In this document: positions 1 through 64,000 of the stretch, piece by piece
How positions within the stretch are numbered: the first letter of the stretch is position 1
Layout: each line of letters starts with the position of its first letter
From: Promethearchaeota archaeon
GTDB lineage: Archaea; Asgardarchaeota; Lokiarchaeia; Sigyniarchaeales; SOKP01
Direction: 5' to 3'
Assembly: GCA_019058445.1 (NCBI GenBank)
Contig: JAHPZA010000006.1
Location: 124,001 to 188,000 of the forward strand
Length of the DNA stretch: 64,000 bases
Position numbers and translations under genes: made by a program
The notes under the pieces: model-generated
Database searches by the model: none
The model's input: the letters and a program-made list of their open reading frames with translations, nothing else
What the model was told of the DNA's origin: nothing

Positions 1-530
1 TTAAAATTCGAGGCCTCAACTAAGTTAGTTGCATTGGTGTTTATATCTCCAGTATATAAAATCTTCTTATTATCCACTTCAATTAAAATTGAAACACTTC
101 CAGGAATATGTCCAGCGTTAAACATTGTTAAGAAAAAGTTGTCACTAATTCGTTTACGCTGTCTATTTTCAAGAAAATAGGAGTGTTTTATTAATTTATC
201 TAGTTCTCGATATCCAAAGGGATAATTGAAATCTGAGATTCGAATCATATCTTTAACAAGGACTTTAGTTACTGCTAGTGTAACTGGATTTGTTAAAAGT
301 GGTACGGATGAATTCTTATACAGATAAGGTAAAGCTCCGGAATGGTCGATATGACTATGAGTGAGAGCTATTGCTCTTAAGTTTTCCATATTAAATTCTT
401 GTGGAAGTCTAGTTTTCTCTTTAAATCGCACTCCATAATCTAAAATGCATTTATCCCCGGTTTTAGATTCTATCAAGATAGCCGATCGTCCAACCTCTCT
501 GCATCCACCTAAAAAAGTTATTTTTACCAT
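1..530 (-). CDS. Metallo-beta-lactamase (beta-CASP-type RNase-like) hydrolase, C-terminus truncated by window edge
   Basis: Manual translation from CAT at 528-530 gives MVKITFLGGCREVGRSAILIE...ALTHSHIDHSGALPYL...; HxHxDH metal motif and the GGxxEVGRSA N-terminus typical of archaeal beta-CASP nucleases; reading frame open to base 1. Not in the ORF track. Confidence 0.85.
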   Translation of the reverse strand, partial: MVKITFLGGCREVGRSAILIESKTGDKCILDYGVRFKEKTRLPQEFNMENLRAIALTHSHIDHSGALPYLYKNSSVPLLTNPVTLAVTKVLVKDMIRISDFNYPFGYRELDKLIKHSYFLENRQRKRISDNFFLTMFNAGHIPGSVSILIEVDNKKILYTGDINTNATNLVEASNF

Positions 531-715
531 TTGTTAATAACTCAACAAAAATAAAGAACCGTATATATGAGATAAATAAGGAAGAAATTTCAATATTTTC
601 AATTTTTATCACCTAAAAAACAATATTAAGGTCTGATTTATTTATTCATACAAATAATTATCTTACAATTTGAAAAAAAAAGAAAAATTAAAGGAGATTC
701 AAACAATAAGAGAGA

Positions 716-1465
716 TTATTTTATTTTTTTTATTACATTTGTCAATAAAGCAATAACATTATTAACATTTTTACCAAATATTTCTAATATCTCTTCCCAA
801 GTAACGGGAGCTTCATCTTCCTTCCAACAGTCATAATCAGTGGACATAGCTACTGCTGCGTATGGAATTCCAGCTTCGTTTGCTAAAATTGTCTCGGGCG
901 CAATGCTCATGTTTATCACATCAGCCCCCCATATCCTAAACATTTCAGACTCTGCTCTTGTGGAAAACCGTGGCCCTTCGATAGTAAGCACTGTCCCTTT
1001 TTCATGATATTTAAGATTAAGTTCTTTTGCAGTTTCAATAAGAATGTTTCTTAATTGTTCAGAATAGGGATAGGCCATAGCAGTATGTTTCGCATCTCCA
1101 GGGGGAAATTCATCAAAAAAGCTTACTTTCCTGAGTCTTGTGAAATCAATAAATTGGTCAAGTATAACGAAATCACCTCTTCCAATTTCTTCTCTTAAAC
1201 TACCACAAGCTGTCGTAGCTAAAATATGAGTACAGCCTTGATCTTTCAACGCTTGTATGTTAGCCCGAAAATTAACTTGTGTTGGAGGGATTGTATGCTC
1301 TCTTCCGTGTCTTGCTATAAGAACTACATCTTTCCCGTGAATTTTTCCCAATTTTAGAGGAGAAGTTGGTTTTCCAAATGAAGTCTCAACTTCAATATCT
1401 TTAACTTCTTGTAAAATGTCCGGATTGTCCAACCCTGAACCACCAATTATACCAATTTTAACCAT
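716..1465 (-). CDS. mtnP: S-methyl-5'-thioadenosine phosphorylase
   Basis: GIIGGSGLDNP, RHGREHTIPPTQVNFRANI, IEGPRFSTRAES, MSTDYDCWKE motifs of MTAP. The ORF track starts at 1477; an ATG at 1465 with upstream GGTGA looks likelier. Confidence 0.93.
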   Translation of the reverse strand: MVKIGIIGGSGLDNPDILQEVKDIEVETSFGKPTSPLKLGKIHGKDVVLIARHGREHTIPPTQVNFRANIQALKDQGCTHILATTACGSLREEIGRGDFVILDQFIDFTRLRKVSFFDEFPPGDAKHTAMAYPYSEQLRNILIETAKELNLKYHEKGTVLTIEGPRFSTRAESEMFRIWGADVINMSIAPETILANEAGIPYAAVAMSTDYDCWKEDEAPVTWEEILEIFGKNVNNVIALLTNVIKKIK

Positions 1466-1603
1466 AACATTCACCATTTAGAATTTTTGAATTATAATAT
1501 TAAAAATATTATAAATTATTTTTTTTAAAAAAGGATTCATATTTGTTTTATAGTAATTTTTTTTAAATTTTATAACCAATAAAAAATATTTAGTGAATTG
1601 AAC

Positions 1604-2467
1604 ATGAAATTAGAAGGAAATGCTGAGATTGGCATAATTGGAGGAACTGGATCAGATCTCGAATTAAAAAATACCGAAAATTTAAAAATTTATACCCCTT
1701 ATGGAGCTACTTCTGATTTTATAAAAGTGGGTGAATTTAACGGTAAAAAAGTTGCATTTCTTTCCAGACATGGTACTGGACACACAATACCACCCCATAA
1801 TTTGAATTTTCGAGCAAATATTTGGGCTATGAAAGAACTAGGAGTAAAATACATTATATCTCCATCTGCAGTAGGTTCACTTAAAAAAGAGCATAATAAA
1901 AGAAAATTTATTTTAGTAGATCAATATATTGATAGAACCAAAAAAAGATCGGAAACATTTTACGAAAAAGGACAAGTTTGTCATATTAACCAAGCGGATC
2001 CATACTGTGGATATTTGAGAAATCTATTGTACGAAAATGGAAAAAAAATGGGCAATTTAGAGATTCAAAATGGAGGCACATATGTATGTATTGAAGGGCC
2101 AAGGTTCTCCACAAGAGCAGAATCGAAAATGTTCAGATTATGGGGCGGTGATATTATAGGGATGACTACATTTCCAGAAGTTGTTCTTGCAGCCGAAAAA
2201 GAGATCTGTTATTGCTGTGTAGCAATGGTCACAGATCTTGATGTATGGGCTGCTGAATGCTCTAATTGTGGAATTGTAGAATATGGAGTGAATTGTCCCC
2301 AATGTGGAGGTAATCTACAAAAATTAGTTGTGACTATAGAAGAAGTATTAAAGACAATGGAAAGCAATGCATTAAATCTTAAAAAGCTCCTTGAAATGAG
2401 TATTCCACAGATTAATACTGAGAGAGATTGCTCCTGCCAACATTCATTAACTGGTGCAATTTTATAA
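1604..2467 (+). CDS. Second MTAP/PNP-family phosphorylase with an inserted zinc-ribbon-like CxxC...CxxC segment
   Basis: GIIGGTGSD, RHGTGHTIPPHNLNFRANI, IEGPRFSTRAES, MVTDLDVW; insert CSNCGIVEYGVNCPQCGG before VTIEEVLKTM. Start moved from TTG 1598 to ATG 1604. Confidence 0.88.
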   Translation: MKLEGNAEIGIIGGTGSDLELKNTENLKIYTPYGATSDFIKVGEFNGKKVAFLSRHGTGHTIPPHNLNFRANIWAMKELGVKYIISPSAVGSLKKEHNKRKFILVDQYIDRTKKRSETFYEKGQVCHINQADPYCGYLRNLLYENGKKMGNLEIQNGGTYVCIEGPRFSTRAESKMFRLWGGDIIGMTTFPEVVLAAEKEICYCCVAMVTDLDVWAAECSNCGIVEYGVNCPQCGGNLQKLVVTIEEVLKTMESNALNLKKLLEMSIPQINTERDCSCQHSLTGAIL

Positions 2468-2525
2468 CTTAAAAAAAAAGATTTTGATAATTTTTACTTA
2501 CCTTTTTTTGAGTTTTTATCTTGAT

Positions 2526-3053
2526 TTATTCTTCTACAGGAATTTCTACTAAAGAGAGGATTTCATAACCTTTTAACTGATCTCTTCCATGTAAACTTCC
2601 CGTAAGCTCAATGACAAAAGCAACTCCTTCAACCTTTCCGCCTGATTTTTCTACTAAATTACAAGCAGCTTTTGCAGTACCTCCAGTTGCCAATAAATCA
2701 TCAAAAACCAGTACTTTATCCCCTTCTTCAATCGCATCAATATGCATATGTATAGAGTCAGTACCGTATTCGAGTTGATAACTTTCACTTATAGTCTTAT
2801 ATGGTAATTTTCCTGGTTTTCTAATTAAAACAAAACCAGCACCTAACTCATATGCGATTACTCCTCCAAATACATATCCTCTGGCTTCTATTGCCACAAC
2901 TTTATTAATCCCCCGATTTTTAAAATGATCTATAATTCTATCACATGCTTCTTTAAATGGAGCATGAGCTTTACAAAGAGTAGTTATATCTTTAAATTGA
3001 ATCCCTTCTTTCGGCCAATCTGGTACATTTCTTATATGTTGTAACAAATCCAT
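2526..3053 (-). CDS. apt: Adenine phosphoribosyltransferase
   Basis: PRPP-binding motif VLVFDDLLATGGTAKAA and EARGYVFG, IRKPGKLPY motifs of APRT. Confidence 0.93.
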   Translation of the reverse strand: MDLLQHIRNVPDWPKEGIQFKDITTLCKAHAPFKEACDRIIDHFKNRGINKVVAIEARGYVFGGVIAYELGAGFVLIRKPGKLPYKTISESYQLEYGTDSIHMHIDAIEEGDKVLVFDDLLATGGTAKAACNLVEKSGGKVEGVAFVIELTGSLHGRDQLKGYEILSLVEIPVEE

Positions 3054-3371
3054 TCTGAAATCAACATTAAATTTAATTAGTTTTAATTTAAGTAAATTAA
3101 AAATTCTATTTAAAATCCAATTATCTCATATCTTAAAAAGACGAAAACTTAGAAATATTAAGCTTTATTATTATTCTTTTTTAATTTAAGAGTAATTCTG
3201 AGTTTTTAATTAATTATGAGGTTTACTACAGATTAATTAACTAAAATTGAAAAAAAAAAGAATAATTGATATCTTCATCTTAATTAATTACAAAAAATTA
3301 AATAAAAATTAAGTCATAAGAAATATATTAGAATTATTATTATTATAAATACTATTTAGAGTTATACTCCT

Positions 3372-4331
3372 ATGAAAATTCTACTATTTGGTCCTCAGAA
3401 TGCTGGTAAGACTAGTTTAATGCGAACTACTTGCTTAGGATATAATTTCATGAAAGTTGCGAATTTAAAACCAACTAAGGGTATATCCAGAGAAAATTTT
3501 ATTTTCCGCGGGATAATGGAATTGAATGTATGGGATGCTGGTGGTCAAGAACGATATTTAGAGAGATACTTTTCCGAATCGCAAAGAGAATTAATCTTTT
3601 CGGAAGTTACAACCGCAATTTTTATGGTTGATTCTTCAGTAGTAGATTCAAGAGGGAGAGAAATCTTTAATAAATTTCTGGAATATATATACGAGTTTAG
3701 TCCTCATCTGGAAAAAGTGTATGTATTACTAAATAAAATTGATTTACTAGAATCAAAAGAAGATGATGTTTTTAAATTATTATCCACTGATTTAGCTGAT
3801 AATATTAGATATAAAATCGCATTTACTCCGGTCTCTGTTAAGGAAGGTAGTGCCCAACATAGATTAATTGAAATCTTAGATTACGAAATTCAGAAATCAA
3901 CTCTTTCTATGCAGAGATTAGGGAGAATTAGATTTTTACTCGATCAATTAAAAATGAGCACGTTATCAGAATATCTTTTATTTAATCAACCAGATGGGCT
4001 ATTAATTTCGTCTACTTTTGGTAAATTTGAAAGCTTAAAACCATTAGAATTTATGAAATTCGAGATGGGAACCTTAGACTCAAATTTATATGTGATATAT
4101 CAGAAAATTATGGAATTATTAAATATGCAAAACCTATCTCCATTGGCACTATCCACTATAGTATTTGAATCCGATGTTTGCTTTGTTCTTGTTAAGGAGG
4201 TTAGTGAGAGTGCTGTTATTATGGCAGTTACTAAAAATAAGAAAATGGATGTCTTCTCCAGTGTAATTAATGCGTTGACTGGAGATAGTTTTAACGATTT
4301 AAAAGAATTTATGACTAAACCGCAATTCTAA
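3372..4331 (+). CDS. Small GTPase of Rag/Gtr (Ras-like) type with C-terminal ~130-aa extension (roadblock/longin-like candidate)
   Basis: P-loop GPQNAGKTS, Walker B/switch II WDAGGQERY, NKIDLL (NKxD); C-terminal region with the alpha/beta pattern DGLLISSTFGKFE... Confidence 0.82.
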   Translation: MKILLFGPQNAGKTSLMRTTCLGYNFMKVANLKPTKGISRENFIFRGIMELNVWDAGGQERYLERYFSESQRELIFSEVTTAIFMVDSSVVDSRGREIFNKFLEYIYEFSPHLEKVYVLLNKIDLLESKEDDVFKLLSTDLADNIRYKIAFTPVSVKEGSAQHRLIEILDYEIQKSTLSMQRLGRIRFLLDQLKMSTLSEYLLFNQPDGLLISSTFGKFESLKPLEFMKFEMGTLDSNLYVIYQKIMELLNMQNLSPLALSTIVFESDVCFVLVKEVSESAVIMAVTKNKKMDVFSSVINALTGDSFNDLKEFMTKPQF

Positions 4332-4423
4332 ATAGCATTAAATGGAATATTGAACTTAGTTCTAAAAAATTTAAAAATAAAAAATAGAATTTAAGAAAAT
4401 TTATTTTGCTTATACTTTTTCAA

Positions 4424-5263
4424 TTAGGCTTCTTTTTCATGTAATTTTCTTTTCGTTAGCAGGTGTTGTTTTGCGTGATGTGGTCTTCTTAAGACAGTAT
4501 CATTAGATTTTTCGATCTCCCTTGCTTGATCACACATTTTGGCTGCAGTAGACATCATCTCGTGAGCAGCAGCTAGTAAAGGCATGTATTCTTCTCTTTC
4601 TTTAAGTTGAAAACATGCTTTCCCTGTTACTTTAGACACTGAAGAAGCAAGCTCAAAAGCAGCTAACGCTTTCGCTTCCGCATATGGATTAGAAAATCCG
4701 GCAGCTTTAACTGCTTTTGTAGCATCTACAATAATTTTTGGCAAGGAAGGAGCTTTCCCCTCCAACATATCCATTATAACTTTGTTTAATTCTTCAGCTA
4801 TAACGCTAAGGGCTCCTGTTATGGCAAGTACTTTTAACAAATCAGAGTTAAACACACTCATTTCAATAGGATCTAAAAAAGGCCTTCTCGCACCAATCAT
4901 AGAATCACAATTTACTAAAATGTATCCCATCCCTTTTTCAGTAATTTCCTCCACTGCTTTCTTGGCTGGTGCATCAGAGATAATAATAGTAGGAATACTT
5001 CCAGCCATATCTCTTGCAGCTTTTGGTCCTTTAAGAGCTGCATTAGGAGATGACATTAAAATCAATTCAGGTTCCCATTTTAATAAATCTTTCATCGTTT
5101 CCGTACACATCTCTGGAGGATGCATCTTTGCTCCAGAAGTCACCTCGTATACATTAATTCTCGTAGCTTCAGCTCTTTCATCCATTAAAAACGCAAGTAA
5201 TAGAGAAGACCCAATTGTTCCATTTTTCAAAATTCCGATTTTTAATACTTTTCCTTCGCTCAT
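4424..5263 (-). CDS. mtd: F420-dependent methylenetetrahydromethanopterin dehydrogenase
   Basis: Collinear with methanogen Mtd: LLLAFLMDERA, SSPNAALKGPKAARDM, GYILVNCDSMIGARRPFLDPIEMSVFNSDLLKVLA, AAHEMMSTAAKMCDQAREIEKSNDTVLRRPH. Confidence 0.93.
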   Translation of the reverse strand: MSEGKVLKIGILKNGTIGSSLLLAFLMDERAEATRINVYEVTSGAKMHPPEMCTETMKDLLKWEPELILMSSPNAALKGPKAARDMAGSIPTIIISDAPAKKAVEEITEKGMGYILVNCDSMIGARRPFLDPIEMSVFNSDLLKVLAITGALSVIAEELNKVIMDMLEGKAPSLPKIIVDATKAVKAAGFSNPYAEAKALAAFELASSVSKVTGKACFQLKEREEYMPLLAAAHEMMSTAAKMCDQAREIEKSNDTVLRRPHHAKQHLLTKRKLHEKEA

Positions 5264-5420
5264 TTTTCATTACACTATTTTTAATTGATATTGAAGTTTT
5301 AAAATATAAATTTCTATTTCTTCTATTTAATTTTGCACTATTTTTATTTTTTTTTTAAAATTTTATATAAAATGAAATCTATTAAAAATAGTAATAATTG
5401 AAAATCTAAAAAAAAGTTGA

Positions 5421-6326
5421 ATGATGATGGAATTAAATGGAGTAGAAATTGAAGATACATATTGTGAAGCATTTGGAGGATTCTTTGCTCGAGTTTTAGT
5501 GACCGCTATCAATGAAAATTGGGCCAAAATTGCGGGTTTAATAGCCACGGGTTACGGAACTTCAACAATTCACTGTGATGCTGAAGCAGCAATCGATGTT
5601 ATGGTACCCGCTAACCAAACCCCTGATAATAGGCCAGGCGCTGCTTTAATGTTCTTCATTTCGGATAAAAAGAAAGTTGGCAACGTAGTAATGAACCGTT
5701 TAGGACAATGTGTTTTGACATGCCCCACGACCGCGTGTTTTGATGCTATGAAAGGATCACTGGATCCAGAAAAAATATTTGACATAAAGATCGGAGAAAA
5801 TTTAAGGTATTTCGGTGATGGTTTCGAAGAGAAGGATGGCAACATATGGAATATTCCAGTTATGGATGGGATTTTTAAATGCCAAGACATGATGAAAGTT
5901 GGTAAAGGTATTGCAGGAGGAAATTTCCTTATAATTGGAAAAGATCAAGCATCCACTTTAAAAGCTGCTGAAGCTTCAATAGATGCAATTAAGGATCTTG
6001 AAGATGCAATAGCCGCATTCCCAGGTGGTATTGCAAGATCTGGTTCAAAAGTAGGTTCTAAATATAGTTTCCTAGGTGCTTCAACAAACGACGCATACTG
6101 TCCAGCTTTGAGAGAAAAATCTGAGAATACAGCACTCAAAGAGGGGGATAACTGTGTATACGAAGTTATCTTAGATGGAGCCACTGAAGATGCATTAAAA
6201 ATGGCAATGAAATTAGGAGTTGAAGCTGCTGTTAAAGTTTCCGGCGTAAACCGGATTTCTGCAGGAAATTACGGAGGTAAGCTAGGAAAATTTCAATATC
6301 ACCTAAAAGATGTCTTAGGATTATAA
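5421..6326 (+). CDS. mch: Methenyltetrahydromethanopterin cyclohydrolase
   Basis: Full-length Mch-like protein (CPTTACFDAMKGSLDPEKIFDIKIGENLRYFGDG; SGVNRISAGNYGGKLGKFQYHLKD). Divergent from mtd. Confidence 0.9.
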   Translation: MMMELNGVEIEDTYCEAFGGFFARVLVTAINENWAKIAGLIATGYGTSTIHCDAEAAIDVMVPANQTPDNRPGAALMFFISDKKKVGNVVMNRLGQCVLTCPTTACFDAMKGSLDPEKIFDIKIGENLRYFGDGFEEKDGNIWNIPVMDGIFKCQDMMKVGKGIAGGNFLIIGKDQASTLKAAEASIDAIKDLEDAIAAFPGGIARSGSKVGSKYSFLGASTNDAYCPALREKSENTALKEGDNCVYEVILDGATEDALKMAMKLGVEAAVKVSGVNRISAGNYGGKLGKFQYHLKDVLGL

Positions 6327-6367
6327 ATTCGAAATTCAAAAAAAAAATAAAACAATTTTTTTCTTTA

Positions 6368-8095
6368 TTATAATTTTCTTTTTATTTTTCGCTTAGGAGC
6401 AGGTTTTTTAGGTTCTTCTTTCTCAGATACCTTTTCAATTTCTTTTTCAACGCGTTTTGGCTTAGCTGGAGTTGGTTTTTCTTCAGTGGGTTTTTTTGCG
6501 GGTTTTTTCTCCTTCTTAATAGGTATTTTCTCTTCTAAGGGTTTATATTTTGCATATTTTGATTTACCTGTATGATAACCCACTCCAATACCGACAATTA
6601 TTCCTATGATCGAACCGACTACTAACGTAATCCATGGTAAGATGTCTGAAATTAAATCAGGAACAACTGTTATTTGTTGGGGACCAGTATCAAAATCATC
6701 ATCGAGATCGGTGGTTTCACCATCCGTATCAGTAACAGAGACGTAAACAGTCCAAGTTCCAGAGCTTAAATCTTCTGTTCTAATGGTTAATTCAGAACCA
6801 CCATCTTCATATGCTACAGAAGCTTCATATTCATCCTTTTCGTCAGCCATTGGATCTTCCAAAATAAGTTCCACAGTAATATAGGAAATTCCCTCAACAT
6901 CACTCACATCAAAATCGAATTCCAAATCATCACCATAAGGAACCGAAATTCTTTCATCAGTATCAATATCATTAATCTCGTATCCATCTATATCTGGAGC
7001 ATTATTTTTTATTAATACTCCAGTATTTTGAACAGTCACCCCTCCATTGCCATCATCAGCAGTAAACTCAACATTATAATTTCCTTTAGGTCGGCTTCCA
7101 TCTATCGTAAAGTTCCCTTCAAAGACATTACCTTGGCTATTAAATAATTCGGGATTATCAATCGTAACTGTTTGACCATTTGTATCAGTTATTTTCATAT
7201 TAACTCCCTGCATATCACTTTCCTTATCACTAGCATTTAATGTCACAACACAAAATTCTTCTCTAAAAACTGAGCTTGGGCTAAATTTAATATTACTAAT
7301 TACCGGATCCGAATTCTTGATAAAAAATCCAAAATAATCTGCATGCCAAGTAGTCCAAAAATCTTCTGTCAAATTTACTGCAACATAATAATAGCTATTA
7401 ACACGGTCAAAACTCTCATCTATAGTGAAGTTAATTTGAAAGGGATTTTTCGTAAATTCTTGAATTATATGTTGTTGAGATGCAGTAGTGGCATTTACAA
7501 CTAGGATCTCCCAATCATAGTTATCAGATTCGTCAATTGCAATATCAGCAACTACTTCCTCATCTCTATAATATTCACTACTATTAAATCCAACCATGCT
7601 AGTAGATCTTATTGTAAAATTTGTATAGGTTGTTTGAGTATTTAAAAGGTAATTTGTAGAATTACGGATTTCAAAGCTTACTCTTTGTAATCCTAATGGA
7701 GCATTTCCCCTTGGAGTGTATGTATATGTAAAATTTTTATTAGTTCCTGGGATATATGACATGTTAAAAAGCGAATCCGAGTTGTTAGTAAAGTATATCC
7801 TCATATAGGTCTTATTTGCAGCTAAAAATCCAGATACATTAACGGTTATATTAATTGATTGAAATCCCCGACGAATTATTGTAGTATTTCTAAATATTGA
7901 GGAATAATTTAGAGTATTTACTCCATTTGCGGATTTTAACTTATCTTTTCGATCTAAAAATTCACTATCTTGACCAACATATCTAAAATTGTCACTATCC
8001 TTATTATTCTCTGCTGAGAGCAGAGCAATACCCAGAAAAGTATTGAATACCAGTAAAAAAAAGAGCACAATGCAAAATGTTTTTTTTTTATTCAT
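6368..8095 (-). CDS. Secreted/surface protein with Ig/PKD-like domains, C-terminal TM helix and Lys/Pro/Glu-rich cytoplasmic tail
   Basis: N-terminal hydrophobic signal FCIVLFFLLVFNTFLGIALL; beta-rich ectodomain; C-terminal TM ILPWITLVVGSIIGIIVGIGVGY then KPAKKPTEEKPTPAKPKRVEKEIEK... Confidence 0.7.
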   Translation of the reverse strand: MNKKKTFCIVLFFLLVFNTFLGIALLSAENNKDSDNFRYVGQDSEFLDRKDKLKSANGVNTLNYSSIFRNTTIIRRGFQSINITVNVSGFLAANKTYMRIYFTNNSDSLFNMSYIPGTNKNFTYTYTPRGNAPLGLQRVSFEIRNSTNYLLNTQTTYTNFTIRSTSMVGFNSSEYYRDEEVVADIAIDESDNYDWEILVVNATTASQQHIIQEFTKNPFQINFTIDESFDRVNSYYYVAVNLTEDFWTTWHADYFGFFIKNSDPVISNIKFSPSSVFREEFCVVTLNASDKESDMQGVNMKITDTNGQTVTIDNPELFNSQGNVFEGNFTIDGSRPKGNYNVEFTADDGNGGVTVQNTGVLIKNNAPDIDGYEINDIDTDERISVPYGDDLEFDFDVSDVEGISYITVELILEDPMADEKDEYEASVAYEDGGSELTIRTEDLSSGTWTVYVSVTDTDGETTDLDDDFDTGPQQITVVPDLISDILPWITLVVGSIIGIIVGIGVGYHTGKSKYAKYKPLEEKIPIKKEKKPAKKPTEEKPTPAKPKRVEKEIEKVSEKEEPKKPAPKRKIKRKL

Positions 8096-8114
8096 TAATT
8101 AATCTCCAAAATGC

Positions 8115-10949
8115 TTATCTTCGTAATAATTTAAATTTTATCTCCTTATTTTTATAATACAAAATAACACTCACGGGAATAATAATAGGAAGTATATAAA
8201 ATAATAGCAAATTAATAGCTGATAATTGAATTTCTGACTCGAAGTACTCCTCAACAATAACGTCGTCGTCGTTATCTTCTAGTTCAATATGAAATCTTTT
8301 GTAACCAAATTCATAAGGATTAATTGTTGGTAACACATCAACTTCTATTCTATTCTCTCCTGGAGGGAGTTCCTCTATATCAGTATCAATTTTATCATCA
8401 TTAATTAATAACGTAAACTCTTGAGAACTTTCTTGGTTGTTTTTAATTATTAAAATTAACTTTGCCGACTCTCCTTGTACTACTTTTTCAGGATATTTTA
8501 TACTAACAATTTCAAATTTTGATAAGATATTAACCGTTAAAATTTCACTTTTAATTACAGTGCTTCCTTTTAAAATTTTCATAGTAATTCCAAATGAATC
8601 AACATCAGTCCCACTAGATATAGAAATCCTTAGTAACACAGTTCTAATTTCACTCTCATCTAGCGTATATGAAAATAACCTGGTGCCTACAACGAATTCT
8701 CCCGTAAAAGTTACGTTTAACGATTGGTTATCAGCTATTAAATAATTAATTAGTTCAAAGGAAACTTGGATACTATTACCTGGTACAACATATTTATTAT
8801 AAAGCAGATTTGAATAAGTAAGAGCATCAGATATGAAAAAAGAATCCATATATTCTAAATAAAGAATCGTTCCATCCATGAATATAATACTCAATGCTCT
8901 TGATCCATTTACAGCGGAGGTTATTGCTGAGATATTTAATTGAATTAAAGTTTCAGAGTTATTTGCGAACACTAAATCAGTTAGGGTATAATTAATGGCA
9001 CCAAAGGCTTCCACAGATACGTTTAGCGTTAGATTGTAGTTATATAGGCTTTTGATCGTAATATTAAAATCTCGAGTTTGACCTTGATAAAACTCATCAA
9101 CTTCATCAATCTCATCTAAACCTATTACCTCTTTAACCTCTAAACCAGATATGACATTGAATGTTTTATTCGCGAAAGCTACACCAAAATATGTCGAATT
9201 AGCTTTAATATTAATTGTATAACCATTACCAACGGGTAGCGAATCTGTTATCGGATAAATCAATGTTGTTGTATTATCTTGGATATCATTTCTAATCACT
9301 TCTATGATTGTTCCATTAGGATAACGAAAAATATAAGTGATAACTCCCCCAGTAATATCATTATATCTAGTGAGATTTGTTCCCGGAGTTGTTGGGTGGT
9401 ATGAATAGCGGATTTCCTTTTCAAATGCATAATCGCAAGTTATATTAATAGCATCTTGATTAAAAATGTAATCTTGCGGGTCAGTGATATTAAATGTAGC
9501 GTCTAAGACAGTACTATTGTAGATGCCAAGGGCATTCAAATAAGCCTCTGTTAATCTTAAGTTAGAGGTAAGGTTTATATTTGTATTGTCACTTGATACT
9601 GGATGAAAGGATGTGATATATGCATTATGCGAGGCGTCATACATTCGATTTTCAAAGGTTCTATATATTTCAATTGCTCTATCATAATAGGTTATATTCC
9701 CGGTAACTTCAAATAGTTTTAAGCAAGCTTGCATCCATAGAGCATTTGCTTCTAAATCATATCGATTATATGGATCAGTATTGGGTAATAAGTCAGACCA
9801 ATCAAAATTTGAAGCATATCGAGAAACATTATCAGCCCCTTCCCATAAGTTGTCATATATAAGATTATAAATTCGGGTTGCATTTTTAAAATATAATGAA
9901 TGTACATTCATCTCTTCATTTTCAATCCAATAATTCAGTAAAGCAAGTATTCCTAGTGCATTTACATCTAGATATTTAAAATCATTCCCAGGTAAGACAT
10001 TCCAATTATTACGGGCAGCTTTATAAAAACCTCCTTTTTGGTTGTCCCACATTTTCTCTATAAGAGTTTCCATCACAGAATTCGCAATGTCAAATGCATC
10101 ATCACCACTAAAAATGCTACTTTGAAAACCGTTTCGATAAAGATGATAATATGCCAGTATTGTATAAAAGTTGCTTTTCATTTGGTAAATACTTCCAGTC
10201 GATGTGGAATTATAATCCAAGAAACCATTATCTGTTGTATTATAGAATAAGGATGAGTTAACTAGAAGTAATGTTTCTTCTAATGAATCTTTGGCATTTG
10301 CTCCGTTATAAGTGATATCCTCTAAATTTTCTTTACCATCTCCTACTAATAAATAAATCGGCATTACATTATCAATTAAATACCTATTACTATCTGTAAT
10401 ATCACCTGTGATCCCATCTACTGTACCTACAAAGCCATATTCAAATTGGCCTGTATCGTTTTTATACCAAAGTGGAGTAGTTTTTAATTTAGAATATGCT
10501 TCAAAGGTCTCATTTTGACCATAATTAAAATCTAATAATGAATTGTATATTAGAAGGTTATCCAAGGAATACACTCCATTATCAATAGGGTTATCTCCAG
10601 CATCTTTTGCTCTTATATAAGTTGAGATGTCATAGTCTGTTAAATCAGAACGAAAGCTAGTATTGAAATAATGCCATATAGAGCTAAAATTAATTGTAAA
10701 AGGATCTTGAAGTTCATTAGGATCATCTGCCGTTTTTGGAAATAATGGATTAAATTCTGTAATAAAATCAGTATTATCATTTATTCTAGATTTATTAGAT
10801 AAATCAAGTTGATTGTTTTGATTCTGTATAAATATAAAATTTGAAATAATCATGAATCCTAAAAAAAAGATGATTATAATTTTTTTTGCGATTCTCTTTT
10901 CAATATATCTCTTTCTATTTCCTAAAGAAGGATTTTTAAAAAAATTCAT
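8115..10949 (-). CDS. Large surface-anchored protein; helical (alpha/alpha)6-barrel-like N-terminal region plus beta-sandwich repeats and C-terminal TM
   Basis: Signal anchor IIIIFFLGFMIISNFIFI; region MWDNQKGGFYKAARNN...LDVNALGILALLNYWI...ANALWMQACLKLFEVTG resembles six-hairpin sugar-active folds; C-terminal TM LLLFYILPIIIPVSVILYY then a basic stop-transfer. Confidence 0.6.
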   Translation of the reverse strand: MNFFKNPSLGNRKRYIEKRIAKKIIIIFFLGFMIISNFIFIQNQNNQLDLSNKSRINDNTDFITEFNPLFPKTADDPNELQDPFTINFSSIWHYFNTSFRSDLTDYDISTYIRAKDAGDNPIDNGVYSLDNLLIYNSLLDFNYGQNETFEAYSKLKTTPLWYKNDTGQFEYGFVGTVDGITGDITDSNRYLIDNVMPIYLLVGDGKENLEDITYNGANAKDSLEETLLLVNSSLFYNTTDNGFLDYNSTSTGSIYQMKSNFYTILAYYHLYRNGFQSSIFSGDDAFDIANSVMETLIEKMWDNQKGGFYKAARNNWNVLPGNDFKYLDVNALGILALLNYWIENEEMNVHSLYFKNATRIYNLIYDNLWEGADNVSRYASNFDWSDLLPNTDPYNRYDLEANALWMQACLKLFEVTGNITYYDRAIEIYRTFENRMYDASHNAYITSFHPVSSDNTNINLTSNLRLTEAYLNALGIYNSTVLDATFNITDPQDYIFNQDAINITCDYAFEKEIRYSYHPTTPGTNLTRYNDITGGVITYIFRYPNGTIIEVIRNDIQDNTTTLIYPITDSLPVGNGYTINIKANSTYFGVAFANKTFNVISGLEVKEVIGLDEIDEVDEFYQGQTRDFNITIKSLYNYNLTLNVSVEAFGAINYTLTDLVFANNSETLIQLNISAITSAVNGSRALSIIFMDGTILYLEYMDSFFISDALTYSNLLYNKYVVPGNSIQVSFELINYLIADNQSLNVTFTGEFVVGTRLFSYTLDESEIRTVLLRISISSGTDVDSFGITMKILKGSTVIKSEILTVNILSKFEIVSIKYPEKVVQGESAKLILIIKNNQESSQEFTLLINDDKIDTDIEELPPGENRIEVDVLPTINPYEFGYKRFHIELEDNDDDVIVEEYFESEIQLSAINLLLFYILPIIIPVSVILYYKNKEIKFKLLRR

Positions 10950-11174
10950 TTAACCTTTTTCAATCTAATATCGTAACTTTTCACAGAAGTTATATTTTTT
11001 AAATTTTTAAGATTTTAAAAATTTATTAAAACTTTTATCTCTTTTTTAAAAAAACTGTCTATTTGAGAAAAGTTATATACACAAACTAATGTTAGATTAC
11101 ATAAAATTTGCTATATAATCTTATCTCTAGACTCTTTAGTAAATTTGTTTCTGAAGCGTATAGAAATAGAGAGT

Positions 11175-12677
11175 TTAAGGTGTAATATTTAAAAGCTTAT
11201 CATTTATTACTTCTGGAACTTTTGAAATTTCTATTCTTCGTTGTTTCATAGTATCTCTCTCTCTAATTGTGACTGTGTTATCCTTAAGTGATTCATAGTC
11301 AATAGTAATGCAGAAAGGAGTCCCTAACTCGTCTTGTCTACGATATCTTTTTCCTATTGAGCCTGCAGCATCAAAAAAAGAGCTAATTCGATGTTTTAAC
11401 AAATTTTTATGTACATCTATTGCGATTTTTCTAATACTTTCTTTATTCTTTACAAGGGGAAACACCGCAACTGTGTTTGGGGCTAAAGTTGGATTCAATT
11501 TTAAGTTAATCCTCCCGTCTTCTACATTAAATGCGGTTTCAAGTAAAGTATATATAATTCTATCTGGTCCAAAAGCAATCTCAAGAATTTGAGGGATCTC
11601 CTTATTTTTAGGATCTTGTCCCATAGGAACCTCAAAATTTTGGTTAGAAAATTCTCCATGACGTCTGAGGTCATATTCAGTCCGATCATGTATTCCACAA
11701 ATTTCTACCCAACCAAATTGATTGGTTTTAATTTCCAAATCCCATGCATCATCTGCATAATGAGCTCTCTCATTTGGAGAATGTTGCCTAAGCCTAATTA
11801 CTTCCTCAGGATATCCTAATATTTTAGTTAAATAGTATCCAAGATAAATACAGTACGCATAGGCAGGTTTCTTAAGAATATTATCGTTAAGTGCTTTCTC
11901 TAAAGAAATAGTATTAGGAATATCAATGTTTTCTTCTTGTAATCTCCAATTAAGTAAAGGTAATTCATATGTTTTTACCTCGTTAAAGTCCTCATAGTCC
12001 ATTTCCTGCTCTTTTCCAATGAATAATTGAAGTTCAAATTGATCAAAAGCTCTCATTCGAAGAACTTGTTGTCTTGGAGATATTTCATTCCTGTATGCCT
12101 TCCCATATTGAAAGATTTTAACAGGGTATTGCCTTCTGGCATCTTGATCAAGTCGATTAAAAAGTAAATACGTAGTTGTTGCTGTCTCTGGACGGAGATA
12201 AGCAATATTTCCAGCCCCTACTTCAGTTTTTAGCATAAGATTATATTCTTCGATCTTTTCAAATGGTGTATCACATTTCGGACATGAAATATTATTTTTA
12301 TCTATTAATTCCTCCATTTTGTCATATGACATCCCATCAATCATTAGATCTGGGAAGAGATCTTGAAGAAATTTGTCAGCACGCTGCATTGTATCACATT
12401 TCTTGCATTTTAACACAGGATCTATAAATCTTTCCAGGTGGCCTGATGCTTTCCATACAATTTCTGGCATAATAGTTGGACATTCGACTTCTCCAAAACC
12501 AAATGCGCGAAGTTCCTGCCTAAAAAGTGATAAAACTTTGTTTTTAAGAGCCATACCTGCAGGACCATATGAATAAAATCCTGCAAGCCCCCCATAAATT
12601 TCTGGTGAGGGCCCCCATATAAATCCCCTCCTTTTTAACAAAGAATTAAACGTCTCTATAGTGTTGTCAATTTTCAT
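11175..12677 (-). CDS. glyS: Glycyl-tRNA synthetase (alpha2, archaeal/eukaryal type)
   Basis: RRGFIWGPSPEIYGGLAGFYSYGPAG, GNIAYLRPETA, class II motif RQQVLRMRAFDQFELQLF, DxxGSIGKRYRRQDELGTPFCITID. Confidence 0.95.
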   Translation of the reverse strand: MKIDNTIETFNSLLKRRGFIWGPSPEIYGGLAGFYSYGPAGMALKNKVLSLFRQELRAFGFGEVECPTIMPEIVWKASGHLERFIDPVLKCKKCDTMQRADKFLQDLFPDLMIDGMSYDKMEELIDKNNISCPKCDTPFEKIEEYNLMLKTEVGAGNIAYLRPETATTTYLLFNRLDQDARRQYPVKIFQYGKAYRNEISPRQQVLRMRAFDQFELQLFIGKEQEMDYEDFNEVKTYELPLLNWRLQEENIDIPNTISLEKALNDNILKKPAYAYCIYLGYYLTKILGYPEEVIRLRQHSPNERAHYADDAWDLEIKTNQFGWVEICGIHDRTEYDLRRHGEFSNQNFEVPMGQDPKNKEIPQILEIAFGPDRIIYTLLETAFNVEDGRINLKLNPTLAPNTVAVFPLVKNKESIRKIAIDVHKNLLKHRISSFFDAAGSIGKRYRRQDELGTPFCITIDYESLKDNTVTIRERDTMKQRRIEISKVPEVINDKLLNITP

Positions 12678-12865
12678 TTTGTATTATAACTCAATTCTAT
12701 TAGTAAGAAAGAATAAACCATAATTTTTTTAGTTTCATATTTTAAGTATTCTCGAAAAAATTAATATTTAAAAAAGATAAATAGATTATTATAATCAAAA
12801 CTCTAAATTTAATTTATTAAATTAGAAACATTAAAAATATTGTAAATTTTAACGAGTGATTTATT

Positions 12866-13708
12866 TTGATTTTTGAAAACAATTTCAGATATTTCGGCTT
12901 CTTTGATGCCATTGAGATGGGCTTATATTTTGTAATAGTAGGCTACTACTTCCTAATTTTCGCATTCTTCTTACTTATGAGATTTAGAACTTCTAAACGA
13001 TTATATTGGTTATTTTTTAGCTTTTTATTTCTATTTTTAGCTGCGGGAAGAGTGTTTTTTATCGCGTATTATTTTTTCATTCCTGAACTTCAGGGTTCGA
13101 TGGGAAATGTCGAGCTCGCTTCAACACTCATGCTTTTTTATCGATTAGCTCAGTTCTCTTCATGGTTGGCTGTGGCATGTCTAATGGGTGTGTTAGGTGT
13201 GCTTCTCTTCCCTCCAGAGGCAGAATCAGATCCTACACCTAAAACTGATAATACTAGCACAATTATCACTTTAACACCTAATTTGAAAATTGTATTTAGA
13301 ATTATTCTCATTGCAATTCCAGTGTTCATTGGTATTCTTACATTGGTATTACCAGATAAACTTTTTATGGATCCTGAAATTGTTGAAAAGTACGATTTAG
13401 ATATAGAGTTAGATACTATTTGGGGATTTCCAATTGGGATTTTCATAATAAACTTAGTACTTTTACCGATATTTATTATAGCAATTCCATTTTTGTTTAT
13501 TTACTTAGCTATAAAGACATATGGTGTGTTAAGAAAATCTTATGCTTTAAACGCAGTAGGATTTCTTCTCTATTACACAGGAAGACTTTTGCAAGGTTTA
13601 TTTGAAATAGCAAGATGGCCCCATCTTGAATCGACAATTCCGCCTTTAATTATTCTCCTTTCCTTGTTGATCATAGTAATTGCTAACAACTATGAACAAC
13701 TCAGGTAA
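12866..13708 (+). CDS. Polytopic membrane protein (about 7 TM), unknown function
   Basis: Multiple long hydrophobic segments; no recognised motif. Confidence 0.65.
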   Translation: MIFENNFRYFGFFDAIEMGLYFVIVGYYFLIFAFFLLMRFRTSKRLYWLFFSFLFLFLAAGRVFFIAYYFFIPELQGSMGNVELASTLMLFYRLAQFSSWLAVACLMGVLGVLLFPPEAESDPTPKTDNTSTIITLTPNLKIVFRIILIAIPVFIGILTLVLPDKLFMDPEIVEKYDLDIELDTIWGFPIGIFIINLVLLPIFIIAIPFLFIYLAIKTYGVLRKSYALNAVGFLLYYTGRLLQGLFEIARWPHLESTIPPLIILLSLLIIVIANNYEQLR

Positions 13709-13874
13709 AAGAAGTATAATTTATAAATCCGTATTTTATTATTAAATGTAGAGTTTTGAAGAAAATTTCATCCTTTTATCATGTAATTAAAAATAAAATT
13801 TTCTATGAAAAAATAAAAATATATTTCAATAATCCATTATAGAATTAATAAAAAAAACTTGAGGGAAAGAAGTT

Positions 13875-15500
13875 ATGTCTATTCATGGAAACCAGTATCT
13901 ATTACCATTATTATTACGTAAAGATCCAAGCTTACCTTACATTTATGAGAATGACGAATTAGCTATTGTATTCTATTTATTGACAAAGGATTTAAAACAA
14001 GAGAAGATCCTCTCTTTTTCAAAATTATTATGGCCTTTATTAAGTATTCAGGGTGTTATCTCAACACATATCATACTGGATGGGCTAAATGTTTTTTCTA
14101 AAACTGGAAAGTTTAGTAATCCTCCTAGACAACCTTTAATAGGCCATATCTTAAGAAATATAGAAGGAAAGTCCGAAATCGAGATTTTAAATAAAATAAT
14201 TGAAATCCTAACATATAAAGATGTTGAAGCTGAAGAAATTGGATCAGGAGAGGAATCGGAATATCAAGCACTAAATATTAAGGGTCTGATTAATCCAGAA
14301 TACCTTCAATCTATTTTAAAAATTATTCCTTATTTAGATTATTTACCAATTGCAAATTACTCTCCATTAGATACTAGTATAACTACTGAAGATGCTTTGG
14401 ATATCTCTGAAAAATATAGAAATACAATTGATACTATGAAAGGAAATGCGTTTCGATGGGAAACTCAAATCTCATTAATAGATAAAGAAATAAATAAGTG
14501 GGTAACTGATCTGACAGTTAAATTGAAGGATGTGGAATTATTGTATTCTTCCCAAATTAATAAAACAAGTTCGACGATAAATAATACTCAAGCGAAAGAG
14601 CAATTAGAGTTAGAACAAGATAAAGTTGATCAATGGAAAGCAAATGAGAAAAGGACCTTAATAGAAAATATAACAGTTCTTTTTAAAACTGCTGAAAGAA
14701 ATCTTCAAGAAATTATTAAAAAAAATAGATTTTTTAGTCAAGAAGATTCATTAAAGTCTAAAGTTTTCGAAGATCTTATTCATCCATTCGAAAACCATTT
14801 TAAATATTTGAAAGAAGAGGGTAAAACATTTGTAAATAATGTGGAAAATTTGCAAAACAAGTTTAATGAAATAAAAGAACAAGCTTCTCGGATTGATAGG
14901 GAAGCTGAAAATAAACTTATAAAATTTAAAGAAGAATTAGACGAAAAACTCAAAGACCGTGATGCTCAACTTGGAGTTTTTAAGGAGGAAAAAGAAGAAA
15001 AGATTACTCAATTAAGAAATTTACAAAAAGAAATTGAAACACTAAACAATAAAATTAAACAAATCATTCAATCTAAAATAAATGAATGTTTTCAAGATGC
15101 AAATGATTTAATAGATTGGTCGATTGTGGATACCCAAGATGAGTTATTTTCTAAGCCAATTCAATGGATATATATGCCCTTGTATGCTATGTTTGTAGAG
15201 AATGAGGAATCAATGGAGGAACAAATGTACGTGATTTTGCCGGGGTATATAGGTGATATTAATACATTATATGAAGATTTATCAGAGTCTTTTTTAGAAT
15301 TTAAAATCCTTCTAAATAAGAAGATTGAAGAAGATATGAGAATTAGATCAAATTTTGAATTTTCAGTTGAAAAAAATAATTTGATTAAAGACCCAAATTT
15401 TAAGAAGAGAATTGAAATGGGAATCTCCATCTTAAAAAATAAAGGATTAATGAACGATCACATTGAAGCAACAATTAAAGAAAAACTGAATTTAATATAA
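13875..15500 (+). CDS. Coiled-coil protein of unknown function
   Basis: Globular N-terminus followed by a long Glu/Lys/Leu-rich coiled-coil (about residues 190-400) and a C-terminal domain. Confidence 0.65.
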   Translation: MSIHGNQYLLPLLLRKDPSLPYIYENDELAIVFYLLTKDLKQEKILSFSKLLWPLLSIQGVISTHIILDGLNVFSKTGKFSNPPRQPLIGHILRNIEGKSEIEILNKIIEILTYKDVEAEEIGSGEESEYQALNIKGLINPEYLQSILKIIPYLDYLPIANYSPLDTSITTEDALDISEKYRNTIDTMKGNAFRWETQISLIDKEINKWVTDLTVKLKDVELLYSSQINKTSSTINNTQAKEQLELEQDKVDQWKANEKRTLIENITVLFKTAERNLQEIIKKNRFFSQEDSLKSKVFEDLIHPFENHFKYLKEEGKTFVNNVENLQNKFNEIKEQASRIDREAENKLIKFKEELDEKLKDRDAQLGVFKEEKEEKITQLRNLQKEIETLNNKIKQIIQSKINECFQDANDLIDWSIVDTQDELFSKPIQWIYMPLYAMFVENEESMEEQMYVILPGYIGDINTLYEDLSESFLEFKILLNKKIEEDMRIRSNFEFSVEKNNLIKDPNFKKRIEMGISILKNKGLMNDHIEATIKEKLNLI

Positions 15501-15523
15501 TAATTTTATTTTTATTTATTATA

Positions 15524-16198
15524 ATGTCAGAGTCTAAATTAGACCTAAAAAAAAGAAGGATTAGGGAATTTTTTTCAACATTTAAACCGAAACTTAAACA
15601 CAAAGATCAAGATATTAGCGAAATTCAAAAAGAAGCTTTACAAAAGGGTATGATTTATATCCAAGTACGACTCCCTGTTGAAAAAATCACTAAAGAATTT
15701 GAAGATTCATTAAAAGAGAAAATTGAACAGAGTGTTTTTCAAGCGAATATTCGAATTGCTGATAAAAGTGACCTCAAAAGTGTTATGGAGCTCTATAATA
15801 AAGCATGGCTTACCGCCAATACACCATTCCGCCCGATTGAAATAGATTCTCTAAAGGCAATTTTCAATGATCCCGATACTAGGTTTTTAATTGCTAAAAT
15901 ATATGGGAAAGATTCTGGATTTGTGATCCTTGATTTTGAAGGGGAAAATAAAGAATTTGCGATAATAGCTGCATTAGGAGTTATACCACGATTCCAGCGA
16001 AGAGGACTTGGAACGGTATTAGGAATGGCTGCTTGGAATTATATAAAAGAGAATCATCCAAATGTTAAGGAAATTAGAGCTGAAGTGTATAAAGATAATT
16101 TTAGTTCATCAAATTTTATTAAGTGGATTGGATTTGAAGAATTTGGAAAAAAAGCCTATCGAAAAGAAGATTTCTTAATTGAGGAAGATATTGAATAA
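15524..16198 (+). CDS. GNAT-family N-acetyltransferase with N-terminal extension
   Basis: Acetyl-CoA motif A: AALGVIPRFQRRGLGTVLGMAAWNYI; paralogous to the next ORF. Confidence 0.85.
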   Translation: MSESKLDLKKRRIREFFSTFKPKLKHKDQDISEIQKEALQKGMIYIQVRLPVEKITKEFEDSLKEKIEQSVFQANIRIADKSDLKSVMELYNKAWLTANTPFRPIEIDSLKAIFNDPDTRFLIAKIYGKDSGFVILDFEGENKEFAIIAALGVIPRFQRRGLGTVLGMAAWNYIKENHPNVKEIRAEVYKDNFSSSNFIKWIGFEEFGKKAYRKEDFLIEEDIE

Positions 16199-16257
16199 AT
16201 CTTTATCAGTTTTCAAATTATAATTCTATAACAAAATAAACTATTTTTGATACGAAA

Positions 16258-16902
16258 ATGTCAGAAGAAAATAGGCTTAATTTTAAGAGAAAAATGGTAA
16301 GAAGTCTTTTTTTAGCACTTGAAAGAAAACCTAAAGAAGAAACAGAATTCCAAGAGGAAACTAAAGTTATAGGGATGAAATACATCCAGATGAGGTTACC
16401 CGTAGAAAAAATCACCCCTGAATTTGAAGAACAAATAAGAAAAAGAGTAGAGAAAAGTATTCTTCGTGCTAAAATTAGAGTAGCAAAAAAAGAAGATTTA
16501 GAAAGTATATCTCATGTATATAATAGGAGTTGGATGACTTCAAGTACTCCATATAGCCCTATAACAGCAGATTCTTTAAAACAGATCTATGAGTATCCCG
16601 AAACTGAAATATTAATAGCTAATGTATATGGAACTGACGCGGGATTTGTCATACTCGATTTTGAAGGAGCTGATAATGAAATCGGCGTAATCGCGGGTCT
16701 CGGTGTAATTCCACGTTTTCAAGGAAAAGGTCTTGGAACAGTATTGGGAATGGCAAGTTGGGATTATTTTAAAAAGAAAGGAGTAAAAGAACTTATATGT
16801 GAAGTATACATTGAGAATAAAGTATCTTATAACTTCATTAAGTCTTTAGGATTTGAAGATTATGATACTAAAGTTTATGAAAGTGAAGATTTCGTATATT
16901 GA
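16258..16902 (+). CDS. GNAT-family N-acetyltransferase, tandem paralog
   Basis: GLGVIPRFQGKGLGTVLGMASWDYF; same N-terminal extension MKYIQMRLPVEKITPEFEEQ as upstream ORF. Confidence 0.85.
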   Translation: MSEENRLNFKRKMVRSLFLALERKPKEETEFQEETKVIGMKYIQMRLPVEKITPEFEEQIRKRVEKSILRAKIRVAKKEDLESISHVYNRSWMTSSTPYSPITADSLKQIYEYPETEILIANVYGTDAGFVILDFEGADNEIGVIAGLGVIPRFQGKGLGTVLGMASWDYFKKKGVKELICEVYIENKVSYNFIKSLGFEDYDTKVYESEDFVY

Positions 16903-16928
16903 AAAAATAAAAAATAAATTTCAATTCA

Positions 16929-18368
16929 TTAAAAGCTATTGTTACTAGAATCTGTTAAGGAATTAATTTTCTCTGTTAATAATTTTGTTTTATACTCATC
17001 ATTTAAATCCCTATAAAAATCCTTAGCTTTTTGGAAGTATGATAACGCGAGTTCTTTTATCTCTTTATTAGCATAAACATCTCCTAATTCATGAGTTATT
17101 TCTGCGATTTTTTTTACATAATTTAAATCCGTGAAAATATCTAAAGCCTCTTCAAAATATTTAATGGATTCAGAATCATCAATTTTTAGATATAGCTGAG
17201 CTAATTTATATTTTAATTCTGCATAGTTTAAATCATCTCCAAATTTATAATGGATTTCTCCTGCCAAATTATAGTAGTCAATGGATCTTTTATAATCCTC
17301 TTTAGCTTCAAATAACTTTCCGAGATTTTCCAACACGATACTTTCATTAATTTGACTAGTTTCAACCAATCTTATAGATCCAAGACTTTGGAAAAAATAG
17401 TTTTCTGCTTCATTATATTTATTTTCTGAAAGAGATAATTTACCAAGATAAAGAAGGATTTCCCATTCTAATTTTGCCTTATGTTCTGATGTAAAATATG
17501 TTCCGATTTCAATTTTATTAATTATTTCCAAGGCTTCTGATAAAACTTGAAATGAAGGGATATAATTATCTGGTCCTAAAAGGTAATGTAATTTTCCGAT
17601 TTTAGTAAGAGTAATTATGGACCCATAAGGATCTCCTATTTGTTTGAAATAATCTAAATTTCTTCTTAAAATTTTATCAGTTTTATCATAATCTTTTAAT
17701 AAGAATAGGATATCAACTAAATTGCTTGATGTCTTAATTTCTTCCTTAATACTATTTGTTTTTTCTGTTAAAGTTAGTGCTTTATTGTAATATTCAAAAG
17801 AATGCTCTATATCTTTTATCAAATAATATACATTTGCTAAATTATTATATACTTTAATGAGTTTATTAGAATCATTAATTGTATCAAGATATTCTATAGA
17901 TTTCTCAAAATTATAGATACTATTCTCATAAAATCCAAGCTCTTCCTGAATCAATCCGATTTCATTATGAGCAATTGAACAATTTAATAGATCATTATCT
18001 TCAGTGAAAATATTTAAAGCATTTTCCAACGTTTTTAAAGCCAAAGTATAGTCTTTTTTTGAAAATAACAAACCAGATTTTTCAAATAACAAATGGCCTA
18101 CTTGTTCTCCTAGCTTTATTTTATTATCTATTAAGTTATCAATTTTTTGGATATTAAAGTCAATTTCTTTCTCTTGGACCAAATTGAAATCATACAATCT
18201 CTCGTTTGCTTTTAAATCCAAATTTGAATAAGGCTCAACATGAAAATCAGGTATATCAGAATCCAAAAATCTTTGATCTTGTAAGTTAACAATGAGAGGT
18301 TTATTACAATGCTGACAATAAGACCAGTGTTCTTGCAGAGGTTTCTTACAATATGGGCAGTTTTTCAT
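16929..18368 (-). CDS. TPR-repeat protein with N-terminal zinc ribbon
   Basis: CPYCKKPLQEHWSYCQHC zinc ribbon; repeated ALxxYxxALxL-type TPR units. Confidence 0.8.
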   Translation of the reverse strand: MKNCPYCKKPLQEHWSYCQHCNKPLIVNLQDQRFLDSDIPDFHVEPYSNLDLKANERLYDFNLVQEKEIDFNIQKIDNLIDNKIKLGEQVGHLLFEKSGLLFSKKDYTLALKTLENALNIFTEDNDLLNCSIAHNEIGLIQEELGFYENSIYNFEKSIEYLDTINDSNKLIKVYNNLANVYYLIKDIEHSFEYYNKALTLTEKTNSIKEEIKTSSNLVDILFLLKDYDKTDKILRRNLDYFKQIGDPYGSIITLTKIGKLHYLLGPDNYIPSFQVLSEALEIINKIEIGTYFTSEHKAKLEWEILLYLGKLSLSENKYNEAENYFFQSLGSIRLVETSQINESIVLENLGKLFEAKEDYKRSIDYYNLAGEIHYKFGDDLNYAELKYKLAQLYLKIDDSESIKYFEEALDIFTDLNYVKKIAEITHELGDVYANKEIKELALSYFQKAKDFYRDLNDEYKTKLLTEKINSLTDSSNNSF

Positions 18369-18500
18369 AAATACTTTAGATAAAAAACGACTTCATTTAA
18401 TACTTAATATAATAAAACAAGATAATTGCGTTATATAAAATTATTCAAGAGAAAAAATCAAAAGAATACTTTTTAAATTTTGTATGGAGTATATTAAATC

Positions 18501-19442
18501 TTAATGAGATTTGTTATTTCTACTCTTCTCGTAGATTTTTAATTCACTCTCAATGTCTTTTTCAGATAAACCAAGCGAATTTAATAAAACTCGTAATTGT
18601 ATAATTGAATTTTTAGATTTTATCTTTTCAGCTAAACTTAACGCTTTTATATACTCATTTTTAGCTTCTTTAAGTTTTCCTAGGTAAAAAAGGGTCTCAC
18701 CTATATAACTTAAACCTTTTAAAATTAATTCAGTATAATTTGAGTCTATTGCCATATTTGTTCCATTTTTAAAATAATTTATAGCCTCTTCATAGCGAGA
18801 CGACTTTTTCCTCAAAATACCCATATTAAAATAGGAAACGATAATCCCTTTTGCATCCTTGAGTTTTTCAAATGACTCTAAAGATTTCACATATAACTCG
18901 AAAACAACATCCCATTTTTCTTGAATCTCATGTATGTGAATCAAATTACCAATACAGTCTAATAAATTGTATATATCATTATTATCAGAACAAATAGCAC
19001 TACACTCTAAGAATTTATCGCAAGCATCATCAAGGCGATTTAACTTGATTAAATTATTTCCAATCCCTAATAAGCAGGTAATTTGCTCTTGAATTTGGTT
19101 TAATTCCTTATATATCTCATAAGCTTGAGAATAATATAAAATTGACTCTTCATATTTCCCTATTTTAAAGTATAATACACCTAAAACGCCAAGAACAGAT
19201 GCCTGACCTAATCTATCAAGTTGTTTTTTAAAATGTTTTAAACATAGTTGGAAATTTTTTTCAGATTCCTCATATCGCTCAATTTCTAATTGTAAAAAAG
19301 CAATGTCACTTAATTCTTTGATGTATTCAGAACCTTTTGCGATTTTCCCTAAATCTTTTAAATTCTGTAATTTTTCTGTAATTAAATTCTCAATTTCCTC
19401 ACTTGATAATTCATCATTTTCATTAGCGCGAATAGAAGCATG
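18501..19442 (-). pseudogene. TPR-repeat protein, open frame extends ~500 bp upstream of the ORF-track call but has no canonical start codon; likely start-proximal frameshift or decay
   Basis: ORF track gives 18501..18944 from an internal TTG; manual translation shows the same frame continues with TPR sequence (IAFLQLEIERYEESEKNFQLCLKHF...VLGVLGVLYFKIGKYEESILYYSQAYEIYKEL...) to a TGA at 19443-19445 with no ATG/GTG/TTG near its beginning; an ATG at 19439-19441 is in another frame. Confidence 0.6.
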
Positions 19443-19467
19443 TCACCTTTTTCAATTTTAAAAATAT

Positions 19468-19989
19468 TTAATGGGTTTTTGGTCTAAGAGGGCATCCATT
19501 TACGGTGCATTTCCTACATCCCAATGTATGAATCAAGAAAGTTGTAATACCTACAATGAAATAAATAATTGCCAATATCACATCTAGCAATACAATTCCT
19601 TCTGAAATGAAATAATATATATACACAGTAAGAGGAAAAAGAAGAGCAAATGCAATAAAAATAACATCAAGCCAAAATCTCCAGATTTTTATTTCGGTAA
19701 AATCTTTTTTATCCGACCGTTTATATAGTTTACTTCCAATAAGTCCCATACACCATGTTGGACATGGTTTTCCCAAAAAGTCACAATGTCTACAAACCAA
19801 TGCCCTACCAACAAAAATTACAATAGCCCACAAAACCCAATATCCAATAACTAAGAACCATGATTTCAATAATAATATAAATGTTGCAAATCCCATCGAG
19901 ATGATGATTGCGATTAAATTTCCACATATTTCTCCTGTCGTCCAAGGAGTTTTCTTTGTTTCTGTCATATTTAATAATTCTCCTCTCAT
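19468..19989 (-). CDS. Membrane protein with Cys-rich motifs
   Basis: Four or so TM segments plus CRHCDFLGKPCPTWC and CRKCTVNGCPLRP. Confidence 0.65.
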   Translation of the reverse strand: MRGELLNMTETKKTPWTTGEICGNLIAIIISMGFATFILLLKSWFLVIGYWVLWAIVIFVGRALVCRHCDFLGKPCPTWCMGLIGSKLYKRSDKKDFTEIKIWRFWLDVIFIAFALLFPLTVYIYYFISEGIVLLDVILAIIYFIVGITTFLIHTLGCRKCTVNGCPLRPKTH

Positions 19990-19992
19990 TAT

Positions 19993-20439
19993 TTATACAT
20001 TATTTTGTAATAGTTCTTCAAGAATCTCGGCTGAATCTTGAACTAAATTCGGACAGATCTCAATGAAGAGCTTTTCCTCAACAGCTTTATTTCTTCCTTC
20101 GGAGGTGCTTATATCGCAATTTAACAATTTCTTACATTTAATCGTACCATTTCGGGATTTAAATCTGCTGGTAAACTCTTTAACAACTTGGTAAGCTTTT
20201 TCTTTCTTTTTACTTTCACTCGCTTTTGAATTCCCATATTTTAATCCTAAGACCATAAAAGCACCTGTTACTGCTCCACATGTATTGCCTAAACTACCCA
20301 TACCAGCCCCAAAAGGAGAAGCCAACTTTAAAGCGAGTTCACGCTCTAAACCAAATTGTTGACCATACGTCGATAAGATTGCTTGCGAACATCTAAATCC
20401 CTTCAAAAATAAAGAAACAGCTTTTTCAACTTCACTCAT
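19993..20439 (-). CDS. C_GCAxxG_C_C family redox-type protein
   Basis: GFRCSQAIL, ASPFGAGMGSLGNTCGAVTGAFMVLGLKYG, CKKLLNCDIST ... CPNLV pattern. Confidence 0.82.
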   Translation of the reverse strand: MSEVEKAVSLFLKGFRCSQAILSTYGQQFGLERELALKLASPFGAGMGSLGNTCGAVTGAFMVLGLKYGNSKASESKKKEKAYQVVKEFTSRFKSRNGTIKCKKLLNCDISTSEGRNKAVEEKLFIEICPNLVQDSAEILEELLQNNV

Positions 20440-20539
20440 TTAAAAATTCCACTTTTATACTCTCTTTTATTATAGCCAATTATAAAAATTATAAAAATGC
20501 CTTTCTATTATATATTTAGGAATAAAAATAAAGATATGA

Positions 20540-21667
20540 GTGTGCGAAGAAACTTTGAAATTTAAAGCAAAACTATGGAATAAGCTTGATGGCAACAAAG
20601 TGAAATGTCATGTATGTGCAAATGAGTGTACAATTTTACCTGAAAAGATTGGGATTTGTAGAACACGTAAAAACTTCGATGGTGAACTGTTTACCTTAAT
20701 CTATGGATCAATGATTTCATCGGGAAGTTTAGATCCAATAGAAAAAAAACCGCTTTATAATTTTTGGCCGGGGGCAATTGCATATTCTATTGCGTCAATA
20801 GGTTGCTCTTTCCGATGCCAAAATTGCCAAAACTGGTCGATCAGTCAAGCAAATCCAAGTGATAATGGGAAAAATGGGTCATATGATCTTGAGGGTTATA
20901 AGGGGCGAGGTATGTCTTTAGTAGAAATGAGTCCGGAACAATTGGTGAAAAAAGTTGTAAAAAGCGGCGCTAAGACTTTAGCATATACATATAATGAACC
21001 ATTAATTTGGCACGAATGGATATTAGATACGACTGAGCTTCTCAAAAAGGAAGATATCAAAACAATCTTAGTTACTAATGGTTATTCTACTCCTGAAGCT
21101 TCAAAAGAACTAATAGAAGCGGGAATAGATGCTGCGAATATAGATATTAAAGCTATGAGTGATGATTTTTATAAAAAAATTTGCGGTGTAAAATCAGTCC
21201 AACCTGTTTTAGACTCAGCTAAGCGGTTTAAGACTAATGGAATTCATGTGGAGATAACAAATTTAGTTATTCCTGATTGGAACGACAGCCGAGAAGATAT
21301 TGAGAAGCTGTGTCAATGGATTGTTAAAAATTTAGGAGAAAATACTCCAACCCACTTTTCAGCATATCATCCAGACTTTAAAGCCCCTTCTAATAAGAGG
21401 ACACCTTATCAAACTTTAGATATGGCCTATGATATCGCAAAAAAAGCAGGTTTGTATTTTCCTTATGTGGGTAATATTAGACATGATGAGGGTAGCAATA
21501 CTTATTGTCCAAATTGTAAGCATTTAATTTTTGGGAGGCATGGATATAGTTTTACAAAAATTGATATAACGGATGAGAATAAGTGTCCGAATTGTGGGTA
21601 TGACTTAAGTACCGACATCATTGGAGTAGTAAATAAAAATCCTTCGCATAGATTTGCATATTTCTAA
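20540..21667 (+). CDS. amrS: AmmeMemoRadiSam system radical SAM enzyme
   Basis: CHVCANECTILPEKIGICRTRKN; radical SAM IGCSFRCQNCQNW; YNEPLIWHEW; C-terminal zinc site CPNCKHLIF...CPNCG. GTG start at 20540. Confidence 0.9.
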   Translation: MCEETLKFKAKLWNKLDGNKVKCHVCANECTILPEKIGICRTRKNFDGELFTLIYGSMISSGSLDPIEKKPLYNFWPGAIAYSIASIGCSFRCQNCQNWSISQANPSDNGKNGSYDLEGYKGRGMSLVEMSPEQLVKKVVKSGAKTLAYTYNEPLIWHEWILDTTELLKKEDIKTILVTNGYSTPEASKELIEAGIDAANIDIKAMSDDFYKKICGVKSVQPVLDSAKRFKTNGIHVEITNLVIPDWNDSREDIEKLCQWIVKNLGENTPTHFSAYHPDFKAPSNKRTPYQTLDMAYDIAKKAGLYFPYVGNIRHDEGSNTYCPNCKHLIFGRHGYSFTKIDITDENKCPNCGYDLSTDIIGVVNKNPSHRFAYF

Positions 21668-21690
21668 AAAAAAGAAAAAAAAAAATATGT

Positions 21691-22338
21691 TTAAGCTAGG
21701 GAAGTACCTAAAACTAATAACATAAAAGCTTGGATAAAGCTAATTATTGCTACTATAAATGCTATAGGTGCCCAGGATATAAATTTTGATACTGCCATTA
21801 ATCCTGCCGTATAAAATTTAACAGTTCCAGCAACGACAATAAAGATAATAATGAAAACCGCTATTAGTACATACTTAGGATTCACCACTTGTTCTATTAA
21901 TTCAACAGCAGAATCCGGAATCAAAAATGCAATCGCTAGTGTAACAGCAGTCGCAACTAAAAGGCCTGCTATACTTGAAATAGGTAAATCATTTAAAGGT
22001 TTCATAAAAGCAAAAAATCCAAATATGATAAGAAATACTGAAGTAAACACATTTCTCTCATCACCCGTAGTTGCGCCGTAAGCAATACTGGGAGCTACAT
22101 TAAGAATTAATCCAACTGCTCCAGCTGCAATGCACAAAATACCAACGATAAATCCATAATACGTCATTAAGCGTAAAATTTTAGTTATGTCGAAATTCCA
22201 GTCTTCTACACCGGTGAGTTGGCGCCACGATTGTCTTCTATTAGCTTCATACGAAGCATTAATGAACCACATAATTCCTAATAATAACATAAAAAAACCG
22301 GCATAACCTGCAAATGAGGTTAATTCTTCTACAACCAA
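21691..22338 (-). CDS. Polytopic membrane protein, about 6 TM, unknown function
   Basis: Hydrophobic segments throughout. Confidence 0.6.
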   Translation of the reverse strand: MVVEELTSFAGYAGFFMLLLGIMWFINASYEANRRQSWRQLTGVEDWNFDITKILRLMTYYGFIVGILCIAAGAVGLILNVAPSIAYGATTGDERNVFTSVFLIIFGFFAFMKPLNDLPISSIAGLLVATAVTLAIAFLIPDSAVELIEQVVNPKYVLIAVFIIIFIVVAGTVKFYTAGLMAVSKFISWAPIAFIVAIISFIQAFMLLVLGTSLA

Positions 22339-22455
22339 TTGAATTCACTCTATATTTTAGAATTAAAGTATTTAATTTTATAATACGAATTTTATATTAA
22401 AAAATATAATTCTTTAGTAGTCCAATTAATATAAAAAATTAAGTAAAAAAAGTTA

Positions 22456-24144
22456 TTAAATAAAAGCTACTGTTTTTTTCACATAGTCCATATAATTTTC
22501 AATTTCACTTATCTTTTTCTCTTCTGACCATGAATACTCTTTTGCCATGATTTCAGCAACCTTCTCGGCAGCCTCGCGTGCTTTACCGTGTCTTATCCAT
22601 AGCGCCATTTCCGTGCGACGGCAAAATACATCAATTAAACAGGGAGTCATCTCATATCTTAAAATATAAAGAATTTCTGCCTTGGTGAAGTCATTTTCAT
22701 TCAGAATTCTTTCTTTAAGGTTTTCATCTTCTTTAATCATTTCAAGAATTTTAATTGCTCCCTTGCCGTATTGTTGGTAAATATGATCAACAATATCATC
22801 ATCGAGCTTAACTCTAGATTTATTATATTCCTTAAGCCAATCTTCTTTCTCCAAACCAATGATAAATTTTTGTTTCGAGAAATTCTTTTCTCTTTCTATA
22901 TCCGGAAAAATATTTTTTTCTTCAACATGTCTGAATAAGTCTTCTGCCATGGCCCGCCATGCTGTTAATTTTCCACCAGATATGGTAAGTAGACCATCAT
23001 CAGAGAAGAAAATTATATGTTTCCGGGAAACTTCGCTTTCTGATTTTCCTTTTTGCATGACTAGAGGTCTAATACCGGCATATGTTGAAAGAATCTTATC
23101 ATATTCTAATTCAGCAGCGGGTAAATGATACTTAACTGATTCTATTAAATAATCTGCATCCTCTTTAGTACAGAAAGGATTTTCTAAATCTCCTTTATAG
23201 TCTGTATCTGTGGTCCCTAGAATAGTATATTCACCACGGGGTATCACAAAAAAGAATCTATTATCGCTAATGGAACGTAAAGCTAAAGCATTATTGTGCT
23301 TCACATGTTCGCGTTTAAATTGAAGATGAACACCTTTAGTAGGTCGAATTAATGGATCTGGGATATCATCAGGATAGGTTTTAACCAGCTTGTCTGTCCA
23401 AATACCTGTTGCATTTACAATTAAAGTACCCTTTATTTCAAAATCAGTATCGTTTATCAAATCCTTACATTTTACCCCATTAATTTTTCCATTATCCATA
23501 CGATAGTCTTTAACTTCACAATAATTTACAGCATCAGCATTTCTAATTATTGCCTCTTTTAATGTCTCAATAGTTAATCTTGCATCATCAAGATTGGTGT
23601 CATAATAAAGTATGCCTCCTTCATTCCCCTCTCTTACAAATTCAGGTTCTAAATCGAAAACTTCCTCCGGCTTATACCATTTATGTTTCTTATATATTTT
23701 AAATTCAGTATCTTTATTTCCTAAAAAATCGTAAATTTTACCGGCGCTTACTATATCTCGTTTTTTGTACTTTCCTCCTTTAAAAACTACAAGCAAGAAA
23801 GGTAATGGTCTAATTAAATGTGGAATGTGTACAACCATCCAATTTCTTTCCGTAGTAGATTCGTGCACTAAATCCATATCTCCATGTCCCAGATATCGAA
23901 TTCCTCCATGACCTAATTTTGAACTCCTTGATGAAGTTCCAGCCGCAAAATCTTGCATATCAATAACAGCAACTTTTAAACCCCTCATCGCTGCTTCTCT
24001 GGCTACTCCGACACCTGTAATCCCCGCTCCGATTACTATAAGATCATAGCTATTTTCTTTTAATCTCTTAATTATTAGATCTCTATTTTTATAATTCCAA
24101 GATTGATCAAATAATTTGACTTCTAGTTCATTCATTTTTATCAC
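22456..24144 (-). CDS. glpD: FAD-dependent glycerol-3-phosphate dehydrogenase
   Basis: DLIVIGAGITGVGVAREAAMRGLKVAVIDMQDFAAGTSSRSSKLGHGGIRYLGHGDMDLVHESTTERNWM; C-terminal DAO_C-like segment. Confidence 0.92.
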   Translation of the reverse strand: MIKMNELEVKLFDQSWNYKNRDLIIKRLKENSYDLIVIGAGITGVGVAREAAMRGLKVAVIDMQDFAAGTSSRSSKLGHGGIRYLGHGDMDLVHESTTERNWMVVHIPHLIRPLPFLLVVFKGGKYKKRDIVSAGKIYDFLGNKDTEFKIYKKHKWYKPEEVFDLEPEFVREGNEGGILYYDTNLDDARLTIETLKEAIIRNADAVNYCEVKDYRMDNGKINGVKCKDLINDTDFEIKGTLIVNATGIWTDKLVKTYPDDIPDPLIRPTKGVHLQFKREHVKHNNALALRSISDNRFFFVIPRGEYTILGTTDTDYKGDLENPFCTKEDADYLIESVKYHLPAAELEYDKILSTYAGIRPLVMQKGKSESEVSRKHIIFFSDDGLLTISGGKLTAWRAMAEDLFRHVEEKNIFPDIEREKNFSKQKFIIGLEKEDWLKEYNKSRVKLDDDIVDHIYQQYGKGAIKILEMIKEDENLKERILNENDFTKAEILYILRYEMTPCLIDVFCRRTEMALWIRHGKAREAAEKVAEIMAKEYSWSEEKKISEIENYMDYVKKTVAFI

Positions 24145-24246
24145 ACTTTTTAAAATAATTTAACATAATTAAGATTTCTAATTTTATACTATTAGAAAAT
24201 ATTTATTTTTCAATACTTTGACTAAAATTAATCAAAGTTATTTACC

Positions 24247-26043
24247 CTATTTTAAAAGTTTCTTGACTCCCTTTAGTGTTTCTTCTGCTTCAAATAAACT
24301 TATCTTATCGCCTGTATCTTTCAGGATTTCAATAGCTTCTCTTAGGCTTGTGATTGCTTTACCTACATCATTCATATCTGCATATGTTTTACCTAATTCA
24401 ATTAAGATTTTTCCCATCTTGATTCGATCACTGAGTTTTTGAACTATTTGATAAGCATTTCTATAATTTTCAAGTGCTTCGGGGAATTTTTTTTGACCTT
24501 TATAAGTATCTCCGATATTAGTTAATCTAATAACATGTCCAGCCAAATTTCCCGATTTTTTGTCGTATTTTAGTGCCTCCTTTAATTTTTCAACTGCTTT
24601 TTCATAATCTTCCTGTTTGAGATAAACCAATCCCATATTATTAAGGCGAGCGGCCATTCCGTAATAATCTCCTCTTCCTTGAGCAATCTTAAAAGCTTCT
24701 TCAAAAGATTTCATTGCTTCATCATAATTTCCCTTTTCAAGCTGGATTAATCCGATATTATTAATCCTGCTTCCTTGAAGCTGTTGATTGCCCATCTCTT
24801 TATTGATTTCTAGTGCTTTTTCAAAAAAAGTTAATGCATCATCAAATGCCTTTTCGTTAAAATGATAAACGCCTAAAAGATTTTGAAATTCTGCTTCCAT
24901 TTTCTTTGATTTTATCTCTTGGGCAATATTTAATCCTTTTTGAGAACATCGGTAAAAATCATCTTTAAATCCTAACTCCAAATAAATATCAGCGGTACAT
25001 TTCCATTTAAGAACTTCGGGAACATTAGGAAATTTTTCATTTATCCAATCCTGGAAGTGAGGGACTTTGGAGGTTTTAGATTTATCTATCTTCGGTATTT
25101 TTTCTTTATCAAAAAGTAATGTCCATAATTTTTCTTCAATATAGTTATCTGTATTGGCTTTTATCATAATAACTTGGGCTTCTGTATTAGAAGAAATTTC
25201 AGCAAGTAACCTTTCCGTTCGAGATAATCCCTTTGGAATAACAAAAGCAGCTTTAGGATCAAACTCATACATTTCAATGCTACCTTTTTTATGATGATCA
25301 ATCCATATTAAGCTCTTTATATCAAATAAGGTTCTTAGTACAGGAGCAATATCGAAGTCATCGCTCCCCGAATATCCCATTATGATTACTGTTTTATTTT
25401 TGGTTATTTCCTTAAACGATTTTTTCTTGTAGGATTCTAAGGATAGGACTACATCTCCTTTACCAAATGCGCTCATTGTTGTTACTAAGGAATCAGTGGT
25501 TTTAATCTTTGTAATAATGTTCTTCTTCGCACCATGAAGTTTATAGATTGGAAATTTGCCTGCAGAAAAAACTTCATCTGGATTTTGATTATTTGTAAAA
25601 TCAAATTTGGTTATGACAGGTAAAATCTGTGATTTTTTATCCTCAGGAAGTACTTTTTGTAATGCATATTCTATCAGATAATCGAAATTAGTTGTATAAA
25701 CAGCATGACCTTTTGCAATTGATTGCGCTAAAAAAAAATGAATGAGATTTGGTTCTGTTCCAAATTCAAAATAATCCATAAATTCTAAACCATAATCGAT
25801 ATAGCGTTGGATTAATTCAACAATCATTTCATATCGAAGAGTCTTTAATGTTAATAAATTTGGGATTTCTTCTTTAGGGGCGCAAAGTTCTAATAGATAT
25901 TGAATGAATTGCGGTGCGGGGAGTAGATTTGCGGGAGGGTCAATCGATATACCTGCTCCAACCATAAAAATATACCGATTCTTGGAAGAAATTAAGTTTT
26001 CAACCGATCCTTCATATGGTTTAATAAGTTTTTTTTCACTCAT
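24247..26043 (-). CDS. SIR2-like domain protein with C-terminal TPR array
   Basis: FMVGAGISIDPPANLLP, VYTTNFDYLIEYAL, PIYKLHGAKKN, MGYSGSDDFDI motifs of SIR2-like NAD-binding domains, then about 6 TPR units. Confidence 0.87.
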   Translation of the reverse strand: MSEKKLIKPYEGSVENLISSKNRYIFMVGAGISIDPPANLLPAPQFIQYLLELCAPKEEIPNLLTLKTLRYEMIVELIQRYIDYGLEFMDYFEFGTEPNLIHFFLAQSIAKGHAVYTTNFDYLIEYALQKVLPEDKKSQILPVITKFDFTNNQNPDEVFSAGKFPIYKLHGAKKNIITKIKTTDSLVTTMSAFGKGDVVLSLESYKKKSFKEITKNKTVIIMGYSGSDDFDIAPVLRTLFDIKSLIWIDHHKKGSIEMYEFDPKAAFVIPKGLSRTERLLAEISSNTEAQVIMIKANTDNYIEEKLWTLLFDKEKIPKIDKSKTSKVPHFQDWINEKFPNVPEVLKWKCTADIYLELGFKDDFYRCSQKGLNIAQEIKSKKMEAEFQNLLGVYHFNEKAFDDALTFFEKALEINKEMGNQQLQGSRINNIGLIQLEKGNYDEAMKSFEEAFKIAQGRGDYYGMAARLNNMGLVYLKQEDYEKAVEKLKEALKYDKKSGNLAGHVIRLTNIGDTYKGQKKFPEALENYRNAYQIVQKLSDRIKMGKILIELGKTYADMNDVGKAITSLREAIEILKDTGDKISLFEAEETLKGVKKLLK

Positions 26044-26374
26044 AACTAAATGGACTTTTATAATTTAATTAAATTAAAGATATTTCGCACTCTCTTATAA
26101 AGTTTTATTCTCAGAAGATAAAAATGAAATCCTATTTTAAATTCACTACTGATTTTCAATGATTTTTTGTTATCCTTTTCTGAATACACTTAATGTTCTG
26201 TTAGGTGTGCCTTTACGGAAGACAAAACAATACTTGTATTCTAAATTACAACTATTAGTAATATTAACTAATGCCGTTGGACGAAATTTTTTTTTCATTT
26301 ATTTCAACTCAAAATATTTCTTCTGTAAAATTGAGTTTTTATTGATATTATATAATCCTTGGAAACTTAGTGAA

Positions 26375-27016
26375 TTATCCTTTTTTGAATACGTATACTG
26401 TTGTATGCTCAAGTCCAAAAATTTTAGAACATTGAATTTCTCTACTAAACTTGAGAAGTATCATACCCATTGGAATAAATGTGTCGAGAACTTCTTCTTT
26501 TGTATAAGCTCTTGAATACATTTTTTCACCCATTATATCTACAATTGCTTCTCTATCAACATCGGCATTTTCTTCCCATGGCTCATTTAATGATAGGTAA
26601 AATAGACCTCTCTTTTTTAAGGATTGCACAATTCTCATACCTACATCTTTGAACAAGAGAGTATCAAGTAAGAGCATTGTAAAAGAGGAGAATACTCCAT
26701 TAAATTTATCTTTAAAGTCTAAATCCGTCATGGATTTTTCGATAAATTCTGCCTTTGGGACATTATTTTGAGCAATTTTTATCATCTGAGAAGAAATATC
26801 GATTCCTAATACTTTAAATCCCCTTTCTATAAACGCCTTCGCATATGGTAACCCAGTGCCAGAACCTAAATCTAAAATAAAACTCCCATTGGAGAGTTGA
26901 TTACAAAAATATTCAAAAAGAGGATTAATTTGTGCAATATTTTCCTGTTCATATATTTTAGCTACTTTATTCCAAGCATGTTTATTCAATGAAATAACAT
27001 CTGGATCTTTATTCAT
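26375..27016 (-). CDS. Class I SAM-dependent methyltransferase
   Basis: FILDLGSGTGLPYAKAFIERGFKVLGIDISSQMIKIA. Confidence 0.88.
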   Translation of the reverse strand: MNKDPDVISLNKHAWNKVAKIYEQENIAQINPLFEYFCNQLSNGSFILDLGSGTGLPYAKAFIERGFKVLGIDISSQMIKIAQNNVPKAEFIEKSMTDLDFKDKFNGVFSSFTMLLLDTLLFKDVGMRIVQSLKKRGLFYLSLNEPWEENADVDREAIVDIMGEKMYSRAYTKEEVLDTFIPMGMILLKFSREIQCSKIFGLEHTTVYVFKKG

Positions 27017-27053
27017 AGAAATCTTTATAATAAAATTAAAAATTTAAATTCCT

Positions 27054-28034
27054 TTATTTATTATCTAATAATTTTTGAAGGATTAATGGCATTGAATATA
27101 GATCATAGTAATTATGCTCAATGATTTCTTTTATTAAGCCCACATATCTTTCAGGGTCTTTTTTATACTTTTTATAGCACACCCCTACTAAATTACTCGG
27201 TAATTCATTACTTCTTTTCCAAGATAATAGCTCTTCTTCCATTGACGTTAGCTTATAGCTATCAAACTGCCCCCTAAATTTCCGCCGACAATTCCAATAC
27301 AAGTCTACATGGTGAAAAATGGTATTACTCTGCTGAAAAGGCTCATCATTCTCTGAAATCATAGGATTTTCATCAAAAAAATATAAGAATCGATTTGCAA
27401 TATAGGGAATGTCAAAACTTCTTCCGTTATAAGTGATAAACGTTTTAAAATGGGGAAGGATCTCACTTTGCATATATTCGCAAATAGCGATTTCCTCTTC
27501 TAAATCCCTTGCAAAATATTGATGGATTTCAAATGCATCATCCTGAAAAAATCCTAATCCCATGATAATTATGGGGCTATCATACAATCCTAAGGTTTCA
27601 ATATCAATAAATAAAAGTTCCTCAAGATCAAAACAAAATAAAACGTCTAAATCATAAACATATTTATTACAGCGGAGTTTTTTATAATCCTTACACTTAA
27701 TTAACCTTAGAACTTCTCGTGCTGCTTTGTTATATTTGAGGTGAAATAAAAGATCATTAAGTGTTTTTATTCCTCTTCTGATTAATTGTTGTTCAATGTA
27801 TTCACCAATATAATATACTGTCTTGAGGTTCCGCATCAGGTTTTTTTTTGTTCTTACTAACTTCAGATTACAGGGAAAATCATTTTCTTTCCATATAATT
27901 TTCATGAAATCTCCGGATTCAACATGAATAATTTCGTGATTAGGGAAAAGTTCTTCAACTTTTTTACCTCTATACTGTTCTACTAACCGGGTAATATCCA
28001 AGCTTTCAAAGTTATAATAGTAGTCCATTGCCAC
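27054..28034 (-). CDS. RNase H-fold (DEDD/YprB-like) exonuclease
   Basis: LLFIDIETLGLYDSPIIIMGLG; FKTFITYNGRSFDIPYIANRF; HNYYDLYSMPLIL. Confidence 0.82.
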   Translation of the reverse strand: MAMDYYYNFESLDITRLVEQYRGKKVEELFPNHEIIHVESGDFMKIIWKENDFPCNLKLVRTKKNLMRNLKTVYYIGEYIEQQLIRRGIKTLNDLLFHLKYNKAAREVLRLIKCKDYKKLRCNKYVYDLDVLFCFDLEELLFIDIETLGLYDSPIIIMGLGFFQDDAFEIHQYFARDLEEEIAICEYMQSEILPHFKTFITYNGRSFDIPYIANRFLYFFDENPMISENDEPFQQSNTIFHHVDLYWNCRRKFRGQFDSYKLTSMEEELLSWKRSNELPSNLVGVCYKKYKKDPERYVGLIKEIIEHNYYDLYSMPLILQKLLDNK

Positions 28035-28139
28035 TAATAATTAAGAAGATCTATTTAATAATTTATTCTCTGACAATTTATAATAAAACTAAAAATAAGA
28101 AATAAAAAAAAAGTTTCAGGTTAAAAAAAATTAATAATT

Positions 28140-29474
28140 CTATAGGTCGATTTTAGGAATAACGTCCTCTAATTCCCTGCGTGTGGGTTTATATTTGAAG
28201 AGTCTACGAGATTCGCTATCTTCAAGCACATAATTAGATCCTCCACCATGCAGCATACAGTACGCATCAAGCAACCCTATTGGATTGGAATATTGTCTAA
28301 TAAATCCACGTCCACCCATGGTCCTGAAACAATGTGTAGCAGCTTCAAATGCTAATTCAGTGGTTTGAATTTTTAATCCCATCGCTTGAGCTGCCATTAA
28401 TTTTGAGCCTCCAAGTTCAGGGCGCTTATCTAATTCTCTCGTATAATTTATCAAAGCTGTTAATAAAAGATTCAACTGACGTATATTAGCTGAAATTGGA
28501 AATCTAATAACTTGATATTCATGTAATCTTTGTTCAAACTGTCTTCTATGTAACGCGTATGTATGGGAATATAATAGTTTCTTCATCGCATCTCCAAGAG
28601 CTTCCGCGCCTATTACCAATCTTTCTTCAGTTAACTGATGAAATGCGATATCCAATCCATTTCCCTGAAGAAGATTTTCTCTTGGGAGCTCTACTCTGTC
28701 AAAAATTAGACGACTTACAAAAGCGTCTCTCATTCCATAAGTTCTTATTCGAGCTGATCTAAAGTTTTTTAATTGTTGGTGTTCTGTATCTACAATTACA
28801 GCACCTAATGGACCGTTATTTATTCTACCATATAAAATTATATAATCGGCGATCATTCCATTAGTAATAAAGACTTTTTTTCCTTTTGCAATTACCTTAT
28901 CATCAGTAACTTGTAAATTTAGCTCCATTCGAAAGATGTCACTCCCTGCATTGAATTCAGTCATTGCCGATGCTGCTATTGCTCCATCTTTTGCAATAGG
29001 GTTTAAAAATTTTTCTCTTTGATAGTCGTTTGCCTTATAATTTACAGGATTGCAATAAAGGGTACCTCCCGCAAGGCGTCCCATCTCAATACTCCAATTT
29101 CCAGCTATATAGCGTTCACTGTAATCAGACCATCTCCCCCCACAAAGAGCATAAGCAATAAGAGCATTTCTCGTTATTTTCCCAACTTCATATTCATTTT
29201 CATTTAATGTTGTGGAATAATAACCATTTTCGGCTAGTTTTTTCATGATTTTTATAACAATATCTCGCTTTTTGTCTTGAGTAGGCTCCTCTACGTAGTA
29301 ATTTAGTTCTTCTAATGCTCTGAGATCTTTATCAAGATTTTTCTCTATGAATTCATAAAAATCAGCCAAAAACTCTTTCTCTTTCGCATTCAAAATCGGA
29401 TTTGCTAGTAAATCTAACTCTTGAACATATTTTTGAATACTAATAGGTTCAAATTCACTCAATCTGGTATCCAT
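28140..29474 (-). CDS. Acyl-CoA dehydrogenase (IVD/LCAD-type catalytic base arrangement)
   Basis: ASAMTEFNAGSDIF, KGKKVFITNGMIADY, FDRVELPRENLL, LTEERLVIGAEALG, RRQF, HCFRTMGGRGFIRQYSNP. Confidence 0.9.
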   Translation of the reverse strand: MDTRLSEFEPISIQKYVQELDLLANPILNAKEKEFLADFYEFIEKNLDKDLRALEELNYYVEEPTQDKKRDIVIKIMKKLAENGYYSTTLNENEYEVGKITRNALIAYALCGGRWSDYSERYIAGNWSIEMGRLAGGTLYCNPVNYKANDYQREKFLNPIAKDGAIAASAMTEFNAGSDIFRMELNLQVTDDKVIAKGKKVFITNGMIADYIILYGRINNGPLGAVIVDTEHQQLKNFRSARIRTYGMRDAFVSRLIFDRVELPRENLLQGNGLDIAFHQLTEERLVIGAEALGDAMKKLLYSHTYALHRRQFEQRLHEYQVIRFPISANIRQLNLLLTALINYTRELDKRPELGGSKLMAAQAMGLKIQTTELAFEAATHCFRTMGGRGFIRQYSNPIGLLDAYCMLHGGGSNYVLEDSESRRLFKYKPTRRELEDVIPKIDL

Positions 29475-29640
29475 ACTAACCTTTTCTCACTTAAATTAAT
29501 AAAATTTTGTTATTATACTCTATGGTAAATATAAGTTTAAAGGTAAAAAAATTTTATAATTTTATATCAATAATAATTAAACATATAGAATTTCAGCTTT
29601 AATTAGAAATGATAAATTAAAAATAGATAATGTGAAAGAT

Positions 29641-31062
29641 ATGATTAGATTTAGTGATAAGCAATTAAAAATCCCTAAATTAATGAGGCCGGTATATCTT
29701 GTTACAGCAGGTATGTCAAAATTTGATCGAGCATTTCCAGAAACTCGAACTGAAGAGCTTTGCATAGACGCTTTAACCGCAGCTTCTGATTTTGTAGGTA
29801 TGACACCAGCTGAATTAAAAAAGTACATTCATACATGCTATTATGGTCATTTCGCAGATCATTTTGGTGATCAATTGCTCGGTGAAGCTGTAATCCATGA
29901 TCGACTGGGTTTAGATCCTTTAGGGAATATAGGTGTAAAAACTGGAGGTGCTACAGGAGGTTCAGCTATGTGGGAGGCTGTAAAAGCCGTAGCTTCTGGA
30001 TATAGTGACTGTGCGCTCGCTCTTGGTTGGGAAAGGATGGATGAAGTACCCACTGATGAAGGCAACCATCTTATTTCTTGTGCCGCAGATAAAGATTGGG
30101 AAACTCCCTTAGGACACATTTATACAGGATATTACGCAGTTATGGCACAACGATACTGGAAAGTTTTTGGTAAAGAACAAGATTCTTTTAGGAAAACAAT
30201 GGCGGAAATTGCCGTAAAAAATCGTGGCTACGCTCGAATGAACCCTCATGCCCATGGGCCAATGAAAATTACTGTAGAGGATGTCACTAACTCCCCTATA
30301 GTGGCTTATCCTCTTCGGGTTTTAGACTGTTGTTTAATGAGTGTGGGATCCGCATGTGGTGTGGTGTGTGATGAAAAAACGGCATATGAAATTACGGATA
30401 AACCTCTAAGAATATATATTGCTGCGGGAAGTCATACGTTAAGAGTAGCAGATCGACGGGATATGACAATACCCCTTTTACCAAACGAAACTCCGGGGCA
30501 GTATGACGACATAGGAAAGAAATTTCCAGGTGGTGATCGATATCCTGGTTTTTCTAGCTTTTTGGCCGCACGTGTAGCCGCATATTACGCATATCACATG
30601 TCAGGTGTAGTCGATCCTTCTGAAGATCTCGATGTTGTGGAGTTACATGATGCGTTTACGATTAGTGATATCCAAACCTACGAGGATATCGGAATTCGCC
30701 CTTATGGAGAGGGAAGAGACTATATTGAGTCAGGAGATGCATATGTAATAAATCCACTTACGAAGAAACCTGGAAAACTACCAAGTAATCCATGTGGAGG
30801 ATTAATTGGTTGCATGCACGCCGTAGGGGCAACAGGACTTATGCAGATTGCTGAAATAGGGTATCATATTTGGAATCGATGGGATGAGATTCATGAGCCA
30901 GAAGAAAAATGGAAAGCCTTCGGACGAGAAAAACCAAAAGATTGGACGAGCCTTCAAGTAAAGGGAGCTAAACGCGGTTTGGCAATAAGTCATGCGGGGG
31001 TAGGTTCCCATGTAACTTGTACAATTTTAATGGATCCAAATAAATTAATAAAGGAGGATTAA
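29641..31062 (+). CDS. Thiolase-superfamily (SCPx-like) protein, nucleophile Cys absent
   Basis: Thiolase fold with KTGGATGGSAMWEAVKAVASGYSDCALALGWERM, ELHDAFTISDIQTYEDIG, NPCGGLIGCMHAVGATGL; ATG 29641 preferred over GTG 29632. Confidence 0.88.
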   Translation: MIRFSDKQLKIPKLMRPVYLVTAGMSKFDRAFPETRTEELCIDALTAASDFVGMTPAELKKYIHTCYYGHFADHFGDQLLGEAVIHDRLGLDPLGNIGVKTGGATGGSAMWEAVKAVASGYSDCALALGWERMDEVPTDEGNHLISCAADKDWETPLGHIYTGYYAVMAQRYWKVFGKEQDSFRKTMAEIAVKNRGYARMNPHAHGPMKITVEDVTNSPIVAYPLRVLDCCLMSVGSACGVVCDEKTAYEITDKPLRIYIAAGSHTLRVADRRDMTIPLLPNETPGQYDDIGKKFPGGDRYPGFSSFLAARVAAYYAYHMSGVVDPSEDLDVVELHDAFTISDIQTYEDIGIRPYGEGRDYIESGDAYVINPLTKKPGKLPSNPCGGLIGCMHAVGATGLMQIAEIGYHIWNRWDEIHEPEEKWKAFGREKPKDWTSLQVKGAKRGLAISHAGVGSHVTCTILMDPNKLIKED

Positions 31063-31065
31063 AAA

Positions 31066-31668
31066 ATGCCTAAAACAAATGAGGAAAAAGGTTTTGTTGA
31101 TATAATTAACGGGAGATATAAACCCAATGGAAAATTTCACATAATTGAAGCGAATCAACCAATATTTAATAAAGATACTGGAAAATTGGCTGGAGTGACG
31201 AACCCTAGAGACATGACCTACATCCATTCGTATGGAGGAGAGGCAATTTTCTTTGAATCGCTTGGAAAAGGAAAACTTATGGCAACTCGATGTGACAACG
31301 ATAAGTGTGAAGCAAAGGGTTCTATATTTGAACCTTTTAGAATTTTTTGTCCAGATTGCTTAAGAAAAGCTACTGTAGTCGATATCACAGAAAAGGCTCA
31401 ACAAATGGCAAAAATTCATTCCTTCATAATAACTCATCGTTCAGGCGCCTTTAATACTCTTCCAAAACCGATTAAATTTATCAACGTAGAATTCGATGAG
31501 GAAGTAGTTACTATTTTGATGAGCGTATTGTCAGTTGGTGAGCCAGAAATTGGGAAAAGAGTTGTCCCGATCTTTCGAACTAAAGATCCGACATATACTA
31601 TTATGGATCTTATGTTTGTGGTAGAAGGAACACCTGAATCGGATTTACCAGAAGGATTTACTTATTAA
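31066..31668 (+). CDS. DUF35 OB-fold/zinc-ribbon thiolase partner
   Basis: CDNDKCEAKGSIFEPFRIFCPDC zinc ribbon; SD-like aggagg upstream; directly follows thiolase-fold gene. Confidence 0.83.
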   Translation: MPKTNEEKGFVDIINGRYKPNGKFHIIEANQPIFNKDTGKLAGVTNPRDMTYIHSYGGEAIFFESLGKGKLMATRCDNDKCEAKGSIFEPFRIFCPDCLRKATVVDITEKAQQMAKIHSFIITHRSGAFNTLPKPIKFINVEFDEEVVTILMSVLSVGEPEIGKRVVPIFRTKDPTYTIMDLMFVVEGTPESDLPEGFTY

Positions 31669-31867
31669 TTTCCAATATTTTTACTATCCATATTTTATTT
31701 TTTTTTAATTTTTTTAAATTAGTTTGTTCAATATAACCATTTTAATTAAATTTTTCAATAAAAATGAATATCATTTAATAGGTTTCGGTGATCCACATCG
31801 ATCTATTAATCTTGTTAATTTCAAGATCTTTAATTCAATTTAAAAAAAAAAAGAAATAAAATAAATT

Positions 31868-32764
31868 TTATAATATAACAGAGCCTTCTTTTAAGTGAAA
31901 AATTTTACGTGCCTCATCAGGAGTAGCTGGCTCACGTCCAGCAATTCTAGCTACCTTTGCTGCCCATTCTACTTGTTCATAAGATCCCTTTGCTAACCCT
32001 CCATCAATGATTCGTGTATTATCCTCTAAACCTACCCTAATGTGTCCTCCCATAGGTGCGGCACACATAGCTGCGCGAAATTGATCTTTAGCTACCCCAC
32101 ACACACTCCATGTAGAGTTTGGAGGCATTAAATTAAGAAGGCTTGCGAGATTTTGGTAAGAAAATGGTACCCCTCCAAGAACCCCCCATACTAATTGAAA
32201 ATGAAGTGGCTGGGCAAAAAGGCCTTCTTGCCTGTTTAAAAATACCATATTATACATGCCGCCATAATCATACACTTCCATCTCAGGCTTCGTTCCAGCC
32301 TTTTTCATTTCTTTTGCAAACTTTTCAACCATTCGAAAATTATTAACGAAGACATTGGTATTACCCATGGTTACTTTTCCTTTTCTATGGTCGCCAACAC
32401 TGAAATTCATTGAATTGGTATTTAAGGATGCCAATGGGGGCTGAAATCTTTTAACAGGCGCGATTCTCTCTTTTTCTGTTGCTACCGCACTTATTGCGGA
32501 ACTTAGATTTATTATTATATCAGGAGCCTTTTCCTTAATAGCTACTAATACAGCTCTAATTTGTTCCAAATCGGCAGTAGGATTACCTTTTTCGGGATCT
32601 CTGGCATGGATATGCACAATTGCCGCACCTGCCTCATAGCATTTTTTCGCCTCTTCTCCAAATTCTTCAGGAGTATAAGGTACATTAGGATTTTGGGCTT
32701 TAACAGTAACAGCTCCTGCGAGTGCAGCGCTAATTACTAATTTATTCGATAAATCTTCAGACAT
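31868..32764 (-). CDS. Beta-keto acid cleavage enzyme (BKACE / 3-keto-5-aminohexanoate cleavage family)
   Basis: ISAALAGAVTVKAQNPNVPYTPEEFGEEAKKCYEAGAAIVHIHARDPEKG; GGHIRVGLEDN. Confidence 0.92.
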   Translation of the reverse strand: MSEDLSNKLVISAALAGAVTVKAQNPNVPYTPEEFGEEAKKCYEAGAAIVHIHARDPEKGNPTADLEQIRAVLVAIKEKAPDIIINLSSAISAVATEKERIAPVKRFQPPLASLNTNSMNFSVGDHRKGKVTMGNTNVFVNNFRMVEKFAKEMKKAGTKPEMEVYDYGGMYNMVFLNRQEGLFAQPLHFQLVWGVLGGVPFSYQNLASLLNLMPPNSTWSVCGVAKDQFRAAMCAAPMGGHIRVGLEDNTRIIDGGLAKGSYEQVEWAAKVARIAGREPATPDEARKIFHLKEGSVIL

Positions 32765-32929
32765 TTTTAATCTCTAACCTCAATAATAGTATTTTAATTT
32801 TATATTTAATGAGTAAAATAAAGTTTGGATAAATTAAAACACTACATATTTTAGGTTTTAAACCTATATTCAAAATAAAATGAATATAAAGAATAAAAAT
32901 AAGAAATTTAAGAAATAAATAAAAAAAAA

Positions 32930-33817
32930 TTAGATATTAATAGTACCTTCTTTTAGGCCTAACATTTTACGAGTTTCGTCTGGCGTCGCGGGTTCCCTGC
33001 CTGCTAATTCTGCCACTTTTACGGCCCATTCGACTTGCTCCCAAGAACCTTTTGCCAATTCACCTTTTATATTTCGAATATTATCCTCTAATCCAACTCG
33101 AATGTGTCCTCCTAAAGCTGCTGCACATAATCCCGCCTCAAATTGTTGATGAGCAACTCCACAGACTGACCACGTAGCATCTGGAGGTTTATGATTTAAA
33201 AAATATTGTAGAGTATTAATCGTAAATGGCAGACCACCCAAAACGCCAAAGACGAACTGGAAATGAAGAGGTTCCACTAGAATTTTCTTCATCTGTAGAA
33301 AGGCAATATTTTGCAGCCCTCCTGCGTCGTAAATTTCTATTTCTGGTTTGGTACCAGCTTTCTTCATCGCTTTGGCAAGACGGCCGATAAGTCGAAATGT
33401 ATTACTAAAAATCGTCTCGACTACAACATCACCCGTTTTCCAATTTCCAACTCCAAAATTCATTGAGGCTGAATTTAATGAAGCCAGCTCAGGTCCAAAC
33501 TCCTTAATAGGAGCGATTCGTTCCTTATCCGTAGCATTAATACTAATCGCAGAACTTAGGTTTATTAAAATTTCGGGACACTCTTCTTTTATAGCCTTTA
33601 AAATCGATCTATAAAATTTGAGCTCAGGAGTTGCCACCTGAGTTTCAGGATCTCTCATATGAAGGTGTACGATAGCTGCTCCTGCTTCATAGCATTTTTT
33701 GCATTCTGCAGCATACTCTTCAGGTGTGATGGGGATCGCGGGATTCTGTTCCTTCCTGGTCACCGCTCCGCACAATGCTGCTGATATTATACATTTATTG
33801 GATAAATCTTCAGACAT
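32930..33817 (-). CDS. Beta-keto acid cleavage enzyme (BKACE), paralog
   Basis: ISAALCGAVTRKEQNPAIPITPEEYAAECKKCYEAGAAIVHLHMRDPE; GGHIRVGLEDN. Confidence 0.92.
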   Translation of the reverse strand: MSEDLSNKCIISAALCGAVTRKEQNPAIPITPEEYAAECKKCYEAGAAIVHLHMRDPETQVATPELKFYRSILKAIKEECPEILINLSSAISINATDKERIAPIKEFGPELASLNSASMNFGVGNWKTGDVVVETIFSNTFRLIGRLAKAMKKAGTKPEIEIYDAGGLQNIAFLQMKKILVEPLHFQFVFGVLGGLPFTINTLQYFLNHKPPDATWSVCGVAHQQFEAGLCAAALGGHIRVGLEDNIRNIKGELAKGSWEQVEWAVKVAELAGREPATPDETRKMLGLKEGTINI

Positions 33818-34113
33818 TTAATTTTCTCACTTTTTTAAAATTTTATAATTTTAAGGATTAATTAATTGATTAAAATATTGGTTTTTTCATATTTAAACTT
33901 TAAAAATAGACTGAGTTTTATTGGAAATTTATGTTAATTAGAATTTAACTGAGAACTTTATAACAAACAAATCAAATTCTTAAATTATAAGCGCAAATTG
34001 AATTTTCTAAGAAGTCTTTTGAATAAAAACTTTAATATGAAAAAAAATCATATCTAACATATCAATATTCTTTATAAAATAAATTTAAAATTAAAATATA
34101 AGAGATTAAAATT

Positions 34114-35253
34114 ATGAAAGTAGCAATTGTGGGAGTAGCCCAGACCAAATATGAGAGCAACAAAATCGATCAAACCTATATGGAGCTCACGTTTGAAGTT
34201 GTGAAGAAGCTTCACAATCAATTAGGAATAACAAACGATGACGTGGGTTCGGTAATCACTGGCTCTAACGATTTCACAGATGGTAGAACAATCGCTAATA
34301 TGGCAGTACAAGATGGTGTAGGATCCGTTCGCAAGTCGGAATCGAGAGTTTCGGGAGATGGAGCTTTTGCGTACGTTTACGCTGCTATGAGAGTTTTATC
34401 TCAGGAGTACGATACAGTTTTGGTAGTTTCGCATTCCAAGTGCTCCGAAGGGGATCAGTGCCTTATTAATAACTCAATTTTCGATCCCTTCTATCAGCGA
34501 CATTTGGGTTTGGACCAAATCTCTTCTGCTGGGTTGATGGCAAATATGTATATGAGTAAATATGGTATAACGGAAGAACAAGCGGCAAAGGTGGTAGTTA
34601 AAAACAGAAAAAATGCTTTTAACAATCCTTACGCTCATATACAGAAAGAGATAACTGTTGATGATGTTCTTAAATCGCCCATGTTAGCTTATCCATTAAA
34701 AGAATTAGATCTGCCTCCATATAGCGATGGTGCAGTAGCAATGCTCCTTGCTAATGAGGAAACCGCAAAAAAATTAACAGACACACCAGTATGGTTGAGG
34801 GGATACGCTAATTGTACTGACGCGTATTATCTAGGGAATAGAAACATGACGGATTTAATTGCATTAGAATTAGCAGCAAAGGAGGCCTACAAAATGGCGG
34901 GTATTAGCGATCCTATAAAAGATATAGATGTAGCTGAAGTGTCAGAAAATTTTAGTGCACACGAGCTTATGATTTACGAAGCCTTAGGTTTTTGCGGAAA
35001 GGGAGAAGGTGGAAAGTTTATTGATAGTGGAGAAACCCAAATGGGAGGAAAAATTCCCGTAAATCCTTCTGGAGGAGTATTATCAAGCAATGTGGCTATG
35101 GCAAATGGGTTAATTCGTGTAGCGGAGGTTGCTGAACAGTTAACGGGCAAAGCAGGAAAACGTCAAATACCTGATGCAAAAACAGGATTGGCATATGGGA
35201 TGAATGGAATATGTTCTCAAGGAAATTGCGTGTTAATTTTTGGAGGTGATTAA
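34114..35253 (+). CDS. Thiolase-superfamily protein, A-type (SGDGA) subunit, nucleophile and GHP His not conserved
   Basis: SRVSGDGAFAYVYAAMRVL at the nucleophile region, NPSGGVLSSNVAMANGL at the GHPxGxTG region. Confidence 0.85.
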   Translation: MKVAIVGVAQTKYESNKIDQTYMELTFEVVKKLHNQLGITNDDVGSVITGSNDFTDGRTIANMAVQDGVGSVRKSESRVSGDGAFAYVYAAMRVLSQEYDTVLVVSHSKCSEGDQCLINNSIFDPFYQRHLGLDQISSAGLMANMYMSKYGITEEQAAKVVVKNRKNAFNNPYAHIQKEITVDDVLKSPMLAYPLKELDLPPYSDGAVAMLLANEETAKKLTDTPVWLRGYANCTDAYYLGNRNMTDLIALELAAKEAYKMAGISDPIKDIDVAEVSENFSAHELMIYEALGFCGKGEGGKFIDSGETQMGGKIPVNPSGGVLSSNVAMANGLIRVAEVAEQLTGKAGKRQIPDAKTGLAYGMNGICSQGNCVLIFGGD

Positions 35254-35257
35254 AAAA

Positions 35258-36436
35258 ATGCCTAAACATGATGTAGCAATAGTAGGAATTGGTCAAACTA
35301 AATTTAGAAGTAAGAGAAGGGATGTCAATATCCCCGAAATGATTTATGAAGCTGTAAAAGCAGCTCTTGATGATGCAAATCTAGAAATCAAAGATATAGA
35401 CGCTCTATTAATTGGGAATATGGATCATTTTGAGGGAATAAACTTTAGCGAGCTGTGGACAGGTATCGATGCGTGCGGATTTTATCTCAAACCTGTGGTT
35501 AAAATAGCTACGGGAGGCACTACGGGTTCCTCATTAGGTATAAGTGGATATTATAACATTGCTTCAGGGATATATGATAAAGTATTGGTTGTAGGATGGG
35601 AAAAGCTTAATGAGGGTGGAGCAACAACAGGAATAATTACTGCTTTCGACCCAGTTTGGGAGCGACCATCTTTAGCAGGAGCTTTAGGTCCACTTGCGCT
35701 TATGGCGAACATATATGCATCAAAATACGGGATAGAGCGTTCAATGGAAGCTTCAGCTGATGTGGTTGTGAAAAATCGATCAAACGCTGCAAATAACGAA
35801 TTTGCTCATTTACAGATGCCTAATATTACGACTGATTTTGTAATGAGTTCACAGATGATTAGCTATCCATTACGCTTACACGATTGTTGCCCTCAAAGTG
35901 AAGGAGCTTGCGCAGTAATTTACGCAAACGAGAACGAAGCTAAGAAAATCACAGATAATCCTGCTTGGTTTAAAGGCGTTTCAACGGCACACTATTATAC
36001 CTTTGGATGCGATGATATTATGTATAATTTGCCTACGGCAACTATTGCTTCCAAGAAGATTTATAAAAAAGTAGGTATCAAGGATCCCATAAAAGATCTT
36101 GATGTTGCTGAAATTTACGAGCCTACTTCGTGGGCTGAGCTCGCTTGGACAGAGGCGTTGGGTTTTTGCGATTTTGGTAAGGGACATACCTTATTGGATG
36201 AAGGTATTAGTAAAATGGGTGGTGAAATGCCAGTAAATCCCTCAGGTGGCGTTTTAAGTACCAATCCAATTGGTGCGACTGCATTAGTTCGATTCGCAGA
36301 GGCAGCTATTCAAATTATGGGAAGAGGTGGAAAAAGGCAAGTCCCAGATGCTGAAGTTGCTATGGGTATGGGATTTGGTGGTAGTTTATGGACAGAATTA
36401 TGCATATTGGGCAAAGACCCAAAACCAGTGAGGTGA
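35258..36436 (+). CDS. Thiolase-superfamily protein, B-type (TGGTTGSS) subunit
   Basis: KIATGGTTGSSLGISGYYNIASGIYDKVLVVGWEKL; NPSGGVLSTNPIGATAL; ATG 35258 preferred over TTG 35240. Confidence 0.87.
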   Translation: MPKHDVAIVGIGQTKFRSKRRDVNIPEMIYEAVKAALDDANLEIKDIDALLIGNMDHFEGINFSELWTGIDACGFYLKPVVKIATGGTTGSSLGISGYYNIASGIYDKVLVVGWEKLNEGGATTGIITAFDPVWERPSLAGALGPLALMANIYASKYGIERSMEASADVVVKNRSNAANNEFAHLQMPNITTDFVMSSQMISYPLRLHDCCPQSEGACAVIYANENEAKKITDNPAWFKGVSTAHYYTFGCDDIMYNLPTATIASKKIYKKVGIKDPIKDLDVAEIYEPTSWAELAWTEALGFCDFGKGHTLLDEGISKMGGEMPVNPSGGVLSTNPIGATALVRFAEAAIQIMGRGGKRQVPDAEVAMGMGFGGSLWTELCILGKDPKPVR

Positions 36437-36443
36437 TTATAAA

Positions 36444-36956
36444 ATGGTAAGACAAAAAGGAGAATTTCAAATCAGATGGAAAACCGATCTTCCCTATAGA
36501 TGGGCAATCGGAAAACTTGCGGTTAAATATTTTGAAGAACTTAAAAAAAGGAAAATTATGGGGTCAAAATGTCCGAAATGTGGGAAGATGTATATGCCGC
36601 CAAGAGGGGTTTGTGCTGATTGTTTTGTGGAAATGACAGTAGATGATATGGTAGAACTTTCTCGAAAAGGTACGTTAATGGGGTTCACAGTAGTGAATTA
36701 TCCTTTTGTAGATCCCAATACTGGTGCGATGAGACCGTTCCCTTATGGATACGTAATTTGTCAGCTAGATGGAGCCGATACATATCTTATGCACTTTTGC
36801 GATGAAATTGACCATACCAAATTCAAAATCGGACAGCGTGTTGAAGCCGTTTTTTGCGACGAGCTACCTAAGGATCATGAAAGTTATCGCCCTGAGTTAA
36901 AAGGTGATATCTACGACATTCCATTTATTAGACTATTAAAAGATGAGGAGGTATAA
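36444..36956 (+). CDS. DUF35 OB-fold/zinc-ribbon protein
   Basis: GSKCPKCGKMYMPPRGVCADC; LDGADTYLMHF OB-fold segment. Confidence 0.9.
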   Translation: MVRQKGEFQIRWKTDLPYRWAIGKLAVKYFEELKKRKIMGSKCPKCGKMYMPPRGVCADCFVEMTVDDMVELSRKGTLMGFTVVNYPFVDPNTGAMRPFPYGYVICQLDGADTYLMHFCDEIDHTKFKIGQRVEAVFCDELPKDHESYRPELKGDIYDIPFIRLLKDEEV

Positions 36957-36969
36957 CGGAGGGATAAAA

Positions 36970-37413
36970 ATGAGTGATGATAAGAGAGTATTTGAGGGAA
37001 GAATCAAAGTACCATATAAGCATACTGCCGGAGCTTATGTAGAAAAGTTTTTAACCGAAATCGGCCAAAATCGCAAAATAATGGGTGTTAAGTGTCCAAA
37101 GTGCAAAAAAGTATTTGTTCCACCGAAAATGGTGTGCTTTGAGTGTTTTGAGAAGATGGAAGAGTGGGTAGAAGTCGGAAACCAAGGTACTCTTAAAGGT
37201 TTTACAGTTGTTACACATAAAACTGATGTTATGCCCTTAAAACCTCCTTTTGCCTATGGGATAATCAGACTCGATGGTGCTGATACTGATATCGTACATT
37301 TAATAAAGGAAAGTGATCCAAACAAGCTTAAAGCAGGTATGCGAGTTGAGGCTAGTTTTTATGCGAAACCAAGAAAAAGAATCCTAGATATAGAATATTT
37401 TAAACCAATCTAA
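36970..37413 (+). CDS. DUF35 OB-fold/zinc-ribbon protein
   Basis: GVKCPKCKKVFVPPKMVCFEC; IRLDGADTDIVHL; ATG 36970 preceded by ggaggg. Confidence 0.9.
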   Translation: MSDDKRVFEGRIKVPYKHTAGAYVEKFLTEIGQNRKIMGVKCPKCKKVFVPPKMVCFECFEKMEEWVEVGNQGTLKGFTVVTHKTDVMPLKPPFAYGIIRLDGADTDIVHLIKESDPNKLKAGMRVEASFYAKPRKRILDIEYFKPI

Positions 37414-37524
37414 TTTTTTTTTATTTTCTAATTCTATTATATATTCGAATGAAAGGTCATATCATTAAAATTGAGATCAGTTCGGAAAGATTATGTGTAA
37501 AAGGTATATTTAAATATTCTTAGT

Positions 37525-37965
37525 ATGAAAGGATATCGAATAGTAGAAAAAAAAACTCCAATAGTAGGCCCATTAAAAGATGATTATGAATTATTTGATC
37601 TTCTTGACGCTTTAAAAGAGGAGATAGTTAAATATATATGGTCAGTTTCTGATTATGAGGTTTTTACGACAGGAGTTATTATTCCTAAATTTAGAGATTT
37701 ATCTCCAAATAATTTATTTTAGATTTCAGGAAAAGGACTTTATAAAATTTCAAAGTCAATTACTAGTACTATTTGAGACGCATTTTTAGCATATTTCCCT
37801 CATGAAGCTCCATTTGAATATGTTGAAATTCCGTATTCGAAAGGGAGACCACCCTCTATCCAACATCCAAAAGCAATTATTGAGATTCAAGCTGTTGATG
37901 GGGGATATTATGAAATTTTTTCAAAAGACTCAAATGTATATAAACTCTTAAAAACACATTTTTAG
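37525..37965 (+). pseudogene. Degraded small ORF with two in-frame stops (TAG at 37720-37722, TGA at 37774-37776), product unknown
   Basis: Manual translation through the stops: ...VIIPKFRDLSPNNLF*ISGKGLYKISKSITSTI*DAFLAYFPHEAPFEYVEIPYSKGRPPSIQHPKAIIEIQAVDGGYYEIFSKDSNVYKLLKTHF*; protein-like in one frame. Confidence 0.6.
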
Positions 37966-38023
37966 GTGGAAGAAGTGTACTCACTAGAAGGGGAATATAT
38001 ATAAAAAAAAAGCGATTGATAGA

Positions 38024-38803
38024 TTACTCTTTTTTAATCGTCTTTCTTAATGAGTTTTTAATTAGACCTCCCAATAAATTAGCTATATTGTATTTAATTG
38101 GATTTACTTTTACATCAAAATAAAACTTTTTGTCGTTCAAGGGTTTATAAAAATTGTAATCAGCAGTTAAGACGTCAACCATACATTCTACATCTGCAAT
38201 TGCTCTGAAAGCTGTAAATTGAATCAAATTTGAGAGACTTGGAGACCAATTACTTTTTGAAAGTTTCTTATAAAATTCTTTAGCGGCTTTAGCTACCTCT
38301 TTATGCTTCTTCTTAATAATTTTATCTTTGAGTTTAAATGGCGGAGTAATAACACCTAAAACTGTATTAGATCTAAATCCCCACGTACTAGCTACACTTT
38401 TTAAATACTCATTGACTTGTTTTAATCCCATCCCTCCTGTTGTCGATATTATCATAGCATCTTGTTTAAAAAATTGAGGACGATGACCATTATAAGCAAG
38501 TCTATCAATAAAATTTTTCATTAAAGCGGTAACATTAAACATATATACAGGAGAAGTAAATACTACTCCATTTGAGTCTAACATTTGTTTTAGTATATTA
38601 TCTCTATCATCTTTGAGAGGGCAATGCTCTTCTCCAATTCCTATACAGTTAAAACATCCAATACACCGCTTTAAATTAGATTCCCTAAGAAAAAGATAAT
38701 TAAAGTCTACATTATCGTATTTTTTTAAGTTTTCCTCAAATTGTTGAGTAATTTTGTAGGTATTACCCTTGTGAGGACTTCCCATAATTGCTAACACTTT
38801 CAT
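38024..38803 (-). CDS. NADPH-dependent FMN reductase / flavodoxin-fold iron-sulfur flavoprotein family
   Basis: VLAIMGSPHKGNTYKI; CIGCFNCIGIGEEHCPLKDD; GVVFTSPVYMFNVTALMKNFIDR. Confidence 0.88.
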   Translation of the reverse strand: MKVLAIMGSPHKGNTYKITQQFEENLKKYDNVDFNYLFLRESNLKRCIGCFNCIGIGEEHCPLKDDRDNILKQMLDSNGVVFTSPVYMFNVTALMKNFIDRLAYNGHRPQFFKQDAMIISTTGGMGLKQVNEYLKSVASTWGFRSNTVLGVITPPFKLKDKIIKKKHKEVAKAAKEFYKKLSKSNWSPSLSNLIQFTAFRAIADVECMVDVLTADYNFYKPLNDKKFYFDVKVNPIKYNIANLLGGLIKNSLRKTIKKE

Positions 38804-38871
38804 ATTATCAACTAAAATTTTTTTTTTTATTAATTTTTTTTAATAGAAACAGATTTAAGAAATATTTAGTT

Positions 38872-39987
38872 TTAATCAGCTGTTAATTTTATAGGGGGCA
38901 CAAAAACATATCTCTGACCTGTTCTTTCCAAATGAATTGCTTCTTCTGGACAATGATGAGCACACACTCCGCACCCTATACATTTATCTTCGTTTACTTC
39001 TGCAACTGTATCTACTAATTCGATGGTTTCCATAGGACACATCTCAACACATGTTCCACAACCGATACAATCTTCCCTATTCACTTTCGCTAAATAGGAG
39101 GTTGATGTAAAAAATGGCGAAGCACCTCGATAATATAGTTCGAAACCCCCACAACAACACTTACAGCAGTTGCATATCGCTTCTATTTCTCTCTTAGGAT
39201 CTAAATGCACGTGAAACACGCGATGGACGAGTGCTTCATTTTCTGCCTGACGCAATATTTTTATTGTCTCCTCTTTTGAGATTGGTTGCGCAAAACCTTG
39301 TTCTACTGCGTGTTTAGCACCCTTACCTAAAAGTAAACAATTAAGCTTTTCATCAGTAACTTTACAAGGATTATCAACAAGATCTTTCTCGTGTCGGCAA
39401 TAGCAATTCGTTAACGCAATCAACTCATAATCATCAAGCAGATTAATAATATTTTCGCCAGGAATTACTTCTTCCTGTCCAACTTTAACCTCTTTCTCAA
39501 CGGGAACAACGCGGGCAGTTGGCATCTCTCTAATTTTTTTGAATTGCGAAGTTATAGCATCATAATTTTTTTGAGTTCTATCGGTCATCTCATCAAATAA
39601 TTTTTCAAATAAATGGGCTATTATTTTCTGTTTTTCTCCAGTTTCACCTTTCATCATAGTATATTCGAAAATTCCAGGGAAAGGGCCCAGGAGTCTATAA
39701 ACATCCATTCCCGTAGTTCTACTTTGAGATTTAACAAGTACCCCACCTGCTAATAACTCCTTGAGTAATCTTTTTACATCTTTTTCCTCAAATTCACCCT
39801 CTGTTCTTTCTAAAATTTGAGCCATATTCAATGAGGGTTTTCTAAAATGTAAAAGGAGTCTCGCTTGTTCTTCATTGATTAAATTTTGTAATATTTCTAT
39901 GATAATTCTATCATAATCCTTAGGAAATGGAACTGCTCCAGCTGTAGCAACTACACGGACAACTTTTTGCCATAGTTTTTCTGACAT
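38872..39987 (-). CDS. Multi-cluster ferredoxin-like protein (N-terminal helical/wHTH-like region, CNCCKCCCG motif, two 4Fe-4S clusters)
   Basis: NCYCRHEKDL; ICNCCKCCCGGFELY; CIGCGTCVEMCPMETIEL ... CIGCGVCAHHCPEEAIHL. Confidence 0.87.
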   Translation of the reverse strand: MSEKLWQKVVRVVATAGAVPFPKDYDRIIIEILQNLINEEQARLLLHFRKPSLNMAQILERTEGEFEEKDVKRLLKELLAGGVLVKSQSRTTGMDVYRLLGPFPGIFEYTMMKGETGEKQKIIAHLFEKLFDEMTDRTQKNYDAITSQFKKIREMPTARVVPVEKEVKVGQEEVIPGENIINLLDDYELIALTNCYCRHEKDLVDNPCKVTDEKLNCLLLGKGAKHAVEQGFAQPISKEETIKILRQAENEALVHRVFHVHLDPKREIEAICNCCKCCCGGFELYYRGASPFFTSTSYLAKVNREDCIGCGTCVEMCPMETIELVDTVAEVNEDKCIGCGVCAHHCPEEAIHLERTGQRYVFVPPIKLTAD

Positions 39988-40187
39988 TTTTAATCATTTT
40001 TTTGAGTATGGAAATTAAGAATTAAAAAAATTTGATAACATAATAGAGTTGTGACTAAATTTGAATATCTCAATAAATTATTCTACAAACACAATGTAAC
40101 AATTACCGAATTTTCTTAGTTTTTTAAAAATAAGTGTAAATACAGAGTGTTGATATTATAAAAAGAAATTAAAAAAAAATAAAGTTA

Positions 40188-42230
40188 TTATATACTATTA
40201 CCCATTTTATAACCTCGAGCAACAGCTTCCATTACCGTTTCTGGTTTACGAGCATCTCCGATTTTCTCTACTTTAATAGTACCTAGTTGCTTGATTTCTT
40301 TATAAAGAGCATCGTTCGGTTCGACCCCGGTAGCATAATAGATATAATCTATATCACTAATTGCGTTTTCTTTACCCGAAGAGTCTGAATAATTTACATA
40401 ATTTTCGCCGATTTCAGTGACTTTTACACTTGTAAGGAATTTCACACCTAAAGCATCGCATTTATCAAGAAGTACCCATTTCGTAGTCCTTCCTAACGCA
40501 GATCCTAATTTTGGTAACATTTCAAGAACGGTAACCTTATTCCTTCCCTTATGCATCATATCTAACGCAATTTGAGGCTCTAAGGCCTTATAGAATGTAA
40601 GAAAATCAAATGCTTCACGGCTTAATGTTCCATATTTTGCAATGTATATTGCTAATTCTATACCAGTGGCTCCGCCTCCTATAATAACATTGTTCTTACC
40701 AACTGGAGCATCACCGCTTAAAGCATCATTTGCCCAATATACATTTGCTCTGTCAATACCGGGAATAGGAGGTTTTATGGGATTTGAACCAGTGGCGACA
40801 AATGCAACGTCAGGATTGAATTCTTTTACTATATCAATAGTGACATTTTGTTGGAAATGTACATTGATGCCGTATTTCTGAATCCAATAGTTATAATTAT
40901 CTATCATACGTTTAAATTCGTTTCTTCCTGGTGGAATCCAGATTATGTTTAATAACCCGCCAATTTTATCATCCTTCTCAAAAATATGAACATCATGTCC
41001 TCTAATTGCCGCTATTCTCGCAGCCTCTAATCCTCCTGCTCCTGCTCCAATAATCATAACTTTTTTCTTTTCTTTCAATGGTTTCAGTTCAGTTCGGGCT
41101 TCATTTCCCGCTCGAGCATTCCTTAAACACGTGACAGGCATCATCCTGAATACCTGGTCAAAGCATCCTTGATTGCAGCCAATACAGTTCATTATATCTC
41201 TTAATTCACCCTTTTGAGCTTTCATTGGCAGATAAGGATCAGCAATTAACCCTCTTCCAATACAAATAGCATCAGCTTTTCCGGCCATTAAAACTTGTTC
41301 GGCGAGCTCAGGGTTGTTAATTCTATTGGAAGAAAATATAGGAATAGATACACGTTTATGAATATTTTCAGCTAGGTATGTATAACATCCTTCTGGAACA
41401 TCCATTGTTAATTGTGGTGTTTTTGTTTCATGCCAACCACCTGTTACGTTGAAATAATCTAAATATTTACCTAATTCTTCTGCAATAACTACTTTTTCCT
41501 TATATGTATTGCTGCCTGGAACAAAATCATCTCCAGAAATTCGATAGCCAAGAGGGATATCGTCTACTTTAGAACGCATTAATTCAATGGTTTCAATCGG
41601 GAATCTTAAACGATTTTCAAGATCGCCCCCATATTTATCAGTTCTCTTGTTAGTTTTTGGGGAACAAAACTGATCGGTTAAATAACCAGCATTTCCGCAA
41701 ATCTCTACTGCATCGAAGCCTGCTTTCTTAGCTCTAATTGTAGCGTCGGCAAAAGCCTCTTGTTCACGCTTTATATCTTCAAGACTCATTTCCTTAGGAG
41801 TGGTCTTACTAAAATTACTATAAACTGCAGAGGGGGCAATAGGTGTTCTGCCAATTATCTGTGGGAATGCGTTTAGGCCTCAATGGTAAATCCATTTCGA
41901 GGAAGCCCCGCCATGGTATAATTGGCAACAGATCTTTACATCATCTCGAGCATTGTGTACGGCTTCAGTTAATTTCTGTAAATCAGGAATAAATTTATCG
42001 TCATCAACTGCAATCATCGATGGTAAACCCTTTGCATAAACGTCTACATAACACCCTCCTACAATTAGCATTCCAGCACCTCCCTTAGCCCTTTCAACGT
42101 AAAAATCTATCAATTTGTCAGTGATAAACCCATTTTTTGCCAAGTTGAGATGCATCGCAGGCATTATAATACGATTAGACACATCCATATCCTTTATTTT
42201 AAAAGGAGTAAATAGTTTAAAGAACTTCAT
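40188..42230 (-). pseudogene. Old yellow enzyme / 2,4-dienoyl-CoA reductase (FadH-like) interrupted by one in-frame TGA (41880-41882)
   Basis: Two ORF-track pieces (41880..42230 and 40188..41789) are in one frame; sequence between them, GLNAFPQIIGRTPIAPSAVYSNFSKTTPKE, is protein-like. FMN TIM-barrel then FAD/NAD module (KVMIIGAGAGGLEAARIAAIRGHDV) and CIGCNQGCFDQVFRMMPVTCLRNA cluster motif. Confidence 0.72.
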
Positions 42231-42445
42231 ATCTCATACTCATTAAAAAGTTTTTTTTAACTAGAAATAAAACGGGAATTTATTAAAATTAATTGAATTT
42301 AATTTAAAATGCTTCTCTATTTAGAAATTTAAGTTTAAAAAGTAATTTATGTGCTTTGAGAAAATAAATATAAAAAGTATAAAAAATGGAGAATAAGGAA
42401 TAATTTTTTATCATTGAGCAATTATAATAATAAAATATTATACTT

Positions 42446-43285
42446 ATGGTTAGACTAAAAATGAGTAATGATGCTATATTAATTGAGGAAAATGAAGATA
42501 AAACTGTCACCACAATTAAAATGAATCGGCTCGCGAAAAAAAACGCGATCGGCTATGATATGATGGTGGGACTACTGGATGCGATTGATAAAGTTGAACG
42601 AACTAATGCGAGAGTAGTAATTATCACGGGAACTGATGATCTTTTCAGCTCTGGGATAGATCTAAACTTTTTAACGGGTCAAGACGCTGGACCTGAGGGA
42701 GTTCTTCCAGATCTAAAAGTCCCACGTAATTTTAGATACTTTGCAAATACATGGATCCATCCAATATTTACCAAAATCGAAAAAATGGAAAAGCCAGTGA
42801 TAGCTCGAATTAATGGAGTGTGCTTTGGACTGGCTTTTGAATTAGCACTCGCTTGTGATTTCCGATTCTGTTCAGAAAATGCAATATTTAGCATGCTTGA
42901 AACAAAAATAGGTATGAATCCTGATGTAGGAGGGACAATTAGGCTGGTAAGATTGGTTGGAATCCCAAATGCTAAGGATATCATCTTAACAGGAAGAAGA
43001 TTTGATGGGAACGAGGCTTATCGGTTAGGTGTGGTAAATAGGGTTGGAAAAACCCCTCAAGAGATGGATGAGATAATTAAAAATTATGTTGATGAATTAA
43101 TTGACAGTGCCCCATTAGCCGTAGGTTTGGCCAAGAAGCTTATAGATGATTGTTATGGGCAATCAACTGCTCTTGGTTTGGAATTGGAAACATTAGTGAG
43201 CTCACAATTATTACAAACCAAAGATGCGATGAGTGGTGCACTTGCCCGTTTACAAAAAACTAAAGCCAAATGGAGATGGAAATAA
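42446..43285 (+). CDS. Enoyl-CoA hydratase (crotonase superfamily)
   Basis: ARINGVCFGLAFELALACDFRFCSENAIFSMLETKIGMNPDVGGTIRLVRLVG; both crotonase Glu positions appear retained. Confidence 0.9.
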   Translation: MVRLKMSNDAILIEENEDKTVTTIKMNRLAKKNAIGYDMMVGLLDAIDKVERTNARVVIITGTDDLFSSGIDLNFLTGQDAGPEGVLPDLKVPRNFRYFANTWIHPIFTKIEKMEKPVIARINGVCFGLAFELALACDFRFCSENAIFSMLETKIGMNPDVGGTIRLVRLVGIPNAKDIILTGRRFDGNEAYRLGVVNRVGKTPQEMDEIIKNYVDELIDSAPLAVGLAKKLIDDCYGQSTALGLELETLVSSQLLQTKDAMSGALARLQKTKAKWRWK

Positions 43286-43388
43286 TTTTTTTTAATAATT
43301 TCATTCTTTTTTCTTTTTAATATTTAAGTCATTAGATTATAAAACTCATATTCAATGGTTTTTAAGATAATAATAATTCTGTATAACT

Positions 43389-44489
43389 ATGTCAGATAAG
43401 ATGTGGTATAACCTTGCCAGAAAGATTTTAAGATCTGGGGGACCTCCAGTCCCTGTTAATGAGACACTAATTGATTTACTAAAAACAGTTTTAGACGAAA
43501 ATGAAGAACAAGTGCAATTTCTTTTACAATTTAGTAAGCCCCTTAGATTAGATCAAATCAAGGAAAAGGTAGCTTTAGATAATGACACCCTAAACAAAAT
43601 GCTGGATGATTTAATGCATGTTGGACTGCTAACTGGAATTCCAAGTAGAAGTACCGGAGTTATGATATATCGTTTAGTCGCTTTTTTACCTGGTTTACTT
43701 GAATTCACGCTTATGAGAGGAGAAACTGGGGAAAAACAAAAGAAATTGGCACAAATATGGGATAAGCTATTTAAAGAAGGAGCTGAAATGCTTCAAAAGA
43801 ATTTTGAGATTGCCATGGAAGCTTATAAGAATGCTCCTGCGATTGATAGAGTTGTTCCAGTTGAAGAACAAATAGATCCACAAGAAGAGAAGATTATTCC
43901 AGTTGAAGAAGTGCATAAAATCGTTGATAGATATGATGATATTGGGGTATCTTATTGTTATTGTAGACATAGAAAAGACTTGCTTAATGATCCATGTGAG
44001 GTTGATGCCCCACGACATAATTGTTTGAGTTTTGGCAGGACAGCGAAATTTGCTATAGATTACGACTTTGCCGAGCGAATAACTAAGGAGGAAGCATTAA
44101 AGTTATTGAGAGAGGCCGAAGATTTGGGTTTGGTTCATAAGACATTTCATGTAAGAGGAAATCCAGAAATGGAAGAATTAGCGATATGTAATTGTTGTAA
44201 ATGCTGTTGCGGGAGTCTGTCTGCATATCATAAAGGTACGGGCCCCATGCACACTCTATCTTCCTATATGGCAAAAATCAATAAAGATAAGTGTGTTGGT
44301 TGCGGTACGTGTGTTGAAAAATGTCCGATGGAAGCAATTGAACTAATTAATAATGTAGCGAAGCTTAATGCTGCTAAATGTATTGGATGTGGAGTGTGCG
44401 CACATCTTTGCCCAGAAAAAGCGATAAAATTAACCAGAACTGGATTGCGGGATATATTTATCATTCCTCAGCAATCTACGGCTAATTAA
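43389..44489 (+). CDS. Multi-cluster ferredoxin-like protein, paralog 2
   Basis: SYCYCRHRKDLL; ICNCCKCCCGSLSAY; CVGCGTCVEKCPMEAIEL...CIGCGVCAHLCPEKAIKL. Confidence 0.88.
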   Translation: MSDKMWYNLARKILRSGGPPVPVNETLIDLLKTVLDENEEQVQFLLQFSKPLRLDQIKEKVALDNDTLNKMLDDLMHVGLLTGIPSRSTGVMIYRLVAFLPGLLEFTLMRGETGEKQKKLAQIWDKLFKEGAEMLQKNFEIAMEAYKNAPAIDRVVPVEEQIDPQEEKIIPVEEVHKIVDRYDDIGVSYCYCRHRKDLLNDPCEVDAPRHNCLSFGRTAKFAIDYDFAERITKEEALKLLREAEDLGLVHKTFHVRGNPEMEELAICNCCKCCCGSLSAYHKGTGPMHTLSSYMAKINKDKCVGCGTCVEKCPMEAIELINNVAKLNAAKCIGCGVCAHLCPEKAIKLTRTGLRDIFIIPQQSTAN

Positions 44490-44597
44490 TTAAATTACTA
44501 AATTTAATTCATTCTCTTTTTTACAGCTTATTAATAAAAGCAGTTTTAGAAATATCATGAATAATTTTTAAATGAAGTATTAATTTTGGGAAATATC

Positions 44598-45695
44598 ATG
44601 TCTGAAAAAGAATGGGTAAAGTTAGCAAAAAATATCATGAAGGCTGGAGAAATGCCCATGCCGATTAATGAACCTTTAATTGATTTAATTAAGGAAATGG
44701 TGAATGAGGAACAATTAAAATTTCTCCTAAATTTTAGAAAACCTTCTTATACCCTTGATCAGATTAAAGCATGGACAGAATTAGATGATGAGTCACTTAA
44801 CAAAATGCTTGCTGATTTAATGTACATAGGGATGGTGACCGGAATTCCAAGTAGGCGGACAGGAATAATGGTATATCGTTTAGTAGCATTTCTCCCTGGG
44901 ATGCTTGAGTTTACTTTAATGAGGGGTGAGACTGGCGAAAAACAAAAACGATTGGCTAAAATCTGGGAACGATTCTTTGATGAAATGAAAGCGGGGACTC
45001 AAAAATATTATGATACTATCGTGAATGTGTTTAAAAATGCGCCTCCTCTTGATAGAGTTGTTCCTATTGATGAGGAAATTGAAGTTCAAGAGGATAATGT
45101 ATATCCTTTTGAGGATGTAAAAAAAATTATAGAAAAAACTGATATTATTGGAGTTCAATATTGTTACTGCCGACATCTAAAAGATTTATTGGATGATCCA
45201 TGCAAAATAGATGCTCCACGGAGAAATTGTTTTAGTTTTGGTCGAACTGCTAAATTTTGTATAGAGCAGGGATTCTCAACAGAAATATCTAAAGAAGAGG
45301 CAATAAAATTATTAAAAGAAGCTCAAGACGCAGGTTTAGTTCATAAAGCTCTCCATAGCCGCGCAAATCCAGAATTAGAAGAAATTGGTATGTGTAATTG
45401 CTGCAAATGTTGCTGCGGAAGCCTTTCCATGTTTCACAACGGAACAGCTCCAACCTCAACTATAACATCCTACATGGCAAAAATTCATAAAGATACATGT
45501 GTTGGTTGTGGAACTTGTGTCGAAAAATGTCCTATGGAGGCAATACAATTAAATAATGGAATAGCAAAGCTTCAAGCCGCAAAATGCATAGGGTGCGGTG
45601 TGTGCGCATACCATTGTCCTGAAAAAGCTATTACATTGAATAGAACGGGACTTAGAAAAGTCTTTGTCCCTCCCCCTAGATTAGAGTCTAATTAA
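44598..45695 (+). CDS. Multi-cluster ferredoxin-like protein, paralog 3
   Basis: QYCYCRHLKDLL; MCNCCKCCCGSLSMF; two 4Fe-4S motifs; ATG 44598 preferred over TTG 44586. Confidence 0.88.
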   Translation: MSEKEWVKLAKNIMKAGEMPMPINEPLIDLIKEMVNEEQLKFLLNFRKPSYTLDQIKAWTELDDESLNKMLADLMYIGMVTGIPSRRTGIMVYRLVAFLPGMLEFTLMRGETGEKQKRLAKIWERFFDEMKAGTQKYYDTIVNVFKNAPPLDRVVPIDEEIEVQEDNVYPFEDVKKIIEKTDIIGVQYCYCRHLKDLLDDPCKIDAPRRNCFSFGRTAKFCIEQGFSTEISKEEAIKLLKEAQDAGLVHKALHSRANPELEEIGMCNCCKCCCGSLSMFHNGTAPTSTITSYMAKIHKDTCVGCGTCVEKCPMEAIQLNNGIAKLQAAKCIGCGVCAYHCPEKAITLNRTGLRKVFVPPPRLESN

Positions 45696-45919
45696 TTTAT
45701 TACTTTTTTCAAATTCTTTAAGGATTTTTAATTTTTGACTCGTTATGTTTCTATAAATATAACGTAGTTTATTTTAGTAGTGTTTGGTTAAAAAACAGTT
45801 AAATATATTTAGTATAAAAATTCAAATTCTAATTAACAACATTTATTGAAAAGAAACCTAAAGTTAAGTACAATTTTGGAAAAAAATAAAATTTACAATA
45901 ATAAAATAGGAGAAAAAAA

Positions 45920-47206
45920 ATGGTTAGAGAAAAACCTACGTGGTATGAGACTCCGGCAATTCAGGATATGATGACTTCTTTAGGAGGAAAAGCGGTAAGA
46001 GGTGTAATGTCAAATTATTTCTCAGCGAATATATTAGCTGGAAAAGTGGGTTTAATCGGATTAACTGAATATTTAGAAGCAACTCTAGATCCAGAGGATA
46101 GAAGAGCTTTGATAATATGTGATGATTTCACACAAAGATATACTAAAAAGGTTACAGATCTTCTTGAAACAATAGATATGGATTATCAAATATATGCTAA
46201 GGTAATACCTGAAGTACCCTTTTATCAAATTGAAGAAACGGTTAAATTATGTGAGGAGTTTAAGCCAAAAGTTCTTATAGCAATTGGAGGAGGTAGCGTA
46301 ATGGATGCAACAAAAATCACAATGTTTGTCTATGAAAAACCTGAAGAAAATCTACTTTTAACCATCCCGATTGGCTCTATTGGTTTACGAAAAAAAATTA
46401 AATATTTAGTTGCGATACCCACTACCTCAGGTACTGGCTCTGAAGTAACCTCAGCCGCAGTCCTAACCGATACTGATAGAAATCCTCCGAAAAAAATAGA
46501 AATAATGACTAGTGAAGTAGTTCCCGATATTGCCGTATTAGATACGGATTTTGTAAAAGATATGCCTCCATTTCTCACGATGGCAACTGGTCTAGATGCT
46601 CTAGCTCATTCAGTTGGAAGTTATGTCACGAATTGGGGTACCCCCTATGTAGATGCAATGAATATTACGGCGATAAAGGAAATTATAAAATATCTTCCTC
46701 GTGCGTATAAACATGGCTCTGATTTGGAAGCCCGTGCTCACATGCAAATGGCTGCAACCATGGCAGGATTAGGATTTGGAAATTCAATTCCGGGTATTGA
46801 TCACTCTCTCGGACACAGCTTCGGAAAGGTTTTTGGAGTTCATCATGGTCTTTCTGTTGGGCTATTCACACCGTATTCTGTTGATTTTCAAAGGAAAGTT
46901 ACAGATAGGTGGATGGACTTATGTCCGATTTTTGGCGTAGAAATAAAAGGAAAACAAAAAGAGGATTTATTCAAAGAATTTATGCAATCGCTTAAAGATT
47001 TCATCCATTCTCTTGATGCTCCCACGTGTGTCAAAGATTTAAAAAATCCTGTAATAAATAAGGAAGAATATGTGGATAAGCTTGATCTTGTAGCTGACTA
47101 TGCTTTTAATGACGCAGTATCTCTCTTTTCTTATCGTACAATTACCCCCGAAATAATGAGAAAGATATTCGAATATGCTTGGGATGGTAAACCTATTGAT
47201 TTTTAA
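45920..47206 (+). CDS. Iron-containing alcohol dehydrogenase
   Basis: AIGGGSVMDATKI; PTTSGTGSEVTSAAVLTD; TGLDALAHSVGSYV; GIDHSLGHSFGKVFGVHHGLSVGLFTPY. Confidence 0.92.
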   Translation: MVREKPTWYETPAIQDMMTSLGGKAVRGVMSNYFSANILAGKVGLIGLTEYLEATLDPEDRRALIICDDFTQRYTKKVTDLLETIDMDYQIYAKVIPEVPFYQIEETVKLCEEFKPKVLIAIGGGSVMDATKITMFVYEKPEENLLLTIPIGSIGLRKKIKYLVAIPTTSGTGSEVTSAAVLTDTDRNPPKKIEIMTSEVVPDIAVLDTDFVKDMPPFLTMATGLDALAHSVGSYVTNWGTPYVDAMNITAIKEIIKYLPRAYKHGSDLEARAHMQMAATMAGLGFGNSIPGIDHSLGHSFGKVFGVHHGLSVGLFTPYSVDFQRKVTDRWMDLCPIFGVEIKGKQKEDLFKEFMQSLKDFIHSLDAPTCVKDLKNPVINKEEYVDKLDLVADYAFNDAVSLFSYRTITPEIMRKIFEYAWDGKPIDF

Positions 47207-47230
47207 AATTAAATAAAAGGAGGAATAAAA

Positions 47231-49105
47231 ATGAGTGAAAATTTAAAAGGATATAATGGAAAGATTGCTTATGTGAATTTAAGTGAAGAGAAATTCGAGA
47301 TTAAAAATCTTGATGTTCAAATAGCAAAAGATTACTTGGGTGGTACTGGTTTAAGCGCAAAAATCATGTATGATATGCTGTCGGATGCTGATTATAATAC
47401 GTTAAAATCCGATCCTTATGCAGAGATCAATCCCTTGATATTTGCTACAGGTCCTGTCACAGGAACCGTGAGGCCTTCGTCTGGGAGGTATTCTGTATCG
47501 GCTATATCTCCACTCACAAAAATTTGGGGGGAGGGTACGTCGGGAGGTACTTTTTGCATCTCTTTGCGGAATAGTAGATTTGATGCAATAGTTATTACTG
47601 GAAAAGCAAAAAGCCCTTCTTATTTATATGTTCATGATGGAACTATTGAATTTAAGAGTGCGAGTAGTGTATGGGGAAAAGACACATATGAATCCCAAAA
47701 AGTCATTAAAAGTGAATTAAATAATGAAAAGGCAAAAGTCGCAACTATTGGAATTGCTGGGGAAAATTTAGTGAAATATGCGGGAATCATAAATGATGAG
47801 GGGAGAGCTGTAGGTAGATGCGGTATGGGCGCAATTATGGGTTCCAAGAATTTAAAAGCTATAGCAGTTCATGGTACAAATCCAGTTAAAATAGCAGATG
47901 CGGCACTTTCTAAGAAAATCTTAAATGAGGCTCAAGAGAGAGAGAAAGGAGATTTCATGAAGGCAGCTGTTTTTAATGTATTTCATCTTTACGGAACGAA
48001 TTCCTATTTAGATATTGGAATGGCATTAGGAGACACACCAGGGTATTATTTTACCAAATCCGAGTTTTATGCAGAAAAATTAACAGGAAAGACTTTGAAA
48101 GAAACATTTCCTGTTCTAAATTATGGTTGTGCGGGTTGTACATTACAATGTGGTAAAACTACAATTATCGAACATAATGGTCAAGAAATTGAAGTGGATG
48201 GTCCTGAATATGAGTCTGTTGGAGCTTTAGGAACAATGGTGGGGGTATTTGATCCGAAAAATGTAGTATTATCGAACCACATGTGTAATGTATACGGTTT
48301 TGACACTATCTCTGGAGGAGTTAGTATCTCATTTTTAATTTATTTGGTGGAAAATAATCTGGGAATCGAAAAAATCAAACAATTTTTGAAAGATATTAAA
48401 ATTGATGAAATAAGCTGGGGAAATGGAGAATTAATATTAAAATTAATTGATAAAATTGCAAAGAGAGATGATATTGGAGATTTACTGGCAGAAGGAGTGA
48501 GAGTTATGGCAGAGAAACTTGGAGTCGATCCCGAGTTAGCTGCTCATGTAAAGGGGTTAGAAATGCCGATGCATGATCCAAGAGCTTTTGATGGTCAAGC
48601 TTTAAGTTATATGACATGTTGCGTTGGAGCGAATCATGAAAAAGCGGATTGGTTTAGTGCTGAGATGGGAAATTTAGCCTATCCACCTCTACGAATTAAG
48701 GGTGGAGATTATCATAAAATTGATAGACGGGAGAGAGGTGTTAAGAATTTACAAGATCTTAGGGCAATTGATGACTCTGCGGTAAATTGTAATTTTCGGA
48801 ATCCGGATCTTGAAGATATCATCGGATATATTAATGCGGCTACTGGATTTAGTTATGATAGAAAAACACTTATGAAAGTTGGAGAACGCATTAATAACAT
48901 TAAAAGAGTTATAAATTGTAAGATGGGTATCACAAGAGCAGATGATAGACTCACTGGGATAAATACTAAAGTTTTGCCGATGGGAAAAATAGCGGGTGTA
49001 AAGCTTGATATAGAAAAGAACTTAGAACGCTATTATAAAGAGCGAGATTGGGATTGGGATACAGGAGCTCCTTCTCAAGAAAAATTAGATGAATTAGGAA
49101 TATAA
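47231..49105 (+). CDS. aor: Aldehyde ferredoxin oxidoreductase (tungsten/molybdopterin)
   Basis: NGKIAYVNLSEEKFE, GGTGLSAKIMYD, GPVTGTVRPSSGRYSVSAISPLT, GCAGCTLQCGK cluster motif, GRCGMGAIMGSKNLKAIAV. Confidence 0.93.
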   Translation: MSENLKGYNGKIAYVNLSEEKFEIKNLDVQIAKDYLGGTGLSAKIMYDMLSDADYNTLKSDPYAEINPLIFATGPVTGTVRPSSGRYSVSAISPLTKIWGEGTSGGTFCISLRNSRFDAIVITGKAKSPSYLYVHDGTIEFKSASSVWGKDTYESQKVIKSELNNEKAKVATIGIAGENLVKYAGIINDEGRAVGRCGMGAIMGSKNLKAIAVHGTNPVKIADAALSKKILNEAQEREKGDFMKAAVFNVFHLYGTNSYLDIGMALGDTPGYYFTKSEFYAEKLTGKTLKETFPVLNYGCAGCTLQCGKTTIIEHNGQEIEVDGPEYESVGALGTMVGVFDPKNVVLSNHMCNVYGFDTISGGVSISFLIYLVENNLGIEKIKQFLKDIKIDEISWGNGELILKLIDKIAKRDDIGDLLAEGVRVMAEKLGVDPELAAHVKGLEMPMHDPRAFDGQALSYMTCCVGANHEKADWFSAEMGNLAYPPLRIKGGDYHKIDRRERGVKNLQDLRAIDDSAVNCNFRNPDLEDIIGYINAATGFSYDRKTLMKVGERINNIKRVINCKMGITRADDRLTGINTKVLPMGKIAGVKLDIEKNLERYYKERDWDWDTGAPSQEKLDELGI

Positions 49106-49200
49106 ACTTCTCAATATTTTTTTTTATTATTTATTTTTTTTTAAGATCTCTTTACTATACCCTTAAAATACTACATTCTACATAAAAAAAAAGAAAAAAA

Positions 49201-50388
49201 TTAAGTTAAAGTTAGATCTAAATGTATATCTGTAAGCGGATAGGAGATACAAGGATGGATAAATCCATAATTTTGGTCTATTTCACGAATAGTAACTTCG
49301 GGAGGCACGAAAACTTTACCAGAAACCATTTTTGTTCTACATAAAGCACATTGCCCTGAACGACACCCGTTTTCAATCATCAATCTTAGATCTTTCTGCC
49401 TTTCAATACTATTTAGGAGAGGTTCTATGCTAGAGGCCTCAAATGAAATCTGTTCTTTCTGACCCTGTGAGAGAAAGTCAAGGGTTACTTTGACTTTTTT
49501 AGAACCATCGATATCATTTGGCCAACCCATTACTTTTGTTATATCGTCAGGAACTCCAAATGCCTCATATTTTATACGATGAATAGGAATGTTTAGCGCA
49601 TTAAGTTCTCCTTCAATAAATTGATACATATTCAAGCTTCCAACAACATAAAAATATTTACCTTCAATGTTGCCAATAAAATTTAAGATTTCATTTTTAG
49701 TGATGAATCCACAGGCGCCCTTCCAATCTGATTCTGGCTCCGAAAGGATAAATTTCAGTTTTATATTTGAACGACGTGTTGCTATATCTTCAAGTTCTTT
49801 CCGAAATAAAATATCTTTTTCAGTTAAACATCCAAAAATTAAATACACGTTTAATGGTAAAGTGCGCTCAGTGATATCTCTTAACATCGATATAAAAGGA
49901 GTAATACCACACCCCCCAGCGATGAACACCAGATTCTGTCCGTGAAATAGAGTGTTATAAAAAAATTCTCCTAAGGGTCCTGTAGCCTCCAAGTTATCTC
50001 CAACTTTTAAATTTTCCAAAAGATATGGGCTAACAAAACCACCCTCTTTCTTTTTAATTCCTAATTCGTAATAGGCGAGATTATTTGGAGAGGAGACGAG
50101 TGAGTATGGCCGAGAGGTTCTTACTCCATTAATTTCTGCTGTAAGTCCAATATATTGTCCAGCTCGAAACGGAGATAGCAACTTCTTAGGATTTGCTGAG
50201 GTTAAACGGTATACCTTTGTATCCCATGAAAGTTCTTCTATATCACTCACTTGTAATACTAATTTCTCAGGATGAAGTCGCTCGCATAGATTTTCCAGAC
50301 CATCGTAATACCATGGGGTCTGCAAAGTTTGTTCTCGCTGTTTTTTAGCTTTTTCCGCGTTTTGATATTTTTTGATATCTTTCATCAT
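49201..50388 (-). CDS. FNR-type flavin reductase with C-terminal 2Fe-2S plant-type ferredoxin domain
   Basis: RPYSLVSSPNN, FIAGGCGITPFISMLRDI, NGCRSGQCALCRTKMVSGKV...HPC. Confidence 0.9.
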   Translation of the reverse strand: MMKDIKKYQNAEKAKKQREQTLQTPWYYDGLENLCERLHPEKLVLQVSDIEELSWDTKVYRLTSANPKKLLSPFRAGQYIGLTAEINGVRTSRPYSLVSSPNNLAYYELGIKKKEGGFVSPYLLENLKVGDNLEATGPLGEFFYNTLFHGQNLVFIAGGCGITPFISMLRDITERTLPLNVYLIFGCLTEKDILFRKELEDIATRRSNIKLKFILSEPESDWKGACGFITKNEILNFIGNIEGKYFYVVGSLNMYQFIEGELNALNIPIHRIKYEAFGVPDDITKVMGWPNDIDGSKKVKVTLDFLSQGQKEQISFEASSIEPLLNSIERQKDLRLMIENGCRSGQCALCRTKMVSGKVFVPPEVTIREIDQNYGFIHPCISYPLTDIHLDLTLT

Positions 50389-50391
50389 CGT

Positions 50392-51945
50392 TTACCACTT
50401 CCCCTCCTTTTTATCTTTGAAATACATTCCAGCTGCAATTCTGCCACCTAGAATAGAAGTTGAAAAACCGCCTCCCATATTTGTCCATGCTCCCACTTGA
50501 TATAGCCCGGGAACTGCTCCCCTTGATTTTAAACGCAACATTGGCCCATTATCAACATCCTGAGTGGTTCCATAAATTGCACCCTCTATATTTTTAGAAT
50601 AACGGTAGTAAGTTAGAGGGGTTGCTGCTTCTGCAACCTCAATATAATCGCGAATATTGGGCGAAATAGTATCTTCAACTAATTTTATCATTCCATCAGC
50701 AATTTCGTCCTTTACACGAAAATATTGGTCAGCGGATATGCCTTGCCAAAGTTTCCCCATTTGAAGTGTAGTTAAAACTAATTGAGTTGTTCCCGGTGGA
50801 GATATATCCTCATAAATATGGTTATAACAGGCCGCCACCATATATTTAGGGGGCTCTAATTTCCTAAACGTATCAAATGCTTCATTTTGATCATAAGTGG
50901 TATTAATAAATGCCTCATGGGAAGTAAGCCCAAGTTCTTTATATGACGCATTCAATCCTATATATACTGAAAACCCAGATGGTCCGATTTCAGGTGCATA
51001 AATACTCTTCTTATAACTGTCAGGCACAACTTCAGGAGGAAGCATTTTCATTGCAGTGCAAATCGGATTTACATTTGATACAATTGCTTTACATTTGTAT
51101 ATATCGCCATTCAAAAGGTCTACTCCGCAAACATGGCCATTATCAACGAGAATTCGGTTAACAAGAGCATTATATCTTACTTCACCGCCTAATTCTTCAA
51201 ACGCCTCGACCATCGCTGTAGTGAGTGAATGAGATCTTCCAATGGGAAATGCTGCACCCCATCTCAAAAAGAATATGAGCATTGCAATATAAACATACGC
51301 ATTAGCTCTATCAGGAGGGACTCCCACGTACCCCCACATCTGTGATATTACAGCTATGAGCTTTTTATCTGTAAAAAACTTTTCATATAACTCTGAAAGT
51401 GTAAGACCTGATACTCGAGGGAGCCAAGGATGTTCCTTTAATACTTCTTGAGGTGAAAACCTGCCCCCTTTGGATGCGATATACTCAATTCCTGCTAAAA
51501 CAGCTTTACACATCTCCATAAATTCTTCTATTCCTTGTTTTTCATGAGGGAAAAGCTCTATTAATTTGTCAGTATATTCCTGTATGCCAAACGGTAGTAT
51601 CACATCATATCCATCATAATAGATACTCCGGTACATTTCAGGAACTTGTTTAAACTTAAGCTTATGAGGTACTACACCTAATCTTTCTAAATACCTGTAG
51701 AGCCCTCCTCTATCTTCTTCAGTGCCAATATCGCTTAGTTCGTGCAAAGCACCCTCGAATTCAAATCTCCCCCTTACAAATGAAGTCGCAAATCCTCCCG
51801 GTACATTATGTTTTTCTAGTAGTAATACTTTCTCTCCAGCTAAGGCAATTTGGCAAGCTGCTCCTAGCCCTCCCAATCCAGCACCAATAACAATTACCGG
51901 ATAACTCGAAATTACTTTATTTTCATTAAAATTACTTGATACCAT
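50392..51945 (-). CDS. Phytoene desaturase/carotenoid isomerase-like FAD oxidoreductase
   Basis: VIVIGAGLGGLGAACQIALAGEKVLLLEKHNVPGGFATSFVRGRFEFEGALHEL; GLYQVGAWTNMGGGFSTSILGGRIAA. Confidence 0.9.
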   Translation of the reverse strand: MVSSNFNENKVISSYPVIVIGAGLGGLGAACQIALAGEKVLLLEKHNVPGGFATSFVRGRFEFEGALHELSDIGTEEDRGGLYRYLERLGVVPHKLKFKQVPEMYRSIYYDGYDVILPFGIQEYTDKLIELFPHEKQGIEEFMEMCKAVLAGIEYIASKGGRFSPQEVLKEHPWLPRVSGLTLSELYEKFFTDKKLIAVISQMWGYVGVPPDRANAYVYIAMLIFFLRWGAAFPIGRSHSLTTAMVEAFEELGGEVRYNALVNRILVDNGHVCGVDLLNGDIYKCKAIVSNVNPICTAMKMLPPEVVPDSYKKSIYAPEIGPSGFSVYIGLNASYKELGLTSHEAFINTTYDQNEAFDTFRKLEPPKYMVAACYNHIYEDISPPGTTQLVLTTLQMGKLWQGISADQYFRVKDEIADGMIKLVEDTISPNIRDYIEVAEAATPLTYYRYSKNIEGAIYGTTQDVDNGPMLRLKSRGAVPGLYQVGAWTNMGGGFSTSILGGRIAAGMYFKDKKEGKW

Positions 51946-52177
51946 AAGAATTAACCTTCTCAGATTACTTTTAAAATTTTTTTTTTCTCTTGTGTTTTTA
52001 TTGATTAGATCAAATTCTATCTATGCCGAAATTTAGTAGACTTAGTATATTCTTAACCTTTTTAAAGAAATAAAAGATTTATAAGTGTCTATACCGAAGA
52101 GAATATAACCAAAATTTAAAATAAGAAATATAATTTTACTTAAAAATTTCAACTAAAAACGACAAAAATTAAAAAAA

Positions 52178-52786
52178 ATGATTAAAATGGATAAAACTCA
52201 AAAAAAAATAATATTCTTCGTGCTTCTCATTGTTTTTGTTATTACCTTTCTTATTCATCTCGGAATGATATACCCTTTTATTAGATATGTACTTCGGCAG
52301 GAAGCTATGATTGAATTCATTTATATGATAATTTTTATTATAGCGTTTATCATCATAACTGGATGCTCTATCCCTATAGTTAATTTTCTTGAGGTTCGGA
52401 AAGCTTGGTTAATATATATGCCTTTTTTGTTAATCAATTTAGGATTAGCTTTGATAATGTCTTCATATCTATTATTTCTTATTTCAGCGGTAACTTTAGG
52501 TATAGGGTTTGCAGGAACATTATTCATAATTAATTTTGCATTGAACTTTAATGAAGAGGGAGATAAAACAAGAATTCAAAGCTGTGTTTATGCGCTTATA
52601 TTAAGTCTTTTGATCGGATTTATACTGATTGGATTAAGTTGGATGGGACTTGGAATTAATCTATTTGCATCTGAAACAGATGTTATATCACCGGGGGAGA
52701 TTTTAAGAATAAGACTTCTAATGATGATCTTTCCAGCATCCGCCATATTAATTGGAATAATAGTGGTTTTAATGGAGAAAGGTTAG
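52178..52786 (+). CDS. Membrane protein (about 6 TM), unknown function
   Basis: Hydrophobic segments across the whole ORF. Confidence 0.6.
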   Translation: MIKMDKTQKKIIFFVLLIVFVITFLIHLGMIYPFIRYVLRQEAMIEFIYMIIFIIAFIIITGCSIPIVNFLEVRKAWLIYMPFLLINLGLALIMSSYLLFLISAVTLGIGFAGTLFIINFALNFNEEGDKTRIQSCVYALILSLLIGFILIGLSWMGLGINLFASETDVISPGEILRIRLLMMIFPASAILIGIIVVLMEKG

Positions 52787-52890
52787 GAAAAGTAAATTCA
52801 ACATTTTAGAAGAAAAATTTTTTTTTCCCCTATTGGGGAGTGTTTAGTTAAAATCACTGTAAGTGAGGCATTAGAATTAATTGTAAGAGT

Positions 52891-53706
52891 TTAACGTCCT
52901 ACAAATACAGGATCTCTTTTTTCTTTAAGAGCATCCATCGATTCCCTAAAATCTTTTGATGCAAAGAGTTTTCTTAGTGCCTTATTTTCTAAATCGAGTG
53001 TTTTACTTAATATATCACTGAAATAGGCATGCATTGTTTTCTTCATTAATTTTATTGAAAGACTCGGCCCCTTAGGAGGGATAAGTCGAAGCGCTTGCTC
53101 TCTTGCATACGGGATTAATTCATCAGCAGGAAGTACTTTATTAATAAGTCCAAGTTCATAAGCTTCTTGAGCGTGTACTTGCTTGCCGAAATAACAGATT
53201 TCTTTCGCTTTTTGAAAGCCAATTAGAAAAGGAAGAACAAAATTAAGTGCAAATTCAGGCACTATAGCTCTCCTGCTAAAATAAAATCCCAGCCATGCCT
53301 CTTGTGCCATATAAATTAAATCGGAACATGCTAACGGCATAGTAACACCACCTCCTATTGCCATTCCATTAATCGCGCTAATCACGGGTTTATCAAAATT
53401 CCACATTTTCAAGCATAATTTCTTCTGTGCTATATCCATAAGGTCAATCTCGGGAAATTTCTGCATTTTATGAAACATTTCCTTTTTAAAATATCCTCCA
53501 GAGGTAAACGCGTCCCCTTTTGGATCCCCAGTCATAATTAAAACTTTCGCATTTTTATCTTTTTCCATGTCTTCGATGACAGTATAAATTTCTAAAAAGG
53601 TAATGTATGTGACTGCATTCCGTATTTCAGGTCTACTCAGAGTGACCGTACAAATCCCATTTTCTTCCTTTTCATATTTTATATCTTCAAAATCTTCAAT
53701 TTGCAT
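52891..53706 (-). CDS. Crotonase superfamily protein, enoyl-CoA isomerase-like
   Basis: SAINGMAIGGGVTMPLACSDLIY; RRAIVPEFALNFVLPFLIGFQKAKEICYFG resembles the ECI-type VPE...; hydratase Glu residues not retained. Confidence 0.85.
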   Translation of the reverse strand: MQIEDFEDIKYEKEENGICTVTLSRPEIRNAVTYITFLEIYTVIEDMEKDKNAKVLIMTGDPKGDAFTSGGYFKKEMFHKMQKFPEIDLMDIAQKKLCLKMWNFDKPVISAINGMAIGGGVTMPLACSDLIYMAQEAWLGFYFSRRAIVPEFALNFVLPFLIGFQKAKEICYFGKQVHAQEAYELGLINKVLPADELIPYAREQALRLIPPKGPSLSIKLMKKTMHAYFSDILSKTLDLENKALRKLFASKDFRESMDALKEKRDPVFVGR

Positions 53707-53855
53707 TGTTTTTTGCCATTTCTTAATTATTTCAAGTTAATAATTCAAGTCTAAGTAAATTTAATTTATAAACTCAAATTATTTTATTTTCCAAATTAAT
53801 ATAATTATAAAAAAATAATATGAAAAAAAAAATAACCGATTTATCGATTTTTCTA

Positions 53856-55544
53856 CTATTCTTGTCTAAGTTCCTTTTTCAAAACCTTTCCAACCAAACT
53901 TAACGGTAATTCTTCCTTAAACTCATAGATCTTGGGAACTTCGTATTTTGAAAGATGTTCTTGAGCATATTGTTTTATACTTTCCTTTACTGCTTCTGAT
54001 GCCTCAACTCCCTCTTTCAATTGAACTACTGCCTTTACAATTTCGGCACCAGGTCTGTCTGGATTAGGGACACCTATAATTGCTATTAATTGAATGTCAG
54101 GATGTTTTGTCATTATATCTTCAACGTGTACACTATATACTTTAAATCCACTGACAATTAACATATCCTTTGTACGATCGACAATAGTTAAATAACCTTC
54201 CTCATCAAAGACACCTACATCCCCTGTATGAAGCCATCCATCGATGTATGTTTTCGCCGTAGCTTCTGGTTTTTTATAATATCGTTTAGTAATCTGCGGA
54301 CCTTTTAAGCATACTTCGCCGGGCTGTCCAACTGGTACTTCTTCCCCCGTTTCTACATCTACAAGTTTGAAGTCAGTATCGGGGAGAGGTAGACCTACAG
54401 TTCCAATTTTTTTCTTCCCTAAAGCGGGATTTACTGATACTAAAACTGCAGATTCCGTCATTCCATAAACTTCAACGAATTTATTCTCTGAGTGGAAATC
54501 TTTTTCAAAGTCTCTAACTGCTTCAGCTGGAAAAGGGGCTGCCCCAGAAATATATAAATTTATATTATCTAGAGTTTCAGGTGGTATTTTTTTAGCCTTA
54601 GGATTATCCTGAATCATTAAAAATAAAGTAGGGACGTTTCCAAATACTGTTGGCTTTTTATCAATTATTTCTTTTATCATGTGGTTAGTGTCTCTCGGAT
54701 TAGCGATGATGATATGTGATGCTCCGATATAGGTTAAGAATAAACCAACGAATAATCCTGCTAAATGAAAGTATGGAAATGCCGAAATAACTATATCTGT
54801 TCCGTGTTTTCTGTTAAGCCATGTATTGAACTGAATACTATTCGCACATAAATTAGCATGTGTAATTTCAGTTCCTTTAGGGCGTCCAGTAGTTCCTCCA
54901 GTGTATTGTATTAACATTAAATCTTTATGAGGATCCATCGAAACTGGTTTTACATCGATTTCCGTATCGATAGCTTCTTGGAAAGGCACAACTTTTTTGC
55001 CTGGATATGGAACCATTTTTCCTTTTGGAATTTTTCCTAGTAGTTTCGCTATCCCTACTATAAACCCCGGGAGATTCATCATCTCAGCTATATTTGTAGG
55101 AATTATAACTTCGAGCTTTGGAATTTTATCTAAAATGTTTCCAATTATCTTTTCATGGACGATATCCATTGTAACAAGAAATTTTGCATCTGAATCATTT
55201 ATCTGATATGCAATTTCATCAGCACTCATAAGAGGTGAACATCCTGATGACACTCCTCCCGCTATATATGTCCCATAAAGTGCGATTAAATACTGCGGGC
55301 AGTTTGGGATATTCATTGCTACAACATCTCCCTTTTTCAATCCATTTTTTTGCAAAAAGGTGGCAAATTTCCGAGAAAGCTCTAATACTTCCCTATATGT
55401 CAGCACATTCTTCATAAAATAAAATGCTACTCTGTCCGGAAAGGCTTCCATAGCCCGTGTTAAAATTGTCCCAAAATCTTCATATTTATAGGTAAGGCTC
55501 TCAGGAACATGTTTATCATATGATTTTAACCAAATTTTTTCCAT
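53856..55544 (-). CDS. AMP-dependent acyl-CoA synthetase/ligase
   Basis: IQYTGGTTGRPKGTEITHANL; VYGMTESAVLVSVNP; GWLHTGDVGVFDEEGYLTIVDRTKDMLIVSGFKVY. Confidence 0.94.
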   Translation of the reverse strand: MEKIWLKSYDKHVPESLTYKYEDFGTILTRAMEAFPDRVAFYFMKNVLTYREVLELSRKFATFLQKNGLKKGDVVAMNIPNCPQYLIALYGTYIAGGVSSGCSPLMSADEIAYQINDSDAKFLVTMDIVHEKIIGNILDKIPKLEVIIPTNIAEMMNLPGFIVGIAKLLGKIPKGKMVPYPGKKVVPFQEAIDTEIDVKPVSMDPHKDLMLIQYTGGTTGRPKGTEITHANLCANSIQFNTWLNRKHGTDIVISAFPYFHLAGLFVGLFLTYIGASHIIIANPRDTNHMIKEIIDKKPTVFGNVPTLFLMIQDNPKAKKIPPETLDNINLYISGAAPFPAEAVRDFEKDFHSENKFVEVYGMTESAVLVSVNPALGKKKIGTVGLPLPDTDFKLVDVETGEEVPVGQPGEVCLKGPQITKRYYKKPEATAKTYIDGWLHTGDVGVFDEEGYLTIVDRTKDMLIVSGFKVYSVHVEDIMTKHPDIQLIAIIGVPNPDRPGAEIVKAVVQLKEGVEASEAVKESIKQYAQEHLSKYEVPKIYEFKEELPLSLVGKVLKKELRQE

Positions 55545-55694
55545 TTAACTCACTATTTTCAAAATTAATTTGTTAATTATTTATTTTGCTTTAGTGGAAT
55601 TTAATACTTTTCAAAATCTTGAATTAAATTATTCATTCTAATTAGAGAAAATAATAAAAAAAAGAGATTTAAAATTTAGAAATCTTTACATTAG

Positions 55695-56210
55695 CTATTT
55701 TTCTTGTTCCTTTTTGTTAAGTTCAACTGCCGGATCTTCAAGAGCATCATAATAATCGATATCAAACCACGAACCCGTCCTTTCTTTTGCCCATACAGCT
55801 TTTACTGGCATTCCAATATAGACAGAATGAAAATCAATATCTTTCGGCATATTATGAAGCCAAATTGTGTCGGCTCCATCTTGACGAACTGCAATAACGG
55901 GTAATGGTCTTTCACGATTTTTATCATCAGCCTCATAAGTGGCGGAGCCAGTAGCTATAGTTCCAGTCTCTGGCAAACGAACCCATTGATCTGGCATTAC
56001 TAAGCATCGTCCACATATTAATCTCGGGGGAAATGAGACTGTATTGCACGACCGGCATTTTAATCCTAAACAAACTCCATCTTTTAGCCCTTTAAGAAAG
56101 ACTTTTGTTCTCGACAAATTAAATTTATATTTATAATTCATTAAATACCAGTTTCCATGCAAGGTTCTTGTCTTTTTATATTGCTTTTTAATATAGTCTG
56201 GTAGTGGCAT
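55695..56210 (-). CDS. DUF35 OB-fold/zinc-ribbon protein
   Basis: GLKCRSCNTVSFPPRLICGRC; RQDGADTIWLHNM. Confidence 0.88.
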   Translation of the reverse strand: MPLPDYIKKQYKKTRTLHGNWYLMNYKYKFNLSRTKVFLKGLKDGVCLGLKCRSCNTVSFPPRLICGRCLVMPDQWVRLPETGTIATGSATYEADDKNRERPLPVIAVRQDGADTIWLHNMPKDIDFHSVYIGMPVKAVWAKERTGSWFDIDYYDALEDPAVELNKKEQEK

Positions 56211-56218
56211 TCTTTATT

Positions 56219-57463
56219 TCACCTCCATTTTCTCTGTGGTTCATCGGACATCACCACATGAGTTATTAAATTGATAGAACCGCCCCAACCATGTCCTAAA
56301 GCAGTGTGAACTGTTTTTGGTACTTGGTTGCCAGCTTTTCCCATAATTTGTAGAGCAGCTTCAGCTGGCCGTTCCATAGCAGAAGCTCCAATCGCATTTG
56401 TCGAATTGACGCCGCCAGAACAGTTCACAGGTAATTCTCCATTAAGCGCAGTAACTCCATTCCGATATGCTTCTGGAGCCTGATTTTCTTCAAAAAGCCC
56501 AATTCTTTCAACCCACATCAATTCTTGATTTGGGAATGGAGAATAAACTTCCGCATAATCAATTTCCTTATTGGGAAATGAAATACCTGCTTGTCCATAT
56601 GCCACCTCAGCTGATTTCATCGCTCCCAGTTGTTCGCACGGATCAGTTTGGCCTGCACCTGCACAATCTATCCCTATAATGGCCGATTCATTGCTGTAAC
56701 TCGCAACACCATTGATATAGACGGGAATGTCCGCTATTTGCTTCGCTTTTTCTTCAGTTGTAATTAACATCGCGCAAGCACCATCAGAGGCAGGACATAC
56801 CATTCCAAATCTCAGAGGAAAAGAGATATATGGTGTGTCGAGTACATCCTCTATGGTAATCGTAGGCATTTTTAAATGCGTCCACCAATTTTTTGCAGCA
56901 TTTCTTCTATTTTGGACAACAACGCGGGCTAGATCCTCTTCAGTTGCCCGACTACGCCTCATATAATTCATAGCTTGATAAGAAGCTACTCCAATTGCAG
57001 CTCCGGAACCCATATTTGATCTCATCCTCTCAATGGTATAGCCTAAATCAGAAAAAATAGAAAATTCTCCTAATGCTACAGATGCTAAACCTACTGTGGT
57101 ATCCCCACATGATTGCTGCTCGAAACCGATGCATAAAACCATGTCGTATAATCCTGAGGCTACACTGTAATAACCAGCTATTGTAACAGAACCTCCTGTA
57201 GTTCCGCCTGTGGTAACCCGGAGCAACGGTTTATTTTTAGAGGCCATGTGATCTCCCATCCATAATTCTGGCATATTCGCCCCTTCAAATGCGGGCATAT
57301 TACCATTGACAACCGCATCTATGTCCTTCCAATCGATATTTGCTTTTGTAATACAATCCTCAACCGCTTCATTGACCAATTCTGCCATGTTCACATCAGA
57401 ACGTTTAGATGCGTGTTCACAAAACCCACAGCTTATTATTGCTGGTTGTACTTTATGTGCCAT
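56219..57463 (-). CDS. Thiolase-superfamily protein, B-type (TGGTTGGS) subunit
   Basis: LRVTTGGTTGGSVTIAGYYSVASGLYDMVLCIGFEQQ; NCSGGVNSTNAIGASAM. Confidence 0.87.
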   Translation of the reverse strand: MAHKVQPAIISCGFCEHASKRSDVNMAELVNEAVEDCITKANIDWKDIDAVVNGNMPAFEGANMPELWMGDHMASKNKPLLRVTTGGTTGGSVTIAGYYSVASGLYDMVLCIGFEQQSCGDTTVGLASVALGEFSIFSDLGYTIERMRSNMGSGAAIGVASYQAMNYMRRSRATEEDLARVVVQNRRNAAKNWWTHLKMPTITIEDVLDTPYISFPLRFGMVCPASDGACAMLITTEEKAKQIADIPVYINGVASYSNESAIIGIDCAGAGQTDPCEQLGAMKSAEVAYGQAGISFPNKEIDYAEVYSPFPNQELMWVERIGLFEENQAPEAYRNGVTALNGELPVNCSGGVNSTNAIGASAMERPAEAALQIMGKAGNQVPKTVHTALGHGWGGSINLITHVVMSDEPQRKWR

Positions 57464-57466
57464 TTT

Positions 57467-58606
57467 TTAACCACCTCCCTCCAATACAAATAATATACTA
57501 TTTTGAGCACAAAAACCCACCTGTCCAGAAGCAATTGCTTTCTTGGCACCGGAAACTTGATACTCATCTGCTTCCCCTCGAAGTTGCTTCGCAGCTTCTA
57601 CTATTCTTGTCAGTCCACAAGCACAAGGAGTAAATGCACTCATCGCCCCTCCAGAAGGATTTAATGCTGATCCTGAATCAAGCAACGTCGCTCCTTTTCC
57701 ATTTTCAGCCAATTTTGCTGCCTCTGCTAATATTAATTCTTCACACGATGTATGTCCAAAGAGTTCTGCTACATCAATTTCAGATTTAGGATCACTTATT
57801 CCAGCCATTTTATACGCTTTTTCGGCCGCTTTTTCCATTGAAACGCTTTTGCTTAAATCTCTATCACCTAAATAATAGGTCTCCTGACATTGTCCCATCC
57901 CGGTGATCCACACGGGGGTATCCGTAATTTTTAAACTTTGTCTCTCAGGAGCTAAAATCATCGCAGTTGCCCCATCACATGGGATAGGATACATCAATTC
58001 CCTTAAGGGACTGCTTAAAACCTCAGAATTTAACACATCTTGCACAGAGATATCCGATTTTTTCACATCTGGTAAAGCTAAAGGATTTTTCGCAGAATTC
58101 TTATAACCTTGTACTGCAACCTTCGCAATTTCTTCTTCGCTCACGCCAAATGCTTTCATATAAGCCCTCATTTGCATTCCTCCAGCAGTATATGAGTTTA
58201 TCAAACTTATGGTTCTATCAAAAGTAGGATCTAATTCCAAGATTCTCACTGGCTCATATAAATAGCATGATGGCATGCTAAATCCATATATCATCGCTAA
58301 TTTATGGTTACCTGATAATATTCTATACTGCCCGTAAGCTGCGGCATGCGCTCCATCCATTTCGACTTTAGTCTCGTCCTTCATATAAGCCCCCCCTGCT
58401 TCTACTTTAAAGCAGTTCGAAATAGTTTTTCCATCATAGTAATCGTTCGTGCACGTTACTACAGTGGTAATATCTTTTCTTTTTAAACCAGCAGAATCCA
58501 AGGCTCCCCTCACTGCAGAGTAAATGGCTTCATAGGGACTCATCATCATATCCAGTTCAGGTTTTAGTTGACAATACCCAACAATTCCTACTCGTTCCAT
58601 CTTCAT
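57467..58606 (-). CDS. Thiolase-superfamily protein, A-type (EMDGA) subunit
   Basis: ETKVEMDGAHAAAYGQYRILSGNHKLAMIYG; LNPSGGAMSAFTPCACGL. Confidence 0.85.
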   Translation of the reverse strand: MKMERVGIVGYCQLKPELDMMMSPYEAIYSAVRGALDSAGLKRKDITTVVTCTNDYYDGKTISNCFKVEAGGAYMKDETKVEMDGAHAAAYGQYRILSGNHKLAMIYGFSMPSCYLYEPVRILELDPTFDRTISLINSYTAGGMQMRAYMKAFGVSEEEIAKVAVQGYKNSAKNPLALPDVKKSDISVQDVLNSEVLSSPLRELMYPIPCDGATAMILAPERQSLKITDTPVWITGMGQCQETYYLGDRDLSKSVSMEKAAEKAYKMAGISDPKSEIDVAELFGHTSCEELILAEAAKLAENGKGATLLDSGSALNPSGGAMSAFTPCACGLTRIVEAAKQLRGEADEYQVSGAKKAIASGQVGFCAQNSILFVLEGGG

Positions 58607-59043
58607 CCACCTCCCACCGGTTCAAAACCCGCAATATCGTTGGGATGACCTTTAACATTTTTCGCCCATACAACTTTCACCTTCATCCCTTCTTTTAGAG
58701 AATCTGGACTTATGTTTATGATCGGCGCTATTATGCCTGTATCAGCTCCATCAATTTGAATCAATCCCACCATAATGGGTTCCTTTGCCTTTCTTGCTCT
58801 ACGCTCTGTAACATTATAATTAGATACTGTGAAATTTTTTAGTACTCCATTTTCAGGTAATTCCACGAATTCCTCAGCCTTAGCAAAACAGTCACCACAT
58901 CGATTTCTTGGTGGCAAAAACACACGCTGGCACTTGGAACATTTGCTGCCTATAAATTGTTTGTTTTGCAAACCGTCATAGAATTTATCCATTACAATTC
59001 CTACCCAAAAATCAAACTCAGCACGCACCATGCCTCGTTTCAC
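58603..59043 (-). CDS. DUF35 OB-fold/zinc-ribbon protein
   Basis: GSKCSKCQRVFLPPRNRCGDC; IQIDGADTGIIAP; overlaps the next gene by 4 bp. Confidence 0.9.
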   Translation of the reverse strand: MKRGMVRAEFDFWVGIVMDKFYDGLQNKQFIGSKCSKCQRVFLPPRNRCGDCFAKAEEFVELPENGVLKNFTVSNYNVTERRARKAKEPIMVGLIQIDGADTGIIAPIINISPDSLKEGMKVKVVWAKNVKGHPNDIAGFEPVGGG

Positions 59044-59267
59044 ATAAACATCTTGTTCATCTTCAAGATTTAATTTTGAAATCGTTCTTCACCCAATATT
59101 TTTTTTTTAGTTTTAATTTAAATTTTAATTATTAATTAATTGGATATCATTATAAATATAAGTTTCAATAAGATATTCAAAAATTTTCAATTACTTAGTT
59201 TGCGAATTGTCAGTAAAAAAGAGAGAAAAAAATAAATTCGCTTTGCTCTTCTAGGAACGTAAATTCT

Positions 59268-59384
59268 TTAAGGAGAACCCTCGCCACAACCTGGAATACT
59301 GACTCCAGCGCTGGCAAGACTCAGTCCATAAGCTAAGGTAAGCATGACCGCTAAAGCGACAATAGTTTTTTTGTGAACATTCAT
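59268..59384 (-). CDS. 38-aa predicted secreted peptide (signal peptide, short Cys-containing tail)
   Basis: Manual translation: MNVHKKTIVALAVMLTLAYGLSLASAGVSIPGCGEGSP*; basic n-region, hydrophobic core, AxA-type site; upstream TATA-like elements. Below the ORF-track cutoff. Confidence 0.5.
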   Translation of the reverse strand: MNVHKKTIVALAVMLTLAYGLSLASAGVSIPGCGEGSP

Positions 59385-59493
59385 TTTAGTAACCTACTTA
59401 GAGTTTATAATCATTCGATATTACAAGTAGTATTTACTAATTTATATCCGCTTATTTAAATAACACGAATTTAGAAATTTAGCGAATTAAAAT

Positions 59494-60540
59494 TTATAAT
59501 AATTTTTTCAAAACCACACCTATTTTTTTGATAGCATATTGAATATCATCTTCATTGATTCCGTAATGGGTGACAAAACGAATTCTATGCTTATCGATAT
59601 TAAAGGCCATAACCCCCTCATTGCCGAGAGTTCGTACGACTTTCCCGATTCGAATACCTTCAGGCACAGATATTATCAAAATATTTGTATCAGGGTTTAA
59701 AATTTTTACAGATGAATTAAAACTTGCAATTCCCTCGGCAAGTAATTTCGCATTTTTATGATCCTCTTCGAGTCTTTGAATCCATTTTGGTTCGAGAGCA
59801 ACCAAACCAAATGAGGCAATGATTCCAGCTTGTCTCATGCCTCCTCCTACCATTTTTCTATATTTTCTTGCTTCCGAGATAAAACTTTTAGAACCTGCGA
59901 CTAAAGATCCAACGGGGCACGAAAGTCCCTTTGATAGGCAAAACATAAGGCTATCAACATGCTTAGTGATTTCGGTAACATTCACGCCTAGCCCGATAGC
60001 CGCATTAAATACTCTTGCGCCATCCAAATGGAATTTTAAACCATTTTTGTCTGCAAATTGCTTCATTTCTCTTAAAACTTCAGGTTTAATTATCGCTCCT
60101 CCATGATAGTTATGCGTGTTTTCAGAAGTTAGTAGAGTTATCTTTTGTTCTTTAGCTCTGTTTTTATCGATTATATTTTGAAGCTCATCAATAGAAGGAG
60201 CGCCCCTATTAGAAGAATAGAGATTAACCTTTAATTCTGCAATTTTCGTAGCGCTACTTAATTCATTTTGGTAAATATGACATTGCTCTTCAATTAGGAT
60301 TTCTTCACCACGATTGGTATGAGATAGCATTGCGACGAGGTTAGCTTGTGTACCAGATGTAACATACACCGCCGTTTCCTTTCCGACTATTTTTGCTGCT
60401 TTCTCTTCCAATTTATTAACACTCGGGTCTTCTCCAAAGACATCATCCCCAATGTGTGAATTATCTAAAGATTTGAGCATTTCCCACATTTCAGGAGATG
60501 GTTTTGTAAACGTATCAGACCGCAAATCGACTACTTTCAT
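59494..60540 (-). CDS. ltaE: L-threonine aldolase (PLP)
   Basis: DLRSDTFTKPSPEMWEML, GDDVFGEDPSVNKLEEKAA, YVTSGTQANL, HLDGARVFNAA, CLSKGLSCPVGSLVAGS. ATG 60540 preferred. Confidence 0.92.
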   Translation of the reverse strand: MKVVDLRSDTFTKPSPEMWEMLKSLDNSHIGDDVFGEDPSVNKLEEKAAKIVGKETAVYVTSGTQANLVAMLSHTNRGEEILIEEQCHIYQNELSSATKIAELKVNLYSSNRGAPSIDELQNIIDKNRAKEQKITLLTSENTHNYHGGAIIKPEVLREMKQFADKNGLKFHLDGARVFNAAIGLGVNVTEITKHVDSLMFCLSKGLSCPVGSLVAGSKSFISEARKYRKMVGGGMRQAGIIASFGLVALEPKWIQRLEEDHKNAKLLAEGIASFNSSVKILNPDTNILIISVPEGIRIGKVVRTLGNEGVMAFNIDKHRIRFVTHYGINEDDIQYAIKKIGVVLKKLL

Positions 60541-60590
60541 ATAGTATCCCAATAAATAATCCTTAAGTGAGCTATAAAGTGAATAAAGGA

Positions 60591-61175
60591 TTAAAAATTA
60601 TATGATGGCAAAAACTCATAGAGTACATCTTCTTCTAAATTTAAAAGAAATTCAGGGGAAATTGTTTTGAGAGGTATTTTTTCTGTCCTTGTAAGGGTAA
60701 TTTTTTCGGTGTCTAACGCTCCATCATACCAATGCTTTAAAAGCCCGATTCTTGAGATTTTTTTGGTATTTAGTAAGCTACGAAGAAAATCCAGCCATCT
60801 CTTTGTTTCATTTTCTTTTTCCTTAGGAGTAAGTTTTTTCCTTAATGTTGAAGAACCTTCCCTTTGCAGTTTTTCTTTTATCCATTGATCAATTTGCTCA
60901 TCCGTCCATTTTTTCTTTTTTAAGTTGCGCACTTTTTGAGAATTAAGTAAATTTTGATATTCCTGTAGATTATTTGAAGACCCTAAAACAGTATCACAGT
61001 CGCAATAGTCTTTTGTTGCTCGCAAATATAGCTCTCCAGAACGAAGCTGAGACAGAATGGATTCATTCTCTATAGGATTAAAGGCCATGTTATATTCATT
61101 AAATATATTGTCTAATTCTTCTAACACAACGCCTTTAGGAAGGGTTGCAGTTATATAAAAACACATATTAACCAT
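60591..61175 (-). CDS. Hypothetical protein with CDCDTVLG motif
   Basis: Open frame, overlapping start with upstream gene; no recognised family. Confidence 0.55.
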   Translation of the reverse strand: MVNMCFYITATLPKGVVLEELDNIFNEYNMAFNPIENESILSQLRSGELYLRATKDYCDCDTVLGSSNNLQEYQNLLNSQKVRNLKKKKWTDEQIDQWIKEKLQREGSSTLRKKLTPKEKENETKRWLDFLRSLLNTKKISRIGLLKHWYDGALDTEKITLTRTEKIPLKTISPEFLLNLEEDVLYEFLPSYNF

Positions 61176-61584
61176 TAATTTTACTAGATATTTTACTTTT
61201 TCTTAATTTTTGATAGAGGCAGCGAAGGTTTTTCGCAGAATTTAAATCGGTAGGATCTAGCTCTAAGACCCGGTTATATGCCTCTTCAGCTCTTTTATAA
61301 TCCCCTTTATCATAATAAATAATCGCAAGGCGCCTCCATACGGTTGGGTTGAAATTAGACTTTAATGCTTGCTCATATTCATTTTGATCTAAAAGGATTC
61401 TCTTAACATCACGTCTTACTAATTTGGTATAGCAGCCACAGCAATAAAACTGTAGAGAAGGATGATTCCAGAGCTTTTTTAATTTAATTTCGTCAAAAAC
61501 TTGATTTACTTCTTTAAATTCATCAAAATTCAATAGTTTTTTACAGGCCCAACAATATTTTTTAGAGATAATCATCTTCAACAA
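61168..61584 (-). CDS. Small zinc-binding plus TPR protein
   Basis: YCWACKKLL...FYCCGCYTKLV followed by WRRLAIIYYDKGDYKRAEEAYNRVLELDPTD TPR unit. Confidence 0.65.
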   Translation of the reverse strand: MLKMIISKKYCWACKKLLNFDEFKEVNQVFDEIKLKKLWNHPSLQFYCCGCYTKLVRRDVKRILLDQNEYEQALKSNFNPTVWRRLAIIYYDKGDYKRAEEAYNRVLELDPTDLNSAKNLRCLYQKLRKSKISSKING

Positions 61585-61644
61585 TAATTAATCAGTGATT
61601 ATAAGATGATAATTCCTTTATATAACATCTTAGTAATGTGAACT

Positions 61645-62826
61645 TTATTTCTGAAATTTTTCCTTAATCGCTTTTTGTTCTTCCCGGGCTTTAAATGGTT
61701 TAGAGGGTTTAGACATATCGAGTGTGCTATCGCACGCCCAACATACGTTTTCCAAATTAGTTAAAGCATTATAACATCTTTCACAATATGAAGTTTTACA
61801 ATTTCTGCAAACAAAGTTAATTCCTATAACTTCCCCCTTACATACCAAGCATATCTTTTTTTCTTTTGAGACAATTACTTCTTCTTCGGTTAATTTTTGA
61901 GGTCTAGTAAAACCTTTAAAGATATCTTCTGGTTCCTTTTCCATTGTTTTCTCAAAGGATACTCTTGAAATAGTGCTTTTAGCCTTTTTCATTTGAACGA
62001 TCCCAAATATTATTAGTATAGAGTATAATGGGATAAATAATAGAATATAAAATTTGGTAGAAACCGGAATAGGGGTGGAGATTAAACTTAAAATAACAAA
62101 TATCATTGACCCATGAAAAAGAATAAGAATTATCCAATGAAAAACTGAATTTAATCTAATAAAGGTATCTAGTTTAATAAAGAGTGGTATAAGAAGTAAT
62201 GTTCCGCAAACGAGCATTACCGTTGGTATAATAGAAGGATGAATTCCGATGTAATATACAGTACTTATAAAAATAAAGGAAGAAAAACCAAAATTAGAGC
62301 CAGTTATAATAAACACTGAAATAATTCTAAGTTCTCTGCTTGATTTAATAGAAAGCTTTATACCAGCATAATTAATTATGTATACATTAAAAAGGAAGGC
62401 AATTGCTATGAAAGTTGAGTCTACAATCATAAAATATAAACCAATCATATTGATTACTGATAATAAATATTTTGTAGATTTAAAGACTCGCTCAAATAGA
62501 AATACGAAAATTGTTGCTCCTATTACCCAGCTCAGTGAGGCAAGATGAAAAAAAATATTCGAGAACATACTCTCATCTGCAATTGCATAAAAACTATGTC
62601 CGACATAATGGCCCTCTACGAAATAAATTGCTAAAAAATAAAAAATGAAATTTAATGTTATCGCAAATATAAACATCATCCCAAATCCATATAATATTAA
62701 TTTTTCATTACGATTCTCATTCTTATAAGCCCGATTCAAGTAAAGTAAGCCTATTAATAGCGTCATAAATATTACTATTATCCACAATGCTCGTTCTAAA
62801 GGATCAAATATTAAAGCTTCGTTCAT
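61645..62826 (-). CDS. Polytopic membrane protein with C-terminal Cys8 FYVE/RING-like zinc finger
   Basis: About 8-9 TM segments; C-terminal CLVCKGEVIGINFVCRNCKTSYCERCYNALTNLENVCWAC = C-x2-C-x10-C-x2-C-x4-C-x2-C-x10-C-x2-C. Confidence 0.72.
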   Translation of the reverse strand: MNEALIFDPLERALWIIVIFMTLLIGLLYLNRAYKNENRNEKLILYGFGMMFIFAITLNFIFYFLAIYFVEGHYVGHSFYAIADESMFSNIFFHLASLSWVIGATIFVFLFERVFKSTKYLLSVINMIGLYFMIVDSTFIAIAFLFNVYIINYAGIKLSIKSSRELRIISVFIITGSNFGFSSFIFISTVYYIGIHPSIIPTVMLVCGTLLLIPLFIKLDTFIRLNSVFHWIILILFHGSMIFVILSLISTPIPVSTKFYILLFIPLYSILIIFGIVQMKKAKSTISRVSFEKTMEKEPEDIFKGFTRPQKLTEEEVIVSKEKKICLVCKGEVIGINFVCRNCKTSYCERCYNALTNLENVCWACDSTLDMSKPSKPFKAREEQKAIKEKFQK

Positions 62827-63076
62827 TTGGCATCAACATTAAATTTCTAATAAATATTAATCTACATAAATGTAATTAATAGTATTCTTAGGAATTTTTA
62901 ATTTATAAATTTTAATTTTGTTTAGTCGTGAAGGAATATTCTAAAAATCTAATTGAGATAATCTTTTTTTCAATTAATAGAATAACTTCTAGAACTAAAA
63001 TAGAAAACATATCAAATTATATGTCATTTTCTATGAAATTATCTCAATAAAGAGAATAAAATAAAAAAAATAGTAA

Positions 63077-63445
63077 TTAAGTTTTAATAATGATTGTAAT
63101 TGCTCTCGTAAGACGGATAACGTCCATAACTTTTCCTTGCTCTACGATGATTTGTTCTCGACTTATTGCGTGGGTAAAATCTCCTTTTCCTTCACATATT
63201 CGTACGATAGCATTCGGATCTCCAGACATAACAATCTCTGCATTTGGGAGTGTTCCATCCACAATTTTTCCTTTCTTCTCCTTAATTTCTAAATAAAAGG
63301 GATCTTCATTCTCCAGATTAAATTGAAAAGTCATATCCCAGTTTACATCCTTGCCAGCAACGTTAGTAACAAATACCGTTTGTGCCTTAGGATTTCCATT
63401 TAAACCTTCAATAACTTTTGTTAAATTTTCTTTTGCAGCTCCCAT
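63077..63445 (-). CDS. SCP2 sterol-binding domain protein
   Basis: DMTFQFNLENEDPFYLEIKEKKGKIVDGTLPNAEIVMSGDPNAIVRICEGKGDFTHAISREQIIVEGK-type SCP2 pattern. Confidence 0.85.
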   Translation of the reverse strand: MGAAKENLTKVIEGLNGNPKAQTVFVTNVAGKDVNWDMTFQFNLENEDPFYLEIKEKKGKIVDGTLPNAEIVMSGDPNAIVRICEGKGDFTHAISREQIIVEQGKVMDVIRLTRAITIIIKT

Positions 63446-63447
63446 TT

Positions 63448-63951
63448 TTAAGCACCTCCCTCGTATTCTGGTTTAGCAATCCATCTTTCATACTCATCTT
63501 CAGGTACAAAAAAGAAATCCGTCATTTTACCTTCTCTGTTTTTGGAAAATACCGCTTTAACTCTTCGTCCTTTTTTAACTTTTGAGGGAACTAGATTTTC
63601 TGAAAATATTCCTTGAAATAAAGCAGTGTCAGCTCCATCTAATTTTATAAAACCTATAGAATAGGGTACCGATTTTATAAACGCAGAAGTTGTATACCAA
63701 ACGATAGTGCTAACCTCAATCGTTCCTGTTTGTTTCATTTCAATCCATTCGGTAGGCGAATAACATTCTGAGCAATTAATTCTTGGAGGCATCCATATTT
63801 TCCCGCAATTTGAATTAGTGCATTTAGTTCCTAACAACTTTTTATTGTTCATGACCTCAATAAAGAACTTAGATTGTCCTCCCATCGTGTATTTATAGTT
63901 AATTTTAATTATATCCCTTATTTCATGTGATTGAAAATCTTGCTTGCTCAT
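63448..63951 (-). CDS. DUF35 OB-fold/zinc-ribbon protein
   Basis: GTKCTNSNCGKIWMPPRINCSEC; IKLDGADTALFQG. Confidence 0.88.
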   Translation of the reverse strand: MSKQDFQSHEIRDIIKINYKYTMGGQSKFFIEVMNNKKLLGTKCTNSNCGKIWMPPRINCSECYSPTEWIEMKQTGTIEVSTIVWYTTSAFIKSVPYSIGFIKLDGADTALFQGIFSENLVPSKVKKGRRVKAVFSKNREGKMTDFFFVPEDEYERWIAKPEYEGGA

Positions 63952-64000
63952 GGTTGTTTCAATCCCTCCTCATTCGTCATTACAATAATCGCAGCATATG
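63948..64000 (-). CDS. C-terminal fragment of a further upstream gene (possibly another thiolase-fold gene; identity not determinable)
   Basis: Frame ...YAAIIVMTNEEGLKQP* ends in a TGA overlapping the ATG of the DUF35 gene (ATGA). Confidence 0.4.
   Translation of the reverse strand, partial: YAAIIVMTNEEGLKQP

What the first reader, a model, noticed from the sequence alone, without database searches (positions are those of the whole stretch)
34114..37413. Cassette 1: A-type + B-type thiolase pair followed by two DUF35 genes
Consecutive co-directional genes with little or no spacing and SD-like ggagg sites: A-type (SGDGA), B-type (TGGTTGSS), DUF35, DUF35. The two thiolase types differ in their active-site loops and probably form an obligate heteromer, with each DUF35 presenting CoA substrate. 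Two DUF35 proteins for two thiolase subunits is an unusual stoichiometry.
Basis: partly seen in the sequence, partly recalled or inferred. Interest (0 to 1): 0.7.

Follow-up and report, generated by a model that had tools for sequence, protein, structure and literature searches.

The report
Twin thiolase-like lyase cassette; mini-introns
Four neighbouring genes of a Lokiarchaeon-like microbe most likely build one carbon-carbon cleaving enzyme from two unlike thiolase-fold proteins and two helper proteins, a layout shared by many mostly anaerobic genomes; while checking it I found that related genes, one of them in this window, are interrupted by about 30-letter pieces that look like spliced introns, which archaeal protein genes very rarely have.

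Summary
In detail: A-type thiolase, B-type thiolase and two DUF35 genes are consecutive and co-directional at 34114-37413. The cassette is not peculiar to Asgard archaea. In 68 loci across many phyla B follows A in 66, and 40 of 49 fully visible loci have exactly two DUF35 genes; in one lokiarchaeal genus the two DUF35s are fused. Two DUF35s per A/B pair is the rule. Neither A nor B has the thiolase nucleophile cysteine. All 66 B sequences have Gly there and Tyr where thiolases have the HDxF His, as in steroid retro-aldolases; A has no conserved catalytic set. Best reading: a heteromeric Ltp3-Ltp4-like acyl-CoA lyase, B catalytic, A a non-catalytic partner. Substrate and reaction are unproven.

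Unexpected result: six lokiarchaeal B genes contain exactly 30 extra nt with stop codons. The same class (29-32 nt) occurs in an OYE gene of this window (41873-41902), in a neighbouring thiolase gene (up to four per gene) and in one rtcB gene. All 28 such insertions fit a strict bulge-helix-bulge intron whose removal restores the orthologous protein; one longer insertion does not. No RNA evidence exists yet.

The parts
34114..35253 (+). A1: A-type thiolase-fold subunit, 379 aa; nucleophile loop SGDGA without Cys, Ser277 at the HDxF His column, Asn326 at the GHP His column; proposed non-catalytic partner
35258..36436 (+). B1: B-type thiolase-fold subunit, 392 aa; Gly87 at the Cys column, invariant Tyr287 at the HDxF His column, Asn336 at the GHP His column; proposed catalytic subunit
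36444..36956 (+). D1a: DUF35 protein (zinc ribbon plus OB fold), first/down class, always next to B
36970..37413 (+). D1b: DUF35 protein, last/up class; fused to D1a in genus g6 relatives
35242..35246 (+). Shine-Dalgarno-like GGAGG of B1, inside the last codons of A1
   Evidence: read directly
36958..36962 (+). Shine-Dalgarno-like GGAGG of D1b
   Evidence: read directly
55695..59043 (-). Second cassette of the same kind in the window: D2a 58603-59043, A2 57467-58606, B2 56219-57463, D2b 55695-56210
41873..41902 (-). Proposed 30-nt bulge-helix-bulge intron in the OYE/BaiCD-like gene (exon 1 42230-41903, exon 2 41872-40188); same intron class as in B1 orthologues of six relatives

Best explanation
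The cassette encodes one heteromeric enzyme. A1 and B1 descend from an old duplication in the thiolase superfamily and have been inherited together since. They probably pair as an A/B heterodimer, with one dedicated DUF35 protein (zinc ribbon plus OB fold) for each subunit acting as scaffold and pocket wall. B1 is the catalytic subunit: it has lost the nucleophilic cysteine (Gly87) and the HDxF histidine, and has an invariant tyrosine (Tyr287) where steroid retro-aldolases place their catalytic base. A1 lacks a conserved catalytic set and most likely shapes the dimer and the CoA or substrate pocket. The reaction is most likely C-C bond cleavage (or the reverse addition) of a 3-hydroxyacyl-CoA by an aldol-type mechanism, as proposed for Ltp3-Ltp4. 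Shown here: gene order, co-inheritance, residue patterns, predicted folds, two DUF35 classes and their fusion. Inferred: the heteromer, which subunit is catalytic, the reaction type. Unknown: the substrate.
For: Adjacency and stoichiometry across phyla. Co-divergence of A and B r=0.89 versus about 0.52 with a neighbouring dehydrogenase. Tree: A/B pair-types split from single-gene thiolases 100/100. B: Gly at the Cys column 66/66, Tyr at the His column 66/66, Asn at the GHP His column 65/66; A: no Cys in 79/79, Tyr only 32/79. Retro-aldolase precedent: TcLtp2 Tyr294 in YDHF, CtSal Tyr302 in YDCY, Gly at the cysteine position (PMC12329534). Actinobacterial loci with tandem-DUF35, A-like and B-like genes; a review calls Ltp3-Ltp4 a heteromeric aldol-lyase (PMC6678751). 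DUF35 fusion and two DUF35 classes. Neighbours are acyl-CoA dehydrogenase, hydratase and ligase genes.
Against: No complex was modelled or seen; only monomers were predicted. In PhlABC and the archaeal thiolase/HMG-CoA synthase the two fold-mates form homodimers joined by DUF35 (PMC6392133), so A2+B2+DUF35 is possible. The second catalytic residue of Ltp2 or Sal (His or Cys two after the Tyr) is Pro in B (65/66), so the mechanism cannot be identical. A1 and B1 do not reach the NCBIfam cut-offs of the Ltp4-like and Ltp3-like models. The B group is weakly supported (66/34). In G018 A and B lie on different contigs.
Confidence: 0.6

Rival explanations
1. A1 and B1 each form homodimers, and the two DUF35s join an A2 and a B2 dimer into one larger complex with two different active sites that act in sequence, as in PhlABC or thiolase/HMG-CoA synthase.
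For: Phl(A2C2)2B4 and the archaeal complex are built this way (PMC6392133); two DUF35 classes could each bind one dimer.
Against: There the two partners are distant relatives; here they are close paralogues that co-diverge. A-type lacks any conserved catalytic set, so a second active site is unlikely.
Confidence: 0.25
2. The cassette is a real thiolase or Claisen-type synthase that works without the usual cysteine, for example by direct acyl transfer between CoA thioesters.
For: NCBIfam and Pfam name the proteins thiolases; beta-oxidation genes are nearby.
Against: The cysteine, the HDxF histidine and the GHP histidine are all gone in B; for CtSal, which has Gly at the cysteine position, the authors conclude that thiolysis is impossible (PMC12329534).
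Confidence: 0.15
3. The pair is a biosynthetic acyl transferase or a binding protein for acyl-CoA rather than a catabolic lyase.
For: PhlC-like acyltransferases share the fold and DUF35; the A-like model is named lipid-transfer protein.
Against: Gene context is catabolic (acyl-CoA dehydrogenase 27 of 80 loci, hydratase 18, ligase 17), and the invariant Tyr suggests catalysis.
Confidence: 0.1

Closest known systems
Ltp3-Ltp4 with a tandem-DUF35 protein (Rv3521-Rv3523 type actinobacterial cluster of the KstR regulon; R. rhodochrous ltp3/ltp4)
   Same: Two adjacent unlike thiolase-fold genes plus two DUF35 domains; B-like is PRK08313-type, A-like PRK07937-type; described as a heteromeric aldol-lyase for C24-branched sterol side chains (PMC6678751)
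   Different: A1/B1 are only about 31-40% identical to these; separate DUF35 genes; context not sterol-specific; function untested. Equating PRK07937/PRK08313 with Ltp4/Ltp3 is my recall plus matching gene order.
Ltp2-ChsH2(DUF35) and CtSal-Shy(DUF35) steroid retro-aldolases (PDB 6ok1, 9myr)
   Same: Thiolase fold with DUF35, Tyr in place of the HDxF His, Gly in place of the nucleophile Cys (PMC12329534)
   Different: A single thiolase-like subunit forms the central dimer; their motifs YDHF/YDCY are YxPx in B-type
BbsAB benzoylsuccinyl-CoA thiolase (PDB 7pxp)
   Same: Thiolase-fold subunit plus DUF35 subunit
   Different: One thiolase gene and one DUF35 gene; A1 and B1 score 130 and 117 bits to BbsB against a cut-off of 750
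[quoted passage not shown]
   Same: Two different thiolase-superfamily proteins held together by DUF35
   Different: There the two are distant relatives, and in PhlABC each forms homodimers (PMC6392133)
cbf5 pre-mRNA introns of Crenarchaeota (for the insertions)
   Same: Short introns in a protein-coding gene removed at a bulge-helix-bulge, patchy distribution, down to 36 bp (PMC2738675)
   Different: Here 29-32 nt, in Lokiarchaeia, in at least four genes, up to four per gene, with signs of recent lateral gain; splicing not yet observed

Membership tests
Canonical SCP2-type thiolase | Nucleophilic Cys in the CxS/CST loop | tested here: not met
   Gly in 66/66 B; Gly, Ser or Ala in 79/79 A
Canonical SCP2-type thiolase | His of HDxF and His of GHP | tested here: not met
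   B: Tyr 66/66 and Asn 65/66; A1: Ser277 and Asn326
Ltp2/Sal-type retro-aldolase | Tyr base at the HDxF His position and Gly at the Cys position | tested here: met
   B-type 66/66 for both; A-type does not meet the Tyr criterion
Ltp2/Sal-type retro-aldolase | His (YDHF) or Cys (YDCY) two residues after the Tyr | tested here: not met
   Pro in 65/66 B
Ltp2/Sal-type retro-aldolase | Retro-aldol cleavage of a 3-hydroxyacyl-CoA | not testable with these tools
   needs an enzyme assay
Ltp3-Ltp4 cassette (A-type + B-type + two DUF35) | Adjacent A and B genes with two DUF35 domains | tested here: met
   window and relatives, 80 loci, actinobacterial tandem DUF35
Ltp3-Ltp4 cassette (A-type + B-type + two DUF35) | NCBIfam PRK08313 (B) and PRK07937 (A) at curated cut-off | tested here: not met
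   B1 367 of 514 bits; A1 206 of 419 bits
Ltp3-Ltp4 cassette (A-type + B-type + two DUF35) | Groups with the actinobacterial A-like and B-like sequences in a tree | tested here: inconclusive
   A group 82/95, B group 66/34
DUF35 (ChsH2-type) | Zinc ribbon PF12172 plus OB fold PF01796 | tested here: met
   D1a 37.7 and 43.5 bits, D1b 31.2 and 51.6 bits, all above cut-off
Archaeal bulge-helix-bulge intron (B1 orthologues, Tend, OYE, rtcB) | 4-bp central helix between exon 1 end and intron end, two 3-nt bulges, cut between nt 2 and 3, restoring the orthologous protein | tested here: met
   28 of 28 insertions at 10 sites; 27 observed against 4.0 expected from shuffled introns; 0 of 11 for a natural 18-nt in-frame indel; a separate 62-nt insertion in G006 does not fit
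Archaeal bulge-helix-bulge intron (B1 orthologues, Tend, OYE, rtcB) | Splicing endonuclease and RtcB ligase present | tested here: met
   PF01974 in 7/7 genomes searched, two paralogues in 5; RtcB in 7/8
Archaeal bulge-helix-bulge intron (B1 orthologues, Tend, OYE, rtcB) | Spliced mRNA observed | not testable with these tools
   no transcript data available here

The most novel reading that the evidence does not exclude
Protein-coding genes of Lokiarchaeia carry a class of 29-32-nt bulge-helix-bulge mRNA introns, up to four in one gene, including one in this window (OYE gene, 41873-41902), one recurring in orthologues of this cassette's B gene, and one in the active-site motif of the RtcB ligase that would itself be needed to join the exons. 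They would be spliced by the splicing endonuclease plus RtcB, and they spread laterally with co-converted exon flanks.
Probability: 0.85. Interest if true: 0.9.

Novelty: new variant of a known kind. Interest (0 to 1): 0.78.

Why it matters
The cassette turns a genetically known but structurally uncharacterised actinobacterial pair (Ltp3-Ltp4) into a module found in many mostly anaerobic genomes, with a clear, testable division of labour: catalytic B, inert A, two dedicated DUF35s. By itself it is a new member of a known kind. The introns matter more and are why I call the whole a new variant. I know of archaeal mRNA splicing essentially only from cbf5 in Crenarchaeota. Lokiarchaeal genes with several BHB mini-introns each would mean that present annotations split or truncate Asgard genes, that archaea close to eukaryotes already live with multi-intron protein genes (by a non-spliceosomal route), and that such introns can be gained recently. 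Existing lokiarchaeal RNA reads could test this directly.

Tried and rejected
Translational bypassing for the 30-nt B1 insertion: rejected because take-off and landing codons do not match in frame and the exon/intron pairing is specific. Translation restart at the ATG after the insertion: possible for B1 in principle, but the upstream 54 codons are under the same purifying selection, and other sites lack an ATG or shift frame (29 nt). Sequencing error or pseudogenes: the same lengths occur in independent MAGs, dN/dS of interrupted B1 is 0.01-0.10, and GlyRS shows no comparable internal insertion. A multicopy element: the exact intron pattern was found only in the six B1 genes and not in viral contigs. 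De novo structural search for BHB introns: not specific, 287 hits versus 295 in the control; only comparison with orthologues works. G006 has a 62-nt insertion in the same thiolase gene (L289) that I could not explain as one intron. Papers: no report of Asgard mRNA BHB introns in the held library; preprints and most subscription papers are not held.

Full report
WHAT IS THERE. The window lies in a 4.6-Mb genome (G000, contig C6); contigs of its family match records titled Candidatus Lokiarchaeota/Lokiarchaeia. The four genes are as described: A1 34114-35253, B1 35258-36436, D1a 36444-36956, D1b 36970-37413. Starts should be set to the ATGs at 35258 and 36970. Pfam confirms thiolase domains and ChsH2-type DUF35 domains. 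A second cassette, D2a-A2-B2-D2b, lies at 55695-59043 on the other strand, and a further A2/B2-type cassette lies on contig C9. A third A/B type occurs in relatives (L058, L060, L070).

CONSERVATION. A1 orthologues (76-85% identity) occur in about 20 of 36 relatives of the family, nearly always followed directly by B, then D1a and D1b. In genus g6 (L056, L057, L059) D1a and D1b are one 319-332-residue protein with two OB-fold and two zinc-ribbon matches. Of 68 A genes with room downstream, B follows in 66 (64 counted automatically, plus L154 and L185 where the ORF calls overlap); 40 of 49 loci with room on both sides have exactly two DUF35 genes. The DUF35s fall into two classes by position, 4 label changes on the tree against 37 for shuffled labels. 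A and B distances correlate at 0.89; each correlates at about 0.52 with a neighbouring acyl-CoA dehydrogenase (18 loci for the control).

WHAT THE PROTEINS ARE. A-types and B-types separate from single-gene thiolases with full support; A-types of Asgard, Cupriavidus and actinobacteria group together (82/95), B-types too but weakly (66/34). The nucleophile cysteine is missing from all of them. In B the column of the HDxF histidine is Tyr in 66 of 66, and the cysteine column is Gly in 66 of 66. That is the pattern of the steroid retro-aldolases TcLtp2 and CtSal, where this Tyr is the catalytic base (PMC12329534). B lacks their second residue, having Pro instead. A is variable at the Tyr column (32 of 79 Tyr; Ser277 in the window). 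AlphaFold2 monomers are thiolase folds (pLDDT 83.6 for B1, 88.8 for A1), nearest to the archaeal thiolase/HMG-CoA synthase thiolase, SCP2 thiolases, ST0096 and BbsB. I saw no solved A/B heteromer among the listed matches.

CLOSEST KNOWN. Actinobacterial plasmids carry a tandem-DUF35 gene followed by an A-like (PRK07937) and a B-like (PRK08313) gene. This matches the Rv3521-Rv3522(ltp4)-Rv3523(ltp3) order of the KstR cholesterol regulon (PMC1995591, PMC6429209); the link of these models to Ltp4 and Ltp3 is my recall. A review describes Ltp3-Ltp4 as a heteromeric aldol-lyase acting on C24-branched sterol side chains (PMC6678751, citing Wilbrink 2012, which is not held). Cupriavidus plasmids also carry adjacent A and B genes.

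MECHANISM. I infer an A/B heterodimer with one DUF35 each, B catalytic through Tyr287, A inert, acting on a beta-hydroxyacyl-CoA made by neighbouring ligase, dehydrogenase and hydratase genes. The substrate is open. My confidence is about 0.85 that A and B work together, 0.75 that B is the catalytic one and not a cysteine thiolase, 0.5 that the reaction is aldol-type.

THE UNEXPECTED PART. In six of 30 B1 orthologues, codons 54 and 55 are separated by exactly 30 nt holding stop codons. The insert forms a hairpin with compensatory changes and pairs its end with the last exon bases: 100% of pairs are standard, against 31-44% for slid controls (only six sequences). The Gly codon that provides the exon side of the helix is GGT in 6 of 6 intron genes and in 2 of 22 others.

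A homology scan of the window and neighbouring Asgard loci then showed that the interrupting insertions inside genes are 29 or 30 nt; two other hits (15 and 36 nt) lie at gene ends. One is in the window: the OYE/BaiCD-like gene 42230-40188 has a 30-nt insertion at 41873-41902 that no other orthologue in the 86 searched genomes shows (68 have a match; one has an unrelated stop). The thiolase gene that crosses the window's right end (G000:C6:187949-189276, here called Tend) has two in G000, and up to four in relatives.

For every stop-bearing insertion I located the splice positions compatible with the orthologous protein and asked whether a strict BHB (4-bp central helix, two 3-nt bulges, cuts between nucleotides 2 and 3) exists there. 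It does in 27 of 27 insertions at nine sites; shuffled introns give 4.0 (about 3e-8 over the nine sites, one per site), and a natural 18-nt in-frame indel in the same gene gives 0 of 11. An out-of-sample case followed: the rtcB gene of G012 has a 29-nt insertion in its DINCGVR motif which obeys the rule with a 9-bp inner stem. A 62-nt insertion in G006 does not fit. Endonuclease genes are present in all seven genomes searched, two paralogues in five; in Crenarchaeota hetero-oligomeric endonucleases go with mRNA introns (PMC2738675).

INTRON DYNAMICS. On the B1 tree intron presence needs six changes. G074 has the intron and its near twin G079 has not; 7 of their 21 differences lie within -31 to +20 of the site (binomial p 2.4e-5). 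At four of them G079, G082 and G078 agree and G074 differs, and G074 matches the intron-bearing G028 at most of the seven. G074 and G018 are identical from -6 to +287 around the intron but differ by about 17% beyond. This points to recent gain by localised recombination. Interrupted B1 genes have dN/dS of 0.01-0.10.

LIMITS. The relatives are MAGs of uncultured archaea; there is no RNA or protein evidence. The intron claim rests on sequence comparison alone; the enzyme claim on residues, context and precedent.

Noticed in passing
window 41873-41902 (-): 30-nt insertion with an in-frame TGA in an OYE/BaiCD-like flavoenzyme gene; fits a BHB intron whose removal gives GGAYAFPQIIG as in relatives.
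   Followed up: yes
L089, L108, L109, L112, L114, L115 (B1 orthologues): Six lokiarchaeal B1 genes share a 30-nt BHB-type intron at codon 54/55, with signs of recent lateral gain.
   Followed up: yes
G000:C6:187949-189276 (crosses the window end; L031 4949-6276) and L282-L288, L290, L294: SCP2-like thiolase gene next to DUF35 and SCP2 genes with 29-32-nt BHB-type introns at seven positions in ten genomes, up to four per gene; G028 also has an uninterrupted second copy.
   Followed up: partly
L300 (G012 rtcB): 29-nt BHB-type intron inside the DINCGVR motif of RtcB, the ligase expected to join BHB exons.
   Followed up: partly
L289 (G006): 62-nt insertion near residue 147 of the same thiolase gene that does not fit a single BHB intron.
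   Followed up: no
L065 (G018) and L079 (G001): B1 genes without an adjacent A1 also lack a normal start codon (ACG and ATT at the expected place) although a Shine-Dalgarno-like site is present.
   Followed up: partly
window 55695-59043 (-): Second A/B cassette with one DUF35 on each side, also conserved in many relatives.
   Followed up: yes
window 29632-31668: Single thiolase (476 aa, PRK06365-like, 675.9 of 695 bits) with a partner gene (31066-31668) that looks DUF35-like by eye but that no Pfam model detects; Gly at the Cys column but HDAF kept.
   Followed up: no
window 28140-55544: Large catabolic island: acyl-CoA dehydrogenase, two BKACE, OYE, enoyl-CoA hydratases, AOR, Fe-ADH, a CrtI-like FAD oxidoreductase plus ferredoxin-type reductase pair and acyl-CoA ligase, reshuffled among relatives.
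   Followed up: partly
G000 genome: Only one of the two splicing-endonuclease paralogues was found in the window's genome (92.6% complete) although it carries the insertions.
   Followed up: partly
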